A DNA stretch of 64,000 nucleotides from Candidatus Physcocola equi (GTDB lineage: Bacteria; Bacteroidota; Bacteroidia; Bacteroidales; Paludibacteraceae). This document shows positions 1-64,000 of the stretch, one piece after another. The stretch is taken from the NCBI GenBank assembly GCA_018064855.1, contig JAGHUM010000068.1:1-64000 (forward strand), given 5' to 3'. The translations under genes and the position numbers were made by a program. Each line of letters begins with the position of its first letter. The stretch's first letter is position 1. The notes under the pieces were generated by a model, which worked only from the letters and a program-made list of their open reading frames with translations, was not told where the DNA came from and made no database searches.

Positions 1-141
1 ATAGAAATGAATGGTAAGCTAATGAAAAATGATATGAAATGGAATAAGTTTATCGATAGTTTGATTGTAAACCATCAAAAAAAACATATGACTGATGAAA
101 AGCTTAAAGAGATAATTATTAAAAGCGGATTAATTAAGTGA
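1..141 (+). CDS. 3' end of an unidentified gene (partial)
   Basis: Frame 1 is open from the first base to a TGA at 139-141 and gives a 46-residue tail rich in Lys, Ile and Asn that ends in SGLIK. The beginning lies outside the window. Composition is that of a normal soluble basic protein end, but no family can be recognised from so little. It is followed by a strong palindrome at 199-230. I cannot exclude that this is chance open frame, although 46 codons without a stop in AT-rich DNA directly at the edge favours a real gene end. Confidence 0.45.
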   Translation: MEMNGKLMKNDMKWNKFIDSLIVNHQKKHMTDEKLKEIIIKSGLIK

Positions 142-198
142 TTCAGCTTTAGCATTTGAAAATAATGCTTAGTCCAAGGTATAAAATAGCTAAGAATA

Positions 199-230
199 TG
201 TTGACTATGGAAAATTTTCCATAGTTAACA
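199..230. repeat. 32-bp near-perfect palindrome
   Basis: The half-site TGTTGACTATGGAAAA is followed directly by its reverse complement with one mismatch, so 15 of 16 positions pair. There is no loop and no T-run in either direction, so it is not a classical terminator. It could be a cruciform, an operator for a dimeric regulator, or a weak terminator of the gene ending at 141. The rest of the 142-308 interval holds nothing I recognise. Confidence 0.6.
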
Positions 231-304
231 TAAACCAAATTAACAGTAAACATCTATTGGATTAATTTCATATTACAAATATAGCCTAAAAACGCTATAA
301 AACA

Positions 305-332
305 ATAAAATCAGCCCGAAGGCTGATTCTGT
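305..332 (-). terminator. Rho-independent terminator of the lipoprotein gene
   Basis: A perfect 8-bp stem AATCAGCC (309-316) / GGCTGATT (321-328) encloses the tetraloop CGAA (TTCG when read on the minus strand, a very stable loop). On the minus strand it is followed by TTATTGTTTT. It lies about 45 nt beyond the stop of the minus-strand lipoprotein gene at 373. Confidence 0.85.
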
Positions 333-365
333 TTTAAAGTGCCATAATTTCCATTATTTTAAACC
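331..365 (+). repeat. Gene-punctuating repeat, copy 1
   Basis: This 35-nt sequence begins GTTTTAAAGTGCC and ends ATTATTTTAAACC. It is identical over all 35 nt to copy 2 at 1138-1172, and a 27-nt part recurs inverted at 2074-2100. It has internal dyad symmetry: the ends GTTTTAAA/TTTTAAAC and an inner ATAAT/ATTAT around TTCC. It sits between the stop of the lipoprotein gene and its terminator. Confidence 0.85.
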
Positions 366-372
366 AATAAGC

Positions 373-1008
373 TCAATCATAGTTAGCATCTGGTTCAAGT
401 TCGGCTGGGGAATAAGTAGGTGCGCCGAACTCCTCATATAACACTGAAGATTGAAAATCCCAGATGGTGAAGCAAGAACCCATCCTCAAAAATAATCTGG
501 CTGCGGATTCCGGATCCTCATCGATTAAGGTTTTGGCTTTTGACACTTTTTCTGCGTATGAACTATCCGATGTTTCGATTTCTCTCAAGGCAAAAAGACG
601 CAAGGATTCTTTGTGGCTCCAATCTTCAATCTCTTTGTAAGCGGCTGTATTTTCCAATTTGTCCATGTATTCCTGTTTCATTTTCAAAATTTCCGCGGCT
701 AATCCGGTTGTGTAATCACCCGCAGACCACCAACTTTTCCCATTGTTTTTTCGGAAATACTCCATTTCTTTTTTCTCGATTTCTTTAGCCATGACTGCGA
801 AGGCCTCAAACTCAGGCTGAAGTCTTTTCCTGACATCTTCAGGAAGATGTTGGAATTGAAGTTCTTTTTGAGGTTGCGGGTTGCTAGGCATAACAACTGT
901 GTCCGCAATAATTTCTTCGGATTTTGGTGTTTGTTCTGCGTTCATTTGACATGAGACCAACGCGCAGGTGGCCATGGCAAGGACGCCTTCTTTCCATTTG
1001 TTTATCAT
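373..1008 (-). CDS. Putative lipoprotein of unknown function
   Basis: The product has 211 residues. The N-terminus has a short basic start, a hydrophobic stretch and a lipobox-like ALVSC, so Cys20 is the probable lipidated residue and the mature protein starts CQMNAEQ. The rest is hydrophilic and probably mostly helical (many Glu, Lys and Ala between residues 55 and 170), with a short acidic tail. No family is recognised. The gene is alone on its strand, ends in TGA, has a terminator at 305-332 and lies between two identical 35-nt repeats (331-365 and 1138-1172). A TATATTTG box at 1033-1040 (minus strand) is a possible -7 element just upstream of the start. Being a signal-bearing protein, it is exported. 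The outer or inner leaflet cannot be told from the sequence. Confidence 0.75.
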   Translation of the reverse strand: MINKWKEGVLAMATCALVSCQMNAEQTPKSEEIIADTVVMPSNPQPQKELQFQHLPEDVRKRLQPEFEAFAVMAKEIEKKEMEYFRKNNGKSWWSAGDYTTGLAAEILKMKQEYMDKLENTAAYKEIEDWSHKESLRLFALREIETSDSSYAEKVSKAKTLIDEDPESAARLFLRMGSCFTIWDFQSSVLYEEFGAPTYSPAELEPDANYD

Positions 1009-1032
1009 AAAATAATCCTATTGAAAACGGAG

Positions 1033-1040
1033 CAAATATA
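1033..1040 (-). promoter_or_regulatory. Candidate -7 box of the lipoprotein gene
   Basis: On the minus strand this reads TATATTTG, which fits the Bacteroidetes -7 consensus TAnnTTTG. It lies 25 nt before the start at 1008. No convincing TTTG -33 element was found at 19-21 nt, so support is moderate. The rest of the 1009-1276 gap contains repeat copy 2 and otherwise AT-rich DNA. Confidence 0.45.
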
Positions 1041-1137
1041 TAAAATTTTCAAGTCTTTTGAAAATGTGTTATTCTGTCCGAAATGTGTAAAACATAAGCA
1101 AAAATACGAAAATCTTCCAACAATCTCTCTTTTTTTG

Positions 1138-1172
1138 GTTTTAAAGTGCCATAATTTCCATTATTTTAAACC
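1138..1172 (+). repeat. Gene-punctuating repeat, copy 2
   Basis: Identical over 35 nt to copy 1 (331-365) and in the same orientation. With the inverted copy at 2074-2100 it flanks the FGE-fold gene as a roughly 960-bp unit. With copy 1 it flanks the lipoprotein gene as a direct repeat. Confidence 0.85.
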
Positions 1173-1276
1173 CTATAGGCTGTAATTGTTAAAATATCAA
1201 TATATTTACAACGTTTTTTTGCTCGAAAAATAAATATTTTCTGGCGGATTTAATAAAATTTCTTCATTTTTTTCCT

Positions 1277-1996
1277 ATGAAAAATGAAAATACAAAGAGT
1301 TCCGATACATTATCTTTCACAGTCAATGGAGTCTCCTTCAAGATGAAATTGGTGAAGCACGGCAGCTTTGCCATGGGTGCGACAGCGGAAATGGAGAATC
1401 CTAATTCCGATGAAAAACCGGTTCACCAAGTGACAATTACCAAAGATTACTATATGGGTGAGACATCAGTGACGCAATCGTTGTGGGAGGCGGTGATGGG
1501 TGGTAATCCATCACGTTTCAGAGGAGAAAACAATCCTGTGGAAAACGTCACGTGGGACGACTGCCATAACTTCATCAGCAAGATGAATGAGTTGACAGGT
1601 AAGCAGTTTCGTCTGCCAACCGAGGCAGAATGGGAATACGCTGCACGCGGTGGAAACAAGAGTAGGCACACGCAATATGCGGGAAGTGCTAATCTGGAAG
1701 ATGTGGCATGGTACGATGATAATTCTGGAGGACACCCTCATCCTGTGGCTCAGAAGCAATCCAACGAATTGGGTCTGTATGACATGAGTGGCAACGTTTG
1801 GGAGTGGTGCCAGGACTGGTTTAATTACTACTCCAATTCTCCTTCCGTTGACCCACAAGGTCCGACGTCGGGCCCGGGCCGCGTATTGCGCGGTGGTTGC
1901 TGGAACTTCTGGCTGAGTACCTGTAGTTCTTCCAGTCGCGGCTGGTGCAATCCAGACAGCAAGTTCAGCATCGATGGTTTTCGTCTTGCTCTTTAG
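1277..1996 (+). CDS. FGE/sulfatase-modifying-factor fold protein with DGR-like variable C-terminus
   Basis: The product has 239 residues and no signal peptide, so it is probably cytoplasmic. The family signature is clear: MVLVKGGxFxMG-like KLVKHGSFAMGA near residue 30, GETSVTQSLWEAVMG near 63, RLPTEAEWEYAARGG near 115, LGLYDMSGNVWEWC near 165, and RVLRGG...GFRLAL at the end. This is the C-type-lectin-like fold of formylglycine-generating enzymes. The catalytic Cys arrangement of true FGE is not preserved. The last 35 residues, between RVLRGG and GFRLAL, match the pattern of DGR variable regions: most codons end in C or T and can be derived from AAC/AAT by changes at adenines only. This suggests a ligand-binding display protein rather than an enzyme. 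No reverse transcriptase or template repeat is in the window. The ATG at 1277 is the only plausible start and the stop is TAG. Confidence 0.85.
   Translation: MKNENTKSSDTLSFTVNGVSFKMKLVKHGSFAMGATAEMENPNSDEKPVHQVTITKDYYMGETSVTQSLWEAVMGGNPSRFRGENNPVENVTWDDCHNFISKMNELTGKQFRLPTEAEWEYAARGGNKSRHTQYAGSANLEDVAWYDDNSGGHPHPVAQKQSNELGLYDMSGNVWEWCQDWFNYYSNSPSVDPQGPTSGPGRVLRGGCWNFWLSTCSSSSRGWCNPDSKFSIDGFRLAL
1888..1981 (+). other. Putative DGR variable region (VR)
   Basis: This is the segment coding for residues from about 205 to 235 of the FGE-fold protein, ending at the conserved GFRLAL. Codons include TTC, AGT, ACC, TGT, TCT, TCC, CGC, GGC, TGC, AGC, ATC and GAT. All of these are reachable from AAC or AAT by replacing adenines. 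TGG, CTG and AAG are exceptions. The layout (hypervariable C-terminal codons, then a conserved 3' end) is established for DGR target genes. The assignment here is inferred, because no template repeat is visible. Confidence 0.5.
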
Positions 1997-2073
1997 AAAT
2001 TCGATCCCCCTCAGGAGGAAACAGACGGGAAGCGGAGGAGCACAGTGCCACCCGAATGTAAAGTGTGGGGGAC

Positions 2074-2100
2074 ATAATGGAAATTACGCTACTTTAAAAC
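2074..2100 (-). repeat. Gene-punctuating repeat, copy 3 (inverted, diverged)
   Basis: On the minus strand this reads GTTTTAAAGT, AGCG, TAATTTCCATTAT. It matches copies 1 and 2 at 24 of 27 positions, with the three differences confined to the internal GCCA/AGCG block. The homology stops before the TTTAAACC end of the other copies. The remainder of the 1997-2180 interval is relatively G-rich, non-coding and without recognised features. Confidence 0.75.
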
Positions 2101-2181
2101 AGCACCATAGGTGGAGTAAGTGAAGGAAACTATCACAGGAGAGATAGAATTGATTACCCAACCAGAAATCATCTAATCCAC

Positions 2182-2231
2182 AAAAAAAGGGTGTACCATA
2201 AATGTTGAATTATGATACACCCCCTTTTTGT
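2182..2231 (-). terminator. Terminator of the surface-protein locus
   Basis: GGGTGTA (2189-2195) pairs with TACACCC (2216-2222), extended inward by CATAA/TTATG, and is flanked by an A-run on the left and a C/T-run on the right, so it can act in both directions. It lies directly after the stop of the PorP/SprF gene at 2236 (minus strand). Read on the plus strand, it ends in CCCTTTTTG. Confidence 0.85.
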
Positions 2232-2235
2232 TTGT

Positions 2236-3132
2236 TTAAAAATGCACACTCAATAAAATTTCGTGTGTGTTCGATGGAAGATTGTTGTATTTGCCGATGT
2301 TGAAATCGTAGCAATAACCCAATCTGTATCGGTCCCATTCAAAACCAGCGGTCGCACTCATCATAGACATGTCGAACGGACGGTTTACATCTGGTTTCCA
2401 TGTCGCTCCAGCCCAAATCATTTTTCTGAAGAACGCCTGACATCCAATTTCCAGGGTGTTGGTCTTGTGCATGTGCATGTATGAAGCCAACGGTGCGAGG
2501 TCAAACTCGGATCCAAGACTGAAGAAACCGCGCGCATAGGCGTAGTAGTGACGACCTTTCTTGAATGTGGTGGTGGAATCGTTGGTGACGTGCGTGCATG
2601 AAATACCCGCCATCCAGTGTTTGTTGCTGATCTCGGCACCAATATTGAAGTCCGGTTTTACTTCTGTTTCTTTCTCCGATACGAATGTGTTGGAATTCAA
2701 TTCCGATTCGTCGCGCAGGGTGTTGGCAAGCGGATCGAAGTAGCCGACATTCATACCAGCAGAGATACCGAGAGAGAGGATGTATTCTGGTGTGAGGTCG
2801 ATGTGGAAGGAATAAACAGCCTGTGCGTTTGTCTGGCTGTTTCCAACACCGATGTTGTCATAGTTGGCGGTGACGCCGAAACTGGATCTTAGTTTCTCGC
2901 TGTAGCCCGTGAAGTTGAACAATCCGGTCCAGGGCGCGTTATCTACACCTGCCCATTGCATACGACCAAGCAAGAAGGCGTCGAAGCCTTTGTTGTTACC
3001 TGTGCCGGCTGGGTTTACGTTGATACGAGAGAACACTTGCTGAGAGACCATCAAATCTTGTTGGGCAGAGCAAATGGTTGCCGAAAGCGCAGCGGCTGCG
3101 GCTAAAATGTATTTCTTTATATTGAGTTTCAT
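2236..3132 (-). CDS. PorP/SprF family T9SS outer-membrane protein
   Basis: The product has 298 residues with a signal peptide cleaved after about residue 23 (CSA/QQ). The PorP/SprF hallmarks are present: an early FSRINVNPAGTG block (family pattern: asparagine-proline-alanine near the N-terminus), RMQWAG, then alternating beta-strands, ending in a strand with terminal Phe (LLSVHF). Family members are beta-barrels. SprF is needed for secretion of the adhesin SprB in Flavobacterium, and PorP-like proteins partner with type B sorting domains. This is the last gene of a tight minus-strand set: 15 bp after the OmpA/PD40 gene, which itself follows the type-B adhesin by 6 bp. That order supports a role as a dedicated partner of the adhesin. 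A second PorP gene in the window (41905-42876) belongs to the core operon. Confidence 0.9.
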   Translation of the reverse strand: MKLNIKKYILAAAAALSATICSAQQDLMVSQQVFSRINVNPAGTGNNKGFDAFLLGRMQWAGVDNAPWTGLFNFTGYSEKLRSSFGVTANYDNIGVGNSQTNAQAVYSFHIDLTPEYILSLGISAGMNVGYFDPLANTLRDESELNSNTFVSEKETEVKPDFNIGAEISNKHWMAGISCTHVTNDSTTTFKKGRHYYAYARGFFSLGSEFDLAPLASYMHMHKTNTLEIGCQAFFRKMIWAGATWKPDVNRPFDMSMMSATAGFEWDRYRLGYCYDFNIGKYNNLPSNTHEILLSVHF

Positions 3133-3147
3133 GACTGTTTCGGCTTA

Positions 3148-4587
3148 TTACTCTGTGATTACTATTTCCACACGTCTGTTCTTCTGGTGCTCGTCTTCCG
3201 TTTCTGCGTTGCGGAATACAGGCTTGTATTCACCAAGTCCCATTGTGAAAAGTCTCTTTCTGTCTATACCTTTTTTCACAAGCAATCTTTCAATAGTTTT
3301 TGCTCGTTTCAGACTCAATGCGTCATTGTATTCATACGTGCCTCTTTCATCGGTGTGGCCTATGATAAGGAAACTCTTTTTAGGGTTGTGGTTGATGAAT
3401 TCAATGATGACCTCGATGTCTTTTTCGTAGTTGCCATTCAGCACATCTTTGTCGTAATCAAAATAGAAGATACGTTTGTCATAGGTGGCAACCACATTTT
3501 TTGAAGCGCGAATGACGGTGTCCTGATTCTGCTTGAAGGCATTGTTAAGAGTGGATGCAGACTGCTTTTCCACCTCGTCGTTGGTGTTTGTGTTGGCAAG
3601 CACTTCCAAGATGCGGTCGTTTTCTGTGACTATGACTTCGTCTTTAGGTGTGAACTCGTCTTCAATGTCACCCTTGAGAGCCATGTCTTCTTTTTTATCA
3701 TCCTTGGCAGGTGCGACGGTTGCGGAATCTGTCACAGCCAAGGCTGGAGTGGAATCCGCAATAGCAATGGCTGGAGTGGAATCTACTTTGTCGGCCAGCA
3801 GATTCTGGTTTTCATCCGCTTTCTTGGCATTCTCCGCATCTTTGTATTTCTGGAGGGCCATTGGCTTGTTCCAGTCTTCAATCTTGCTGATGTAGGCGTG
3901 AAATTTGCCGCTGTCTGGCACTGCGTTCATGCCCTTGCGGTTCGATCCGAATGCGATCAATGAGTCGTTGAATACCACAGGCACTGTCTCATCGGCGAGG
4001 CTGTTGACTTCTTTGCCCAATCTTTCTGCCGGGGTCCATTCTCCGTCTTCATTTATCTCTGATTTCCAGATGTCCCATCCCATGGAACCTTCCGCATTGG
4101 ATGCAAAGTAAATGGTGTTGCCATCGCTTGTGACTGAGGGGTTGATGATGGCTGCTTCGTTGGCTGGAAGATAGCGCCAACTGGCATAGGCAAGCATGCT
4201 GCCGTTGAATTCGTTGCGTTCCTTGCCCAAGCCCGGAATCCATTGCTTCTTCCCGGATTTGAACTCTCCCACGCCTTTTTCTTTTGCGGCATAGATGTTG
4301 CCATCTTTGCTGTAGAAGAGTGTTCCGTTTTTAGCGTATGTCAAAGTACCGTCGGCTTTGAGTTTGGATAGTTTTTTGTTGTATTTCAAATTGACAATAC
4401 CATTGGCTGTCTTTTCTCCGATAAAGATGCTGTCGCCTTTTCTGACGAACACCAGATTGTCTCGGTAATTGGTGAAAACGTCTTCAACTGTCGCGTTTTC
4501 GTGTTTGGTGAAGTCTCCTTGCTGTTCGCTTGCTACGACTGTTGAGACGCAGGTGAGCAAGAAAGACAGAATATATAATGCTTTCAT
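3148..4587 (-). CDS. OmpA-family protein with PD40 repeats (PorE/SprE-type envelope anchor)
   Basis: The product has 479 residues. A signal peptide ends near residue 19 (VVA/SEQQ). Residues about 30-235 contain PD40/WD40-like beta-propeller motifs (NPSVTSDGNTIYFAS, GWDIWKS, LIAFGSNRKG). A Pro/Ala/Asp linker near 270-300 has a repeated DSTPA(I/L)A unit. The C-terminal 105 residues form an OmpA-C domain: YFDYDKDVL, GHTDERGTYEYN, LSLKRA, GLGEYKP and NRRVEIVI. The Asp of GHTDERG and the Arg of NRRVE are the usual peptidoglycan diaminopimelate ligands. The protein should sit in the periplasm and tether an outer-membrane assembly to the cell wall. It lacks the TPR block of PorE, so it is a relative rather than a clear orthologue. 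It is translated 6 bp after the adhesin and 15 bp before PorP/SprF. Confidence 0.88.
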   Translation of the reverse strand: MKALYILSFLLTCVSTVVASEQQGDFTKHENATVEDVFTNYRDNLVFVRKGDSIFIGEKTANGIVNLKYNKKLSKLKADGTLTYAKNGTLFYSKDGNIYAAKEKGVGEFKSGKKQWIPGLGKERNEFNGSMLAYASWRYLPANEAAIINPSVTSDGNTIYFASNAEGSMGWDIWKSEINEDGEWTPAERLGKEVNSLADETVPVVFNDSLIAFGSNRKGMNAVPDSGKFHAYISKIEDWNKPMALQKYKDAENAKKADENQNLLADKVDSTPAIAIADSTPALAVTDSATVAPAKDDKKEDMALKGDIEDEFTPKDEVIVTENDRILEVLANTNTNDEVEKQSASTLNNAFKQNQDTVIRASKNVVATYDKRIFYFDYDKDVLNGNYEKDIEVIIEFINHNPKKSFLIIGHTDERGTYEYNDALSLKRAKTIERLLVKKGIDRKRLFTMGLGEYKPVFRNAETEDEHQKNRRVEIVITE

Positions 4588-4593
4588 AATGGC

Positions 4594-7500
4594 TTACTTC
4601 TTAAATACTTGAATTGTTCCTTTCTTAACTCGACCGTCTTTGAGCGTGAGCGAGTAAACATACACGCCAGCGTCGGCAGTCTCACCTTTGTATGATCCAT
4701 CCCATCCGTTGCTGCCGCGGTGGATGAGGTTCCCGTATCTGTCGTAGATGAGAACTTCATATCCTAGCATGAAATCGTCGTTTTCTCCGTTCTTCTCGTG
4801 TGGGGTGAATACGGTAGGAATGGTGATGTTGTCGGTGAGGGCGATAAACAATTTATCGCTCTTCACGTCTTGGCAGGAGCCATTGTTCGCAACGAAATAG
4901 TAGGTGACGTCTTGGCTAGGCATGTTGGTGAACATATAATCTTTTGTCTCATCCAAATCAAGTTCGTTGCCATCTTTATCTACGCTGAACCAATGGAGTG
5001 GTCCTTCAATGCTTCCGTCGAATGAAGCCACAAGATCAACGGTGCCGCCATATACGAATTGAGTGGAAGTGGTGGCGATGTGTGCCTTGCGTGGAACGTC
5101 AACTGTGATGGTGAAGTTGGATGTGTCGCTCACTGGGCAGATGTTGTCGTTGCCCTTCACCCAATAAGAACCTGATGCTTGCGGCTTGATGATTCTTTCT
5201 GGGGTCTTGGTGATTTCTCCGTCCCACCAGATCCATGAAGTTGGATTGCCTTCTTCTGCAATGGCGGTCAGGTGAATGGAATCTTCTCCCAACTGACAGA
5301 TTCTGTCGGCATCCGCCGAAAGTTGCAATTTGATTGGCTGGTTGACGTAGATGCTTATCGTGTCGTCGTCTGAAGCGCATTTGCCGAGTTGGCTGTTCGC
5401 CATCAAATAATATTTGGCGTTTGCTTTTGGTGCCACCTTGATGGTCTTTGCGCTTTCTCCGTTGTTCCAGTTGAACTTGTAGTCGTTCCCGGCTTCAAAT
5501 GAGGCTGTGAGTGTCACGCTGTCTCCGGCGCAAATGTTTTTAGCCGATTGGTCGATGGTGACATTCACATGCTTGTCGATTACGATGGATACTGTGTCGA
5601 ATGTTTCAGCACAAGCACCATCTTTGTCGATGGCATGGAATACAAACTGGCTCTTGTCGGCTACGGCGTCAACTGTGATGCTGGAAATGCCTTTGTCGTC
5701 AAGTGTCAGCGTCATGTTTTCTGGAATGTTGTTGATGGCTGATGTCTTGATGTTGAAAGTGATTGTTTCCCCTTCACATACGGTGTCTGCGCTCAGGCTT
5801 GTAGTGAATTTCACATTGCCAGATACTTTCACATCCTGTGCCAGGTTGATACTTGGACAAGCGCCCAACTTAGTGCTTACCTTCGCCTCGTAAGTTGTCG
5901 TCTGTGTCGGCATTGCGTGGAGGGTGTCTCCTGTGGCGCTGAATCCGTTCCATTCATAAACGAGGTCGTCTCTGTCTTCTGAATTCAAGATGGAAAGAAT
6001 CACGTTGCTTGAGTCTTCGCAGACGAATTTTCTGTCGCTTGTGAGTGCGACATTGCCTTCTATGGCTTTGTCGATTGCGATGTTCACAGTGTCGAATTGA
6101 TCTGCGCAAACGCCATTTTTGTCGAAGGCGTGGAATACATATTGGCTCTTGCTTGGAACGATGCTGAAAAATCCCTCAAAGACGCTGTCGTTGTCAAGAA
6201 TCAAACCCATGTTAATCGGCATTGGGACGTAGAGGTTTGTGTTGATGTCGATTTTGATTGTGTCACCTTCACAAATGGTGTCCTTATTTACGGAAGCCCA
6301 GAACATAACGTTGTTGGATACCTTTACTTCCTGTGACAAGTCCACGCTCGGACAAGCGCCCAGCTTGGTGCTCACCTTTGCTTCGTATGTTGTGGTTTCT
6401 TCTGGTGCTGCGTGGAGTGTGTCTCCTGTGGCGCTGAATCCGTTCCATGCATAAACGAGGTCGTCTCTGTCTTTTGCTGAAACAATTGAAAGCACAACGT
6501 TGCTTGAGTCATCGCAAACGTAATCTCTGTCGCTTGAGATGGTGACGTCGATAGGGTTGTCAATGGTGATTTTTACAGAGTCTATTGCATCCGGACAGTA
6601 GCCCAATTCGCTTGCTGCCACAACTCTATAGGTGATAGTGTCGGCTTTTACGACTCTGCTCAATTCCGAAGTGCTGTCTTCCCAAAGGACAGAAGCAGGT
6701 TTGCCTGAGAGTATGGTTGCGTTGATCTTTACAGTGTCTGACAAACAAGCCAGACTTTTGCTTGCATTCACCTTGATCTTGATGCTGTCTTCCGATGCGA
6801 TTTGCTTCTGCGCTTTGCTCAGTTCTTTGCCGTCTTTTACCAAGGCTACTTTAACCAATGTGGCGCCTTCGATGCTGAGGTTGGCTTCAGTCTTGCCCTT
6901 TGCGCTTGGCACTTCTGTGAATGTGCTTTCGCCTTCCTTCTGAGTGTACCATACAATGCTGGTTCCTTCACTCAAAGAAGAGAGGTTCTCCCCGTTGATC
7001 GTGAGGGTGACATTGTCTTGTCTTTCACAGATGCCATACACACCAGGCTCGAAATAGATGCTCTTGTTGGTGATGGTGATTTCTTCACCGATTTTATCGG
7101 CATGGACTGAGTCTGGCACGATTTCACCTTTCCCGACCTTTTCACAATCGGTACCCGAAATGATGCGGATGATGTGTTCTTTCTCATTCATCTTTTCGGT
7201 ATTGATCAAGATGGTGGTGTCTTTGGTTGGCCCTGCAATCACAACCCAGTTTTCTCCTTGTTTTTCCTGAACTGCGTAGCAAAGATCAAACTTCTTGTCT
7301 GTTGGCTTGATGATAATCTTTGTGGTGTCGCCAGTTCGTTCTGTTGTCTTGGTGCTGTCTTCGAATGTGTATTCAAGTTCGGAACCACATTGTTCTCCGC
7401 CAATCTGAATGGTCTTTATGGCGAATACCTCAGAGTCATCTGTCGTTGTTGCTTTTACGATGACATCTCCTTCAATTCCCAATTTGTTTGCCTCGATATT

Positions 7501-10233
7501 GCCCTCTGTGTTGACTTTGGCAATAAGATCATTGCTGATAGACCAGTTGATGGCTTTTCGTGTGGCGCTGTCTGGAGTGATAGTCGCGATCAACTTCGAC
7601 GAACCGCCGATTGGCAAACAATCGATTCCTTCCAGTTTGATATCGCTCACTTTCACTTCGTCTTCAACGAGGATGTAAATGGTGGTGTCGTTTACCACTT
7701 CATAACTTCCTTCATGACCTTTACCATAATTGAGATTGTATGCGTAATTGCCTTGTTCACAGTCCATATTGATTTCACCCATGTTTGAGGTGTAATCGGT
7801 GTTAAACATGCTGCTGTCTTTCGTTACCACCAACTCCAACCCTTGCATTGGGGTGTTGCTGTTCTTGTTCTTAACAATGAAGCGCACGTGCTTCATGATG
7901 TCGCCCTTCATGATGTCGAATTTCAAGTCATAGTCGCCGACAATGAAATTCCTGACGATGTCGAGAATCTGAATCTGATAAAGACCTGGGAGCAGGTTGT
8001 CTCTGATGATACCATTCACGTCTGAACGTAATGGGTAGTGCGACAACTGGTCGAAATTGGTGTCTTCGCTAAATTCCTTCTTCACATCGTCGTATTTGAG
8101 GATTTTTCCGAACACACCTTCCACTTCATTGCCCAGCGCGTCTTTGATGCTGATTTCCACATTTCGTTTCACTGGAATAATGATGTAGATAGTGGTGTCG
8201 GTGCCTCTGGCACTATGAATGTCGAAATCCCATTTGCAATCACCATTGTAGAAGAAATCGTTCATCTTGTAGTCAAGTCTGTAATTGCTGTTAGGCAATA
8301 CCATCGGTTTCCTGAATACGAAATATTCCAGTCCGTTTTTGCTGACTTTTTCCGAAGGAACGATTGCATATTTGCTTCCTTCAACAGTCTTGTTGCCATA
8401 CTCATTGACAACGGTGTCGAATTTTGTCAGGCTTAAGCTCATTATCTGGGGATCGACAATCTCGCCGTTGTGAACAAATCTGTAGTACACATTTTGTACT
8501 ATATCGTCGTATATCACATAGAGAGTGGTGTCGCTGGTCAGATCCGCGCAAATTTTCTTTTTTACAATCTGATAGCAAACTTCACCCTTACGGTGTCGGC
8601 TTAGGTATTCACCGTTTGTTTTGGTGTCAAATGACGATGAACCATTGGCGTCTTTTACAGTGCCGCTGAATGCATTGATGTATCTTGATATGGTGTCTGA
8701 CTTGCATACAATCAAGTTGACTTCGTATATAGGAATGAGATTATACATCGCATATTGGGTACTCATGCCTTTGGGCACGTTGACCATACTGCCTAATCTG
8801 TTGCTGTATCTCATTTCATTTATTTCAAAACCGAAATAGTAAAAACCAGATCCCACTCTGACTGGCTCATCGTAATATAGTGTGTCGCCTATCGTGCTTT
8901 TCTTGTTTGGAAACAGGAAGAATGTCGATGACATAACACCTCTTTCGTTGTAGATTTCGCCAGTAAATTCAACTCTTTTTACGGTAGTCGGGTTGAATTT
9001 TTCATGGTCATATTGCAACTCATAGTACAACTCTGTGTAGTCTTCACGGCTGACATATCGAATGATAGTGGTGTCGTGATTGACACTGCCAATGTGGTCT
9101 TTTGAGTCTCCGTAATAGATGTCCAAATTTGCTTCTCCGCCTAAACCGAATATCGCTTCTCCATTGCTGTTTGAAGTGTTGAAACTTGAGACAAAAAGCG
9201 AATCAACTTCTTCGATATAGCTTACCAAATTGCTGACTGGCTTTGTTGGATCGTTTTTGTCGAAAAATTGTACAGTCAGGGTGTACATAGGTATCAATAA
9301 GGAGTCTAATCTCTTTATTGGCGGTATGTTGCTGTGATTGCCGCCACCATTGCCTCCGCCGATTGGATCTGGCAGCGGAATGGGAATAATCAGACTTTCG
9401 ATTGCGTCATTTTCTTTTACTTCAAATGTGTCTTTTATAGTTCCATAGTCTTTTGTGCTGACTTCATAGATGTAGATTCCGTCGCGAAGGCTGACCTTAT
9501 TGACTGCTCTGTCGTATTCTATCCATTTGTTGATGTCAATGTCCGGCCCGTGTGCGTCCATACTACCATACGGAGTTGCGGTCCCGTTGTTGATTTGATA
9601 AACGAGAATGTCTTTTGCCCATGTCTTCTCGGGTTTCCCCTCGCGCTGAAACTCAAAGAAACCATAGTGGGTAATGATGCCACTTGTGACAGAAACGTCT
9701 TTTGTTTTGTTCTCGTCATCGAGTGTTACCTTTTCTTTACCCTTGAGTGTGTTGAAAGCATAATCTCCCTCAGGAAGTGTGAACTTCACATTACCTGTCG
9801 AGTCGCTGTATTTGATTGAGATGAACTCTTCCTGACCATCAGACTGTATGTGGAAGATTTCCGCACTTTTGCCAACCAATGGCTCTCCTTTGTCGTTGCT
9901 GAAATGAATGGTGAGCTCACGGAAGTTGACGTTAACCCATCCAAATTCGGCTTCTGGCACCTCTACTGTACCTTTTGCCTAGTCTCCGTATCTGACGTAG
10001 TAACTGTAGGTTCCTGTCGGGAACTTGGCATTGGTGTACTTGCCATCTTTGTCTGTAGTCAAAACTTGGTCTGAAATGCTTCCTCCTTTCAGATCGATTT
10101 TCACATCTTTTAATGGCTTATTTTGCGGATTGGTCACTTGGAAAACCAAGACACCCTCTGCAAAGGTTGTGTGAACGGCAAAACAAAACGCGAAAGCGAG
10201 AATTGTTTTAAGCAAAAGAAATCGTTTGAACAT
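4594..10233 (-). pseudogene. SprB-like giant adhesin with type B T9SS sorting domain, interrupted by in-frame TAG
   Basis: One frame runs from ATG at 10233 to TAA at 4594-4596 (1880 codons including the stop), broken only by TAG at 9979-9981, codon 85. The upstream 84 codons give a signal peptide (cleavage near TTFA/EG) and the start of an Ig-like domain (FQVTNPQNKPLKDVKI). After the TAG the same frame continues as AKGTVEV and goes on for 1794 codons. The next in-frame start-like codon is a GTG at 9960, which would have no signal peptide and is not credible. The body has many Ig-like modules, a BIG2-like block (AINWSISNDLIAKV) and two near-duplicate 170-residue units (about 5.8-6.5 kb). The end is a CHU_C/type B domain: IPTVFTPHEKNGEND, VLIYDRYGNLIHRG, WDGSYKG, GVYVYSLTLKDG. 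The frame is intact otherwise, so the TAG could be recent, a sequencing error, or read through. TAG is a true stop elsewhere here. Confidence 0.85.
9979..9981 (-). other. In-frame amber codon within the adhesin gene
   Basis: On the minus strand the codons read TAC GGA GAC TAG GCA AAA GGT ACA. The frame before and after is the same, with no length change, so a single base substitution (for example from CAG, AAG, GAG, TAC or TGG) accounts for it. It separates the signal peptide from everything else. Confidence 0.9.
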
Positions 10234-10252
10234 ATGATAGTAAAAATTTTTG

Positions 10253-10260
10253 CAAATTTA
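10253..10260 (-). promoter_or_regulatory. Candidate -7 box of the type-B adhesin gene
   Basis: On the minus strand this reads TAAATTTG and lies 20 nt before the ATG at 10233. The same box occurs before the 3441-residue gene (20808-20815). A -33 TTTG is not evident because the expected site falls in the hairpin at 10268-10296. Confidence 0.5.
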
Positions 10261-10261
10261 A

Positions 10262-10300
10262 ACAAAAAAAGTGAAGCATTGGTTATGCTTCACTTTTTTC
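10262..10300 (-). terminator. Hairpin between the two giant genes (shared hairpin, copy 1)
   Basis: A perfect 12-bp stem AAAGTGAAGCAT (10268-10279) / ATGCTTCACTTT (10285-10296) has a 5-nt loop TGGTT, with T-runs on both sides. It lies about 105 nt after the stop of the 3441-residue gene and can terminate it. The same hairpin, identical except one loop base, is found before that gene at 20834-20870. Confidence 0.8.
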
Positions 10301-10403
10301 GTTGTAATCTGTTGCGTTAGAGGGTAGTGTGGAATCTCTTTTTTTTGTTATTCTGTTGAAACGTCTTTTGCTGTGGAGGGGGCGGTTGATTGCCCTCAAA
10401 GAC

Positions 10404-13400
10404 CTATTTACATGGTTCCACTGCTTTCACCATTAACACTTTCTGCTGGCAAGTGTTGCTGTGGGTCCCGCATTTTTTCGCGGTGAAAGTCCAGTAGGTG
10501 TAGCCAAACGGAGCTTTTGTTTCTATGTGGTCGCCTACAACGGTGAAGTCAAGCTTGTCTGTGATTTCGTTGGCATCAGCATCTGGCCCGTCAAACACGC
10601 TGATGTCCCAGGTGAGTGGGGTGGAACAGTGTGTTTCGCCAAGGTCAACTGAAGGCAACGGAATGTTGTAGGTGTCGTCTGTCATTCGCATTCCTCCTAC
10701 TTCCCTACATTTGATGACGAATGGCTTGGCGTTGATTTTCAATACTTGTGTACAAGAGTAGCCCTTGTCTTTTACATTCCACAAAATTGTTCCGATTTCG
10801 CCCTTCTCGTAGGTGTCGTTGATGCTGGTGTTGCTGAGTACGAGGGTGCGACTGCTGCCGCAAATGTTGTAGGTCTTCGGATTCACACTTGCCAACGCCA
10901 TTACCACATCTTCTTTTGAAGCAGGTCCGTCGATGCGCAGGGTGTCGAGCGCAGGGCAGATGTGGTCTTTCAAGTTGAAAGTGTACTCACATTCGTTTGT
11001 TATACCGTCGGTGTGGTTAATTCTCCATTCGAATATCTGGCTGTTTCCGAGTTTGACGATTCCATCGGGATCGTAAGCCATTTTCGTTCCACCACTTGGT
11101 TTGTAGTAGAAGGTCATGCACTCTTTATCTGGCACCTCGAAACCTAACCTGTCTTTATCTGCATTTATCAGGTCAACCAGTTCTTTCTCTGTAATTTCGC
11201 AAGAGTTGGTTAGGTAAAGGTCGCCCAAGTCTTTCGCATTCGACTTGTTTCGAGGGCATGTTATGTTGACTTTCACCTTATACTTGCATTCTTTTATTGA
11301 GCCGGCCTTCACCCTCCAACCTACATATTGTTCGTCTTTCGAAGTCAAAGCGTCGGCATTGAATGCCGACTCCTCCGAACCTTTCTTATAGAACCAGCTG
11401 ATACAGCTGTTCTGAACGGTGTCGGGGAATGTTAAGCCAAGGCTTTTTTGTACAAAGTCAACCAATTCGCCTTGTGTTGGTGAACATGATGAACCGCTTA
11501 TGCTGAGATCTCCAGCACTTGTGTCGCTTTTTTTCACAGCACAATCTGCATTTTTGACATTGAATTTATATTTACAAGTATAGTAATCTGATCCGGATTT
11601 TATTGTCCAGCCAATATATTGGTTACTTCCAAACGGCACAATTGAGTCTGCTTTGAACTGATATCGTTGTGTTTCAGTCGCATTACGGTAATGATGCCAA
11701 TCGATACAATCGGCAGTGGAATCGGGGAATGTGAAATTCCATTTTTCCTGTGCCATATTTACAATATCGCCCATGGTTGGCGGACAAGCGGAACCATCTA
11801 TTTCGATGGTGACGATTTCATTGTTTTTTTGGTTGTAACAAAGGTTCTTGACATTAAATTTATATTGGCATGTGCTTACCTGGCCGTCTGGTGACTTGTA
11901 TTCCCAACCCACAAATTGGTTGTCGGCAATATTAACAAGCGAGTCGGTCTTGTATTTTTCTTTTGTAGAACTGTTTCTATAGTAGTACCAGTCGATGCAA
12001 TTGGTTGTGGTGTCGGGGAATGATATGGTCCACTTTTTTTCTGCCATCTTTATCATGTCGCCCATAGTTGGTGGACAATCAGTACCTGCCAATGTGATGG
12101 TTTCGATTGTTTCGCCGCTTTTATAAGGGCAGGTGTAGATAGCGCTGAATGGGTATTTGCAGAAGTGTTCCTCGCCGTCGGTGGTGTATTTCCAACCCAC
12201 GTATTGTTTCGACTGTAGAAGCACGTCGTCGTCAATTCCCTTTTCGTTATTGTCTTTGTCCCACGCTGTCCAGGTAACAGATGGACAATCGTCTTCCGGC
12301 ATTGAGTGCCCTGCACTTTTCGCAACAATCCTCAACTGGTTTATGACGTCTTTGTATTTGTAGGAATCGTCGCAGCGGCTTTCGTCAAACGACATACTCA
12401 CCAATTCGCTACTATGGGTGTAGTTGCCGGCTGCCTTTGCGTAGGGACATAATCCAGGCTCAATTCTGAACTTGTATTCGCAGTTCTTAACATTGTTGTT
12501 AATGCCCGAAACAATATAACGCAATGTGTGTTGTCCGCTTGAAACAGGGGCTTCCATTCCTGTAGTTACGTCGTTGAATACATTGCTGGCGTCGGTCGCC
12601 CAGTGAACTTGCTTCTTGGTGAGGCAGTCGTTGTATTTTTCTGTAAGGTCTGCCACCAGTTTTGCCTTTCCCCATTTTTCGATGTCGTCGAGATTGGCAG
12701 AACAAAAATCGTAGAAAGTACCCCAATCATTTGGTGTTGGACAAGTATATTCCACTTTGAATTTGACGGCTTTCGGACAAGTGTACTCAGTGTTGTCACT
12801 GCCGGTGAAACGCCATTTCAGGTAATATTGAGGGCCTTTTTTGAATAGTGGTTTCGCTAAATCGGATTCCGATTCCGTTTTTGCCCATGTTTTGTTGTCG
12901 GAACTGTAAATTATGGATACTGCGGCTGGGCAATTCATTGAACTTGTTGGCTCTTCGAAACCCTTCAGTTTGGCAATTTCCAATACTTGCTTAATGGATG
13001 TGGCACAAGAATCGATTGAGATGTTACCCAAGTCGAAATCTTTTTCGTTGCATGTGTAATTCAGCGTGAGGTCTGGCACAATAAACTTTTTTGTTGTGTC
13101 GCTGCAACAATCGCCGTTTTTGGCGATAAAGTAAACCCATTGTCCTTTCTCATGAATCTGCTGGTCGAGAGCCACCGTGTCTTCAATGGTTGTGAACTTG
13201 GTGTTGTCGTCTGATGGCAATTTGTCGGCCGTCAGATTTTCGTCGTAGTCATAAATCTGGAACTTGTAGGTGTTTCCCGCCACGTCTTCACCAATTTTTC
13301 TGAAATCGTAGTTGTAAAAGCATTGTTGTTTGGCTTCGAACTGTGAACTTGAGAAACTGACAAGTGAATCGGTCTGCATCAAGTAGTCGTCACCATAGAT

Positions 13401-16400
13401 TTCAATCTTTGTGTCGGGTGTGAGAAGCGGGTTCTTTAATGCGAAGTAGTTAGACTGCAGCATAATCATTGGCGTGGTGTCGGTGGCATTGTAAAAACGC
13501 ACATAATAGTTGTTGTACCCTTTTTCTGCGGCGCCGTTAATCATGCCGGAACTTTCACAGTAGATGATGCTGGCTTTCGAAGGAATGGAAGTTACGTATA
13601 TATAGGCACCATGCTCTTTCGACTGACCATCACGGTCGGTACAGTCTGCAGCCTCGATGGTCAAACGTGCAGAGTCGCCCACATAGGCTGAAAGGTTAAA
13701 CGAAATCGGCTGCCAACCGGTGGTTACATAACATTCGTTGTGGTTTTCTTGTGAGAATGCCGCTAAATATTGGTCTTCAACGGCCGATGTTACGACTTTG
13801 CTGGTAAGCTCCTGGTAGCCAAGTCCCTTTGGACGTTTGCATCCATCACTGTTGTCAACATCGAAGTTGGCCTGGTGAAATTTGTTGAAATTTGAAGCGT
13901 GTTGGGTTTGTATTACAGTGAATTTGTCTTCCTGTTCCATTTCTCCCTTGCCCTCGTATGCGAAACCTTCACGACGGAAATAAATGTTGCGGGCATCATC
14001 GTTTTTATTTGGGTATGGCAGACAAACATTGGAGCGCATGTGGGCAATTGAGCCTGGCATACGAATCCACTTGCCATTGTGTTTCACTTCCACTATGACT
14101 GATGTGTTTGGACCTCTGCCTATATATTTGCCTTCAGTTGAGCGTTCGTAGTAGTGGCAACCAACGTGGGTAATGTCGCAGGAAAGGACAGTGGCATAGC
14201 GCAAGCGGAAGTCTTTGTTGTCTTCGTCAATGAGGAAGGTGTGTTGTGCACGATCGGCAGACCCCTGGCCGTTGGGCGCCAAACCGAGCAACTTCTTATC
14301 GAGAGTCAGATTCATGTAACTGCCAGACGTCGGATAATAGTTAGAGATGGTCAAATTGCCAAAATCTTCAGTATATTGTTGTTGAAATTTAGGAAAATCC
14401 GCACCGCAGGCTCCATAGTCGGCCACACTGTGGTAATTGGCGTATCCCCATTCCGAAAAACCATGGCGTTGCAAGAAATTCTTGTGGGTATTGTTGTTGT
14501 GGTAGGGCACCATGCTTGCACCCACACGGATTACGGCGAAACCTACGTTTGGCATGATTGGCAACAACTGGTAGTCGTCGTCAAGCATGGTGTGCTTGTA
14601 GGTGGTGCCGAACAGTGGGTCGTAGCCCGGATTGGTCTTGTAGATATAGAAGCGGTAGTTCTCTATTTCGCCTTCGGTTTTGAAATTAGACACAATTGGG
14701 TGGTAGAGAGGGTCTTTGTTCACTACTTTCAGTTCTCGGTCAAAGTCGGCATCCGTTCCACCATTGGTGGTTGGATCAACATTATAGACATATTCGATTG
14801 GTTTTTCTTCAAGGTTGAAATCGATTTCTGGTGACCAACCTTGTGCCGAAATGGTATTTCCATCCACAGTCCCGTAAAAGTCGTTCCATGGTTTTGCCCA
14901 AGCAACAAAACTATTTCCTCCGTTCAGTTTGTTCCAGTTGGTAGTCTTTAGTGGCTGTGGGTTTTGTGAGCCTGTCAGTCCTTTGCATACTTCGGCATGG
15001 TTTTTCCGGGCTTCATGGTCGTTGTAGTATGATTTGAAGTAATGGTCTTGCGAACCATAAGACAGTTTCCAGTCTTTAAACGAGGTGCCCACCACATCAA
15101 AACTGTAAAGGTCGAGCACATCTTCGCTGTAGCATGGATTGTAGGCTTTGGTGAGGAATATCTTCGCCTTGCAGGTGGCTGTCGCCCCGCACATGGAAAC
15201 AGTGACGCTCACGTTGGAGTAGCCTTCTTTGAAACTTCCTATAATGGCTCCGTGTGCGGCATCTATGGATGTATTGGCTACGGGGTTGCCTTCTTCGTCG
15301 GTGGCTGTAAACGAAAACTCGGGATCGTCGAGGCAGGCTTCTTTGTTGAGTTTGAAAACACCGTCGAGTGCTATGTCGCCGTTGGTGAACGATATTTCAG
15401 AAACTGCCCTGCCTATATCGTTACATTTGATGTCTGGTTTGTAACTCTCCACATCTACGAATACAGAATCGGTGTCTGAACAACAGTGATTGTTCTCCAC
15501 AATCAAGTAAACCCACTGGCCTTCGCCTCCGATAGACTGGGTCATTTCCGTGTCGTCATATTCCGTGTAGGTATCGGTGGCTTTCGGTGAGGCATCTTGG
15601 GTCAGGCTTGGTGAAGGGTCGTAAACCTTCCAAATGCGTTTGCTGGCAGAGTGGTGGCTGGTGGCGAAAGTAGTGGCGTCGGTAAGCTTAACTATTCTCT
15701 CTTTACCTTTATAGGCTGAAGGTGTGACGTCAATTTTTACGTTTGGCGCTGTTGATACCACCATAGTATCGATAAGGATGGAGCCGTTGACATATAACTG
15801 GATGCGCGGATTTCCTCCCTTGTGTCCATAGATGTTTCTGAATGCGAATGATGATTCTTTTACAGAAATGAGTGGTGTTGTGTCTTTCCCTGAAATCAGT
15901 CGGAAGGCGTAGTTGTTGAATCCTTTCGACAGTTTTACGTCTATGCGTTCTGTCTTCGGACAGTATTGCAGATCGAGATCGAAGTGCCGGGCATTGAAAT
16001 ACGTGTAGGCAGAGTGATAGCACGAATGACCGTTTACGTCGTTACAGTCGGCGTTCTGAACCGAGAATCGTACTCTGCGACCCACATAATCCTTAAGGTC
16101 GAAACACAAAAGTTGCCAACCGGTGGTTACGAATGCTTCGTTGTGTTGGTCGTTTGTGCCGCTTATGTAGTTGGTCAGTGGGCTTTCGTTTGTTTCAGTT
16201 TGCTTGAATCCCAGTCCGGCAGGATGGGTGGAACAGGCATTGTCGAGATTGAATGTGGCTTGGTGAAAAAGTCCCGACTCGTAGTTTCTATTAAGATTTG
16301 AAAGACTGTTGCTGCCTGTGCCTAACTGTGTTGTGGGTGAGCAGTTGAGAATGGATTTTGGAAGGGTAATCCATTCGTCGCCATTCTGAACCTCAACCAA

Positions 16401-19400
16401 GATGGAGAAATTGGCCTCTTTACCCACATGACTGATGGTGTTGTTGTCTTCTGCGTTGACGTTGCTCACATAGTTGCCTTTGTGTAGTGGGAAATCAGAC
16501 ACATCCACACCTAGCACAGAAGCGTAATTTACCAATAGGAACGGATGAGCGGCGTTAACCACAAATGTGGTCTGTGCCCTGTCTGCAACTGCGTTGGCAG
16601 CCGGTGCTAAAGGTAAATCGATGGTTGGTGTTTTGCTGGTGTATTTTGTGTCGGTTATGCAAAGTTTATGGTTGTAAGTCAGTCTGCCTGCGCTGTTGCT
16701 GGCAACTGCATTGTTGATAGCAGCACACGTTCCTTCTCCCAAATCGAAGTTGTTTAATCCATAGAATTCGGCGCCTCCGGCTTTAGGCAGATAGCTGCTA
16801 TTGTGGAATGGTACCGAAGATGAGCCTACGCGCATGGATGTGGTGTAACCCTCAGGCACCACCTTCAACAAAGCGTATTCTGGTTTGCTGACGGTGTGTG
16901 GATATTGTGTGCCGAAGAGTGGGTCGTAGGCATTGACGTCGGTATTTAGATGAAAATGAGCGGCGTTGACATCTGTAGAAGAACACTGCGGACCAAAAAT
17001 TACGGGTGTTGCACCTGAAATGACAGGTAAAGGTATGTCAGAATCTACGCATTTAAATTTGGTATAGGTGGTTACGCTGTTCTGGTAACTTATGCTGTAA
17101 ACATTCTCGACGGTTTCTGGAGTGGAGTTGTAGTTGTAGGATGGACTGTATGTTGTGCCTGAACCCTCTACTGTTCCGTAGTAGTTGTTCCATTTGTCTG
17201 CCCACAACATGTCGTATAGCGACAATTTGCTGGTTGTGGTCAGTTTGGTGTCAGGTATTCGTCCCCAATATTGTACTGGAATGTGCTTGAATGCTGCGGC
17301 TCTTCGTTGGATGCTTACCGAAATATTAGTCTGTTCACAATAGATACGCTGCTTGCCCCATAAGTTTAAGTAATAGTTTTTACGAGCGTCTGCAGCGTCG
17401 AAGTGGTAGTCTCCAAAACGGTCTTGGGTGCCATAAGACAGGTTCCATCCACCGAGGTCGTCACCCACCAGATTTGTAAAGGCGGCAGGTTCGTCGGCGT
17501 TGCCGGCACAAGGTTCGAGTGATTCCAGATTGAAGTATTCTTTTGTGCAGGTCTGTGGTTCAGCAGAGTCATTGGTGCGTAGTTCAAATTTCACTTTGAA
17601 GAAACCGTCAGGGAATTGGGCAACCAGCATTTCGCTGTTTTTCTCAACTTTCCCGCTAAGATTTGCTCCGTTTCTATCCTTTAGCACTTTCCCGTTTTTG
17701 TCGGTAACTGTGTAGGCCCAGTCGTAATGTCCGGCACAATCTTGAATGCCGCCAACAACAGGAAACGGAATGGCAAGTGTCCCGTCGTCGGCTCTTCTCG
17801 AAAGCTGGTTGAACGATGTAGAACAGTCGATGGTTGGTTTGAGCACCTTCATGTCGAATGAACCGTTGTATGTGCATCCATAAGCGTCTCTTACTGCGTA
17901 ATTAAGCGTGTAGTCATTTGTTGTCGCTGGTAATTCAAATGGAATATCAAATTCTTGTCTTTGCCCGTTAATCAACAAATATGCTTCGGGTTTGGGATCG
18001 GCTGCTGAGGTGAACGTGACTGCTGATACTTGTCCGTAACATAAGTCGGTAGTTGATATGCCCACATTAAAGTCGGCAAGTGTTCTCTCATTACATCCTC
18101 TGGTGATGTTTATGGTTTGGTAACAATAGAATTTTTTTCCTTCAAATTCTAATTTCCAAACTACATAAGTGATACCAATGGGATAAGGATCATTTAGCCC
18201 TCGTCCGTCATTATGAATGCTTTCGTTGATGGTTTTCCCATCGGCGCTTACTGGATTGGAGAGATAACGGCCTGAGAATACGAATTCAACGCTATAATCA
18301 TGATTGTTTTGTTGCGGAAAGTAATGTTTGGCCACAATCAAAGGTAACTCTGATGTTGTGCCTGGCGTAACTGTGGTTTGCCCGTCGGACACATGCGCGA
18401 TGTGGTTTTCCAATTCTCCGCACACATCGGGCTGGCAGTCGCCATCGGTAACAATAATCGTTGCGTCGCATGTGGCAATGATGTCGCCATTAGTGTTGGT
18501 GAGGTTGTATTTGAACGGCTGCGGATTTGAAATTGAGCAGTCAGCGCCAGAGTGTGTGTTTATTAAGTTGAAATTGGCATAGGAGGAAACCGACAGACCT
18601 GGTATCTCAAATGGACTTGAATGACAAGCGTTGGTGTAATAGTTTTCTTTGCGTACATAGTCGAGCAGTTTTTTACCGCTTACGCTACTGCGGTCTGTCA
18701 CTTCCAATTGCAAAGGTGTGACTGGACAGGTACCCATCGGATGGTTTACTACCACTTGCGCGGAACATACACAAATTGGAGCGCTGCTGTTTTTCTCCAA
18801 CAATTGGTAATAGATGGTATATGGTTTTTCCATGCATCCGTCATGTGTGGAGTCGTGAGTGATGTGGTAGATGTTGTTGAGGGCAATGTCTGGTTCGTCA
18901 ACGCAGTCAAAGTCTGCCTTGTAATACAAGTTATCCATGCTTTTGGTTTCGAGCAGAGCATGTAGAATATCGGTGTTGTTTGCCTCCTCTAGGTTGATAT
19001 GCAGTTTTACCTCTTCTGTTGGACAGACTGGTTTTGTTTTTATTGTAAATACTTGTTCACAGGATGTTAATAGGTTTTCTTCAGTTTTGTGTGCCCCTTC
19101 TTTGTAAATGTCGGTGTGCAGTGTATATGTTTTACCGGCTATGAAATTTGCATTGTCTGCTAATTGACGCTCGATTGTGTTGTATGTATCGCCTTCTACA
19201 TAGTAAGTGGTGGTGTTGGTCGGCACATAAATATTATTGTTATTTTCTTTCACCTTAGGCAAAGGAAGTTGGTCTTTCACATCGGTAAAAGTCATAGAGC
19301 AACCTGTTTTTGTATATACCTCTGGTTTCAGATCATTGTCGATGCATTCTGTGCAGCGTGTGCTAATGTGTCCCGAAGAGGTGATTTCAACATTGTCGAT

Positions 19401-20729
19401 TCTCGATTTTGCGAAAATCATCACTCCATTATAGGTTTTGAAATAGTCTTTCACAATGTTGTGGATGTCTCCATAGGTCGTTTGCAACACCGCTGTGCCG
19501 TCGTTCGCTACTGTCGTGCGACCTATTTCAAGATTTGAGTAGGTGTGTTGGCTGGTGTTGTTCTTGTCAACACCTTCAATTATCCAAGAGAGTTCTGTGC
19601 CAGGCTGAAAGTTGTAGGCAGTGGCGGTGAATGTTTTGTCAGGATTTTCCAATTCCGGACAAATATCTGTGGCTTCTACGCAGATGTAACGTGGGCAGAT
19701 ATCTACTTTGATGTAGTCGAATGCCACTTTGCAGTTGTCTCTGTCGCTTGTGGTGTTGGAACTCAGCGAACATACTCGGTTTGTCTTTCTTGTGAAGTTG
19801 TCGATGTTTGGTACGAAAGGAACGTCCACGATAAGCGTGTATCCAATATCTGTGCGTAAATTACCGTTTTTATCTTTAGCCGAGTCTGGAAATTTTATGT
19901 TCCCGTAGTATGAACTTAGTTTTGTTGAGACAGGTTCGCAACCATCGGGTATTATGGTTGCAGTGACTTTGCATTCTTTATCTCCACTAATTCTAAAATC
20001 GAAATTTATTAACTGATCGTGGTGAACAGCATTGTTTCCAATCGGATTAAAAAGATAAAAGTGGTAAGTGATGCGCACACGCTGACCACTGAACATCTTG
20101 TCGTCGAAGGTCAGTGCGAAGTCTTTCTTGTTGCTGTTGTTGCTTGGTACGTAAAAACACCTTGAGTCAGACAGCTCTATTGGAAGTCCCTGGCCGTTGG
20201 GAAATACCTTTTTCAGATCGTTGGTGATGATGTAAGAGTTTGAGACCGAAGTGTTTTTGTTGAACTCCTTAAACTCGTTATTGTTTGAGCCTTCTGTTGA
20301 AAATTTTATGGATTCTGGGAAATCAAGTTCCAGGTTCTTCCATGCGTAACTGGTTGAACCTCCGGGGTAAATGTATGAATCGCTTGAAATGGCAGAACCT
20401 GGCCTGAAATGTGTGCCATATCCCTCCAGTCTGTCGTAGTCGGCAAAAGGATTGGAACAATTGTTGGCAAAGGCAGGTTTTATGAAGATTGCTAATATGC
20501 ATATACATATTGCTATCTTCAATAATCTTAATTCAAAAATTGTTGAAAACAGTTTTTTGCCCCTTTTAATACGTAAAAACCTATCTGGTTTGTTATCAGT
20601 TTTTGCGTTCGCATTGTTCGTGCATGCTGCACATTCGTTTGCTTTAGCATTGTTACAAAATAGTGGCAATACAGCAAACGGCAAGACCATAGCAATGGCC
20701 ATGCGATTTAACGCCCAATTTTGTCTCAT
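10404..20729 (-). CDS. Giant secreted multi-module surface protein (3441 aa)
   Basis: The product has 3441 residues. The N-terminus has two hydrophobic stretches, residues 10-24 and 69-88. The second looks like a full signal peptide (cleavage KPAFA/NN), and a TTG at codon 70 (20520-20522) could be an alternative start. The -7/-33 promoter at 20808-20838 suits the ATG at 20729. The protein is Cys-, Thr- and Asn-rich. It contains a duplicated 680-residue module (about 1085-1765 and 1873-2545; 792 residues apart, sharing LSYG(T/S)QD, ARKN and YDPLFGT(Q/T)Y), then about seven diverged tandem units of 95-110 residues (about 2560-3290) with CPPTMGD and CIDWYY-type blocks. I see no type A or B T9SS sorting domain at the C-terminus (end: VKAVEPCK), which is odd in this context. 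Ends in TAG; the same frame stays open 28 more codons. It lies upstream of the adhesin-OmpA-PorP genes, separated by a terminator. Function unknown; a surface adhesin or matrix protein is inferred. Confidence 0.85.
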   Translation of the reverse strand: MRQNWALNRMAIAMVLPFAVLPLFCNNAKANECAACTNNANAKTDNKPDRFLRIKRGKKLFSTIFELRLLKIAICICILAIFIKPAFANNCSNPFADYDRLEGYGTHFRPGSAISSDSYIYPGGSTSYAWKNLELDFPESIKFSTEGSNNNEFKEFNKNTSVSNSYIITNDLKKVFPNGQGLPIELSDSRCFYVPSNNSNKKDFALTFDDKMFSGQRVRITYHFYLFNPIGNNAVHHDQLINFDFRISGDKECKVTATIIPDGCEPVSTKLSSYYGNIKFPDSAKDKNGNLRTDIGYTLIVDVPFVPNIDNFTRKTNRVCSLSSNTTSDRDNCKVAFDYIKVDICPRYICVEATDICPELENPDKTFTATAYNFQPGTELSWIIEGVDKNNTSQHTYSNLEIGRTTVANDGTAVLQTTYGDIHNIVKDYFKTYNGVMIFAKSRIDNVEITSSGHISTRCTECIDNDLKPEVYTKTGCSMTFTDVKDQLPLPKVKENNNNIYVPTNTTTYYVEGDTYNTIERQLADNANFIAGKTYTLHTDIYKEGAHKTEENLLTSCEQVFTIKTKPVCPTEEVKLHINLEEANNTDILHALLETKSMDNLYYKADFDCVDEPDIALNNIYHITHDSTHDGCMEKPYTIYYQLLEKNSSAPICVCSAQVVVNHPMGTCPVTPLQLEVTDRSSVSGKKLLDYVRKENYYTNACHSSPFEIPGLSVSSYANFNLINTHSGADCSISNPQPFKYNLTNTNGDIIATCDATIIVTDGDCQPDVCGELENHIAHVSDGQTTVTPGTTSELPLIVAKHYFPQQNNHDYSVEFVFSGRYLSNPVSADGKTINESIHNDGRGLNDPYPIGITYVVWKLEFEGKKFYCYQTINITRGCNERTLADFNVGISTTDLCYGQVSAVTFTSAADPKPEAYLLINGQRQEFDIPFELPATTNDYTLNYAVRDAYGCTYNGSFDMKVLKPTIDCSTSFNQLSRRADDGTLAIPFPVVGGIQDCAGHYDWAYTVTDKNGKVLKDRNGANLSGKVEKNSEMLVAQFPDGFFKVKFELRTNDSAEPQTCTKEYFNLESLEPCAGNADEPAAFTNLVGDDLGGWNLSYGTQDRFGDYHFDAADARKNYYLNLWGKQRIYCEQTNISVSIQRRAAAFKHIPVQYWGRIPDTKLTTTSKLSLYDMLWADKWNNYYGTVEGSGTTYSPSYNYNSTPETVENVYSISYQNSVTTYTKFKCVDSDIPLPVISGATPVIFGPQCSSTDVNAAHFHLNTDVNAYDPLFGTQYPHTVSKPEYALLKVVPEGYTTSMRVGSSSVPFHNSSYLPKAGGAEFYGLNNFDLGEGTCAAINNAVASNSAGRLTYNHKLCITDTKYTSKTPTIDLPLAPAANAVADRAQTTFVVNAAHPFLLVNYASVLGVDVSDFPLHKGNYVSNVNAEDNNTISHVGKEANFSILVEVQNGDEWITLPKSILNCSPTTQLGTGSNSLSNLNRNYESGLFHQATFNLDNACSTHPAGLGFKQTETNESPLTNYISGTNDQHNEAFVTTGWQLLCFDLKDYVGRRVRFSVQNADCNDVNGHSCYHSAYTYFNARHFDLDLQYCPKTERIDVKLSKGFNNYAFRLISGKDTTPLISVKESSFAFRNIYGHKGGNPRIQLYVNGSILIDTMVVSTAPNVKIDVTPSAYKGKERIVKLTDATTFATSHHSASKRIWKVYDPSPSLTQDASPKATDTYTEYDDTEMTQSIGGEGQWVYLIVENNHCCSDTDSVFVDVESYKPDIKCNDIGRAVSEISFTNGDIALDGVFKLNKEACLDDPEFSFTATDEEGNPVANTSIDAAHGAIIGSFKEGYSNVSVTVSMCGATATCKAKIFLTKAYNPCYSEDVLDLYSFDVVGTSFKDWKLSYGSQDHYFKSYYNDHEARKNHAEVCKGLTGSQNPQPLKTTNWNKLNGGNSFVAWAKPWNDFYGTVDGNTISAQGWSPEIDFNLEEKPIEYVYNVDPTTNGGTDADFDRELKVVNKDPLYHPIVSNFKTEGEIENYRFYIYKTNPGYDPLFGTTYKHTMLDDDYQLLPIMPNVGFAVIRVGASMVPYHNNNTHKNFLQRHGFSEWGYANYHSVADYGACGADFPKFQQQYTEDFGNLTISNYYPTSGSYMNLTLDKKLLGLAPNGQGSADRAQHTFLIDEDNKDFRLRYATVLSCDITHVGCHYYERSTEGKYIGRGPNTSVIVEVKHNGKWIRMPGSIAHMRSNVCLPYPNKNDDARNIYFRREGFAYEGKGEMEQEDKFTVIQTQHASNFNKFHQANFDVDNSDGCKRPKGLGYQELTSKVVTSAVEDQYLAAFSQENHNECYVTTGWQPISFNLSAYVGDSARLTIEAADCTDRDGQSKEHGAYIYVTSIPSKASIIYCESSGMINGAAEKGYNNYYVRFYNATDTTPMIMLQSNYFALKNPLLTPDTKIEIYGDDYLMQTDSLVSFSSSQFEAKQQCFYNYDFRKIGEDVAGNTYKFQIYDYDENLTADKLPSDDNTKFTTIEDTVALDQQIHEKGQWVYFIAKNGDCCSDTTKKFIVPDLTLNYTCNEKDFDLGNISIDSCATSIKQVLEIAKLKGFEEPTSSMNCPAAVSIIYSSDNKTWAKTESESDLAKPLFKKGPQYYLKWRFTGSDNTEYTCPKAVKFKVEYTCPTPNDWGTFYDFCSANLDDIEKWGKAKLVADLTEKYNDCLTKKQVHWATDASNVFNDVTTGMEAPVSSGQHTLRYIVSGINNNVKNCEYKFRIEPGLCPYAKAAGNYTHSSELVSMSFDESRCDDSYKYKDVINQLRIVAKSAGHSMPEDDCPSVTWTAWDKDNNEKGIDDDVLLQSKQYVGWKYTTDGEEHFCKYPFSAIYTCPYKSGETIETITLAGTDCPPTMGDMIKMAEKKWTISFPDTTTNCIDWYYYRNSSTKEKYKTDSLVNIADNQFVGWEYKSPDGQVSTCQYKFNVKNLCYNQKNNEIVTIEIDGSACPPTMGDIVNMAQEKWNFTFPDSTADCIDWHHYRNATETQRYQFKADSIVPFGSNQYIGWTIKSGSDYYTCKYKFNVKNADCAVKKSDTSAGDLSISGSSCSPTQGELVDFVQKSLGLTFPDTVQNSCISWFYKKGSEESAFNADALTSKDEQYVGWRVKAGSIKECKYKVKVNITCPRNKSNAKDLGDLYLTNSCEITEKELVDLINADKDRLGFEVPDKECMTFYYKPSGGTKMAYDPDGIVKLGNSQIFEWRINHTDGITNECEYTFNLKDHICPALDTLRIDGPASKEDVVMALASVNPKTYNICGSSRTLVLSNTSINDTYEKGEIGTILWNVKDKGYSCTQVLKINAKPFVIKCREVGGMRMTDDTYNIPLPSVDLGETHCSTPLTWDISVFDGPDADANEITDKLDFTVVGDHIETKAPFGYTYWTFTAKKCGTHSNTCQQKVLMVKAVEPCK
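10900..13050 (-). repeat. About seven diverged tandem units coding for 95-110 aa repeats
   Basis: Inside the giant gene, blocks such as CPPTMGDMIKMAEKKW, CPPTMGDIVNMAQEKW, CSPTQGELVDFVQKSL and CEITEKELVDLI recur about every 285-330 nt, each followed by an FPD...CI(D/S)W(Y/H/F)-type motif and a WxxxxxxxxxxxCxYKF-type motif. DNA similarity is visible between adjacent units (around 11770 and 12060). Boundaries are approximate. Confidence 0.8.
13060..17500 (-). repeat. Two diverged copies of a ~2-kb coding module in the giant gene
   Basis: The first copy begins near 17475 and the second near 15110 (offset about 2376 nt, 792 codons). Both contain the CCATAAGACAG stretch (17431 and 15055), the YDPLFGT block, a RVG(S/A)S(S/M)VP(F/Y)HN block, an ADRAQ(T/H)TF block, an YVTTGWQ-like block and a CCSDT motif near their ends. 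This is an ancient internal duplication. Confidence 0.8.
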
Positions 20730-20807
20730 CTATATATGTAGTATTAACTTTAAATATGAAGTTGTAGTGGCGCAACTTCCTCTGTAATCAATTTACTTTA
20801 CAACACA

Positions 20808-20838
20808 CAAATTTAGTGAAATTCTTTTTTTCTACAAA
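20808..20838 (-). promoter_or_regulatory. Promoter of the 3441-aa gene
   Basis: On the minus strand, TTTG (20835-20838), a 19-nt spacer and TAAATTTG (20808-20815) match the Bacteroidetes TTTG-N19-TAnnTTTG pattern. The ATG lies about 79 nt downstream. The -33 box touches the hairpin at 20840-20868. Confidence 0.7.
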
Positions 20839-20870
20839 AAAAGTGAAGCATTGGTCATGCTTCACTTTCA
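20834..20870. repeat. Shared hairpin, copy 2, directly upstream of the giant-gene promoter
   Basis: Perfect stem AAAGTGAAGCAT (20840-20851) / ATGCTTCACTTT (20857-20868) with loop TGGTC. It is identical to the hairpin at 10268-10296 except for one loop base, including the preceding ACAAAAA run. It is some 290 nt beyond the LytTR gene stop, and a separate terminator (21014-21048) lies closer to that gene. Between these sites, 20871-21010 holds nothing recognised. Confidence 0.75.
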
Positions 20871-21009
20871 AACAAACATTTTAGATAGAGATTATAGCTT
20901 ACTATATAGATTGTTTTCCATCGATTTCAGAAAAACAATTTAGTAAAATCATTATTCGGATGCCAAAACTCTTGTTGTCGTTTTCGTTTTGACGTTGCAA
21001 ATTTAACGC

Positions 21010-21050
21010 AAAAAACCGCCTATCTCCAAATGGGTGGGATAGACGGTTCA
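21010..21050 (-). terminator. Terminator of the LytTR gene
   Basis: AACCGCCTATC (21014-21024) pairs with GATAGACGGTT (21038-21048), one mismatch, and is followed on the minus strand by a T-run. It lies 113 nt after the stop at 21161. Confidence 0.8.
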
Positions 21051-21160
21051 TTTATGTGATTATTGCTCGTTTTTGTGATGAATCGCATTTTTCTGTGATG
21101 AAATGCTATTTGGAAAATTTAGTCAAATTTTGTAAGTGTTATTTTGTAATAGTTTGTCGA

Positions 21161-22255
21161 TTAGGAGATTGCTTTGCTGAAAGCTGACGTAAAACTCCTA
21201 GATACAGGAATTCCGCTTTTGTAGCCGTCTATACTTATTCTATAGCCCTGACTGTTGCCTTCTACACCTTTAACGTGGTTAATATTGACGATAAATGCTC
21301 TGTGGACTCTTATGAGATTTTGTGAATCCGCCAGCATGATCTCCAATTGTTTCATGGTTTGCCTAAGCTGGCTTGCTTTTATTTCTTTGTTTTTATCGTA
21401 GTAGGTGATGGTGATGTAGTTTCCTTCCGCCTCTGCTGCAATAAAGTCTTTTTCATCAATTGAGATTGAGTCTTGTGTGGTGCCGTAAAGCGTTATCGTC
21501 TTTGATGGCGCCACCTCTTTTACTTTATTGTAATTGTCCGATAATCGTTTGTTTATGTCTTCCAATTCTTTCTCTAAATCTTCACTCTTTTTTGCAAGGT
21601 AGAGAGTTCTCGGATCTTCAATATATAGACTTGATGATAAGAGAATGAAAGTCGGCACTATTGACGTAAGCAGTGCTTCTGGATAATAGCATTGTACTGT
21701 TGTGATTGTTGCTAATGACCAGAATAAATTCATGGATGTGCTTCTGACATACTTATTTATGTCATTCCACGAATTTAGAATAACTCCAAAATATACTATT
21801 AGTGTAAGAATGATGTATGTGTAAATAATATAAACGGGCAATCCCATTGAATAGAATGTGATGTCACCTTCCACATAATAAACCATCGGCATAGAAGCAG
21901 TCATACCTACTAAAGCTGTAAATAGCGCAATCTTGGATACTTTATATAGTATTTGTTTTCTAAAGTCTCCATGTATTATGCTTAGCAGATAGCAGAATGT
22001 GCCATGCACAACTACCATAAGGGAAATATAGAATACCCAGTGTACTATGTCATTGAAGTGGTTGGGTAATATGTTTATGTGATTTACTGTCCATGCTGAT
22101 AAACCATCAAAGATTATTTCAATCATGCAAATAAGTTGTAGTCTGAGGTAAATCTTCGATTGTTTAATGCCAAGATGACGAGCCAGTCTTTGGTATCTTA
22201 TGATTGGAAGCAGTAAAATCAAAAAGCAACCTAATTGAAGCTTTATATCTTCCAT
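21161..22255 (-). CDS. Membrane-bound LytTR-family transcription regulator
   Basis: The product has 364 residues. Residues 1-215 contain about seven hydrophobic helices (for example CFLILLLPII, HWVFYISLMVVV, YIIYTYIILTLIVYFGVIL). Residues about 220-245 form a charged coiled coil (KSEDLEKELEDINKRL). Residues 254-364 are a LytTR DNA-binding domain with AEAEGNYITI, LIRVHRAFIVN, NHVKGVEG and IPVSRSF. There is no receiver domain, so the membrane part is the likely sensor. Such one-component membrane LytTR proteins are common in Bacteroidota; their targets are usually nearby or unknown. It lies 430 nt upstream of the giant surface-protein gene on the same strand and behind infB, but separated from both by terminators. 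Control of the surface locus is possible but only inferred from position. Confidence 0.88.
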   Translation of the reverse strand: MEDIKLQLGCFLILLLPIIRYQRLARHLGIKQSKIYLRLQLICMIEIIFDGLSAWTVNHINILPNHFNDIVHWVFYISLMVVVHGTFCYLLSIIHGDFRKQILYKVSKIALFTALVGMTASMPMVYYVEGDITFYSMGLPVYIIYTYIILTLIVYFGVILNSWNDINKYVRSTSMNLFWSLATITTVQCYYPEALLTSIVPTFILLSSSLYIEDPRTLYLAKKSEDLEKELEDINKRLSDNYNKVKEVAPSKTITLYGTTQDSISIDEKDFIAAEAEGNYITITYYDKNKEIKASQLRQTMKQLEIMLADSQNLIRVHRAFIVNINHVKGVEGNSQGYRISIDGYKSGIPVSRSFTSAFSKAIS

Positions 22256-22289
22256 TTTTTTTGTGTTATCAGGCGAATTGTGTGATAAT

Positions 22290-22326
22290 TAAAACAAAAA
22301 GCGGGACAATCTCTGCCCCGCTTATA
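22290..22326 (-). terminator. Terminator of the rimP-nusA-infB operon
   Basis: AAGCGGG (22299-22305) pairs with CCCGCTT (22317-22323); the minus strand continues with a T-run. It lies 28 nt after the infB stop. Confidence 0.85.
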
Positions 22327-22350
22327 TATGATTTAGAGCAATAAAGGATT

Positions 22351-25080
22351 TTATTGTTCCAATTTTCTTGCTACTTCGATTTCATCGTAGGCTTCGATGA
22401 TATCTCCGTTTTGAATGTCATTGTAATTGTTGATGTTCAAGCCGCATTCCATTCCGGAAGTTACTTCTTTCGCATCGTCTTTGAATCGTTTCAAACTTTC
22501 GAGTGATCCTGTATGGATAACGATACCCTCGCGGATGACACGAACCTTGCTGGTACGTTTCACCTTACCTTCACGCACTAAGCAACCTGCGATTGTGCCG
22601 ACTTTTGAAATCTTGAAGACGTTCTGAACTTCGAGCTGACCAGTAACTTGTTCGCGCACTTCTGGTGAAAGCATACCTTCCATGGCGTCTTTGATCTGTT
22701 CGATTGCGTCATACACGATAGAGTAGAGGCGGATATCGATTTTCTCTTTTTCTGCGAGTTTGCGCGCCGATTGTGAAGGACGTACTTGGAAGCCGACGAT
22801 GATGGCGTCTGACGCTGCTGCAAGCATGACGTCCGATTCTGAAATCTGACCCACTGCTTTGTGAATGACCTGAACTTCGATTTCCGGAGTTGACAATTTG
22901 ATGAGAGAGTCGGTAAGTGCTTCCACAGTACCGTCCACGTCTGCCTTGATGATGATCTTGAGCTCGTGGAATTCGCCCTGTGCTTTTCTTCGTCCGAGTT
23001 CCTCCAAAGTGAGGTGGGTGGAAGTGCGAAGGCTTTGCTCGCGTTGAAGTTGGTCTCTCTTGCTTGCGATTTCACGTGCTTCCTGGTCGGTATCCATCAC
23101 GTTGAGCTTGTCACCTGCCTGTGGCGCACCGTTAAGGCCAAGCACGAGGGCTGGCTGTGCGGGTTTAACCTCGGTCACGCGCTGTCCACGTTCGTTAAAC
23201 ATCGCCTTGACTTTACCATAGTTGGTACCTGCGACACAGACGTCACCAACACGAAGCGTACCGTTGTTGACCAGTACGGTTGAGGTGTAGCCACGTCCTT
23301 TGTCGAGCTGGCTTTCAATGATGATACCACTTGCCTTTCTGTTTGGGTTTGCCTTGAGGTCGAGCATTTCGGCTTCGAGCAATACCTTTTCCATAAGGTC
23401 TTCCACGCCAGTTCCTTTCTTGGCAGCGATTTCCTGACACTGGTATTTACCACCCCAATCTTCAACGAGGTAGTTCATAGCCGCGAGCGATTCTCTGATT
23501 TTGTCAGGGTTTGCTGATGGCTTATCACATTTGTTAATAGCAAATACGATAGGAATACCTGCGTTTGCTGCGTGGTTGATCGCTTCCTTGGTTTGTGGCA
23601 TGACGTCGTCGTCGGCTGCTACAATGATAATGGCAATGTCGGCAACCTGTGCACCACGGGCACGCATCGCTGTGAAGGCTTCGTGACCTGGAGTGTCGAG
23701 GAACGAAATCTGCTGTCCGTTAGGAAGTGTTACGTTGTATGCACCAATGTGTTGTGTGATGCCACCGGCCTCACCTGCGATCACGTTGGTGTTTCGGATG
23801 TAGTCGAGCAATGAAGTCTTACCATGGTCAACGTGGCCCATCACAGTTACAACTGGCGGACGGCTCATCAATTCTTCTGGTTTGTCGTCTTCTTCCTGGA
23901 TGGCTTCGGCTACTTCTGCACTGATATATTCGGTCTTGAACCCAAATTCGCTTGCTACGAGGTTGATGGTTTCGGCATCAAGACGCTGGTTGATAGATAC
24001 CATCTGACCAAGCATCATACATTTGCTGATGACTTCTACCACCGATACACCCATCATGACAGCCATGTCGTTGGCTGTAACGAATTCGGTTACGCGCAAA
24101 GTTTCTTTTTCTTTGCTTTCTTCAAGTTCCTGTTTTCTGCGTTGCTCTGCTTGCTGCTCACGTTTGTCGTGACGGTGCTTAGCCGAGTTTTTATTTGGCA
24201 ACTGCTTGTTTGTGAGCTCTTTCTTTGTTTTCTTGATGTTTTCGTATGCTTCGCGCTGCAAATCATCTTCCGACAAGCCTTTGCTCTTTTTCTTATTCCC
24301 GTGCTTGCCTGGTCTGCCGCCTCCACCGTTGTTGCCATTGTTGTTGCCACCGTTGTCGTTCGAACGGTAATTGTCAACATCGATTCTTTCCTTTTGTGCT
24401 GAGATGCGGTTGCGTTTTCTGCGTTCTCCGTTTTCTCCGCTCTCGTTATTGTCGTTTCCGTTCCCGCCGTTGTTGAATCTGGCGTCACGTTCGCGTTTTC
24501 TCTCTTCCTTCGATTTTTTCTTAGGACGAGTCTGTTGGTTAATCGAGTCGAGGTCGAGTTTGCCAAGAACTTTGATGTTTGGTTGAGGCTCTGCTTTGCC
24601 TAAAATCTTCGCTGCAGAAGTCACTTCCACTTCATCTGTTGTAGAGGCATTTGTTGTTTCCTCCTTCTTTGGCTCTGCAGGCTTGCTGGCAGGAGCCTCG
24701 TTTTGTGGCTTGCTCTGTGTGTTTTTGGGTTTCACAGGATTTCCCTTTTTATCGAGTTCGATTTTTCCAACAGCGTGGACTTGTATCGTTTTCGGCACTT
24801 CTGTCTTGATTTCTTCCGGCTTCTTCTTCTCGTTGAAGCCTTCAATGGCTACAGAAGAGTTTTTCCCTTTCTCATGTCTTTGCCTTGTGATGTCTTCAGC
24901 AACGGCTTTGGCTTCCATGTCTGGTTTGAATTCCTTGTAAACGAGGGAAACCTGTTCGTCAGACAATGTTTGGTTTGGGTTGTTACTAGTCAGTGCTTTC
25001 CCTTTTCTTTCGAAGAATTCAATGACTGTATTGGCGCCTACTCCAACTTCTTTGGCAATTTGGACTAATCTTTTTGACAT
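22351..25080 (-). CDS. infB: Translation initiation factor IF-2
   Basis: The product has 909 residues from the ATG at 25078-25080 ([13 protein letters not shown]). The open frame extends 39 codons further upstream, but IF-2 proteins of this group begin with the SKRL...IAKE(V/L)xVG domain, so the internal ATG is chosen. The N-terminal IF2-N domain is followed by a long charged, Gly/Asn-rich linker (about 60-330). A second IF2-N domain ([14 protein letters not shown]) precedes the GTPase domain with GHVDHGKTS (about 413), DTPGHE and NKCDKP. The C-terminal part holds the EF-Tu-like domain 2, IF-2 domain 3 and the fMet-tRNA binding domain ([14 protein letters not shown]). It brings initiator tRNA to the 30S subunit. 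It is third in the rimP-nusA-infB order, but a 303-bp gap separates it from nusA. Confidence 0.97.
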
Positions 25081-25383
25081 ATTTTTATTGACGATATTCT
25101 CTTTAAGAAATGACCGGAAAAACGTTCCCACGCGTTTCCCCACAATAAATAGTTTTAATAACACTTTCGGCTTTGCTACTTCTGTGCGGATGTTCAATGG
25201 AACATTCGGAAGAGGCAGGCTGGCCTATTGTGACAATAATCGTTGCTTTGGCGCACTGAGCCTCGGCAAGGTGAGAGTGAAATGTTGCTTTTATTGTGAG
25301 GTGAGCATTGCTGGTTTATGGCAAGAGGCTAACGAAAGCAACCAGACACAATTTGATCAGACGTTAACATAAGACGAGAGCGA
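25081..25383. other. 303-bp gap between nusA and infB without a recognised feature
   Basis: This is unusually long for a nusA-infB junction. The open frame upstream of the infB ATG is probably leader. I see no convincing hairpin terminator, no promoter box of good quality and no small gene. A regulatory leader for infB is possible. Confidence 0.4.
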
Positions 25384-26712
25384 TTAGGCCTCTTCGGCAG
25401 GAGCGTCTGTTCCTTCTTCAGACTGATCAGCAGCCTCAACATCCGCTTCGTCGATGCGGAACTGTTCGTTGATGATGTCAAGCACTTCATCGATTGTCTC
25501 CTCTTCAAGGTCGGTGCGGTCGATGAGTTCTTGTCTTGGAATTTTGATGACTTCCTTCGCGGTGCTGCAACCGATGTTTTTGAGCGCTTCAATAACCCAA
25601 GCATCGATTTCGTCGAGGAATTCGTCAAGATAATAGTCGTTGGCGTCGTGGCCGTCTGCGTCGTCTCTGAACACTTCTATCTTGTATTCAGTGAGCATAT
25701 TTGCCAACTTGATGTTGTTGCCGTTCTTACCGATGGCAAGGGAGATTTCCTCACTGTGCAGGAACACGTCTGCACGTTTGTGCTCGTCAAATACGCTGAT
25801 GTCTGAAACATGAGCAGGACTGAGCGCACGCGAGATGAAGAGTTTCAAGTTGTCGGTATATTGGATAACATCAATGTTTTCGTTTCTCAATTCGCGAACG
25901 ATTCCGTGGATACGCGCACCCTTCATGCCGACGCATGCACCAACTGGGTCGATACGTTCGTCGTAAGATTCAACTGCAACTTTAGCGCGCTCGCCTGGGA
26001 TGCGTGCGATTTTGCGGATTGTGATGAGTCCGTCGAGAATTTCAGGAACGTCGCGTTCAAACAAACGCTGGAGGAACAAAGGTGATGTGCGCGAAAGAAT
26101 GATTTTTGGGTCATTGTTTCTGTTGTCCACCTTGGCAACCACTGCTGTTACCTTGTCGCCTTTGCGGTAGAAGTCGCCAGGAATCTGTTCCGATTTTGGC
26201 AAAGACATTTCGTTGCCTTCGTCATCCACGAGGAGCATTTCCTTTTTCCAAACCTGATATACTTCGGCAGAAATTACGGTGCCGACTTTCTCTTTATATT
26301 TGTTGTAGAGGTTATCTTTTTGGAGGTCAAGGATTTTAGATCCGAGAGTCTGACGGAGATTGAGCACTGCACGACGTCCGAAGTCGGAGAAGTTGACCTG
26401 TTCGGCGTATGTGTCGCCGATGTTCATGTCTTCATTGCCTTCGATTTTGTGAACTTCAGAAAGTGTGATTTCTTTGTTCTCATCCTCAAGGTCTTCGTCT
26501 GCTACCACTTCTCTGTTGCGGTATATTTCGAGGTCGCCTTTTTTGGCGTTGATGATGACGTCGTAGTTCTCATCCGAGCCGACCATTTTTGAAATGACGC
26601 TGCGGAAAGAGTCTTCCAGTACGCTCACTAATGTGTTTCTATCGATTTTTTTCTCTTCTGTGTATTTGGAGAATATTTCAGCCAAATCCACTACGTCTTG
26701 CTTTGCAGCCAT
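25384..26712 (-). CDS. nusA: Transcription termination/antitermination factor NusA
   Basis: The product has 442 residues. The N-terminal RNA-polymerase-binding domain has the early block LVSVLEDSFRS. It is followed by an S1 domain (about 130-200), then two KH domains with the signatures ARIPGERAKVAV, DPVGACVGMKGARI, LSPAHVSDI and SLAIGKNGNNIKLA. The C-terminal tail is acidic and ends in APAEEA, without the duplicated acidic repeats seen in enterobacteria. NusA modulates pausing and termination. It starts one nucleotide past the rimP stop (26714), so the two are translationally close, and they share the promoter at 27274-27305. Confidence 0.97.
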   Translation of the reverse strand: MAAKQDVVDLAEIFSKYTEEKKIDRNTLVSVLEDSFRSVISKMVGSDENYDVIINAKKGDLEIYRNREVVADEDLEDENKEITLSEVHKIEGNEDMNIGDTYAEQVNFSDFGRRAVLNLRQTLGSKILDLQKDNLYNKYKEKVGTVISAEVYQVWKKEMLLVDDEGNEMSLPKSEQIPGDFYRKGDKVTAVVAKVDNRNNDPKIILSRTSPLFLQRLFERDVPEILDGLITIRKIARIPGERAKVAVESYDERIDPVGACVGMKGARIHGIVRELRNENIDVIQYTDNLKLFISRALSPAHVSDISVFDEHKRADVFLHSEEISLAIGKNGNNIKLANMLTEYKIEVFRDDADGHDANDYYLDEFLDEIDAWVIEALKNIGCSTAKEVIKIPRQELIDRTDLEEETIDEVLDIINEQFRIDEADVEAADQSEEGTDAPAEEA

Positions 26713-26713
26713 A

Positions 26714-27184
26714 CTATTTGAAATTGATAGTGTATTTAGTATATTTTATATTGTCATAGGTGAATTCGGTTGCCACGATGGTTTCCACCTTTCGTTTGGC
26801 ACCTTCTGGTTTCACCATCATTTTTTCCTCGATCGTGAAACCGTTTTCCGATACATTTGTTACAATCCCTTTGTGCTTCTTCCCGTCTTTGGCGAGCACT
26901 TCCACCTCTTGGCCTTGTGCTTTGACGTATTGCTGAGTCACTTTAAAAGGGGTTGTGAGCCCTGGTGAGCCGACCTCCAATTCATAGTCTTCCACTTCTC
27001 TGTCAAGTCGTTCCTCTATGAATCGGGTAAGTTCCTCGCAATCGCCGATGGAAATCGCATCTTCATTGTCAATCTCTACGAGGATGGCATTGTCGCGGCC
27101 GACCACAACATCCACGATGAAATATCCAGCTTTCCCTGAGGTGTATTCCTCAACAATCTCTTTTACTTGCTTTTGTTCAATCAT
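26714..27184 (-). CDS. rimP: Ribosome maturation factor RimP
   Basis: The product has 156 residues. The RimP pattern is clear: GYFIVDVVVG, VEIDNEDAISIGDCEELTR, the LEVGSPGLTTPF block near residue 70 and a C-terminal SH3-like domain (KHKGIVTNV). RimP acts in 30S subunit maturation. It ends in TAG, which shows that TAG is a normal stop in this genome. First gene of the rimP-nusA-infB operon. Confidence 0.95.
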   Translation of the reverse strand: MIEQKQVKEIVEEYTSGKAGYFIVDVVVGRDNAILVEIDNEDAISIGDCEELTRFIEERLDREVEDYELEVGSPGLTTPFKVTQQYVKAQGQEVEVLAKDGKKHKGIVTNVSENGFTIEEKMMVKPEGAKRKVETIVATEFTYDNIKYTKYTINFK

Positions 27185-27273
27185 TTCTCTGGATTCGTTT
27201 TGAAAAACGAAAAGTGAAAACTATTATTAACAAAAAGTGGTGAACTAACAGCCCACCACTATTGAATTCACCG

Positions 27274-27305
27274 CAAAGATAGGTTTTTATTTTCGTTTTG
27301 CCAAA
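27274..27305 (-). promoter_or_regulatory. Promoter of rimP-nusA-infB
   Basis: On the minus strand, TTTG (27302-27305), a 20-nt spacer and TATCTTTG (27274-27281) match the Bacteroidetes consensus. The start of rimP is about 90 nt downstream. Confidence 0.8.
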
Positions 27306-27339
27306 TTTTTCCCGGCTAATCATGCGCTTTTCCTGCTTT

Positions 27340-27373
27340 TTTGTGCGAAATGTTTATTTTTTTCGTAAGTTTG
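27340..27373 (+). promoter_or_regulatory. Promoter of the coiled-coil protein gene
   Basis: TTTG (27340-27343), a 22-nt spacer and TAAGTTTG (27366-27373) fit the Bacteroidetes pattern with a slightly long spacer. It is divergent from the rimP promoter. The start at 27455 lies about 80 nt downstream. Confidence 0.6.
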
Positions 27374-27454
27374 TAAATTGAATTATCGGGCGAAGTCTGT
27401 AATCTTTCTTGCAGATTTTCCCTAATGGTTATATATTCATAAGTTAATTGCTTG

Positions 27455-30400
27455 ATGCTTAAACGCTATTTCTTCATATGCTTGTTCTTTCTTGCTACGC
27501 TGACGTGTGGCACGATGCCGGCGTTTGCGCAAAACGATGACGACATCGTGACCTCTGTTGAGGAAAACAGTGACGGAGGAGCGGAGGATGATGGCGAAGA
27601 AAAACTGACGGCAAAAGAACGAAAAAAAAGGGCGAAGGAACTGGAACGCCAGAAAAAGGAAAAAGCGAAGGCGGAAGCAAGGCAAGCAGAACGCCTGCGT
27701 CAGCAACGTGCTTTGGAGGCTTCGAGAAAACGTGACGTTCAAGAGACTAAAACGGATGAGGAGTCGGAGTCGAACGATGTGATTGAGGCTGCGGAAAATA
27801 AAAAATATAATTCCGATGAGGAAAGAAAAGAGGCTATTGAAAAAGCCCACGCAGAACAAGATCGTAAAAACCGTGCGGAACGTAAGAAACGCGAAGAAGA
27901 GGAAGCCCTGAAACGAATGGAAGAGGCGCGCAAGCGTAATGAAAATGCCCGCAAGGAGCGCCAACAGCAGCAAAAGGAAGAAGAGGAAAGAAGACGCAAG
28001 GCCACTCAAGAGAGCCTTGATAATTATAAGGCAGAGCAAGAGGCTGAACGCCAGCGCCGAAAGACAGAAGAAGAGCGTGCTCAAAGCGAGGCGCGTAAGC
28101 GTAACGAAAATGCCCGCAAGGAGCGCCAACAGCAGCAAAAGGAAGAAGAGGAAAGAAGACGCAAGGCCACTCAAGAGAGCCTTGATAACTATAAGGCGGA
28201 ACAAGAGGCTGAACGCCAGCGCCGAAAAGCAGAACAAGAACGACGTCAGGAAATAGTGCGTCAGCGCCTGGAGGAAAACAACGCCAAGCGTGAAGCAAGA
28301 CGTCAGGCGCGTGAGGAACAGCAGCAGGCTGCCAAGCAGCGTGCGCAGGAGCGACTGGACAAGCAAAGGGAGTCGCGAAATGAACGTCGTCAGCGTGAGG
28401 CTGCCGAACGCGAGGCAGCACGTGAAAAAGCGCGTGTTGAACGGGAGGAACGTATGCAGCGTCGTGCAGAGGAAATGCAAAAAAATGCCGAGGCTAAACA
28501 ACGTCAAAAGGAAAGAGCAGAAGAACAACGTCGTTTGCGTGCCGAACATTTGCAACGCCAGCGCGAAGCCAAAGCCAGAAGGCAGGAACAAATCATGCAG
28601 CGTGCCGAACTTCGTCGCCAACGTGCCGAACAGCGACAGGAGGTTCAGACAACCCGTGCCGAACGTCAGCGCGCGCAGCAGGCTGAAATCAGAGCCCGCC
28701 AGCGTGAACGTATGCAACAACAGAAGGCTAAAGAGGCGGAAAGACGACAGGAACAACGCGAACGAGAACTTCAAAACAGACAAAACGCGCAGGAGAAAAA
28801 AGCACAAGAACGTGAAAAACGTCGCCAGCGAATGGAGGACGAAATGAACAAACGTGCCGAACGCAGGGAAAGGGAAGCGGCTGACCGTGAACGCAAAGCA
28901 GAGCTGCACCAGGCCGCTTTGGAGGCTGCATCTAAGCGCAGAGAGGCTGAAATAGAACGCCAGATACGAGAAAATGAGAAATTGGCCGAAGAGGAAAAAC
29001 AGAAACTGCTGGCGGAAAAGCAAGCCGAGGCTGAAAAACGTGCAAGAAAGATTGCTGAAAAAAAGGTGAAAGCCGAATGGAAGCAAAAGAAAGAACGCCA
29101 GAAACGTCAGGATAAGGCCGACCGTATGCGTCAAAAGTATGAGGAACAGCTTCGCCGTGACTCTATTGAGGCTGCAGAGGAACGTGCGGATGAACTGGAA
29201 TCAATTGAAGAGGATTCGGTAAAAGCTGCTAAAGCTGCAGAAAAGGCGAGAAAGAAAAAAGACAAGATAGATAAGCGCCGTGAAAAGATGCGCTCTGAAA
29301 TGGAATCGTCGGAAAAAGAAGCCAACGACTCTACTGCGTATGATGCTAATGGGAAAAAGAAGTCTAAAAAAACACGAAGAAACGAGGCTTTGCAATCGGC
29401 TTCTGATAGTTTGGAACTGAGCTTGGATGGAGACGATTTTGAATTGGAGAATGACTCTAGTTCTGTTGCTCTGCAAAAATCGGACAACACTTCATCTGCG
29501 GGCGTGGACAGCGCTTTGCTCGCCCAGCAAATCGCCGAATTGGAAGAAGAAATGCAGAACATGCAAGATGTGAAGGACGCGGAGCGTGCTGCCAAATCGG
29601 GTAAGTCCAAGGAAATAGTCTTAAAGATTAAGATTCCTGACTGCGTATATCCTAATTCGGTCAACTATACCCGAAACAAGTTCTCATTTAACTATGAGTA
29701 CAATTTCTTCATGTATTACATGCACCAGCGTTATTTCTATAAACGCACGTTCTACGACAAGAAAGACTCAACGCGTGTCATGGCTAAGAAACTGATGAAA
29801 CTCGTGGGCAACAGTCCTTATCGACGTATTGACTTCAATAAAATTGTGGATTCGGTGAGTGTTTTGTTGCCAGAGTATGATGTCGAAACTTTTGCCGACA
29901 GTATGATCAGTTATCTCAACTTGGAATATCTCAATACCGGTGAGATAAAAGTGAAATACAAGAAGCGCAAGCAAAGTAAAATCTATGCCAAAGTGCTTCC
30001 TCGTGAGAAGAATAATCTGGGACACATTAAGTTCTACACCCACAACAAGCGTAATGTAATCGAGAGTCTTAATGGTGAGGAATACCAGGGTCTTCTTCCT
30101 GAAGAGGATTCTATGGATGCTGATGTTCAACATTTGGCTGATTCTATTGCGCGTATCAAGAAACGTGCCGACTCGATCAACCAACTCCAGAGGTTTGAAG
30201 ATTCTCTGTTAGTGCCAATTACCATGGACGGAACGTCGGTTGACTCCTTGTCTTCTATCATGCCTCAGCGCGATAATGCTCCTATGCTTAATTCCGGAGG
30301 CAAGAAAGCCGGCGATGATGTTCCAAATCTCGATGTGCCAATTTCTTCCGCTCCAGAGAATAAAGAGAAACAAACATCGCCTCCGCAAGTGTCTGCGCCT

Positions 30401-30610
30401 GCTATGGCTTCTCCACCTCCAGCAAGCGGTACTGATGATGGGGATGAAATGAGTGAGAAGGAACGCAAGAAGGCGGAGAAAGAGGCTGAAAAAGCGCGAA
30501 AAGAGGCAGAGAAAGAGCGCAGGAAAGCTGAAAAAGAAGCCGAAAAAGCACGAAAGAAGGCTGAAAAAGAAGCGGCCAAGGCTGCCGCGAATGAAGAAGA
30601 AAGTGATTAA
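27455..30610 (+). CDS. Exported, extremely charged coiled-coil protein of unknown function
   Basis: The product has 1051 residues from the ATG at 27455 (a TTG one codon earlier also opens the frame). A signal peptide is followed by PAFA/QND. Residues about 45-620 are almost wholly Glu, Arg, Lys, Gln and Ala, with no Pro or Gly, as expected for a very long single alpha-helix or coiled coil. A 165-bp near-perfect tandem repeat (27923-28087 and from 28088) codes for 55 residues including ARKERQQQQKEEEERRRK. Residues about 725-890 form an ordered domain (PDCVYPNSVNYTRNKFSFNY, then YMHQRYFYKRTFYDKK). The C-terminus (about 1005-1045) has another Lys/Glu/Ala helix with the EKEAEKARK(K/E)AEKE repeat. 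No named family. A helix of this length could span the periplasm, which is inferred only. It is monocistronic with its own terminator. The antisense open frame (27437-29134) is an artefact of codon bias. Confidence 0.85.
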   Translation: MLKRYFFICLFFLATLTCGTMPAFAQNDDDIVTSVEENSDGGAEDDGEEKLTAKERKKRAKELERQKKEKAKAEARQAERLRQQRALEASRKRDVQETKTDEESESNDVIEAAENKKYNSDEERKEAIEKAHAEQDRKNRAERKKREEEEALKRMEEARKRNENARKERQQQQKEEEERRRKATQESLDNYKAEQEAERQRRKTEEERAQSEARKRNENARKERQQQQKEEEERRRKATQESLDNYKAEQEAERQRRKAEQERRQEIVRQRLEENNAKREARRQAREEQQQAAKQRAQERLDKQRESRNERRQREAAEREAAREKARVEREERMQRRAEEMQKNAEAKQRQKERAEEQRRLRAEHLQRQREAKARRQEQIMQRAELRRQRAEQRQEVQTTRAERQRAQQAEIRARQRERMQQQKAKEAERRQEQRERELQNRQNAQEKKAQEREKRRQRMEDEMNKRAERREREAADRERKAELHQAALEAASKRREAEIERQIRENEKLAEEEKQKLLAEKQAEAEKRARKIAEKKVKAEWKQKKERQKRQDKADRMRQKYEEQLRRDSIEAAEERADELESIEEDSVKAAKAAEKARKKKDKIDKRREKMRSEMESSEKEANDSTAYDANGKKKSKKTRRNEALQSASDSLELSLDGDDFELENDSSSVALQKSDNTSSAGVDSALLAQQIAELEEEMQNMQDVKDAERAAKSGKSKEIVLKIKIPDCVYPNSVNYTRNKFSFNYEYNFFMYYMHQRYFYKRTFYDKKDSTRVMAKKLMKLVGNSPYRRIDFNKIVDSVSVLLPEYDVETFADSMISYLNLEYLNTGEIKVKYKKRKQSKIYAKVLPREKNNLGHIKFYTHNKRNVIESLNGEEYQGLLPEEDSMDADVQHLADSIARIKKRADSINQLQRFEDSLLVPITMDGTSVDSLSSIMPQRDNAPMLNSGGKKAGDDVPNLDVPISSAPENKEKQTSPPQVSAPAMASPPPASGTDDGDEMSEKERKKAEKEAEKARKEAEKERRKAEKEAEKARKKAEKEAAKAAANEEESD
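27923..28228 (+). repeat. 165-bp tandem repeat in the coiled-coil gene
   Basis: The unit starts at GAGGCGCGCAAGCGTAA (27923) and recurs at 28088, an offset of exactly 55 codons. About 140 nt are close to identical, with a few synonymous changes. Copy-number change would preserve the frame and lengthen the helix. Confidence 0.85.
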
Positions 30611-30645
30611 TACTTTCGATATTTCATATCACGATATAAATAGTG

Positions 30646-30693
30646 AAAGCAACTTCTCAATACCCGAAAGAGGGAAGGGAAGTTGCTTTTTTT
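30646..30693 (+). terminator. Terminator of the coiled-coil gene
   Basis: A perfect 11-bp stem AAAGCAACTTC (30646-30656) / GAAGTTGCTTT (30679-30689) is followed by a run of T. It lies 36 nt after the stop. Confidence 0.9.
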
Positions 30694-30753
30694 CAAAATA
30701 CGTATGTTGTAAAAGACTGCAATAACCTTATTTTAAACGTCAATATTTTTAAT

Positions 30754-32136
30754 ATGATAGATTATAACCAGTTTAACCACTTCTTTTTTGTGGGTATAGC
30801 AGGAACAGGAATGAGTGCAATCGCCCAATATATTAGGGGCGTGGGCAAAAAAGTAAGCGGTAGCGACCGACTTTTTTCTGCCTCTGAAAAAATGCTCATT
30901 CAGTCTCAACTCGAGCAGCAGGGTATTGAGTGCCATCCGCAGGATGCAAGTGGAGTTGACAATACGGTTGATGTGTTGGTTGTTTCTACTGCCATTGAAG
31001 AAAGTAATGTGGAATTGCAGAAAGCCCGTTCGTTGGGTATTACGGTGATGAAGCGTTCGGAACTATTGGCTTCCATATCATCTTTGTGCCCGACTATCGC
31101 AGTAGGTGGCACATCGGGAAAATCCACGACTACAGCCATGATTTTCCATATCTTACGGGAGTGTGGCGGAGATCCCTCCATCATCAGTGGCGCTGGTTTG
31201 GTGGATCTTCAGGAGAAGGGACTTCCGGGCAACGCTTGGAATGGTAAAGGGAAGTGGCTCGTAATAGAAGCTGACGAAAGTGATGGATCTATTGTGAATT
31301 ATCATCCTGCCATTTCTGTTTTACTCAATGTGGATCGCGACCATAAAGAGGCGGATGAGTTGATGCGCTTGTTCTCTACCTTTAAAGCAAATACCACTGA
31401 AAAATTCATTGTTAACCAGAGTCATTCGGTTGCCAAACAATTGTCGATGAATACCCAGTATGATTTTGGCGTTGAAAACGAAGATGCCCGTTTTTCTGGT
31501 TCCAACTTCAAGCAGGAGGGTTTCTCTATATCTTTTGATAGCAATGGTCTGCATTATACATTGCCTTTGATTGGTCGTCACAATATGGAAAATGCACTTG
31601 CCGCCATTGCTGTATCTAATGCGGCAGGTGTTAGTGCGGAACAATGTTGCGAGGCATTGAAGTCTTATCGAGGCATCTACAGAAGAACGCAGGTCGTTGG
31701 TTCTGCCAAGGGTTGTTGGGTAATCGATGATTTCGCACACAATCCGTCTGAAGTCGTGGCTGCTATTAAGGCATGCCAGCAGGTCGGTAAAAGGGTTTGG
31801 GCATGGTTCCAGCCTCATGGATTTGGGCCTCTTCGTTTCATGCATGAAGAATTGGAAACTGATGTCCAGAAATGTCTGCGCAGTGATGATTGCTTTTTGC
31901 TGAGTGATGTTTACTATGCTGGCGGAACGGTTAGCCGTGACGTGACGAGCGACATGGTGGCAAAGAAAATGGAGAGTAATGGCGCTAACGTGAGATTTTT
32001 TGCCGACAGAAATGTCATGCTTCCTTTCTTGAAAACTAATGTGCAGAGTGGAGATGTGATATTAATAATGGGTGCTCGCGACAATAGCCTTACTGATTTT
32101 GCGAAGCACATATATAATGAAGTGTTAACTGATTGA
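30754..32136 (+). CDS. Divergent Mur ligase of the MurC/Mpl type
   Basis: The product has 460 residues from the ATG at 30754. The open frame reaches further upstream through the terminator region, but the family start is FFFVGIAGTGMSAIA. Three Mur domains are present: an N-terminal Rossmann-like UDP-binding domain with VSGSDR, a central ATP domain with the P-loop GGTSGKSTTT and the block EADESDGS, and a C-terminal domain with DDFAHNPSEV and FQPHGFGPL. MurC adds L-Ala to UDP-MurNAc; Mpl recycles murein tripeptide. In both, the P-loop is usually GTHGKTTTT and the C-terminal motif has HHP. Here His is replaced by Ser and Asn respectively. It lies far from other mur genes and is followed after 2 nt by a helicase. 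A canonical MurC role is therefore uncertain; a recycling or novel ligase is possible. Confidence 0.8.
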   Translation: MIDYNQFNHFFFVGIAGTGMSAIAQYIRGVGKKVSGSDRLFSASEKMLIQSQLEQQGIECHPQDASGVDNTVDVLVVSTAIEESNVELQKARSLGITVMKRSELLASISSLCPTIAVGGTSGKSTTTAMIFHILRECGGDPSIISGAGLVDLQEKGLPGNAWNGKGKWLVIEADESDGSIVNYHPAISVLLNVDRDHKEADELMRLFSTFKANTTEKFIVNQSHSVAKQLSMNTQYDFGVENEDARFSGSNFKQEGFSISFDSNGLHYTLPLIGRHNMENALAAIAVSNAAGVSAEQCCEALKSYRGIYRRTQVVGSAKGCWVIDDFAHNPSEVVAAIKACQQVGKRVWAWFQPHGFGPLRFMHEELETDVQKCLRSDDCFLLSDVYYAGGTVSRDVTSDMVAKKMESNGANVRFFADRNVMLPFLKTNVQSGDVILIMGARDNSLTDFAKHIYNEVLTD

Positions 32137-32138
32137 GT

Positions 32139-33458
32139 ATGGTGGACAAACGAAATATGATGTTGGGGCGCCTTGGCATTTCCTCGCTCAATCCGATGCA
32201 GGAAGAAGCGCTCGAATCAATAAAAGTAAATGCAGATACATTGATCTTGTCGCCCACAGGGTCGGGGAAAACGCTTGCTTATCTGCTTCCTTTGATAGAA
32301 CAATTAAAACCTTCCAACGGAACAATTCAGGCTGTTGTGGTGGTTCCTGCTCGTGAGTTGGCTTTGCAGATTTCACAGGTCTTTTCAGCCTTGGGCTCCG
32401 AATTTCGTGCGGCTTTGAGTTATGGAGGGCGTCCTTTCGACAAGGAACATAGATCATTGGTTACTGCACCTCCTGATGTTTTGATTGGAACACCAGGCCG
32501 AATTGTTGATCATATAGAAAACAAATCCATTGATTTGTCCAAAAGTTTTTGCTTGGTGCTTGATGAATTCGACAAGTCGCTTGAATTTGGCTTTTCCGAG
32601 GAAATGAAATTTATCATTGAGCAATTGCCCAATGTAAGGAAAAGGATTCTCCTGTCAGCCACAGAGGCTGTTGAAATACCAGATTATGTCCGTGTGTCTG
32701 AACCTCATCGCGTTAACTACCTATCTGAAGGTGTGAAGGGACTGGAACTGATGGAGGTGGTGTCTGATGAAAAGGATAAACTGCCTGTGCTGAAACGATT
32801 GTTGTGTCATCTGGGAACCGGGAAATCAATCGTTTTTTGCAATTTCAGAGAAAGCGCGGAGCGGATAGGCGGTTATCTGAAAGAACAAGGAATACAATGT
32901 GTGACTTTCCATGGCGGAATGGAGCAATCTGATCGAGAAAAGGCAATCTGCCTGTTCAGAAATGACTCTGTAAATGTGCTGGTGTCAACCGACTTGGCTG
33001 CTCGTGGTCTCGACATACCAGAGGTGAACCACATCATCCATTATCATCTGCCTGCAACAGAAGATGTATTCACCCATCGGAATGGTAGAACCGCCAGAAT
33101 GAATGCGGATGGAACTGCGCTTGTAATCTTGTATTTGGAGGAAAAACGACCCGATTATCTGCCTAAAATGCTGAAATATAAACTTCCTTGTGGAGATCTT
33201 CCATTGCCGGCTCCTGCATTGTGGTCTTCCATTTATGTCGGGAAAGGTAAGCGCGATAAGATTAGCAAGGGTGATGTTGTCGGTTTCATGTTCCAAAAAG
33301 GAGGCTTGGAAAAAGATGAACTAGGCATGGTGGAAGTGAAAGAGCGTTATGCCATTGCCGCTGTTAAGACGTCAAAACTGAATTCCGTGCTGAAAAAAAT
33401 ATACGGGCAGAAAATTAAAGGCCAGAAAACAGTGTTTGAATTGATCGAATTGCCTTGA
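32139..33458 (+). CDS. DEAD-box family RNA helicase (DEFD variant)
   Basis: The product has 439 residues from the ATG at 32139 (2 nt after the ligase stop; a TTG at 32133 is disregarded). Motifs in order are the Q-like NPMQEEAL, I SPTGSGKT, Ia PARELALQ, Ib TPGR, II VLDEFDK instead of DEAD, III SAT, IV IVFCNFRE, V STDLAARGLDIP and VI HRNGRTARM. The last 90 residues resemble a DbpA-like RNA-binding domain (KGDVVGFMFQKGG, KERYAIAAVK), which suggests a role in large-subunit ribosome assembly. Cytoplasmic. Probably cotranscribed with the Mur ligase. Confidence 0.9.
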   Translation: MVDKRNMMLGRLGISSLNPMQEEALESIKVNADTLILSPTGSGKTLAYLLPLIEQLKPSNGTIQAVVVVPARELALQISQVFSALGSEFRAALSYGGRPFDKEHRSLVTAPPDVLIGTPGRIVDHIENKSIDLSKSFCLVLDEFDKSLEFGFSEEMKFIIEQLPNVRKRILLSATEAVEIPDYVRVSEPHRVNYLSEGVKGLELMEVVSDEKDKLPVLKRLLCHLGTGKSIVFCNFRESAERIGGYLKEQGIQCVTFHGGMEQSDREKAICLFRNDSVNVLVSTDLAARGLDIPEVNHIIHYHLPATEDVFTHRNGRTARMNADGTALVILYLEEKRPDYLPKMLKYKLPCGDLPLPAPALWSSIYVGKGKRDKISKGDVVGFMFQKGGLEKDELGMVEVKERYAIAAVKTSKLNSVLKKIYGQKIKGQKTVFELIELP

Positions 33459-33478
33459 TTTGATGTTCAGTCAAAAAG

Positions 33479-33524
33479 AGAACCCCGAAAGTTGGTGTGA
33501 ATCCGACTTTCGGGGTTGTTTGTA
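33479..33524. terminator. Bidirectional terminator
   Basis: A perfect 12-bp stem AACCCCGAAAGT (33481-33492) / ACTTTCGGGGTT (33506-33517) is flanked by T-rich runs in both directions. It serves the helicase gene ending at 33458 and the convergent gene ending at 33541. Confidence 0.9.
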
Positions 33525-33540
33525 TTCTGAGTATTCTTTG

Positions 33541-34791
33541 TTAGAATCTCGCTCCAATGCTCAATAAGAGGTTGCTTGTGTTGTTAGACACTTTGATGCT
33601 GGAATGTTGCAGGTTTGTAATCTGTGGATAAAATGTTTCATCCTGCGACTTATAGACATAAGCGACGTTGGTGTAGAAGAAGTTGAGGAACGAATAGCCT
33701 AAACCGCCGCAGTAGTAGATGCTGCTTTGAGGCAGGGAAACGGCGTATTGAATGTCTTTCCCCTCCAGTGCCTTCTCATTCGGATTGCTTGTTGGTGAAG
33801 ATACGTATGCGACGCCTAAACGCAGGCTGAAATCTTTAAACAATGTGGTTTCAAAACCTCCTTTGATGGTATGGCAAGATTTGAAATGGTCGCTCATGAA
33901 TTTTTCCACATCGTCAAATCTCTCATTAGAGTTTCCCACATACCCTGCACCGAAATTCTGAAAAGAATAGTCGATGTCAAATGAGGTGTTGGCACCCAGT
34001 AAATAAGCCAGGCCTGCTTGCAGTTTCAGCGGCTCCCACTGGCGATATTGCATATCTTCGTATTTGTTGCAATCGTTGATGGCTTTCCCGTTGAAATGTG
34101 CGTCTTCCTCCATATTGGAGATGGTCGGCGTTTGAAAAACGAGGGCAAGGTTGAGTCTTTCGAGAAGTTTGAATATGCCACCAATTTTCATGTTCCAGTT
34201 GAGGCTTTCTGTGTCAAATTCAGTTGCTGCGTTGTCGCTTGTTGTGCTGTTTTGCAAATAATGTGTATGGATACAGTTGATGCCAAAACCAACGAAATGC
34301 CTGTTGCCAAAATTCATGCCATAGCCTGCTGTGATCATCCCGCTTTGATGTGCCTCGTCGTATTTGGACCCTCCTTCATTGGTAGAACGGCTGAAATCTC
34401 GGGTCTGGTGATAGCCTACCCCTAAAACAGAGGAAACCAATCCATGTGCTTTGTGATTGTTGTTGAGTACAAAAGCTGCAGCAGCGCTGCCTATCGTCAT
34501 TTTGGTGTCGCCGTTGTTATTGAACGATAAAGAAGGCGTTATACTGACGTCGTGTTTGTCTAAATACATGGCAAGACCTCCTGGGTTTTCTCGTATGACA
34601 CTTACGTCTCCTCCCAGTGCGGCTCTCGCGCCTGCCATGCCTGCATATCTGGCGCTTCCCATTACTGGATTTTCAGAGGATATGGATAAACAACGCGAGG
34701 CAAGTGAAATGGCATCATCTGTCTGTGCGTAAACGCTGCTTGCGATGCTTGCAATGCATAGAGAGGTTATGGTCTTGATAAAGAAACTCAT
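33541..34791 (-). CDS. FadL/OmpP1-like outer-membrane protein (paralogue 1)
   Basis: The product has 416 residues from the ATG at 34791 (MSFFIKTITSLC); the 12 codons upstream are not needed for the signal peptide (cleavage near VYA/QTD). The family block near the mature N-terminus, GSARYAGMAGARAALGGD followed by NPGGLA, is characteristic of FadL/TodX-like barrels in Bacteroidota. Alternating beta-strands follow, and the protein ends in Phe (SIGARF). FadL members transport hydrophobic compounds, but for these Bacteroidota relatives the substrate is not known. It is paralogous to the next gene (34928-36247). A TAACTTTG -7 box at 34825-34832 (minus strand) suggests separate transcription. Confidence 0.82.
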   Translation of the reverse strand: MSFFIKTITSLCIASIASSVYAQTDDAISLASRCLSISSENPVMGSARYAGMAGARAALGGDVSVIRENPGGLAMYLDKHDVSITPSLSFNNNGDTKMTIGSAAAAFVLNNNHKAHGLVSSVLGVGYHQTRDFSRSTNEGGSKYDEAHQSGMITAGYGMNFGNRHFVGFGINCIHTHYLQNSTTSDNAATEFDTESLNWNMKIGGIFKLLERLNLALVFQTPTISNMEEDAHFNGKAINDCNKYEDMQYRQWEPLKLQAGLAYLLGANTSFDIDYSFQNFGAGYVGNSNERFDDVEKFMSDHFKSCHTIKGGFETTLFKDFSLRLGVAYVSSPTSNPNEKALEGKDIQYAVSLPQSSIYYCGGLGYSFLNFFYTNVAYVYKSQDETFYPQITNLQHSSIKVSNNTSNLLLSIGARF

Positions 34792-34824
34792 TGTTTGCTG
34801 ATGTGTCTGATGATTTGAATGATG

Positions 34825-34832
34825 CAAAGTTA
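34825..34832 (-). promoter_or_regulatory. Candidate -7 box of FadL-like paralogue 1
   Basis: TAACTTTG on the minus strand fits TAnnTTTG and lies about 34 nt before the ATG at 34791. No good -33 box was seen. Confidence 0.5.
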
Positions 34833-34844
34833 CAAATTTTCAAC

Positions 34845-34886
34845 AAAAAAATAAGCGACACCATTGCTGGCGCCGCTTATTTTATC
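34845..34886 (-). terminator. Terminator of FadL-like paralogue 2
   Basis: AAATAAGCG (34849-34857) pairs with CGCTTATTT (34874-34882) and a T-run follows on the minus strand. It lies about 45 nt after the stop at 34928. Confidence 0.85.
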
Positions 34887-34927
34887 AAATATTTGAGAAT
34901 CCGATATTTTCAGTCGTTTTCTTCTTT

Positions 34928-36247
34928 TTAGAGCTTGAATCCAAGGGTAACGATGAAGTTGTTTACCCCAATTGTCTGTTTGATAGGGCTTTTTTCATAA
35001 TTGCCTTTGTCATCAACACTCTGCCATTCATAGAAGTCTTCTTTTTGGTTTTTGCGAACGTAAGCGAAGTCGGCATAGAATGGAGTTTTAGGGCTGTGGA
35101 AACCGAAACCACCTGTGAAATACATGCTTTCTTTAGGTACTGTGTAAGAGTAGAGAACGTTGTCGTATTGAACAGGGTTGTACATTCCGTCTTTTGTAGG
35201 AGAAGTTTCATAGGCGAAACCACCACGCACTGCCCAGCCTTTAGCAATCTGCACTTCAGCACCGGCTTTGATGGTGTGGGTAGCCTGGTAGTTTTTGTCT
35301 TCAAACTTTTCTGCGTCACGGAACTTGCCTTTGCTGTTTTTCTCAACAATGCAACTGTAGTCCTGGAATTTGTAGTCGATGCCGATAGCTGCACGTTTGC
35401 CTACAACGAAGCCGAGACCACCATTAACTTGGAGAGGTGTCTGAAGCTCATAATCTACGCCTTCATAACCTCCATATTCCATTTCTCCCCAATGATTGTA
35501 TTCGATTTCGTTATCATCATTTCTCATTGGATAGTAAGCGTCTTCAGTTACAGTAAGCCAAGTTGGGCTCTTGAAGCCGAGGCTGATGTTGACGAAGTCT
35601 GCAGGTTTGATGATGGTACCCAATGTGAAATTAGCACCAGAAGCGTTCATGTAGAAGTTGTTGTCTTCTTCGCTGTTGAAGTTGGTGTTCTGCTCATAGT
35701 CTATGTTCATGATGTTTACGCCAGCACCAAAGAAGAAGTGGTTGCTGATGTTGAGACCATAGGCGATGTTCCATTCGCCAGATCCACCTTTTTCTACGAA
35801 GTTGTTTTCGTATTCGTAGCCATCTCCGTAAGTCCCGTAGGTGTAGTCTTCACGGTGATAGTTGCCAAGACGGTTGTAAGCGAACGCCAAAGATGATGTC
35901 ACATATCCGTGTTCGCGGTTTTTGCCACCAAAGTTCCAGATTAATCCGAAGTTGTTGACGTTGCAGTGAACACCACCATCGTTGTCGCTGTTCACGTTGA
36001 GCGTGAATGTGATGTCACTTTTTCTATACACACCAAGACCTGCTGGGTTGTCGCGCATGGTGCTCGCATCGGCACCAAAGGCGTCCATGGCACCACCCAT
36101 GGCAGAGTAGCGTGCAGTTCCGTAAACAGGGTCTGTTTTAGACATTCTCAGACCGCGAAGAGAGAGCGTAAGCACGTCATCGTCTTGCGCGAATCCAGGG
36201 AAAAGGTTAGCGGCGAGCAATGCGCCGGCAATAAATATTTTTTTCAT
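34928..36247 (-). CDS. FadL/OmpP1-like outer-membrane protein (paralogue 2)
   Basis: The product has 439 residues. A signal peptide is cleaved near PGFA/QDD. GTARYSAMGGAMDAFGAD and DNPAGLG form the conserved N-terminal block, as in paralogue 1. About 14 amphipathic strands follow, and the end is VTLGFKL. Many Asn, Tyr and Glu residues are in loops. It lies 42 bp after the Ser-rich exported protein gene on the same strand, so the two are probably cotranscribed. The substrate is unknown; hydrophobic solute uptake is the family expectation. Codon choice is of the highly expressed type (many GGT, AAC and TTC in the coding strand). Confidence 0.85.
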   Translation of the reverse strand: MKKIFIAGALLAANLFPGFAQDDDVLTLSLRGLRMSKTDPVYGTARYSAMGGAMDAFGADASTMRDNPAGLGVYRKSDITFTLNVNSDNDGGVHCNVNNFGLIWNFGGKNREHGYVTSSLAFAYNRLGNYHREDYTYGTYGDGYEYENNFVEKGGSGEWNIAYGLNISNHFFFGAGVNIMNIDYEQNTNFNSEEDNNFYMNASGANFTLGTIIKPADFVNISLGFKSPTWLTVTEDAYYPMRNDDNEIEYNHWGEMEYGGYEGVDYELQTPLQVNGGLGFVVGKRAAIGIDYKFQDYSCIVEKNSKGKFRDAEKFEDKNYQATHTIKAGAEVQIAKGWAVRGGFAYETSPTKDGMYNPVQYDNVLYSYTVPKESMYFTGGFGFHSPKTPFYADFAYVRKNQKEDFYEWQSVDDKGNYEKSPIKQTIGVNNFIVTLGFKL

Positions 36248-36289
36248 AATTTTATTGTATTATCAAATTAATATAATGTTTTTTCAGGT

Positions 36290-37408
36290 TTATCGGCGTC
36301 CACCTCTGCCGCCTCCGTGGCTGCTTCCGCCTCTGCCAGAACTGCTGCTAGAACTGCTGCCAGAGTAACTGCTAGAACTGCCTCTTGAAGAACTTGAACT
36401 GTATCCGCGTGAGCTGCTTGAAGAAGAGCTTGAACTGCTTGACGAACTAGAACTGTAACTGCGAGTGCTGCTTGACGAAGAACTGCGGCTTGGTGCTGAG
36501 TAACCTCTTGAACTAGAGCTGCTGCTTGAACTGCCGCCTGAGTAACTGCGGGTTCCGCGGCTTGGAGTAGAATAACCTCTTGAACCAGAGCTGCTGCTTG
36601 AACTGCCGCCTGAGTAACTGCGAGTTCCGCGGCTTGGAGTAGAGTAGCCTCTTGAACCAGAAGTGTTGGTGCTGCTGTAACTGCGTGGGCCTCGGCTGCT
36701 GGTAGATGTGCTTGAACGAACGCCACGATAGTCACCACGAGGGCCTGTTGATCTTACACTGCCACGAGCACTTCTTGCCGGACGGTAAGAGTGGCCATTG
36801 TAGTATGGTGTGTAGTGTGCATGATGGTTGTGGCTGTAATAGTAAGGTGTTGTGAAGTGGTTGTGGTGGTAACCATAATAGCCATAATAACCATAGTCGT
36901 AATGATGGCCATAATAACCAAAGTGGTAGTGTCCATAGTGACAGTGGTGGAAATAATATGGATGAGTCCAATAAGCATGGTTCCACCCCCATCCCCAGAA
37001 TGGGTCGTAGAGCGCGTAGTTGCTGTAACCGTATCTCCAATCGTATCCCCAATATGGGTAGTATGATGAATATCCAAAGTAGATGTTCACTTTTGCATCG
37101 TCGTTATTTTCCTCTTCCTGTGTGTAGATAGGGAGGTCTGCATCGTGGAAACGGTTCAATCGACGAGAGTAAACGTAGTCGCTGTCGTCATAAGCAACGT
37201 ATGCGGCTGTGTCGTAGGCATGGCGGGAAATTCCTTCCTGTGCCATAAGGTATTCTTTCTCTTTAGCGATTCTTAAAGAGTCTTTCTTTTTTTCTTTCGC
37301 AATTTCTTCCTGTGTGTCTTTGTCACTCCAATACAACTCGTCTTGAGCGATTGCAGCGGTAGAGCAGAGTGCTGAGCAGAAAAACGCAAGTGTCAGTTTC
37401 ATGTTCAT
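36290..37408 (-). CDS. Exported His/Tyr-rich and Ser-rich low-complexity protein
   Basis: The product has 372 residues. An unusually good AGGAGG ribosome site lies 8 nt before the ATG at 37408; a second ATG is two codons later. The signal peptide ends near AIA/QDE. Residues 25-105 are charged. Residues about 110-205 are exceptionally rich in Tyr, His, Trp and Gly (YYGYYGYHHNHF). Residues 210-372 are Ser/Arg/Gly repeats with a 24-residue unit (SRGYSTPSRGTRSYSGG and a Ser run) and end in GRGGRR. No catalytic domain is visible. The composition recalls adhesive, mineral- or metal-binding coat proteins; the His-rich part could bind metal. Both ideas are inference. It probably shares a transcript with the FadL-like paralogue 2. 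Confidence 0.8.
   Translation of the reverse strand: MNMKLTLAFFCSALCSTAAIAQDELYWSDKDTQEEIAKEKKKDSLRIAKEKEYLMAQEGISRHAYDTAAYVAYDDSDYVYSRRLNRFHDADLPIYTQEEENNDDAKVNIYFGYSSYYPYWGYDWRYGYSNYALYDPFWGWGWNHAYWTHPYYFHHCHYGHYHFGYYGHHYDYGYYGYYGYHHNHFTTPYYYSHNHHAHYTPYYNGHSYRPARSARGSVRSTGPRGDYRGVRSSTSTSSRGPRSYSSTNTSGSRGYSTPSRGTRSYSGGSSSSSSGSRGYSTPSRGTRSYSGGSSSSSSSSRGYSAPSRSSSSSSTRSYSSSSSSSSSSSSSSSRGYSSSSSRGSSSSYSGSSSSSSSGRGGSSHGGGRGGRR
36504..36690 (-). repeat. 72-bp tandem repeat in the Ser-rich gene
   Basis: Units start at 36504, 36576 and 36648 (two full and one partial), each coding for 24 residues. They are nearly identical at the DNA level. Beyond the repeat, poly-Ser coding runs make the segment prone to slippage in frame. 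Confidence 0.85.
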
Positions 37409-37708
37409 ATACTGGTCCTCCTATTAGTTTCGTGTTGAATAATGTTTTGTCTTAATATGACTGTCACATGTATTAATACAAAGACTGTGCCAAACAATTG
37501 CTGGTTTGCTTTTTTTGTATGTAAACAATTCTTCGTGAACTTTCTTTGCCAATGCGCAGCAAAGTGCCGAAAAAGTGCTTATCTTTGTGAATAAAGAATT
37601 TACAAAGTGATATTCTACGCCATATTATTGGGCAAAGATAATCAACTTGGGCGAAATTTGCCTTTTTTTTGTTATAAAAAGTATTAAAATATAAATAAAT
37701 ACTGCAAA
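37409..37708. other. 300-bp divergent intergenic region
   Basis: It separates the minus-strand Ser-rich gene from prmA. It holds the AGGAGG ribosome site for the former (37416-37421), the prmA -7 box (37580-37587) and a TATCTTTG on the minus strand (37633-37640) that could be a far promoter for the Ser-rich gene. The rest is AT-rich with no recognised feature. Confidence 0.5.
37580..37587 (+). promoter_or_regulatory. Candidate -7 box of prmA
   Basis: TATCTTTG fits TAnnTTTG. The leader to the ATG at 37709 would be about 115 nt. The nearest TTTG is too far upstream to be a standard -33. Confidence 0.45.
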
Positions 37709-38566
37709 ATGACTTACACCTCATATCTCTTTCGTTTTTCTGATAATGTGAGAGCCTTTGCCGATGATGTCTTCCCTGAGTATTTGTCTGAGTTGCCTTT
37801 TGAAAGTTTCATGTCGGAAAACGACGGTTTGGTTGGGTATGTGGCTCAAGACGATTCAGGAATTGAGGATGGCGTGAAAAAAGCTATTGAGGCGTTTATC
37901 GCATCTTTCCCGCAATGCGACAGTATTACCTACGAGAAGGCAACAATCGCAGATCAAAACTGGAATGAAACTTGGGAGAAGGAATCGTTTAAGCCTATCT
38001 TGATCGGGGATGAGTGCGTCGTACACAGTCCTTTCCACACAGATGTCCCCCATGTGAAGTATGACATTTTGATTGACCCTCACCAGTCTTTTGGCTCCGG
38101 TGCTCACGAGACCACGTCTTTAATGATACGTCATTTGCTGAATGAGGACATGACAGGCAAGCGTGTTATGGATGTGGGGTGTGGCACTGCAATCCTTGGT
38201 ATATTAGCGTTGAAAAAAGGTGCGGAATCTTTGAGCGCTTTCGACATTGATGAATGGGCGTATGAAAATGCGAAGTTGAATTTCACACTTAATAATATAG
38301 TAGGTGCTGATCTCCGTTTGGGCGGCTTTGAGGTCATGCCGGAAGGTAGATTTGATGTGGTGTTGGCAAATATCACTAAAAACATCTTGCTTGAAGGATT
38401 CCCAATGTATGCTTCACGTCTCACAAATGGTGGAAAACTTTTTGTGAGTGGTTTTTTCCACAAAGATGTTGATGAGGTAACTGCTGTAGGTGCTAATCTC
38501 GGATTGAAGGTGTATAGCCACACCGAAGACGGAGACTGGAGTTCGCTCGCATTCATTAAAGATTAA
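37709..38566 (+). CDS. prmA: Ribosomal protein L11 methyltransferase
   Basis: The product has 285 residues. An N-terminal alpha/beta domain precedes NWNETWEKE, a typical PrmA signature. The SAM-binding motif I is MDVGCGTAILGI (about 155-165), preceded by the substrate-loop block GSGAHETTSL, and motif IV is DVVLANITKNIL. It trimethylates ribosomal protein L11. It is followed after 3 bp by the helicase gene and probably heads a short operon of three genes to 41481. Confidence 0.95.
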   Translation: MTYTSYLFRFSDNVRAFADDVFPEYLSELPFESFMSENDGLVGYVAQDDSGIEDGVKKAIEAFIASFPQCDSITYEKATIADQNWNETWEKESFKPILIGDECVVHSPFHTDVPHVKYDILIDPHQSFGSGAHETTSLMIRHLLNEDMTGKRVMDVGCGTAILGILALKKGAESLSAFDIDEWAYENAKLNFTLNNIVGADLRLGGFEVMPEGRFDVVLANITKNILLEGFPMYASRLTNGGKLFVSGFFHKDVDEVTAVGANLGLKVYSHTEDGDWSSLAFIKD

Positions 38567-38569
38567 TAA

Positions 38570-40759
38570 ATGGAATTGCAGGATATACAATTAGGGGAGG
38601 AAGCGCAACTGGTCTATCGACTGGTGGAGCGTACGCGGGCCAATGTTTTCCTTACTGGAAAGGCGGGCACTGGAAAAACTACGTTTCTAAAATACCTACG
38701 ACAGCACACGTCTAAACGTATGGTGGTGCTTGCGCCTACAGGAGTGGCTGCCATCAATGCGGAAGGAATGACTATCCATTCATTCTTTCAACTGCCTTTC
38801 GATCCATATATTCCTGGTTATACAAAAAAAGATAACGCGTTTCGGGTGCAAAAGAACAAACTCAATATGATCCGAAGTCTCGACTTGGTGGTGATTGATG
38901 AGATTAGTATGGTGCGCGCCGATTTGCTTGACTCGATAGACGACACGCTGCGTCGTGTCAGAAAAAACAACGAAGCCTTTGGCGGTGTGCAGTTGCTGCT
39001 GATTGGCGATTTACAACAACTCCCGCCTGTTGTTCAGCCTCAGGAAGAGGAACTGCTCTCTCAATACTATAGCACCCATTTCTTTTTTGGAAGTCTGGCA
39101 CTTCAGAGAGTTGGACTTTATCCTGTGGAACTGACGAAAGTGTATAGGCAAAGCGACAGCCATTTCGTAAATCTGCTGAATGCTGTGAGAGACAATAAAA
39201 TCAACTCTCAAGTGTTATCCGCTCTTAACGAACGGTATGTGAAAGACTTTGAACCTCCCAAAGACCGCCAATATGTTTGGCTGACCACTCATAACTTCAA
39301 AGCCAACAACATAAACGAGAAAAAAATGGATGCGTTGCCTGGCACGCAGTATCTTTACCAATGCCAGGTGAAAGACACATTCCCGGAATCTTTGTATCCA
39401 ACAGATGCCGTACTTCGGTTGAAGGTGGGAGCGCAGGTGATGTTTGTGAAAAACGATCCTGCCAAGCGTTTTTATAATGGCCGCATAGGTGTTGTTAAGG
39501 AACTCGACAAAGATGAGGTGGTTGTGGAGTTCCCCGACGGAGGAAATGTGAAAGTGGAGCCCATGCAGTGGGATAACGTGCAATATGTGTTAAATGAAAG
39601 CACAAAAGAAATAGAAGAAAAACAGCTTGGCAGTTTTGTGCAATATCCATTGCGACTGGCGTGGTCGGTCACCATTCATAAAAGTCAGGGACTTACATTT
39701 GATTATGTGATGCTTGATGCTGCCAATGCTTTTGCTGCGGGACAGGTGTATGTGGCGCTTAGCCGGTGCCGTAGTTTGGAAGGCCTTGTGCTCACAAAAC
39801 CGCTTTCTTTGTCTTCTATCTACGCCGACCCCGACATTTTGCGCTATAGTGAAAATAATCGGGCGAATGCCTTGCAGGAAACACAAATATCCGCAATGGA
39901 GCGAGAGTTTCTGCTGTCCAATCTTATGGAACTTTTCTCGTTTGATGGAATGGTGGATTCCCTATCAAGTCTGTCGAGGTTTTTTGAGGAACATCTTTCC
40001 TATGAGTCGCTTATATGCGACAAACTAACCTATTTGAAATCGGAGGCATGGAATGGTTTGCTGAGCATCCAACCCACATTTCATAGACAACTGCAAAATC
40101 TTTTTCAGTCAGGTCAGATGGAAATGCTGCAAGAACGTGTGAGAAAGGCGGTTGCTTATTATGATGGACGGTTGTCCGATTTCGTGACACTTGTTCCCCT
40201 GCTGAAAATAACCATATCCAACAAAGAAATAGCACAACGCTATTCCTCCATCGTGGAAACTTTCGTCAGACTGGTCCGTCTGAAGAGTGCCACTTTGAAG
40301 GCTGCGGAAAACGGATTTGAACTGACAGCTTATATGCGTGCAAGAAGTAAAGCCCTTGCAACGAGTGAAGAATCAGGGCCACAACCTCAATATTATCAAA
40401 AAAAACAAAAGGCGTCAGCCACTCCAAAGAAACCGACGGCCCAGATCTCTTTTGAGATGTATGGTGAGTTGAAAAGCGAAGAGAAAAATGGCGCGCAGGT
40501 TGTGAAGGAAATAGCAAAAAAACGAGGCTTGGTTGCAAGCACCATCTATTCCCATTTGGGAACGTATGTCTCAACAGGTCAACTGAAAACCGAAGAACTG
40601 GTGGATGGGGAAAAGATAAAACAGATCGAACGCTGCATCGATAAGGCTGGCGGTACCGTGAAATTGTCTGAAATAAGAGAAGAACTGGGAGAATCGGTTA
40701 CTTTTGAAGAAATAAGAATGGTCTTCGCCCAGCCAAAATACAAGAAAAAAGAACAATAA
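38570..40759 (+). CDS. PIF1/RecD-like DNA helicase with C-terminal winged-helix region
   Basis: The product has 729 residues. The N-terminal ATPase has Walker A GKAGTGKTTFLK (about 32), LAPTGVAAINA, Walker B VVIDEISMVRADLLD and IGDLQQLPPVV. The UvrD_C_2-like segment near 365-400 has TIHKSQGLTFD and YVALSRCRS, giving the superfamily 1B layout. Residues about 420-600 are helical and unassigned. The last 100 residues contain a helix-turn-helix-like block (VVKEIAKKRGLVASTIYSHL) found in this Bacteroidota helicase family. It probably works in replication or repair. It starts 3 nt after the prmA stop and stops 2 nt before the next start. Confidence 0.9.
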   Translation: MELQDIQLGEEAQLVYRLVERTRANVFLTGKAGTGKTTFLKYLRQHTSKRMVVLAPTGVAAINAEGMTIHSFFQLPFDPYIPGYTKKDNAFRVQKNKLNMIRSLDLVVIDEISMVRADLLDSIDDTLRRVRKNNEAFGGVQLLLIGDLQQLPPVVQPQEEELLSQYYSTHFFFGSLALQRVGLYPVELTKVYRQSDSHFVNLLNAVRDNKINSQVLSALNERYVKDFEPPKDRQYVWLTTHNFKANNINEKKMDALPGTQYLYQCQVKDTFPESLYPTDAVLRLKVGAQVMFVKNDPAKRFYNGRIGVVKELDKDEVVVEFPDGGNVKVEPMQWDNVQYVLNESTKEIEEKQLGSFVQYPLRLAWSVTIHKSQGLTFDYVMLDAANAFAAGQVYVALSRCRSLEGLVLTKPLSLSSIYADPDILRYSENNRANALQETQISAMEREFLLSNLMELFSFDGMVDSLSSLSRFFEEHLSYESLICDKLTYLKSEAWNGLLSIQPTFHRQLQNLFQSGQMEMLQERVRKAVAYYDGRLSDFVTLVPLLKITISNKEIAQRYSSIVETFVRLVRLKSATLKAAENGFELTAYMRARSKALATSEESGPQPQYYQKKQKASATPKKPTAQISFEMYGELKSEEKNGAQVVKEIAKKRGLVASTIYSHLGTYVSTGQLKTEELVDGEKIKQIERCIDKAGGTVKLSEIREELGESVTFEEIRMVFAQPKYKKKEQ

Positions 40760-40761
40760 AC

Positions 40762-41481
40762 ATGAACGAACTTTTTCAATATCTGTCATACTCGTTCCGG
40801 GCAAAACACCAGGGTGGTTTTGGCATACATTCTCCTTATGTGTTCCATTTGGTCAGTTACATTATAGAAGAGCATCTGCCCTATTACGCCTATTCATTGG
40901 TGGAAAAAATAAGAGAACGTATGGCCGATGGACCGGAAAAGAAAAAAACAAAGAAAGAACTGCCGGCCAAATATGCTCAATTGTTGTTCCGATTGGCGAA
41001 TAGTTACCAGCCAAGCCAAATTGTGCACATTGGGGCTGAAACTGGATTGACAGATCTCTATTTCTCACATGTTGACGGGAAAAAGAATGTGAGTGTGGTT
41101 TCTGCTCAAAAGGAAGAGGCAGAACGAATAATGACACTTTCAAAAAAATACGGAAAGTCAAATGTGACCGGATATTATGCGTCTGATTATGCAGTCGCCT
41201 ATGGAAAGCTGGTTGAACAGGTCAAAGGGAAACACCTCCTTTATTTGGAGGATGTATCTGCAGAACAACTGAGTGCTATAATAGACACCAACCTGAACGC
41301 GATGGAAGGCGGAAATGCTTTTGTCATCATTCGTCAACCACGCTCATCTTCTGAGAAAACTGCCTTGTGGGAAAAACTCAAACAAGATGAGCGGGTGAAA
41401 GTGACTATAGAACTCTTCAGACTTGGCTTGATAATCAGTAATCCAGATTTACAGAAAGAAAACTTCGTGCTAAAATTCTGA
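40762..41481 (+). CDS. Class I SAM-methyltransferase-like protein
   Basis: The product has 239 residues. It begins with a block typical of a Bacteroidota family (FRAKHQGGFGIHSPYVFHLV), then a Lys-rich segment, then a Rossmann-like part with VHIGAETGLTDLYFS in place of the glycine-rich SAM motif I. The family motif (E/D)xGxGxG is only loosely kept (GAETG), so catalytic activity is uncertain. No target is evident. It begins 2 nt after the helicase stop, so it is cotranscribed with prmA and the helicase. Confidence 0.7.
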   Translation: MNELFQYLSYSFRAKHQGGFGIHSPYVFHLVSYIIEEHLPYYAYSLVEKIRERMADGPEKKKTKKELPAKYAQLLFRLANSYQPSQIVHIGAETGLTDLYFSHVDGKKNVSVVSAQKEEAERIMTLSKKYGKSNVTGYYASDYAVAYGKLVEQVKGKHLLYLEDVSAEQLSAIIDTNLNAMEGGNAFVIIRQPRSSSEKTALWEKLKQDERVKVTIELFRLGLIISNPDLQKENFVLKF

Positions 41482-41499
41482 TTTTTTTTGGCAATTAAG

Positions 41500-41529
41500 T
41501 TGTAATTTCTAAAAAAAGATATATTTTTG
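41500..41529 (+). promoter_or_regulatory. Promoter of the DUF2795 gene
   Basis: TTG (41500-41502), a 19-nt spacer and TATTTTTG (41522-41529) match the Bacteroidetes consensus. The ATG at 41583 is about 50 nt downstream. Confidence 0.7.
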
Positions 41530-41582
41530 CACACCTTAAAAAGGGATAATTTTTTTGAAACAACACTAATAAATCTTTTATT

Positions 41583-41804
41583 ATGTATTGGACTCTCGAA
41601 CTTGCATCTAAGTTGGAAGATGCACCTTGGCCTGCAACTAAAGAAGAACTCATTGATTATGCAATGCGTTCTGGTACGCCTCAGGAAGTAATAGAAAACC
41701 TTCAGGAACTGGAAGATGAAGGCGATGTATATGAAACTATCGAGGATGTTTGGCCAGATTATCCAAGCAAGGATGATTTCTTGTTCAATGAGGACGAGTA
41801 TTAA
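41583..41804 (+). CDS. DUF2795 family small protein
   Basis: The product has 73 residues and is acidic. It has the family features APWPATKEELIDYAMRSG and VIENLQELED followed by a VWPDYPSKDDF tail. Members are found throughout Bacteroidota and have no established function; the fold is a short helical domain. Its own promoter lies just upstream, and codon choice is of the highly expressed type. Not obviously linked to the following T9SS operon, although on the same strand. Confidence 0.9.
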   Translation: MYWTLELASKLEDAPWPATKEELIDYAMRSGTPQEVIENLQELEDEGDVYETIEDVWPDYPSKDDFLFNEDEY

Positions 41805-41904
41805 AAAAATAAAAAATGCAGTAAATAAGTGCCATTTTTGACGCTTATTGTTGCTATTTTATATAAAAATTGGTAATATTGCTGATAAATTTGGTTGTAA
41901 ACTC

Positions 41905-42876
41905 ATGATGGGTATAAGAAAACTGCTCCTAAATCTTTGTGTTGCAGCACTTCCGGCTGCGGCGTGGGCGCAGTTTGATACTCAGAGAACGCAATACATG
42001 TTTAGCACTACCGCATATAATCCGGCGGCGATTGCTCAGGATGACATGTGTGATGTGCTTGGTGTTTACCGAATGCAATGGGCAGGTTTCTCCCGTGCAC
42101 CGAAAGAGTGGGTGGTATCGGCTGCTGCTCCATTGTCGATTGCGGACACCAAACATGGCTTAGGCGCGAGTTTCATGAGCGAGAGCATTGGCCTTTTTGA
42201 AAGTTCAACTTTCATCGTTCAATACGCCTTCCGATTCCCTTTGTGGAATGGAAACTTGGGGCTGGGCCTGAATTTAGGCGGTATAAGTCAAAATTTCGCC
42301 TCCCAGGATGCCGATTTCACCGGAAACAACAACTCGGCAGTAAGCGGGGACACTTATCACAGCGATTCAAGTGATCCAATGGTGCAGGGAAGTGAAAACG
42401 ACGACATGGCGTTCACAGCAGGATTCGGAGCTTATTATTCTGACGAAAGAATGCACATAGGCTTGTCTGTTCTCAATTTGAACAATCCAACCTTCGATCT
42501 TGGCGAAACCGAGTCAATAGAGACAGTAAGAGTCTTTTACCTGAATGGTGGTTATGACTTCGATTTGGCGGAGAAAGAAATCAAGATAAAGCCGTCTTTC
42601 CTTTGGGGAACGGATTTCTCAACGTCGCAGGTGAATCTCACTTGCCTCGGTGAGTATAAAAAGAAGTATGTTGCCGGTCTGGGTTACAGATTCGGTGATT
42701 CCTTCGACTTCATGGTAGGTGCAAACCTGCTGAATGGAGTGTACGTTGGGTATGCTTACGATCTTCCGGTCAGCGGCATGATTAAGTCGGGAGGAAGTCA
42801 TGAGTTGTGCCTCAAGTATTCGTTTAAATTGGAGTTCTCAAAAAAGAACAAATATAAGAGTGAACGTATTTTATAA
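41905..42876 (+). CDS. porP: PorP/SprF family protein of the T9SS core operon
   Basis: The product has 323 residues from the ATG at 41905 (a second ATG follows at 41908). The open frame reaches back to 41848, but the signal peptide (ALPAAAWA/QFD) fits the chosen start. The conserved N-terminal block is FSTTAYNPAAIAQDD, then YRMQWAGF, then beta-strands to a C-terminal FKLEFSKKNK tail. In Porphyromonas gingivalis, porP precedes porK-L-M-N, and that exact order is seen here with a 34-bp gap to gldK. It is an outer-membrane part of T9SS. A TAAATTTG at 41886-41893 lies too close to the ATG to be a sure promoter. Confidence 0.92.
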   Translation: MMGIRKLLLNLCVAALPAAAWAQFDTQRTQYMFSTTAYNPAAIAQDDMCDVLGVYRMQWAGFSRAPKEWVVSAAAPLSIADTKHGLGASFMSESIGLFESSTFIVQYAFRFPLWNGNLGLGLNLGGISQNFASQDADFTGNNNSAVSGDTYHSDSSDPMVQGSENDDMAFTAGFGAYYSDERMHIGLSVLNLNNPTFDLGETESIETVRVFYLNGGYDFDLAEKEIKIKPSFLWGTDFSTSQVNLTCLGEYKKKYVAGLGYRFGDSFDFMVGANLLNGVYVGYAYDLPVSGMIKSGGSHELCLKYSFKLEFSKKNKYKSERIL

Positions 42877-42910
42877 ACAATTAAAAAAGCAATTAAGTAA
42901 TATAAATATC

Positions 42911-44320
42911 ATGAAAAAACTTTTCATTTTTTCAGTAATCACAGCACTGCTCACAGGTTGCGGAAGCTCCAATAATGGTGAGTTGGTGGGTGTTTATTCA
43001 AAGTCGTGGAAAGAACCTACCCCTTATGGTATGCTTTTCGTAAAGCGTGGTTCATTCACGATGGGTCAGAATGACCAGGATGCAAACTGGGCTATGACCT
43101 CTCAGTCGAAGACCGTTTCTTTGGACGCGTTCTGGATGGACGAGACCGAAATCACCAACGGTGAGTACAAACAGTTCGTTCATTGGGTAAGAGACTCAAT
43201 CGCTCGTGAAAAACTCTCTTCAGTAGATGAATCATTCAAGATCACTCAAGACAAGAGAGGTAATGAACTTGAAAAACCAAGACTTGACTGGGGAAAGAAA
43301 ATTCCTTGGGAAAAGCCAACTGAAGACCAGAAGATCGCTATCGACTCTATGTTCTACATGGGTGAAGATGCGATGGATATCTTCCCGCAGCTCAATGGTA
43401 TGATCATGACTTATCAGTATTCTTGGGTTGACTATATTCAGGCTGCTAAGAAGGAAAATAAATTTGATCCGCTTCTCGGTTCTTACAACCGTAGCCTTAA
43501 AGGCCTCGGCATCAATAAGGACAGTGCTGATGTGATGATCAAGAAGGATACTTCTTACTATGATGCAGAAGGTCACGTTATCAACAAAACCGTTTATCGT
43601 GAACTTAAGCACCGTTCAGACTTCATCTCTCGTAAGCGTGTAAACATCTATCCAGATACTCTTTGCTGGATTCGTGACTTCACATACGCTTACAATGAGC
43701 CATACATGAAGATGTATTTCGCTCACCCAGGTTATGGCGAATATCCAGTTGTTGGTGTTTCTTGGGAACAGGCTCAGGCATTCTGCCACTGGCGTTCATA
43801 CCTCTTCAACTCTTATCAGGTTGCTCACAAGGCTGTTCGAGTTCAGGACTATCGTCTCCCAACCGAAGCAGAATGGGAATATGCAGCACGTGGTGGCAAG
43901 GATCTTTCAATGTATCCTTGGGGTGGTTACTACATCCGTACCGCAAAAGGTTGCTTCCTTGCTAACTTCAAGCCTCAGCGTGGTAACTATACCGACGACG
44001 GTTATTTGATTTCTGCTCGTGTGGCTTCGTTCCCACCAAATGACTACGGTTTGTATGACATGGCTGGTAACGTTGCAGAATGGACTTCATCTGCATATCA
44101 CGAATCTAACTATAGTTTCGTGCACGATATGAACCCTTCTTACGAATACAATGCTAAGTCAATGGATAAAGACGTGCTTCGTCGTAAGGTTATCCGTGGC
44201 GGATCTTGGAAGGATGTTGGTATCTTCTTGCAGTGCGGTGTTCGTTCTTACGAATATCAGAATGAAAACCGTTCATTCATCGGTTTCCGTTGTGTACGTA
44301 GCTACATCGGCGCTGAATAA
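42911..44320 (+). CDS. gldK: T9SS lipoprotein GldK/PorK
   Basis: The product has 469 residues from the ATG at 42911. The frame is open from 42800, but only this start gives the lipoprotein signal MKKLFIF...LLTGC with Cys18 lipidated. The body is an FGE-fold domain: GMLFVKRGSFTMGQ, DETEITNGEYKQFV, a long insert (about 95-260), then RLPTEAEWEYAARGG, YDMAGNVAEW and KVIRGGSWKD...IGFRCV. GldK/PorK forms, with GldN/PorN, a periplasmic ring under the outer membrane in T9SS. It is not an enzyme. Unlike the FGE-fold protein at 1277-1996, its C-terminus is conserved, not DGR-like. The coding sequence shows strong codon preference (CTT, CGT, GGT), which fits high expression. Confidence 0.96.
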   Translation: MKKLFIFSVITALLTGCGSSNNGELVGVYSKSWKEPTPYGMLFVKRGSFTMGQNDQDANWAMTSQSKTVSLDAFWMDETEITNGEYKQFVHWVRDSIAREKLSSVDESFKITQDKRGNELEKPRLDWGKKIPWEKPTEDQKIAIDSMFYMGEDAMDIFPQLNGMIMTYQYSWVDYIQAAKKENKFDPLLGSYNRSLKGLGINKDSADVMIKKDTSYYDAEGHVINKTVYRELKHRSDFISRKRVNIYPDTLCWIRDFTYAYNEPYMKMYFAHPGYGEYPVVGVSWEQAQAFCHWRSYLFNSYQVAHKAVRVQDYRLPTEAEWEYAARGGKDLSMYPWGGYYIRTAKGCFLANFKPQRGNYTDDGYLISARVASFPPNDYGLYDMAGNVAEWTSSAYHESNYSFVHDMNPSYEYNAKSMDKDVLRRKVIRGGSWKDVGIFLQCGVRSYEYQNENRSFIGFRCVRSYIGAE

Positions 44321-44365
44321 TCTAATTTGAAATAAATGTCAAACTTTTAATAATTTAATCAGAAA

Positions 44366-45190
44366 ATGGGATTAGTTGAATTTCTCCAATCGGAAAAAGG
44401 AAAAAAGATTACAGGTGCAATGTACTCTGCAGGTGCGTCTGTCGTTATCGTAGGTGCTTTGTTTAAAATCCAGCACTGGCCAGGTGCAGGTCCTATGCTT
44501 TGCGTAGGTATGTTTACTGAAGCAGTCTTGTTCTTCCTCGGTGTATTTGATAAACCACACAAAGAATATGACTGGGCTCTTGCTTACCCTGTTCTCGAAG
44601 GTGGTGAAGCTAACACTACAGATGTAGCAAACCCTAAGAACAATGCTCTCGACATTCCTGAAGTTAACCCAGCAGAACTCGTTCGCGAACAGGTTGCTAA
44701 ATTGGCTCAGGGCGTTCAGCAGTTGAACAACACTGCCGCTGGTGTAGGTGAAATCAGCCAGGCTGTTGCAGGTTATCAGAACTACGCAGCTAACTTGAAC
44801 GCTGCTTCTCAGGCTGCTGGTCAGTTCGCTGCTTCACAGGCTGCTTTGACAAACTCTTCAGATTCTTTGGTTGCTTCTTACCAGAACATCGCTCAAAGCA
44901 TCGGTGGCGCGTCTAACGGCGCATCTAACTTCGCTGCTCAGATGGATGGCATTACTAAGAATATCTCTACTATCAACTCAGTATTCGAATTGCAGGTTAA
45001 GTCTGTAAACGAACAGAACGAAGCTATGAAGTCACTTGCAGGTGCTGTTAACAAGATCCAGGCTTCTTTGGATAGCTCAGCACAGAGCGCAGATGACTAC
45101 AAGCAGCAGGTTGCTATGTTGGCTAACCAGTTGAAACAGCTCAACAACGTTTACGGTGGCATGCTCAACGCAATGACTATCCGCGGCTAA
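44366..45190 (+). CDS. gldL: T9SS motor stator protein GldL/PorL
   Basis: The product has 274 residues. Two transmembrane helices lie in the first 62 residues (about 20-33 and 44-62), with the linker FKIQHWPGAGP between them. Glu52 in the second helix corresponds in position to the conserved acidic residue needed for proton use in GldL. The remainder is cytoplasmic and Ala/Gln/Asn-rich with long helices. GldL and GldM form the proton-driven motor of T9SS and gliding. It begins 45 bp after gldK and precedes gldM by 44 bp. Confidence 0.96.
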   Translation: MGLVEFLQSEKGKKITGAMYSAGASVVIVGALFKIQHWPGAGPMLCVGMFTEAVLFFLGVFDKPHKEYDWALAYPVLEGGEANTTDVANPKNNALDIPEVNPAELVREQVAKLAQGVQQLNNTAAGVGEISQAVAGYQNYAANLNAASQAAGQFAASQAALTNSSDSLVASYQNIAQSIGGASNGASNFAAQMDGITKNISTINSVFELQVKSVNEQNEAMKSLAGAVNKIQASLDSSAQSADDYKQQVAMLANQLKQLNNVYGGMLNAMTIRG

Positions 45191-45234
45191 TTTGAATAAT
45201 GAATTTTAGTAATAGATAAATTAAGTAGTACAAC

Positions 45235-46836
45235 ATGGGTGCAACGAACTGTCCGGAAACCCCGAGACAAAAGATGATCTCCATGATGTATCTGGTGTAC
45301 ACCGCGCTCTTGGCGTTGAACGTGTCAGTCCAGATCCTCGATGGATATAAATTGGTGCAGGGCTCACTCGAGTCTTCTATGGACATCGCTAATGGTAACT
45401 ATGCATCAATGGAGAACCGCTTCCAAGCCGCTCTTGCACAGAATCCTGGCAAGGTTAAGGAATGGAACGACAAGCTCCAGAGCATGAAGGCCTCTTCTGA
45501 CTCACTTTGCGATTATATCAACGATATCAAGCGTATGATTATCGCAGGTGTGGATAATGGTAACAAGGAACTTTACAAGGATGCTTCTGTTGCTGATACA
45601 CTTTCAACAGGTGGTCTTGGTGACTTGAACATCGCATCTGAAGTTTGGACTTTCAAACTTCACGGTGGTCCTGGTAAGGGTTCTGATCTTGAAGATAAAA
45701 TCAACAATTTCTCTAACTTTGTAGCAGGTGTTTATGGTGAAGGTTCAGCAAAAGCTGATACTGCTAAGATCAAAGCTCTCCGCAACACTTTCGATATGAA
45801 GTCTGTTACAAAAGATGGTATCAAGCACACTTGGTCAAGCCGTGTATTTGAAGATATGCCTGCTATTGCATCTTTGACTATGTTGACCAAGACTCAGAAT
45901 GATATCCGTAACACTCAGGCTGAAGTTGCTTCTTGGTTGTATAACCAGATTGACGCAGGTGACTTCCGTGTGAACAAGATCCAGGCTATCGCTTATTCTG
46001 AAAATGCTTACGTTCTTCGTGGTGGTAAGTATGAAGCAAACATCATCCTTGCTGCTATGGACTCAACTAAGAAACCTGAAATCCTCGTAGGTGGAACTCC
46101 TCTTGGTCCTGATGGTAAGTATGTTGTTGCTTGCTCTTCTGTAGGTAACAAAACTTATAGCGGTGTTATCAAGATGAAGAAACCAGATGGTACAACTCAG
46201 GACTTCGACTTCAAGGGCGCTTATACCGTTGGTGAACCAACAGCTACTATCTCTCCTGATATGTTGAACGTTGTTTACGCTGGTTATCCTAACCCAATGA
46301 GCGTATCTGTTCCTGGTGTATCTATGAGCGATGTTTCTGTTACATTTACCAACTGCCAGCAGAACAAGAAGTCTGATGGTACTTATGTGATCGTTCCTCA
46401 CTCACCTGGTAAAAACTGTGATGTTGTTGTTACAGCGAAGATTGGTGGTAAACCACAGCAGATGGGTAAGAAATCGTTCCGTATCCTCCCATTGCCACCT
46501 CCATTGGCATTCTTGAAAGGTCCTAATGGTGCTACTTTCGGTGGTGGTTCTATTTCTAAGAGCGCAGTTATGGCTTCTACTGAAGTCATTGCTCAGTTGA
46601 ACTCAGACCTCTTGAAGAACGTTAAATATACAGTGCTTCGTTTCGACATGAAGTCATTCGACTCTATGGGTAACGTTGTCGTAACTTCTTCACAGAGCGG
46701 TCAGCTTACTGACGCTATGCGTTCTAAGATCAGGTCTTTGGCTCCAGGTAAGACATTCTATATCTCTGGTACTCAAGCTAAGGGTCCAGACGGTAAGACA
46801 CACCGCTTGCCAGCTGTCGAAGTTTCTATTAAGTAA
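45235..46836 (+). CDS. gldM: T9SS motor protein GldM/PorM
   Basis: The product has 533 residues. The N-terminal block CPETPRQKMISMMYLVYTAL is typical for GldM: a single transmembrane helix (about 14-31) preceded by a short cytoplasmic part. The rest is periplasmic, with a helical first domain and several beta domains (for example VLRGGKYEANIILAAMD, VVYAGYPNPMSVSVPG, KSFRILPLPPP). GldM dimers transmit motion from GldL to the GldK/N ring. The 18-bp gap to gldN supports one transcript. Confidence 0.97.
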   Translation: MGATNCPETPRQKMISMMYLVYTALLALNVSVQILDGYKLVQGSLESSMDIANGNYASMENRFQAALAQNPGKVKEWNDKLQSMKASSDSLCDYINDIKRMIIAGVDNGNKELYKDASVADTLSTGGLGDLNIASEVWTFKLHGGPGKGSDLEDKINNFSNFVAGVYGEGSAKADTAKIKALRNTFDMKSVTKDGIKHTWSSRVFEDMPAIASLTMLTKTQNDIRNTQAEVASWLYNQIDAGDFRVNKIQAIAYSENAYVLRGGKYEANIILAAMDSTKKPEILVGGTPLGPDGKYVVACSSVGNKTYSGVIKMKKPDGTTQDFDFKGAYTVGEPTATISPDMLNVVYAGYPNPMSVSVPGVSMSDVSVTFTNCQQNKKSDGTYVIVPHSPGKNCDVVVTAKIGGKPQQMGKKSFRILPLPPPLAFLKGPNGATFGGGSISKSAVMASTEVIAQLNSDLLKNVKYTVLRFDMKSFDSMGNVVVTSSQSGQLTDAMRSKIRSLAPGKTFYISGTQAKGPDGKTHRLPAVEVSIK

Positions 46837-46854
46837 TAGAAAAAATATTGACAA

Positions 46855-47745
46855 ATGAAAAAAATCAAGTATTTATTGGCTGCGTTGGCATTGTCTTTTG
46901 CTGGAAGCGCAATGGCTCAGGAAGATTCAGGTAACTTCTTTACCGCTGAAGGTGATCTTAATGAGTCTCTTCCAATTGACTTGCCTACAAGTGCACCACT
47001 CGAAGGTTTGGAACCAATCGAGTTGCTCAACCCACGCGCTGATGACATTTACTGGTCAAAGATCGTTTGGCGTATTGTTGACCTCCGCGAAAAGTTCAAT
47101 TATCCTTTCTACTTCCCAGTAGAAGCTGGAGATAATCGTCAGAACTTGTTCAGTTTGATTTTTAACTTGGGTCGTACCGGTAAGATCAAACTTTACAGAT
47201 ATGATGATAAGAAAGAATATTTTGACAATCAGCACTTGGTTGAATTTAAGGAGATTTTGCGTCAGCATGAAATTGCTTACGAAGCAAAATTAGACTCAAT
47301 CACTAATGACACTATCTTTGAAGTAGGTGAAGCTGATATCCCTGCACCTAAAGTGTTGAAATATTACTTGAAAGAAGTTTGGTACTTCGACAAGATTTCT
47401 TCAACTTTCAACTGCAGAATTATCTCACTTTGCCCTATCTTGGACAAGACTGGTGAAGATGGTGTTTCAGTTGAATCTTATCCTTTGTTCTGGATTCCAT
47501 TCGAAAAGGTTCGTCCTTTCTTTGCTCAGCAGGAAGTTGTCATCACAGACAAAAACAATGGTGCACGTCCTTCTTTCGATGACATATTCATGAAACGTCG
47601 TTTCTCTGGCTATATCTTCCGTGAATCAAACGTTATGGACAGAAACTTGCTTGAGTACAATAATGACGCTCAGGAATGTCACAAAGAACAGGCTCGTATC
47701 AAGAATACAATCTTGAATTTCGAGAATGACCTTTGGGAATATTAA
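46855..47745 (+). CDS. gldN: T9SS protein GldN/PorN
   Basis: The product has 296 residues. A signal peptide ends at AMA/QED. The GldN block ADDIYWSKIVWRIVDLREK (about 62-80) and the later FWIPFEKVRP and FSGYIFRESNV blocks identify the family. GldN partners with GldK in the periplasmic ring complex. It is the last gene of the operon, followed by a strong terminator. Confidence 0.96.
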   Translation: MKKIKYLLAALALSFAGSAMAQEDSGNFFTAEGDLNESLPIDLPTSAPLEGLEPIELLNPRADDIYWSKIVWRIVDLREKFNYPFYFPVEAGDNRQNLFSLIFNLGRTGKIKLYRYDDKKEYFDNQHLVEFKEILRQHEIAYEAKLDSITNDTIFEVGEADIPAPKVLKYYLKEVWYFDKISSTFNCRIISLCPILDKTGEDGVSVESYPLFWIPFEKVRPFFAQQEVVITDKNNGARPSFDDIFMKRRFSGYIFRESNVMDRNLLEYNNDAQECHKEQARIKNTILNFENDLWEY

Positions 47746-47766
47746 TTTGATATTCAAATCTCTTAA

Positions 47767-47803
47767 TAAAAGAGGCATCTTTTGTAGATGCCTCTTTTTT
47801 TTG
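47767..47803 (+). terminator. Terminator of the porP-gldKLMN operon
   Basis: A perfect 12-bp stem AAAGAGGCATCT (47769-47780) / AGATGCCTCTTT (47786-47797) is followed by T residues to 47802. It lies 23 nt after the gldN stop. Confidence 0.95.
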
Positions 47804-47837
47804 TTTGCTTTCAGTTTTTTTTCTCTTTATTTGATAC

Positions 47838-47845
47838 TATTTTTG
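47838..47845 (+). promoter_or_regulatory. Candidate -7 box of leuS
   Basis: TATTTTTG fits TAnnTTTG and lies 22 nt before the ATG at 47868. A -33 TTTG at the standard distance is lacking. Confidence 0.55.
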
Positions 47846-47867
47846 CACTTAAATAATAATTTGACAC

Positions 47868-50699
47868 ATGGATTATAATTTTAAGTCAATTGAACAGAAG
47901 TGGCAACAGTTCTGGAAAGATGAAAAGATTTACAAAGTCGAGGTGGATGCCAAGCGTCCTAAATTTTATGTTCTCGATATGTTTCCATATCCTTCGGGTG
48001 CCGGTCTTCATGTAGGTCATCCGCTTGGTTATATTGCTTCTGATATATACAGCCGTTATAAACGTCAGCAGGGCTTCAATGTCCTTCATCCAATGGGTTA
48101 TGACGCCTATGGCTTGCCTGCTGAACAGTATGCAATACAAACAGGTCAGCATCCTGCAGTTACTACGAATAAGAATATCTCTCGTTACAGAGAACAACTT
48201 GATAAGATAGGTTTTTGTTACGACTGGAGCAGAGAGGTCCGTACCTGCGAACCTAACTATTATCATTGGACTCAATGGGCTTTCCAGAAAATGTTTGGAA
48301 GCTATTATGATAACAAACTTTGTAAGGCTCAACCTATTGATAAGTTGATTGCTTCTTTTGAAGCGAATGGTACTTCAGATCTTGATGTGGCTTGCTCTGA
48401 GGAACTTTCATTTACTGCTGCCGAATGGAAAGCGAAATCTGAACTTGAAAAAATGCAGATTTTGATGAACTATCGTATCGCCTATTTGGGTGAGACGATG
48501 GTGAACTGGTGCCCTAAACTCGGTACGGTTTTGGCCAATGATGAAGTTATTGATGGTGTGTCTGCTCGTGGCGGTTATCCTGTTGTTCAGAAAAAGATGC
48601 GTCAGTGGTGCTTGCGTGTTTCCGCTTATGCTCAGCGTTTGCTTGATGGGTTGGATACTGTTTCGTGGACTGATTCATTGAAAGAAACTCAGCGTAACTG
48701 GATTGGCCGTTCTGAAGGTACAGAAGTTGAATTTAAAGTTAAAGATTCTGATAAGACCTTTACCATTTTCACTACCCGTGCCGATACCATGTTTGGCGTA
48801 ACTTTCATGGTACTTGCACCGGAAAGTGAATTGGTATCTGAACTCACCACACCAGATCAAAAGGAAGCAGTTGAGGAATATCTTGCTGCGACTAAAAAAC
48901 GTACTGAACGTGAACGTATTTCAGACCGTCGTGTTACTGGCGTGTTCTCAGGTTCGTATGGTATAAATCCGTTTACTGGCGAAGCGAATCCTATTTGGAT
49001 CAGCGATTATGTCCTTGCTGGTTATGGAACTGGCGCGATTATGGGTGTTCCTGCGCATGATAGCCGTGACTATGCTTTTGCTAAGCATTTCAACTTGCCT
49101 ATTATTCCTCTTATTGAAGGAGCCGACGTTAGCGAATCAAGTTATGATGCCAAGGAGGGTATAGTATGTAGCTCTCCAAAACCAGGTGCAACACCTTATG
49201 TTGACTTCAACTTGAATGGAAAGACCGTTAAGGAGGCTATCGCAGCCACTAAGGTTTATGTGAAGGAACATAATCTTGGACGTGTGAAAGTCAATTTCCG
49301 TATTCGCGACGCAATTTTCAGCCGTCAACGTTATTGGGGTGAACCATTCCCTGTTTATTACAAGGAAGGAATGCCTTATATGATTCCAGAAAAGTGTCTT
49401 CCATTGCAACTCCCAGAAGTAAGCAATTTCTTGCCTACAGAATCAGGAGAACCTCCTCTTGGTAATGCTGTTATGTGGGCTTGGGATGAAGCTAACGCTT
49501 GTGTTGTGGATAAAGCCAAGATTGACAATCAGAATGTATTCCCTCTCGAACTGAATACCATGCCGGGTTTTGCAGGTTCGTCTGCCTATTATCTCCGTTA
49601 TATGGATCCTGCCAACTCTTCGGCACTTGTTGGCAAAGAGGCTGATGAATATTGGAAATCGGTGGATTTGTATATCGGTGGTACAGAACATGCGACTGGT
49701 CACCTTATTTATTCCCGCTTCTGGAACAAATTCTTGTTTGACTACGGATTCAGTGTCTCAGAGGAGCCTTTCCAGAAGTTAGTTAACCAGGGTATGATTC
49801 AGGGACGTTCTAATTTCGTCTATAGAATCAAAGATACCAACAAATTCGTTTCTCTTGGTCTCAAAGATCAATACGATGTCACACCTCTCCATGTTGATGT
49901 CAATATGGTGAAGAACGATGTGCTTGATTTGGAGCGTTTCAGAAATTGGAATCCAGAATATAAGGATGCAGAATTTATTCTGGAAGATGGTAAATATGTT
50001 TGCGGCTGGGCTATCGAGAAGATGAGTAAGTCCATGTTTAACGTCGTAAATCCAGATGATATTGTGGAAAGTTATGGCGCGGATACACTTCGTCTTTATG
50101 AAATGTTTCTTGGCCCTATCGAGGCATCCAAACCATGGGATACCAATGGTATCGACGGCGTGCACAGATTCCTTCGTAAATTCTGGGGCGTTTTCTTCCA
50201 AGGCGAAGAGTTTAAAGTGTCGGATGTAGCTCCATCAGATAAAGAGCTTCGTAGCATTCATAAGCTGATAAAAAAAGTCACTGAAGATATAGAAGCAATG
50301 TCTTACAACACCTCTGTTTCTGCCTTCATGATTTGCTTAAACGAACTTTCAGCTTTGAAATCAAACAACAAGCAGGTTTTGAACATTTTTGTCTCATTGC
50401 TTGCTCCATTCGCACCTCATATTGCCGAAGAATTGTATCATTTGCTCGGTAATTCAGGAAGCGTTTGCGATGCTGCTTGGCCTAAGTTCGAAGAAAAGTA
50501 TTTGAAAGAGTCGGAAGTGAAATATCCGATTTCATTTAATGGCAAGGTCCGTTTCACAATGGAACTGCCTGCAGACATGGTGAAAGACGCAGTTGTTGAT
50601 GCCGTTATGAAGAACGAACAGACACAGAAATATCTGGAAGGAAAAGAGGTTAAAAAGTTGATCGTCGTACCTGGAAAGATTGTCAATATCGTCTGCTGA
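47868..50699 (+). CDS. leuS: Leucyl-tRNA synthetase
   Basis: The product has 943 residues. The class I signature [16 protein letters not shown] (HIGH region, about 43-58) and [11 protein letters not shown] (KMSKS loop, about 717) are intact. The editing domain CP1 lies between about 225 and 425 and contains TTRADTMFG and [12 protein letters not shown]. The protein is somewhat longer than the E. coli enzyme (860), as usual for this phylum. It charges tRNA-Leu in the cytoplasm. It is monocistronic as far as promoters can be seen. Confidence 0.97.
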
Positions 50700-50743
50700 T
50701 CATTTCTTATCCGTAAAAATCAATCAAATAAATTGATTTGGGT

Positions 50744-50774
50744 TTTGATTTGAAAAAATAATTGTCTAACTTTG
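50744..50774 (+). promoter_or_regulatory. Promoter of rplS
   Basis: TTTG (50744-50747), a 19-nt spacer and TAACTTTG (50767-50774) fit the Bacteroidetes consensus closely. The leader to the ATG at 50863 is about 80 nt, which could hold autoregulatory structure, but none was resolved by eye. Confidence 0.8.
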
Positions 50775-50862
50775 CGAAGTTTTTGCGCAATCTCTGGCCT
50801 GAAACTCAGAATAAAGGTTTATATTGCGTGCGTAATACGTAGAATTTTTAATAAAAACTAAA

Positions 50863-51213
50863 ATGGATTTAATTAAAATCGTTGATGAAGCTTTTGCAGT
50901 AGGTAAAGAGTTGCCATCATTCAAGAGCGGTGACACTGTAACTGTAGCTTACAAGATCAAAGAAGGAAACAAGGAACGTATTCAGTTGTTCCGTGGTGAT
51001 GTTATCAGCATTACTGGTCACGAAGGTAAAAAACGTTTCACTGTTCGTCGTATCGCGAGCGGTGTTGGTGTTGAAAGAATTTTCCCAATGGATTCTCCAT
51101 TCATTGAGAGCGTTACAGTGAACAAGATTGGCGCGGTTCGTCGTGCTAAACTTTACTACCTCCGTAAACTCACTGGTAAGAAGGCTAAGATCAAAGAAAA
51201 AGTTAAGGCTTAA
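50863..51213 (+). CDS. rplS: 50S ribosomal protein L19
   Basis: The product has 116 residues. L19 motifs are GDTVTVAYKI, RIQLFRGDVI, TVRRIASGVGVERIFPM and RAKLYYLR. It sits at the interface between the subunits. Strong preference for translationally optimal codons. Own promoter and terminator. Confidence 0.97.
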   Translation: MDLIKIVDEAFAVGKELPSFKSGDTVTVAYKIKEGNKERIQLFRGDVISITGHEGKKRFTVRRIASGVGVERIFPMDSPFIESVTVNKIGAVRRAKLYYLRKLTGKKAKIKEKVKA

Positions 51214-51246
51214 TCTTTATCTTGCAAAACATCCAAACAAGATAGA

Positions 51247-51277
51247 CAGGGAAGACGAAAAAGTCTTCCCTTTTTTT
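51247..51277 (+). terminator. Terminator of rplS
   Basis: GGGAAGAC (51249-51256) pairs with GTCTTCCC (51263-51270) around GAAAAA, followed by seven T. It lies 35 nt after the stop. Confidence 0.95.
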
Positions 51278-51344
51278 GTGCTTGTGTATGCGCTTCGATG
51301 TGCGACTTTTTTGAATAAAAAAGCATGCTTAATGCTGTTTACTC

Positions 51345-51376
51345 TTTGTGTATGAAAAAATAAATTCGTATTTTTG
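51345..51376 (+). promoter_or_regulatory. Promoter of guaB
   Basis: TTTG (51345-51348), a 20-nt spacer and TATTTTTG (51369-51376) fit the consensus. The ATG is 29 nt downstream. Confidence 0.75.
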
Positions 51377-51386
51377 CATGCAATAA

Positions 51387-52883
<1,497 letters not shown>

Positions 52884-52913
52884 ACAATTTTGCTCAAACA
52901 GTAGAAATACAAT

Positions 52914-54926
52914 ATGAATTTCAAGAAAATCTTCCAATTGCCGTTGTTGGCGGCTATGCTTTTTGCTGGCTATTCAGCTCAGGTATCTGCAGGTGCTCCT
53001 TCTGATGAGGTCTTGCTCACAATTGATGGTGAACCCATCATGCGCTCTGAGTTTGAATATGTCTATAATAAAAACAATAGCGTTAGCTCTTCAGAGAAAA
53101 AGACAATAGAAGAGTATCTTGAATTATTCATCAACTATAAGCTTAAAGTCCAAGATGCAAAGGACAGCAAGCTGGATGAACTGGGAAGCTATACCCGCGA
53201 TTATGAGCAGTATCGAGAGCAAACAGCATTGCCTTTTCTCATTGATGCTGATTCAAAGAATAATCTGGTGCGTGAGGTTTACGAGCGCAGTAAAAAGCGA
53301 GTGGCAGCCAGTCATATCTTGATAAAGTTTGATCGCAAGGATAGCGTTCCTCCGTTGACACGCATTTATCAAATTCAACGTGAACTGAAAAATGGTGCTG
53401 ATTTTGCAGAATTGGCAAAGCAGTATTCTGATTGCCCTTCAGGTAAGCGCTCTGGTGGTTATCTTGGGTATTTCAACGTTTTTGATATGGTCTATGATTT
53501 TGAAAATGTGGCGTTCAATATGAAACCAGGAGAAATCAGCGATCCGTTCCGCACAAAATTTGGATATCATATCGTAAAGGTGGTTGATGTGATTCCGAAT
53601 GTGACAGAAAAACGTGTGTCGCAGATTTTCATTTCCAATTCAAATCCAAGAGCAAAGGAAATCATTGATTCGTTGAAGCGTGTTGTGGAAATCAATGAAG
53701 GCTTAAACTTCCATGATTTGGCCAAGAAATACAACTCTTCAAAAATGAATGGAGATGAGTATGGTCGTTTGCCGTGGATCCAGAATGGTTCACAGTTACT
53801 TCCTCCGGATGTGGTGCGAATGATAATGGATACTGAGAAGGGGGAAATCACGCAGATGTCCAGCCCAATGGGTTATCACTTGTTCAAACTCGACAGCACA
53901 AACCTTGACATCCCTTATGAAAAGAAGAAAGCAGAGATTCAGGAAAGAGTGCTGAAGTCGGATCGTGCTGGACTGATTACTCGAAATTTCTTGTCAGGCT
54001 TGAAACGCAAATATGATGTCAGAATTGATACTGCAAACTTGTATCAGTTCCTCCCTTATTGTGTGTCTGGAGGAGATATTATTCCGGATTTGAAGGCAAA
54101 CTCTCACAAATTCACGCTTCCATTGTATTATGTGGAGGAAGAGGTATATTCACAACAGGATTTTCTCCCGATCGTGGATAAGGAACGTAACAACTGGATT
54201 ATTTATAAGTCTGGACATGGTTCCCCAGATCAAAAGAAAAAATTTGGACGCATCAAGTCGGATTCAATCTTTTTGCTTTATTGCTTAGACGAGTATCTTA
54301 AAAAAGAATTGGTTTCAAAATCATACGAAGGTTTGCAGGTGGCATATCCTGAGTACAAAAACCAACTTCAAGAATACAGCGACGGACTTCTTTTGTTCTC
54401 TGCAAGTGAAAGAAAAGTTTGGCAGGCCGCTACTGCAAATATAAAAGGTTTGCAGGAGCATTTTAAGGCAAATCAAGAGAAGTACAAATGGACAGAACCA
54501 CGTTTCAGAGGCCTTGTTGTGCACAGCAAGTCTGTGAAGATCAAGAATCAGGTGGAGAAATTCTTTGATAGTGTCTCTCCGGAAATGCCTCTCGATTCTT
54601 TGAAAAAGGCGTTGGACAGGGAATTCAACAAAGACAAGAACAACAAACAGATAAAAGTGAGAAAAGGCACTTTCGCAAAGGGAACAAACAATGCAATCGA
54701 TCATTTTGTGTTCAAGTCTGCTCCCGTTCTTGAAGTCTCTGACGCGCTTTATCCTGAAGTTTCAATATTTGGGTCGGAAACTACTGAACCTGTCGAAATG
54801 AGTGAGGTTCGTGGCGCGGTCGTCTCTGATGTCCAGGATAAGCTTGAAAAGGAATGGGTTGAACGTCTCCGTAAAGAGCATAAGGTTGTTGTCAACAAAT
54901 CTGCTCTGAAGCATGTGAAGAAGTAA
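52914..54926 (+). CDS. Periplasmic peptidyl-prolyl cis-trans isomerase with two parvulin-like domains
   Basis: The product has 670 residues. A signal peptide ends near VSA/GAPS. A SurA-like N-terminal helical part follows (VLLTIDGEPIMRSEFEYVYNK). The first parvulin/PpiC domain is about 122-230 (AASHILIKFD, GADFAELAKQYSDCPSGKRSGG, FRTKFGYHIVKV). A second, more diverged one is about 233-330 (VSQIFISN, MGYHLFKLD). The C-terminal half (350-670) is unassigned. It is expected to assist folding of outer-membrane proteins in the periplasm. It follows guaB by 30 nt and precedes a second isomerase gene. Confidence 0.88.
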   Translation: MNFKKIFQLPLLAAMLFAGYSAQVSAGAPSDEVLLTIDGEPIMRSEFEYVYNKNNSVSSSEKKTIEEYLELFINYKLKVQDAKDSKLDELGSYTRDYEQYREQTALPFLIDADSKNNLVREVYERSKKRVAASHILIKFDRKDSVPPLTRIYQIQRELKNGADFAELAKQYSDCPSGKRSGGYLGYFNVFDMVYDFENVAFNMKPGEISDPFRTKFGYHIVKVVDVIPNVTEKRVSQIFISNSNPRAKEIIDSLKRVVEINEGLNFHDLAKKYNSSKMNGDEYGRLPWIQNGSQLLPPDVVRMIMDTEKGEITQMSSPMGYHLFKLDSTNLDIPYEKKKAEIQERVLKSDRAGLITRNFLSGLKRKYDVRIDTANLYQFLPYCVSGGDIIPDLKANSHKFTLPLYYVEEEVYSQQDFLPIVDKERNNWIIYKSGHGSPDQKKKFGRIKSDSIFLLYCLDEYLKKELVSKSYEGLQVAYPEYKNQLQEYSDGLLLFSASERKVWQAATANIKGLQEHFKANQEKYKWTEPRFRGLVVHSKSVKIKNQVEKFFDSVSPEMPLDSLKKALDREFNKDKNNKQIKVRKGTFAKGTNNAIDHFVFKSAPVLEVSDALYPEVSIFGSETTEPVEMSEVRGAVVSDVQDKLEKEWVERLRKEHKVVVNKSALKHVKK

Positions 54927-54977
54927 TCTTTTATTGATACTTGCTTGAAACCAAAAACAGACACTGAAATATAAGCA

Positions 54978-55010
54978 TTTACCCGCTCGGTTTGTCCGTG
55001 CGGGTTTGTG
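54978..55010 (+). terminator. Weak hairpin between the two isomerase genes
   Basis: ACCCGC (54981-54986) pairs with GCGGGT (55000-55005), followed by TTGTGCG. The T-run is poor, so partial termination at most is expected. The rest of the 130-nt gap has no recognised feature. Confidence 0.5.
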
Positions 55011-55056
55011 CGTTTATTAAATAATTATCTCGCCAAGCAAAGGCGCTAACAACTGT

Positions 55057-56418
55057 ATGTTAAAAAAACTATTTGCTGAAATATCACTTATCTCATTATT
55101 TGCCACATCTTCGTTTGCTCAAAGCAATGTAGTGGATGAGATTGTCTGGGTAGTAGGTGATGAGGCCATATTGCTCTCAGATGTCGAGGAACAACGCTTG
55201 CGCTCTCAATATGATGGAATGGAGTCTATAAGCGACCCTTATTGTTATATCCCAGAACAACTTGCGTTGCAGAAACTCTATCTCGACGAAGCAAAAATAG
55301 ACAGTCTTAAAGTCAGCAGCGATCAGGTGCAGCAGCAGATGGACCAGCGACTCAATTATTTGGTCCAAAATATCGGTTCGATGGAGCGTGTGGAAAGCTA
55401 TTTTGGCAAGAAAGAAGCTCAAATACGCAAAGAACTGGAGGAAATGATTCGTACGCAGATAACCGTTCAGCAAGTCCAGAAAAAGATTGTCGGCGAAGTG
55501 AAGGCTACACCGTCTGAAGTTCGTCGTTTTGTGAACTCTTTGCCTGCCGACAGTTTGCCTGATGTGCCTGAATTGGTGGAAATACAGATTATTTCAGTTC
55601 AACCTCGTGTCAGACCAGAGGCTGTGGCAGAAGTGAAGGATAAACTTCACTCATTCCAGGAGAGAGTTGAAAAGGGGGAGTCTTCGTTCTCTATGCTTGC
55701 TTCTCTTTACTCTGAAGATGAGGGCTCTGCACGAAATGGCGGCGAACTTGGTTTCATGGGCAAGGGACAACTTGTGCCGGAATTTGCAGAGGTGGCTTTC
55801 GCATTGAAGGATCCTAAAAAAGTTTCCAGAATCGTAAAATCGGATTTCGGTTATCATATCATCCAGTTGATTGAACGTCAGGATGAACGTGTGAACGCAC
55901 GTCACATCCTGTTGAAACCGCATATTTATCTGGCAGACAGAGACAGTGCCAAGAGGGCTCTAGACAGTTTGGCGAATGCCATTCGATTGGAAAAAATTAA
56001 GTTTGAGGAGGCGGTAGCGCTCTATTCAACTGACAAAAACACCAAAAACAGTCTTGGTATTTTGGCTAATCCGCGATCTGGTGATACTCGTTTCCAACTC
56101 AAGGAAGTGGCTCCAGACATCGCCAAAATCATTGAATCAATGAATATTGGGGAAATCTCTAAAACGTTCCCAATGAAAAACAGCAATGGAGATGAGGTTT
56201 ACACAATTGTGAAACTAAAAAATCGTATCCCTGCCCATAAGGCAAACATGACGGAAGATTTCCAATTGCTGAAGAATATGTGTATCGCTCATAAGAGTCA
56301 GCGAAAGATCGATGAATGGATTGCTAAAAAGCAGGAAACGGTCTATGTGCTGATATATGATAAATGGAAAAACTGCTCTTTCCAGTATCCTGGATGGATT
56401 AAAAAGGATCACGAATGA
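55057..56418 (+). CDS. SurA-like periplasmic peptidyl-prolyl isomerase
   Basis: The product has 453 residues. A signal peptide ends at SFA/QSN. The SurA N-terminal domain begins with VVDEIVWVVGDEAILLSDVEEQ. A first parvulin domain (about 175-275) has the blocks SMLASLYSEDEGSARNGGELGFM and SDFGYHIIQL. A second one (about 285-390, ARHILLKPH, FEEAVALYSTD) is more degenerate. SurA chaperones outer-membrane beta-barrel proteins. The stop overlaps the start of the OstA-like gene by ATGA, so the two are translationally coupled. Confidence 0.92.
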   Translation: MLKKLFAEISLISLFATSSFAQSNVVDEIVWVVGDEAILLSDVEEQRLRSQYDGMESISDPYCYIPEQLALQKLYLDEAKIDSLKVSSDQVQQQMDQRLNYLVQNIGSMERVESYFGKKEAQIRKELEEMIRTQITVQQVQKKIVGEVKATPSEVRRFVNSLPADSLPDVPELVEIQIISVQPRVRPEAVAEVKDKLHSFQERVEKGESSFSMLASLYSEDEGSARNGGELGFMGKGQLVPEFAEVAFALKDPKKVSRIVKSDFGYHIIQLIERQDERVNARHILLKPHIYLADRDSAKRALDSLANAIRLEKIKFEEAVALYSTDKNTKNSLGILANPRSGDTRFQLKEVAPDIAKIIESMNIGEISKTFPMKNSNGDEVYTIVKLKNRIPAHKANMTEDFQLLKNMCIAHKSQRKIDEWIAKKQETVYVLIYDKWKNCSFQYPGWIKKDHE

Positions 56419-57920
56419 AAAGACATCTTCTTTTTATAGTTTCGTTGACAATAGCTTCTTTGCAGGCTTTGGCGACCGACGTTATGCTTGAAAATTGTGA
56501 GACTTTGTCTTTCGATAAAGCCAGAGGTGAGGATTGTCAGGTGCTGAAGGGAAATGTCCGTTTCCGTCAGGATGCTACGCTGATGTATTGCGACAGTGCG
56601 TATTTCTATTCCAACAAGAATAGTTTCGACGCATTCGGTCATGTGCGCGTGGTAAGTGATAGTACGACAATGAGCTCCAATAAGATGTATTACGATGGTA
56701 ATGAAAAAATCATGCGTGTGCGTGAAAACATCGTGATGCAGAGCGGCAGATTGCGTCTTGAGACCAATAAATTGGATTATTTCCGAGTGAAGGGTTATGC
56801 TTTTTATGAGGAAGGTGCAAAAATATCGGATCCAAGATTTGAATTGACTTCTCAAAAAGGTTATTACTATCCCAATCAGAGCATGGCTGTTTTCAATGAG
56901 AAAGTGGTTGTGTTCGGACAGGACTACAGAGTGGAGACTGATACGTTGAAATATAACTCTAAAACAAGTTTTGCTGATGTCTTGGGCCCGTCTGTGATCT
57001 ATCGCGGCAAATATATCGTACACACGACTAAAGCCTGGATGGACAACGAAAATAACGACTTCAAGTTTTACGAGCGCACCACCATTGAAGATAAGGATAA
57101 AACGCAGAAACTCATTGCAGACACTATTTTCATGAATCAGGCAAGTGGGGTGGCGCAGTTATTTGGCAATGTTGATGCGATAGACAATGTGCGACATGTT
57201 GCAGCTAAAGGCGGCTATGGCTATTTGGAGCAGCGCCCGATGGCGAAAGGATATTTCACCCGGAATGCGGTCGTCAAAGAGTTTTCGGATAAAGATACGC
57301 TCTACCTTCATGCTGACACGCTTCGCTTGGTGACGGACGAGGCCACAAAAGAACGACAGATACAAGGACATCATAACGTGCGTTTCTTCCGAAACGATTT
57401 CCAGGGAAAGGGCGAACATATGTTCTTCCTTGAAAAAGATTCGATGATGTATATGGTGGGAAATCCTGTGCTTTGGGCCGATGCCAATCAACTTACGGGA
57501 GATACTGTTCGCTTGTATATGAAGAATAGAAAACCGGATTGGTTGCACATTGTGGGAAAGGCATTGGTGGCCCAGCGTGACGATTCTCTCAACTATAACC
57601 AACTTGGAGGAAAGGAACTGTTTGGTTATTTTGAAAACAATCTGTTCAGAAAAGCAGTGATGAAAGGGAATGCGGTTTCGGTCTATTTCCCAAAAGATAA
57701 AAAAGGTGATTTGGTGGGCGTGGTGCACAACACCGGAAATCAGATGACCGTCTTCATTGATGAGAAGCGAAAGTTGGAAAGAATCTTGCTTGAACCTGGG
57801 ACCGATGGCACAATGTATCCTCCATTTGAAGCTCCGGAGGAGGCGTTGTTCCTCAAAGGTTTCACTTGGCAGCAAAGCGTGAGACCGAAGAAACCTTCTG
57901 ACGTTTTACTTGAGTTTTGA
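56415..57920 (+). CDS. OstA-like LPS-transport protein
   Basis: The product has 501 residues. A signal peptide ends near LQALA/TDV. Residues about 30-200 have the OstA/LptA beta-jellyroll pattern of repeated short strands (VLKGNVRFRQDATLMYCDSAYFYSNKN is one of the repeats; also GHVRVVSDSTTMSSNKMYYDG). Such proteins bind lipid A in the periplasm; Bacteroidota OstA-like proteins combine LptA-like domains and are thought to serve LPS export. It lacks the beta-barrel of LptD. It starts within the stop codon of the surA-like gene. Together with the two isomerases it makes an outer-membrane assembly group. Confidence 0.85.
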   Translation: MKRHLLFIVSLTIASLQALATDVMLENCETLSFDKARGEDCQVLKGNVRFRQDATLMYCDSAYFYSNKNSFDAFGHVRVVSDSTTMSSNKMYYDGNEKIMRVRENIVMQSGRLRLETNKLDYFRVKGYAFYEEGAKISDPRFELTSQKGYYYPNQSMAVFNEKVVVFGQDYRVETDTLKYNSKTSFADVLGPSVIYRGKYIVHTTKAWMDNENNDFKFYERTTIEDKDKTQKLIADTIFMNQASGVAQLFGNVDAIDNVRHVAAKGGYGYLEQRPMAKGYFTRNAVVKEFSDKDTLYLHADTLRLVTDEATKERQIQGHHNVRFFRNDFQGKGEHMFFLEKDSMMYMVGNPVLWADANQLTGDTVRLYMKNRKPDWLHIVGKALVAQRDDSLNYNQLGGKELFGYFENNLFRKAVMKGNAVSVYFPKDKKGDLVGVVHNTGNQMTVFIDEKRKLERILLEPGTDGTMYPPFEAPEEALFLKGFTWQQSVRPKKPSDVLLEF

Positions 57921-57954
57921 AGATAAATGCACAAGTCTGTAAATCATAAAATAA

Positions 57955-58473
57955 ATGTCGGCAGTTAAAAGAATATTCCTGGTAGGCTTCATGGCCAGTG
58001 GTAAAACCACTTCAGGTAAACGAATTGCGGAAAAGTTTAATCTCGATTTTATCGACCTTGATGTTTACATTGAAAACCGTTTCCGCAGGACCGTTTCTCA
58101 AATCTTTGCAGAAAGAGGCGAAGAGGGCTTCCGCAAGATTGAGCACAACATGCTGGAAGAGGTGGCCCAGTTTGAGGATGTCGTTATCGCGGCAGGGGGT
58201 GGCACTCCTTGCTTTTTCGATAACATGCAAATCATGAATGATAACGGAGAAACGGTATATCTGAAAGGCACTCCAGAAATGCTTTGCTCAAATCTGACCA
58301 TAAACGGCACTGCAAAACGTCCGCTTGTGGCAGGCAAGTCAAAAGAAGAACTGATTGCTTTCATCAGTGAAACATTGGCTAAAAGAGAGCCATTTTACGC
58401 ACAGGCAAAACATACTATCCAGTGCGACGATTTTTCTGACACGCTTTTTGAACAACTGTTGTCGGACAAATAA
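57955..58473 (+). CDS. aroK: Shikimate kinase
   Basis: The product has 172 residues. The P-loop is GFMASGKTTSGK (about 11-22), slightly unlike the common GxMGSGKS. The shikimate-binding block FIDLDVYIENR, the FRKIEHNML block, GGGTPCF and the lid NGTAKRPLV follow in order. It phosphorylates shikimate in the aromatic amino acid pathway. It lies 34 nt after the OstA-like gene and 24 nt before guaA and probably shares their transcript. Confidence 0.95.
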   Translation: MSAVKRIFLVGFMASGKTTSGKRIAEKFNLDFIDLDVYIENRFRRTVSQIFAERGEEGFRKIEHNMLEEVAQFEDVVIAAGGGTPCFFDNMQIMNDNGETVYLKGTPEMLCSNLTINGTAKRPLVAGKSKEELIAFISETLAKREPFYAQAKHTIQCDDFSDTLFEQLLSDK

Positions 58474-58497
58474 TCATAGAATATTATAAAACACAAT

Positions 58498-60045
58498 ATG
58501 CAGAAAATCATCATTCTCGACTTCGGTTCGCAGACGACTCAACTCATTGGTCGCCGCCTCCGCGAACTGGACACTTTTTGTGAGATCGTTCCTTACAACA
58601 AATTTCCAGAGAACGATCCTGATGTGATCGGCGTTATCCTCAGCGGTTCGCCATACAGTGTTTACGACCCTGAAGCCTTCAAGGTGGATTTGAATCAGTT
58701 CCGTGGCAAATATCCTATTTTGGGTATCTGTTATGGCGCTCAGTTCATGTCTTACACCCTTGGTGGTAACGTAGAACCTGCTGGTACACGTGAGTATGGT
58801 CGTGCCAATCTTCAATATATCGAGGCTGGCAACAAACTTTTCAAGGATTTCACTCCAAATTCACAAGTCTGGATGAGTCATGGTGATTCAATTACAGCCA
58901 TTCCAGAAGGTTTCCGTTGCATCGCTTCTACAGATAAAGTGAAGTATGCGGCTTATCAGAGTGAGACAGAACCTATTTATGGCGTGCAGTTCCATCCAGA
59001 AGTGTTCCACTCTTTGCAAGGTACACAGTTGCTCAAAAACTTCGTGGTTGATATTTGTGGAGGTGTTCAAGACTGGAGCCCGGCTTCGTTCGTTGAAACA
59101 ACCGTCGCGGAATTGAAAGCGCAAGTGGGCAACGACCGTGTGATTCTTGGTCTTTCTGGTGGCGTGGATTCAAGTGTGGCCGCTGTTTTGTTGAACAAGG
59201 CTATTGGCAAGAATCTGACTTGTATCTTCGTGGACAATGGTTTGCTCCGTAAGGACGAATTTAAGAATGTATTGAGAGATTACGAATGCCTCGGCTTGAA
59301 TGTAATCGGTGTTGACGCAAGTGCAAAGTTCTACGAGGATTTGAAAGGCGTGGAAGAACCAGAAAACAAGCGTAAGATTATTGGCAGAGATTTCGTTGAG
59401 GTATTTAATGCTGAGGCAAAAAAAATCACCGACGCCAAGTGGTTGGGACAGGGTACGATTTATCCTGACCGTATTGAGAGCTTGAATATCACAGGCCGCA
59501 CCATTAAGAGCCACCATAACGTAGGTGGTCTTCCTAAAGACATGAAACTGCAACTTTGTGAGCCTTTGAAATGGCTTTTCAAAGATGAGGTACGTCGTGT
59601 AGGTCGTCAGTTGGGTATTCCAGAGCACCTCATCGGCCGCCATCCTTTCCCTGGACCAGGTCTTGGTGTGCGTATCCTTGGTGATATCACTCCTGAAAAA
59701 GTACGTGTTTTGCAGGAAGCCGACGATATCTTCATTCGTGGTTTGCGTGAATGGAAGACAATGGTCGATGGCAAGGAAGTTTCCCTTTACGACCAGGTTT
59801 GGCAAGCGGGTGTAATTCTTCTCCCTGTTAAGAGTGTAGGTGTGATGGGTGATGAACGTACTTATGAACGTGCTGTTGCTCTTCGTGCGGTTACCAGTGC
59901 CGATGCTATGACTGCAGACTGGGCCCATCTCCCTTATGAGTTCCTTGCAAAGGTCAGCAATGAGATTATCAATAAGGTGAAGGGTGTTAACCGCGTTGCC
60001 TATGATATCTCTTCAAAACCACCTGCAACAATTGAGTGGGAATAA
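58498..60045 (+). CDS. guaA: GMP synthase (glutamine-hydrolysing)
   Basis: The product has 515 residues. The class I amidotransferase domain holds [15 protein letters not shown] (nucleophile Cys near 78) and the His-Glu pair in [10 protein letters not shown]. The ATP-pyrophosphatase domain holds [14 protein letters not shown] (about 218), and the C-terminal dimerisation domain ends in [12 protein letters not shown], the usual GuaA end. It converts XMP to GMP, following guaB. Confidence 0.97.
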
Positions 60046-60061
60046 TTAAGAGTTTAAAAGA

Positions 60062-60104
60062 TAAAATCTCCGTTGTCGCACCTGTGACAATGGAGATTTT
60101 TTTA
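60062..60104 (+). terminator. Terminator of guaA
   Basis: AAATCTCCGTTGTC (60064-60077) pairs with GACAATGGAGATTT (60086-60099), with one G-T pair, and is followed by T residues. It lies 18 nt after the stop. From 60105 to 60224 nothing further is recognised. Confidence 0.93.
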
Positions 60105-60224
60105 TGTTTACCAGAATCGACTTGCGGCTGTCCGTATAAGCAGTGATAATTGACGGATATTATGAAAATTCTTGGCTTGGATGTTCATAACGCCTCCTCG
60201 TTGGATGTGCTGACACATATATAA

Positions 60225-60270
60225 ACAATCCCCATTGTTGAAACCAATGAGTTTCAGCAATGGGGAATTA
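60225..60270 (-). terminator. Terminator of the acyltransferase-lipoprotein pair
   Basis: AATCCCCATTGTTGAAAC (60227-60244) pairs almost fully with 60251-60269 over 17 or more bases, with loop CAATGA. On the minus strand it lies just after the stop at 60311. It is a very long stem, and may also slow read-through from guaA. Confidence 0.85.
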
Positions 60271-60310
60271 TTTGTGATCTCTAAAAAGGAGACTGCCGTT
60301 TTAGGAATGC

Positions 60311-60847
60311 TTATTCAGCTGCAGGCGCTGTTTGGTCTGGAGCAGATTCTGTCTGTTTGCCCAATTTGATGTGCTCTGGCTTCAGCATTTTGCCGTCTTT
60401 GGTGATGCCGATGAGGTCCAATTCCTTTACAGGCTCATTGTTTTTGTCCAACAGTAAAGAACGAGAGAATGAGAACATATAGCCATAGCCTTTTTCGCTT
60501 GATTGCATGGCGTTTTGTACGTCTGCTCTGTAGAAACCATAGTTGGCTGAAATGTAGTTACCGCCTGCGCGGACAATGAGTTTCGACAAACTCTTGGTTT
60601 CAGGGCCCATAGCCCAACCGTTTATGCGGATGGTGTCACTTGCGTCGAAGTCCAAATTGGTGTATGAAATGACTGTGCCGTTACATACGTCAATGGAATA
60701 TCCCAACGGCATATCTATGATTTCTTCTTTAGGCTCAGAAACAATTTTGTTTCCGAAATACACATTTGAATCGTGACAGCTGGTCAATGAAAGACCGAGA
60801 CCAAGTGCGGTAATTATGTAGAAACGAAATTTTCGTGACATATTCAT
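60311..60847 (-). CDS. Small lipoprotein overlapping the acyltransferase gene
   Basis: The product has 178 residues. The signal region ends in the lipobox SLTSC, so Cys24 is probably lipidated. A beta-rich segment (about 60-120) has IRINGWAMGPETK and NYGFYRADVQNA. The GWA...YGxxRxDV layout resembles a small module I associate with surface-polysaccharide enzymes in this phylum, but I cannot name a family. The C-terminal tail is Pro/Ala-rich. Its start overlaps the acyltransferase stop (ATGA at 60844-60847), so the two are coupled and likely to work together, for example on a modified surface glycan. That link is inferred. Confidence 0.8.
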   Translation of the reverse strand: MNMSRKFRFYIITALGLGLSLTSCHDSNVYFGNKIVSEPKEEIIDMPLGYSIDVCNGTVISYTNLDFDASDTIRINGWAMGPETKSLSKLIVRAGGNYISANYGFYRADVQNAMQSSEKGYGYMFSFSRSLLLDKNNEPVKELDLIGITKDGKMLKPEHIKLGKQTESAPDQTAPAAE

Positions 60848-61932
60848 TTAGTTGTTTGTTTGTGAATAAAGAGACCAACTGCTGTTGTGACAAGTAAGCA
60901 CATCCAGAAATTGATGGTTAATGCGTAATCGCTGATGTCTAATGAACCGTTGTATGCAAGGAATCCTTTGATGACAAGAATGTGAACCAAGTACAATTCA
61001 AGTGTCGCATTACCCAACAAGAGGAGTGGTTTTGTTGAGAATAATTTTGAAATATAGCCTTTGCCGTTCATGAAAACAGCAATCAGCAAAAGATTTGGTA
61101 TGATCCAACTGAAAATTCTTGTGCCGCATGAAAACTCTGTTATGCTGTTTGCATAAACAAAATAGCCAATGAGTACAGCGACTTCTGCCACGGTGAAGAT
61201 GACAGGATTGTTTGCACTCGATTTTGACAAGTATTCTGATGCTGGGTGGAATAAAAGACCCAAGCAAATGCCCAATGTGAACTCACCAAGTCTTGAAACA
61301 GGAAGCACATATTGCCAATATTCCGTGTTGAGGTCTTTTGTGAAATAGCAGTAGCATAAGGTGAACGAGAAAACGCAAACCGTTGTCACCGCTAAGAGCT
61401 TTGTCCCATTTTCTTTGCCCAAGATTTTTTTGCCGATATATAGGATTGGTAAACTAACCGCATAGAGGAATATGATGGTAGAAATAAACCATGCAATAGG
61501 GTAGATGTCGAAGTAATTGATTGGGTACCATGATTGGAGCATCAATGCACATTTGATGAATTTGCGGGTGAGAGACTCAATCATCCCGTAGTCTGTGTAA
61601 ATCAACGCTTGAGATAAGCCTCCATAGAAATACAAGGAAACGGCAAGCGTGAGAATATAGAGTGGATAAATTTTCTTTAGCCTTTTCAGCATAGATTTTT
61701 TCCAACTCTCCCATGTGAGTTCAATAGTCCTGTTGGATGCGTTGTAGCCAGATACAAAACCGCTTAATATGAAGAAGAATGATATGGAACTCAAGCAAAG
61801 ATTCGTAACATTGAACCAGTTCTGTGTCCATTGACTGACGTGAAGACTGAAAACGAAAAAGAATGCGATAAAACGGAGAAATTGTAGTTGATCTAATCTC
61901 TTTCCTTCCGTTGGGTTAATAGGATTTGACAT
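60844..61932 (-). CDS. Membrane acyltransferase, family 3 (OafA/YrhL type)
   Basis: The product has 362 residues with about ten transmembrane helices. The N-terminal block LDQLQFLRFIAFFFVFSLHVSQW has the Arg and His of the family active-site motif (R...H), and ISFFFILSGFVSGYNA follows. Family 3 enzymes transfer acetyl or other acyl groups from the cytoplasm to surface polysaccharides, LPS or peptidoglycan. The substrate here is unknown. It is the first gene of a two-gene unit with the small lipoprotein. The upstream stretch 61933-62060 is AT-rich; a promoter box was not identified with confidence. Confidence 0.92.
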   Translation of the reverse strand: MSNPINPTEGKRLDQLQFLRFIAFFFVFSLHVSQWTQNWFNVTNLCLSSISFFFILSGFVSGYNASNRTIELTWESWKKSMLKRLKKIYPLYILTLAVSLYFYGGLSQALIYTDYGMIESLTRKFIKCALMLQSWYPINYFDIYPIAWFISTIIFLYAVSLPILYIGKKILGKENGTKLLAVTTVCVFSFTLCYCYFTKDLNTEYWQYVLPVSRLGEFTLGICLGLLFHPASEYLSKSSANNPVIFTVAEVAVLIGYFVYANSITEFSCGTRIFSWIIPNLLLIAVFMNGKGYISKLFSTKPLLLLGNATLELYLVHILVIKGFLAYNGSLDISDYALTINFWMCLLVTTAVGLFIHKQTTK

Positions 61933-62074
61933 GATTTGTTCTGCGTATTAAATTTAATATTTTCGTGTTGTCATCCAACAAAGTTTTAACGAGCAAAATT
62001 ACAATATATTTTGTTTTTTTGCGACAAAATAAATCTTCTTTAACAAGACTACCGATGAAAACAGATGATAAATG

Positions 62075-62118
62075 AAAAAAGTGGGGTGTATAGCCGTTGC
62101 AATACACGCCCACTTACA
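62075..62118 (-). terminator. Terminator of the glycoside hydrolase gene
   Basis: AGTGGGGTGTAT (62080-62091) pairs with ATACACGCCCACT (62102-62114), with one bulged pair, and on the minus strand a T-run follows. It lies 25 nt after the stop at 62140. Confidence 0.8.
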
Positions 62119-62139
62119 TGTGTATGGTGAATGAACTTC

Positions 62140-64000
62140 TTATCTCAAAACGAATTTACTGCCCACTTTGCCATTGGCGGACACTTTGGTGTAAACCTTG
62201 TCTTTTAAGATGTTTTCTTTGCTGACCAAATGACCGTTGATGTCGTAATAAAGGCATCCTTTCTCGTTGAGCAGAGATTCCGCGCTGATGATTTCAATGC
62301 CGGTCTCATTTGCCGATTTGAATTTCAGCCAGTCGATGTTGACGTAACTGCCCACCAATTCCAGTTTGATGATGTGCTCACCACTGGTGAGTGTTATGTT
62401 TTTGCTGCCTACTGGGATTTCCTTATAGGTACTCCAGTCTTCTCCTGTCTGTGGAATCTTATATTCTTCTGTTACGAGGTTGCCATCGACATAGAGGTTG
62501 AATCCATCTACATCGCCGGCGCAGGATACATTGGCAGAGACTGCATAATCGTCTGTTTTATCCACATTCACGGTATATTCCAGCCATTCTCCTTTTTCGG
62601 TGTATCCAATGGCAAAGCCGCTTCCGCCGGTGACAATATCCACCCCGTCTTCACGGAATTCACCGCCCTTGTTCTCGTCATCGTTGTCAAGATAAGAGAA
62701 CCCGGGACCTGCAATGTCGTATTTCTCTGCCTCTATAGTGCCAGGAATTGGTGCTGCTGTGCTTTCGTAAGGGTATTGTGGCACATTGACTGGTGTGAGG
62801 TAAACACGGTAGCCATAGAGTTTGCTTTCTATTTTCACGGGTACGGTAAGACTTCCATTGCTCAATGCCATTTCTTCTTCGGAAAGAAGGTCGGTACCAT
62901 TCACAGGTTTGTCTTTGTCTTCCCAAACAACGCGTTCGATTTTTACTTTGACTTTTCCTCCTAGAAAATCTGGGAGTTTTGAGAAAACCACGTTTACGTC
63001 TCCTTCCGTATTGCCTCCGAGCACAAGGCTTGCGCAGTTGCGAACCTTATCTACTGCCGCGAATCCGTCCACACCGTCACTCTTATCGTTTGGCGGCGTT
63101 ACTCTGGCCATGTATCCTTCCATGTCGCCATACCATTTGTAGAGCCACCAGCCGCCTCCTTTTTGGTTCTGTGAGGTCAGCAGACTGCCCAATCTGCCAG
63201 GAAGGCCAGTGAACCACCAGGAAATAGTGGCGCTTTCCACATTGTTTCGTTCAAACTTGGCGATGAATGGAACTGAATATCCGGGACAACCTTCAAATTT
63301 CTGATTGGCTGCGTCGGAACCTGCGCAATACTCGTTGATGCAGAACGGACGGTCGGATATATCCAATTCTTTCATGAGTTTGCGCACATCTTCCACAGCG
63401 CCTACAAAACCGCCGCTTCCCCATTGGTGCCAGCAGATGAGGTCTGGCAAACAGTTGTTTTGCTTGCAGAAAGAAAGGAAATCTTTCATGCGGTCGTGGT
63501 GATAGTATGCGATACAAGGCCCAACGATTTTCGTTCCTGGGTCTAATTTGCGGATAAGGTCGTAAGTGGGTTTCCAAACAGTTGTGTTCAGACTTCCGTT
63601 TTCATTTTTCCATGTTCCGTCTGGCTCGTTCCAAATAACATAACTGTCTATGTTGTCGTAACCGCCATTGACTTTCTTCTTGAGGTATCCTTCCACCGAA
63701 TTGAGCCACGATTGCTGTCCGGGCCATTTGTAAGGCCAGTAGGGTAGAAGGTCTGGAAATGTGATTTGGATTTTTGCATTTGTTCCTTTCAGTCGGTCGG
63801 CAACGATGAATCCGTCACCAAATGGGTGCTGGTTGTTTTTGCCGCCTTCTGGTGGTAAACAAAACATTGAACACTTTAGTGGATTTACCAAGCCGGGAAT
63901 GTCGCTTGGCAGGGTTTCTGTCATGCCATAGAGTGAACCGGAAGCGCAATGGGTGACCGGACGAATGCTGTCCGTCAAGTCCACTTTCAGAGTGGCTGCG
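62140..64000 (-). CDS. Secreted glycoside hydrolase (clan A, GH39-like) with CBM6 and T9SS-like tail, 5' end missing
   Basis: At least 619 residues; the frame is open to the window edge, and the GTG at 63984 is not a real start. The catalytic domain (about 1-330) has an acid/base Glu in VIWNEPDGTW and a probable nucleophile Glu in FCINEYCAGSDA, the spacing and motifs of a clan GH-A barrel. The exact family is not certain; GH39-like is my best guess. Residues from about 410 to 555 form a CBM6 (IEAEKYDI, GEWLEYTVNVD, YVNIDWLKF). The last 50 residues (YYDINGHLVS ... GSKFVLR) resemble a type A T9SS sorting tail. The protein should degrade plant or host glycans outside the cell. Confidence 0.88.
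   Translation of the reverse strand, partial: AATLKVDLTDSIRPVTHCASGSLYGMTETLPSDIPGLVNPLKCSMFCLPPEGGKNNQHPFGDGFIVADRLKGTNAKIQITFPDLLPYWPYKWPGQQSWLNSVEGYLKKKVNGGYDNIDSYVIWNEPDGTWKNENGSLNTTVWKPTYDLIRKLDPGTKIVGPCIAYYHHDRMKDFLSFCKQNNCLPDLICWHQWGSGGFVGAVEDVRKLMKELDISDRPFCINEYCAGSDAANQKFEGCPGYSVPFIAKFERNNVESATISWWFTGLPGRLGSLLTSQNQKGGGWWLYKWYGDMEGYMARVTPPNDKSDGVDGFAAVDKVRNCASLVLGGNTEGDVNVVFSKLPDFLGGKVKVKIERVVWEDKDKPVNGTDLLSEEEMALSNGSLTVPVKIESKLYGYRVYLTPVNVPQYPYESTAAPIPGTIEAEKYDIAGPGFSYLDNDDENKGGEFREDGVDIVTGGSGFAIGYTEKGEWLEYTVNVDKTDDYAVSANVSCAGDVDGFNLYVDGNLVTEEYKIPQTGEDWSTYKEIPVGSKNITLTSGEHIIKLELVGSYVNIDWLKFKSANETGIEIISAESLLNEKGCLYYDINGHLVSKENILKDKVYTKVSANGKVGSKFVLR

Follow-up and report, generated by a model that had tools for sequence, protein, structure and literature searches.

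An orphan FGE-fold gene of Candidatus Physcocola equi and its possible origin as a DGR target

Introduction

Orphan targets of DGRs are a kind of gene already known from Treponema denticola, in which target genes have been reported in isolates without a reverse transcriptase (RT) and template (excerpts of PMC4891356). The gene considered here lies in the window, the whole stretch of 64,000 nucleotides that was analysed, which represents contig C48 of a Candidatus Physcocola equi draft genome (G000; 2.99 Mb, 121 contigs, 90.3% complete). Like TvpA and the orphan targets of T. denticola as presented in those excerpts, it encodes an FGE-fold protein with a C-terminal variable segment between RVLRGG and GFRLA. 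In the T. denticola orphans, most departures from a known template fall on adenines, which is not the case for the window gene, and 62% of the T. denticola targets have lipoprotein signals (excerpts of PMC4891356), whereas none is seen by eye on the window protein, at whose N-terminus (MKNENTKSSDTLSFTV...) a hydrophobic signal sequence is likewise absent as judged by eye.

The same bacterial family contains FGE-type DGRs (G056:C11, G151:C41, G079:C24, and G201:C4), which have the FGE domain and the 26-codon length of the variable segment in common with the window gene. These elements carry a nearby RT (IGNLTSQ) and a template that their segments fit with 0-1 non-A mismatches, whereas the window gene is accompanied by neither. 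DGR-diversified C-type-lectin conflict sensors, as described in the accessible part of PMC10907252, also have a C-terminal FGE domain, and a relative of the window protein in genome G023 is an STK-FGE fusion; unlike such sensors, the window gene is solitary and lacks both a DGR and a recognised defence neighbour. The fold is further common to FGE, PvdO, and GldK (PorK), from which the window protein differs in that it lacks one catalytic Cys of FGE and in that GldK segments show no excess of NNY codons.

The FGE-fold gene and its protein

The window protein matches PF03781 (FGE-sulfatase) over residues 23-238 (E 1.4e-46, Pfam), and its AlphaFold2 model is confident (pLDDT 94.1). Among solved structures, TvpA (2y3c), a DGR variable protein of T. 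denticola, is the top Foldseek match to this model (E 8.1e-26, TM 0.88 by query length) and also the top match by sequence (1.2e-38), followed by a formylglycine-generating enzyme (1.8e-24). The C-type-lectin/FGE-type fold is the one expected of a DGR target, and the variable segment lies near the 3' end of the gene between conserved anchors, as in such targets (Table 1). Across 28 proteins, R205 and G207 of the first anchor are invariant and G206 is nearly so, while G234, R236, and L237 of the second are invariant. An earlier reading made from the sequence only had described the layout as that of a DGR-type variable protein, a description that proved right for the fold, the position of the segment, and the family. 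The gene is flanked by a gene for a 211-aa protein without a Pfam match and by a PorP/SprF gene, and no recognised defence gene adjoins it.

Table 1. Coordinates of the window gene, of repeats near it, and of the DGR found elsewhere in the genome
Feature	Position	Strand	Basis
FGE-fold (C-type-lectin-like) protein, 239 aa	window 1277..1996	+	ORF and PF03781
RVLRGG anchor, conserved, 5' of the variable segment	window 1880..1897, codons 202-207	+	sequence; 28-protein comparison
26-codon segment, counterpart of the DGR variable region in FGE-type targets	window 1898..1975	+	20/26 NNY; Asn codons of family templates at 12 columns
GFRLAL C-terminus, conserved	window 1976..1993, codons 234-239	+	sequence; 28-protein comparison
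34-bp direct repeat, exact	window 332-365 and 1139-1172	+	
Diverged inverted copy of the 34-bp repeat	window 2074-2095	-	
DGR RT of the genome	C33:29488-30786		RVT_1 match; motif IGLRSSQ
Template repeat of the genome's own DGR	C33:29184-29280	+	template pattern
Target segment of the genome's own DGR, inside a 549-aa gene without Pfam match	C33:2451-2547	-	template match

Reverse transcriptase and templates in the genome

No RT was found on the window's contig, in agreement with what had been stated for the window. The whole genome contains a single RVT_1 match, on contig C33. Its RT family (phrog_1423) marks the DGR to which it belongs as phage-type, and roughly 27 kb separate the template of this DGR from its target segment, which is on the opposite strand. 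At up to 3 mismatches, the template pattern of this DGR matches itself and the segment of the 549-aa gene on C33 alone, and an A-tolerant scan detected no similarity between the C33 template and the window. A template for the window segment was sought with a pattern in which A stays A and C, G, or T may be A; at up to 3 mismatches, this search of the genome (90.3% complete) returned the gene itself only, and the reversed control was empty. The template of the only RT in the genome fits another gene, and no RT or template that serves the window gene was found within the genome, as expected of an orphan target. The genome search that had been suggested for both components consequently produced an RT with a target of its own and no template for the window gene. 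No stretch matched among viral contigs, and the 23 phage records with FGE relatives are all below 60% identity. The genome also holds two more FGE paralogues with N-terminal extensions (L004 688-2187 on C86 and L006 619-2034 on C78), whose C-terminal segments are similarly variable (NNY in 10 and 9 of 12 columns); one of the extensions has a sub-threshold DUF533 match.

FGE-type DGRs and orphan targets in the same bacterial family

A search with the G056:C11 RT yields matches at E<=1e-25 in 25 of 358 family genomes, and the [IVL]GxxxSQ motif is present in all 27 RT loci. The FGE-type template pattern (translation RGGSWNNNAxNCRxxNRNNN...) is found in 13 of the 358 genomes, representing 7 of 33 genera, and all 13 are also on the RT list. 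No such template occurs in the six genomes of the window's genus or in the nine of genus g19, home of the nearest relatives; RVT_1 matches in these two genera lie at 11 places in 7 of the 15 genomes, with [IVL]GxxxSQ in C33 of G000 alone. Templates and segments of the family's FGE-type DGRs differ by 0-1 non-A mismatch over 78 nt, a comparison that used 12 of the 13 templates (G198 repeats G196). Relatives with about 43-60% identity to the window protein are cis DGR targets with templates. An A-tolerant template scan of 129 FGE loci (80 with up to 4 kb of flanks) gave clear pairs in L088, L107, L111, and L114 and a weaker one in L106, with no clear pair in a Bacteroidales locus among those 129. 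Besides those of the family, cis pairs thus occur in FGE relatives from Caldithrix, Acidobacteria, Gammaproteobacteria, and Methylumidiphilus MAGs. A scan of distant FGE paralogues, carried out in one template-bearing genome (G056), found no trans target.

In G056:C11 (L137, reverse strand 2454-3587), the RT reading frame contains the template repeat, in frame, at its 3' end, and the RT would end in a translated Asn-rich tail. In G079:C24, a second FGE gene (L178 3904-4590) stands beside an intact DGR and has a core 87% identical to that of the active target, and its segment misfits the adjacent template with 25 non-A mismatches, as a target that is no longer templated near a working-looking RT.

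Other relatives have a template only in a sister genome. The gene of L025 in G018 (99% complete) shows 23 differences over 102 positions from the template of G151, a genome of the same genus, and 22 of these fall on template adenines; in G022 (99% complete), two genes carry 16 and 19 A-site changes relative to the G079 template, with non-A changes numbering 0 and 2, respectively. G018 and G022 have no FGE-type template and no RT match at 1e-25; RVT_1 matches are absent from G022 and number two in G018, both without the DGR motif. Since these genes fit sister-genome templates almost solely with A-site changes, orphan targets do exist in this bacterial family; such a predominance of adenine differences from a relative's template is not found for the window gene.

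Codon composition of the variable segment

The 26 segment residues are numbered 1-26, and Asn codons of family templates are mostly located at positions 3, 4, 5, 8, 13, 15, 16, 17, 21, 23, 24, and 25 (template-Asn columns). NNY codons make up 20 of the 26 in the window gene (10 of 12 at template-Asn columns and 10 of the 14 others) compared with 0.507 elsewhere in the gene, an excess over the gene's own third positions (binomial P = 0.0057) that bears out the claim of a mostly NNY segment; at the template-Asn columns, 6.1 of 12 would be expected (P 0.022). The accompanying claim, that the codons are derivable from AAC/AAT by adenine changes, adds nothing to it, because every NNY codon is derivable in this way. 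Six codons are not NNY (three TGG, CTG, CCA, and AAG). Two of the three TGG (Trp) codons sit at columns where family templates mostly show AAC/AAT, and TGG is unreachable from AAY. At the framework positions 6, 10, and 22, where most family templates encode Ala, Arg, and Arg, the window segment has Leu, Ser, and Lys. The DNA fold of window positions 1975-2110 is not unusual (z 0.46), and an IMH is unrecognisable without a template; a scan for promoters and terminators gave no informative signal.

Relative to the closest family template (G151), the window segment shows 16 non-A mismatches of 62, 11 of these mismatches at third positions, in addition to 22 A-site differences. Comparison with the genes of L021, L022, and L191 over the 12 template-Asn columns reveals differences at codon position 1 in 6-11 columns (0.50-0.92; core 0.23-0.24), at position 2 in 10 (0.83; core 0.13-0.17), and at position 3 in 5-6 (0.42-0.50; core 0.54-0.61). 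This profile is like that of DGR-linked pairs and unlike that of static pairs (L038/L139 and L047/L049), and near-random first and second positions combined with an ordinary third position favour past randomisation of the window segment. The differences between paralogues are nevertheless not confined to template adenines, as third positions change as well, although positions 1 and 2 are far above core; L021 and L191 differ at the third position in 7 of 12 columns, which adenine-only change from one template cannot explain. The absence of a template together with differences beyond adenines, which the sequence-only reading had named as evidence against itself, is thus largely what was found for the window gene, whereas the orphan relatives in G018 and G022 pass the same tests.

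In a quick tree, the window gene groups with genes of G049, G057, and g19 (SH-aLRT 95-96), and DGR-linked genes lie in neighbouring clades; the direction of change, that is, descent of the window clade from a DGR target, is left unsettled by this tree. Pyrimidine-ending codons of degenerate amino acids in the seven genes of the clade number 18 of 25 against 16.9 expected (5 of 5 against 3.2 in the window gene alone), and given this null result the NNY excess of the window gene can come from amino-acid preference. Sister orthologues in G086 and G070 differ at 3 of 36 positions in the 12 columns and at 27 of 624 in the core, and so few column differences indicate that the segment is frozen in that pair.

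Codon trace across the family

Among 155 distinct FGE sequences, 145 have both anchors, 115 of these a 26-residue segment, and 112 a core of at least 150 aa. The class of cis genes comprises 22 rows in the segment count, including two L048 rows (G022, no RT) and the decayed second gene of G079, and 23 rows in the column and synonymous-codon tests, where L025 (G018) is included too; because the related and tandem genes in these counts lack independence, the z-scores are optimistic. In the 89 genes that have no DGR at their locus (window clade included), the 12 template-Asn columns have an entropy of 3.51 bits, with NNY at 0.84 and EKMQW at 0.06, compared with 0.49 and 0.27 in the 23 core columns whose variability equals or exceeds that of the least variable template-Asn column. 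Column 7, which is variable and interspersed among the template-Asn columns, shows 0.34 for both.

The synonymous control considers degenerate amino acids only and compares them with the codons of the same amino acid in the same gene, which removes amino-acid preference. Pyrimidine-ending codons then amount to 114 of 121 in DGR-linked genes (75.7 expected) and to 358 of 472 in the others (287 expected), while in the latter genes the remaining 14 columns are at expectation (504 of 868, 0.58 vs 0.57). As the excess survives this control, many genes without a nearby RT carry the codon trace of templating, the genome-wide absence of an RT behind this trace having been checked for some genomes only. 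Of 30 GldK loci, 12 fitted the anchor pattern, another 12 appeared with no segment (mostly KGG for RGG), and six had no row; the 12 that fitted show no excess, with 7.7 of 12 NNY against 7.0 expected and three EKMQW each. To our knowledge, GldK genes have never been reported as DGR targets.

Origin of the window gene

On present evidence, the window gene is not an active DGR target. The C33 DGR of the same genome has an RT with the DGR motif and a template, yet the possibility that it serves the window gene is close to nil, being refuted at up to 3 mismatches by a template that fits only itself and the segment of the 549-aa gene and that resembles nothing in the window in the A-tolerant scan. 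It is also improbable that the gene is a remote target on which an RT and template, both absent from the draft assembly, still act in trans. Other bacteria do have remote targets (excerpts of PMC4891356 and PMC7517822), and the genome is incomplete and split into many contigs, but FGE-type templates are confined to a small minority of family genomes and absent from the six of the genus, the distant FGE paralogues of G056 included no trans target, and the window segment has drifted at its framework columns, where regular templating would keep such change from occurring. Service in trans, one option of the sequence-only reading, is accordingly not supported, as neither a matching template in the genome nor an FGE-type template in the six genus genomes was found and the sole DGR RT serves another target. 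Catalysis by FGE uses two copper-binding active-site cysteines, with which the structure entries C336S and C341S agree. Aligned to 6muj, the window protein has Phe211 opposite the first cysteine of this pair and Cys216 opposite the second; despite the PF03781 match and the fold, a catalytic formylglycine-generating enzyme is therefore very unlikely, and the absence of one catalytic cysteine makes a binder the likelier function.

The interpretation we lean towards, by a modest preponderance, is that the window gene is an orphan, a fixed relative of the DGR variable proteins, and a frozen former target, which is the best of three options offered by the sequence-only reading, although proof is out of reach for this gene. 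Its serious competitor, to which we give roughly a one-in-three chance, holds that it was never a DGR target but an ordinary FGE-fold paralogue in which point mutation and selection diversify the ligand face, with DGRs merely recruiting members of the family. An ordinary paralogue would agree with the null synonymous test in the window's clade, the third-position changes and TGG codons, the frozen sister pair in G086 and G070, and the lack of an FGE-type template in the examined genomes of the genus and g19, where C33 has the only RT with a DGR motif. It accounts less well for the coincidence of the columns whose first and second positions are near saturation with the template-Asn columns, for the strong bias of these columns towards NNY and away from EKMQW in the 89 relatives in comparison with equally variable core columns, and for a pyrimidine excess that survives the synonymous control in the whole set. 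If the window gene is indeed a frozen former target, its ancestor would have been a DGR target in which adenine-specific retrohoming randomised the ligand-contacting codons; the RT and template would have been lost afterwards, and the surviving variant would now be inherited and drift as an ordinary gene.

Function and genomic settings of relatives

By analogy with its relatives, the window protein is most likely a non-enzymatic ligand-binding (sensor) domain and is probably located in the cytoplasm. FGE/C-type-lectin domains have been published as sensors of conflict systems (accessible part of PMC10907252). The G023 relative belongs to a 560-aa Pkinase-FGE protein (PADLOC STK_OB 5.2e-51), of which it is the C-terminal half, and in G023:C5 (L253 1051-8054) this STK-FGE fusion, a PP2C-like gene, a DarT-TerY fusion, and a UG5-nitrilase RT stand side by side. 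This cassette is a TerY-P-like triad whose kinase protein carries the FGE domain as its C-terminal half. G086 and G070 have a stand-alone FGE gene at the equivalent location, as judged from common downstream genes, and another relative, in G086:C23, comes after an AAA ATPase gene.

Orphan targets reveal what DGRs leave behind. One tentative and rather doubtful proposal is that the DGRs of Bacteroidales may act as transient generators, which randomise an FGE-fold sensor, get lost, and leave a genome-encoded repertoire of fixed binders, some of them integrated in kinase/TerY/DarT or AAA conflict cassettes and the window gene being an old member. If this were true, the NNY/EKMQW pattern limited to the template-Asn columns of genes without a nearby RT would be a fossil record, and, should many fixed Bacteroidales FGE sensors be DGR fossils, searches for current RTs would understate the binding repertoire made by targeted mutation. 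The codon test, based on pyrimidine-ending synonymous codons at template-Asn columns, provides a way to detect such genes without an RT or a template.

Near the window gene, the two exact 34-bp direct repeats bracket a gene at 373-1008, and with the diverged inverted copy beyond the FGE gene there are three copies in the window (Table 1). Elsewhere in the genome, just one more place, on C25, matches this repeat at 2 mismatches. These repeats may represent sites of recombination or some different local element.

Follow-up and report, generated by a model that had tools for sequence, protein, structure and literature searches.

A single in-frame TAG near the start of a type B T9SS adhesin gene of Candidatus Physcocola equi, probably a recent nonsense allele

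Introduction

A signal peptide is needed by all T9SS substrates (PMC12618676), and type B substrates encoded with a cognate PorP/SprF shuttle and a PorE homologue form a known arrangement (PMC12618676; PMC9143113). Such sets of genes are found in operons of Flavobacterium johnsoniae and as PG1035-PorP-PorE in Porphyromonas gingivalis, where the type B protein PG1035 is non-essential and unexpressed in one strain (PMC9143113). In-frame TAG codons are known from TAG-reassigned gut phages, namely crAss-like phages using genetic code 15 (PMC9523058). A search of the literature on premature stops in MAGs found nothing.

Here we describe a type B T9SS adhesin gene that is stopped near its start in an uncultured gut or rumen bacterium, Candidatus Physcocola equi. 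The gene lies in a window of 64,000 nucleotides, by which we mean the whole stretch of DNA analysed (assembly GCA_018064855.1, contig JAGHUM010000068.1, positions 1 to 64,000).

The interrupted adhesin gene and its operon

The adhesin gene spans 4594..10233 on the reverse strand, and its 1880 codons contain no stop other than the terminal one and a TAG at codon 85 (9979..9981, reverse strand). Translation thus bears out the original prediction of a frame intact save for this codon. The prediction had also placed a type B sorting domain in frame downstream of the TAG, with which the profile matches agree (TIGR04131/CHU_C, 4606..4821, reverse strand): the CHU_C match of Pfam reaches 28.3 bits (cut-off 27), and that of TIGR04131 is borderline, with 34.0 bits when the whole protein was scanned (cut-off 35) and 38.4 bits, over the cut-off, in the genome search. 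The N-terminus, MFKRFLLLKTILAFAFCFAVHTTFA (10158..10233, reverse strand), looks by eye like a signal peptide and aligns with the N-termini of the homologues. In this copy the signal-peptide-like start and the sorting domain share one frame with the TAG between them, whereas in all aligned homologues they stand on one translated protein. About 20 bases before the adhesin ATG, TAAATTTG (10253..10260, reverse strand) is a candidate match to the Bacteroidota -7 box, TAnnTTTG, and is given as a lead only.

The TAG falls within a carboxypeptidase-regulatory-like domain (PF13620, approximate limits 9950..10140, reverse strand). Indeed, the 84-aa piece alone matches positions 5-56 of the 82 of the Pfam profile with 28.5 bits, below the cut-off, and the frame read across the TAG with an X matches positions 5-72 with 36.8 bits, above it. 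Coding scores in the adhesin frame are 0.72 and 0.82 on the two sides of the TAG, compared to -0.15 and 0.40 in the other five frames. A chance alignment of open frames is out, since both sides are coding in one frame and homologues span the stop.

The list of ORFs splits the gene into 84 aa (9979-10233) and 1788 aa (4594..9960, reverse strand), the latter starting at a GTG at 9960 and lacking a signal peptide. This GTG, 6 codons past the TAG, is the first possible restart, and the first ATG follows about 139 codons on. Its proximity is the one point in favour of two separate genes, or of an ORF restarting at 9960 as a working cytoplasmic protein. However, the TAG cuts the PF13620 domain, every aligned homologue is one ORF (see below), and without a signal peptide the periplasm is out of reach for a T9SS substrate (PMC12618676), which makes this explanation highly improbable.

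The adhesin gene heads an operon on one strand, in the order adhesin, PorE-like gene and PorP/SprF-like gene, which is kept in a related genus. The PorE-like gene (PD40 and OmpA domains, 479 aa, 3148..4587, reverse strand) begins 6 bases past the adhesin gene and the PorP/SprF-like shuttle gene encodes 298 aa (2236..3132, reverse strand); both are intact, and are respectively 56 and 74% identical to the genes at the same place in the related genus. The locus therefore has the downstream PorP/SprF-like gene, often accompanied by a PorE-like gene, that goes with type B CTD T9SS substrates. In the related genus (G023:C17; L105, L106), the whole cluster of adhesin, PorE-like and PorP-like genes is duplicated in tandem, and the operon of the window most resembles the second set, to which the identities above refer. 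The same-genus genomes G002 and G003 have the shorter type of adhesin only.

Nearly identical hairpins, GTGAAGCA-TRACCAA-TGCTTCAC followed by T7G, occur at 10271-10293 and 20843-20865 (reverse strand), the former just upstream of the adhesin gene and the latter upstream of a 3441-aa gene; the rest of the window and about 740 kb of further stretches contain no other copy. Another terminator-like hairpin, recognized by eye, already lies past the LytTR gene upstream of 20843, so that the copy at 20843 may be a leader or attenuator and not a plain terminator.

Homologues

The N-terminal 288 residues of the adhesin, with an X at the stop, were searched against 358 genomes of the same family and matched in 35 of them, own genome included. 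Relatives with named records are MAGs of Paludibacteraceae or Bacteroidales, and the sources named are mostly ruminant foregut and horse faeces. Thirty homologues were aligned across codon 85; each of them begins with a signal-peptide-like segment, keeps its frame unbroken and has a sense codon where the window has the TAG. The column itself is not conserved, its residue differing between clades. Apart from the TAG of the window, no internal stop was found in the adhesin homologues of the 358 genomes; the apparent break in G360, considered as a parallel interruption, is a run of N. The copy in the window thus carries a premature stop in a frame that homologues keep open, as is typical of a nonsense allele or pseudogene.

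The original prediction would have been overturned by homologues encoded as separate proteins, and the single ORFs running through codon 85 in all 30 led us to reject that reading. Judging from these alignments, the 84-aa and 1788-aa ORFs are normally one protein. The closest clade is about 50% identical to the adhesin over the N-terminal 286 aa, and within it the dN/dS of the gene is about 0.06-0.17 (Nei-Gojobori, 780 codons), so that the gene evolves under purifying selection and is normally functional. No copy of the locus from the same species was found in the genome contigs or viral contigs searched, and a DNA search of 60 relatives returned no ortholog of the adhesin gene at the DNA level.

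TAG as a stop codon in this genome

TAG does work as a stop in this genome. The prfA gene is intact (440.9 bits against a cut-off of 423, with an open frame of 372 aa), and in 808 kb of the own genome TAG is the stop of 35 out of 404 ORFs with 250 aa or more. Both rimP and the 3441-aa gene (10404..20729, reverse strand) terminate in TAG, on which the earlier claim of a true stop had been based. This claim is now strengthened, as the TAG of the 3441-aa gene matches the position of a TAA in its homologue: the window ends in ...KAVEPCK-TAG and a same-genus relative in ...KDVETCK-TAA, at the same residue.

This control gene encodes a predicted surface protein for which no family was found at E <= 0.01 over the whole protein, and no T9SS sorting domain. 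A weak relative is present in one same-genus genome. The only signal-like hydrophobic stretch of the protein is at about residues 66-88, hence the gene may in truth start further downstream than the ATG at 20729.

No CUA anticodon is present among the 46 tRNA genes of this genome. The draft, in 121 contigs, is 90.3% complete, which leaves room for a suppressor tRNA in the remainder. Interrupted genes were sought with a six-frame hexamer scan of 808 kb (about 27% of the genome), requiring coding sequence on both sides of a stop and no ATG within 15 codons; it replaced an earlier scan based on codon usage, which gave many weak and mostly antisense candidates. Seven sites were retained. Codon 85 accounts for the sole TAG among them, and at no other site is the sequence directly before and after the stop clearly coding with an ATG absent from the vicinity. 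The six others are mostly ordinary gene junctions, as judged by eye. Two of them, a TGA at L141 17304 (minus strand) and a TAA at L139 13687 (plus strand), are weaker candidates for interruption in the own genome.

Genome-wide recoding of TAG was rejected on the tRNA set, the intact prfA, the usage of TAG and the single site in 808 kb; under a reassigned code, or one suppressed in general, more in-frame TAGs would be expected. Indeed, none of the marks of TAG reassignment was found, be it a CUA tRNA, recurrent in-frame TAGs or a TAG unused as terminal stop, or the loss of RF1.

Read-through, switching and editing as possible alternatives

Weak or conditional suppression or read-through of the TAG would still yield some full-length adhesin, and the undecayed body of the gene could be explained by selection on the read-through product. 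However, the tRNA set, the intact prfA and the lack of a second in-frame TAG in 808 kb all speak against it, and the stop is shared by no homologue, which gives no hint of a conserved device. A structured read-through signal was likewise rejected, as the RNA past the stop folds no more stably than shuffled sequences do (z = -0.23). We consider read-through very improbable. The original prediction had listed its options without ranking them: recent loss of function and assembly error both fit the evidence, whereas suppression is disfavoured by the observations just given.

Surface adhesins are commonly phase-variable, and the genome encodes many other type B adhesins, two points in favour of a reversible on/off switch, in which the point mutation and its reversion would both be kept in the population. 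Nevertheless, we identified neither a repeat tract nor an invertible segment nor any other hypermutable element at the stop, nothing evident would make a single point mutation arise more often, and none of the 358 genomes contains an interrupted homologue. Such a switch is thus very unlikely, and we give an equally small chance to the broader view that the TAG is maintained and not decaying, either as a polymorphic on/off allele or through conditional read-through, for example by a phage-borne CUA suppressor tRNA. If it were so, a whole surface operon would be switched by one codon.

Finally, TadA could edit the mRNA from A to I and thereby convert the stop to a sense codon. Such editing of mRNA exists in bacteria, with UACG as its reported motif (PMC12214031), and UAG editing is frequent in some fungi (PMC11156358). 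The context at codon 85 is UAGG, however, so the motif is not matched and the candidate was rejected; with neither a second candidate gene nor a stable hairpin, the probability of editing is negligible.

A possible assembly error or strain mixture

The main rival is that the TAG is a consensus base error, or a base of a minority strain introduced by the merging of strains, the real gene being intact. The assembly has the look of a draft MAG (2.38% contamination, with the contig number and completeness given above), the frame, the sorting domain and the operon partners are as intact as an error would leave them, all homologues are intact, and this is the only clear in-frame nonsense codon in 808 kb. 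On the other hand, no independent sign of mis-assembly was seen at the locus, and short-read assemblies seldom contain single-base errors in their consensus. We regard an error as unlikely, yet as a good deal more plausible than any of the alternatives above.

A probable recent nonsense allele

The explanation that we favour, and consider probable, is a recent nonsense mutation in a dispensable type B T9SS adhesin, which would make the observation an ordinary one. The intact gene would encode one exported protein with a Sec signal peptide, the carboxypeptidase-regulatory-like domain, Ig-like repeats and the type B C-terminal sorting domain, and the PorP/SprF-like protein of its own operon would receive it as shuttle. 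A recent point mutation in the sequenced strain would then have turned codon 85 into a stop, and termination there would leave an exported fragment of 84 aa ending inside the first folded domain. The adhesin is probably missing, because any restart product would lack a signal peptide and stay in the cytoplasm. We thus infer a real and recent mutation, with no full-length protein made; the intact PorE- and PorP-like genes may be expressed less through polarity.

In the body past the TAG, about 155 stop-creating changes are expected per substitution per site, and more with indels. None of its 5.4 kb shows a further disabling change, which bounds neutral decay at about 0.4-0.7% divergence, with an assumed ratio of 5-10 indels to 100 substitutions. 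Together with purifying selection in the nearest clade, this lack of decay leaves three possibilities, namely a very recent loss, a loss that is not real, or a product that is still made; an assembly error would leave the body undecayed too. Loss of one adhesin is plausibly tolerable, since the own genome has about 15-20 type B sorting domains (15 over the cut-off, 20 at E <= 0.001) and nine PorP/SprF matches, two of which are fragments at contig ends. PG1035 of P. gingivalis, non-essential and silent in one strain, is a precedent (PMC9143113).

A recent nonsense allele would add to the cases in which strains of gut Bacteroidota have lost a surface protein, here against a background of many parallel type B adhesin systems in the genome. 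Its importance would grow if the two alleles coexisted within a population, or if the stop did not prevent full-length protein from being made.

Comparison with known systems

The crAss-like phages of code 15 resemble this locus by an in-frame TAG and a gut-associated Bacteroidota setting (PMC9523058), but here the gene is bacterial, the site is single and TAG is used as a stop without a CUA tRNA. Compared to recent nonsense pseudogenes by which strains lose a surface protein, the present case is known from one draft assembly, in which the TAG may or may not be fixed in the strain and may be an assembly error; it shares with them one stop in an otherwise open frame, intact relatives and paralogous adhesins. 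The operons of F. johnsoniae and PG1035-PorP-PorE of P. gingivalis differ from the copy in the window by its stop at codon 85, and are like it in the signal-peptide-like N-terminus, the type B sorting domain and the PorE-like and PorP/SprF-like genes directly downstream.
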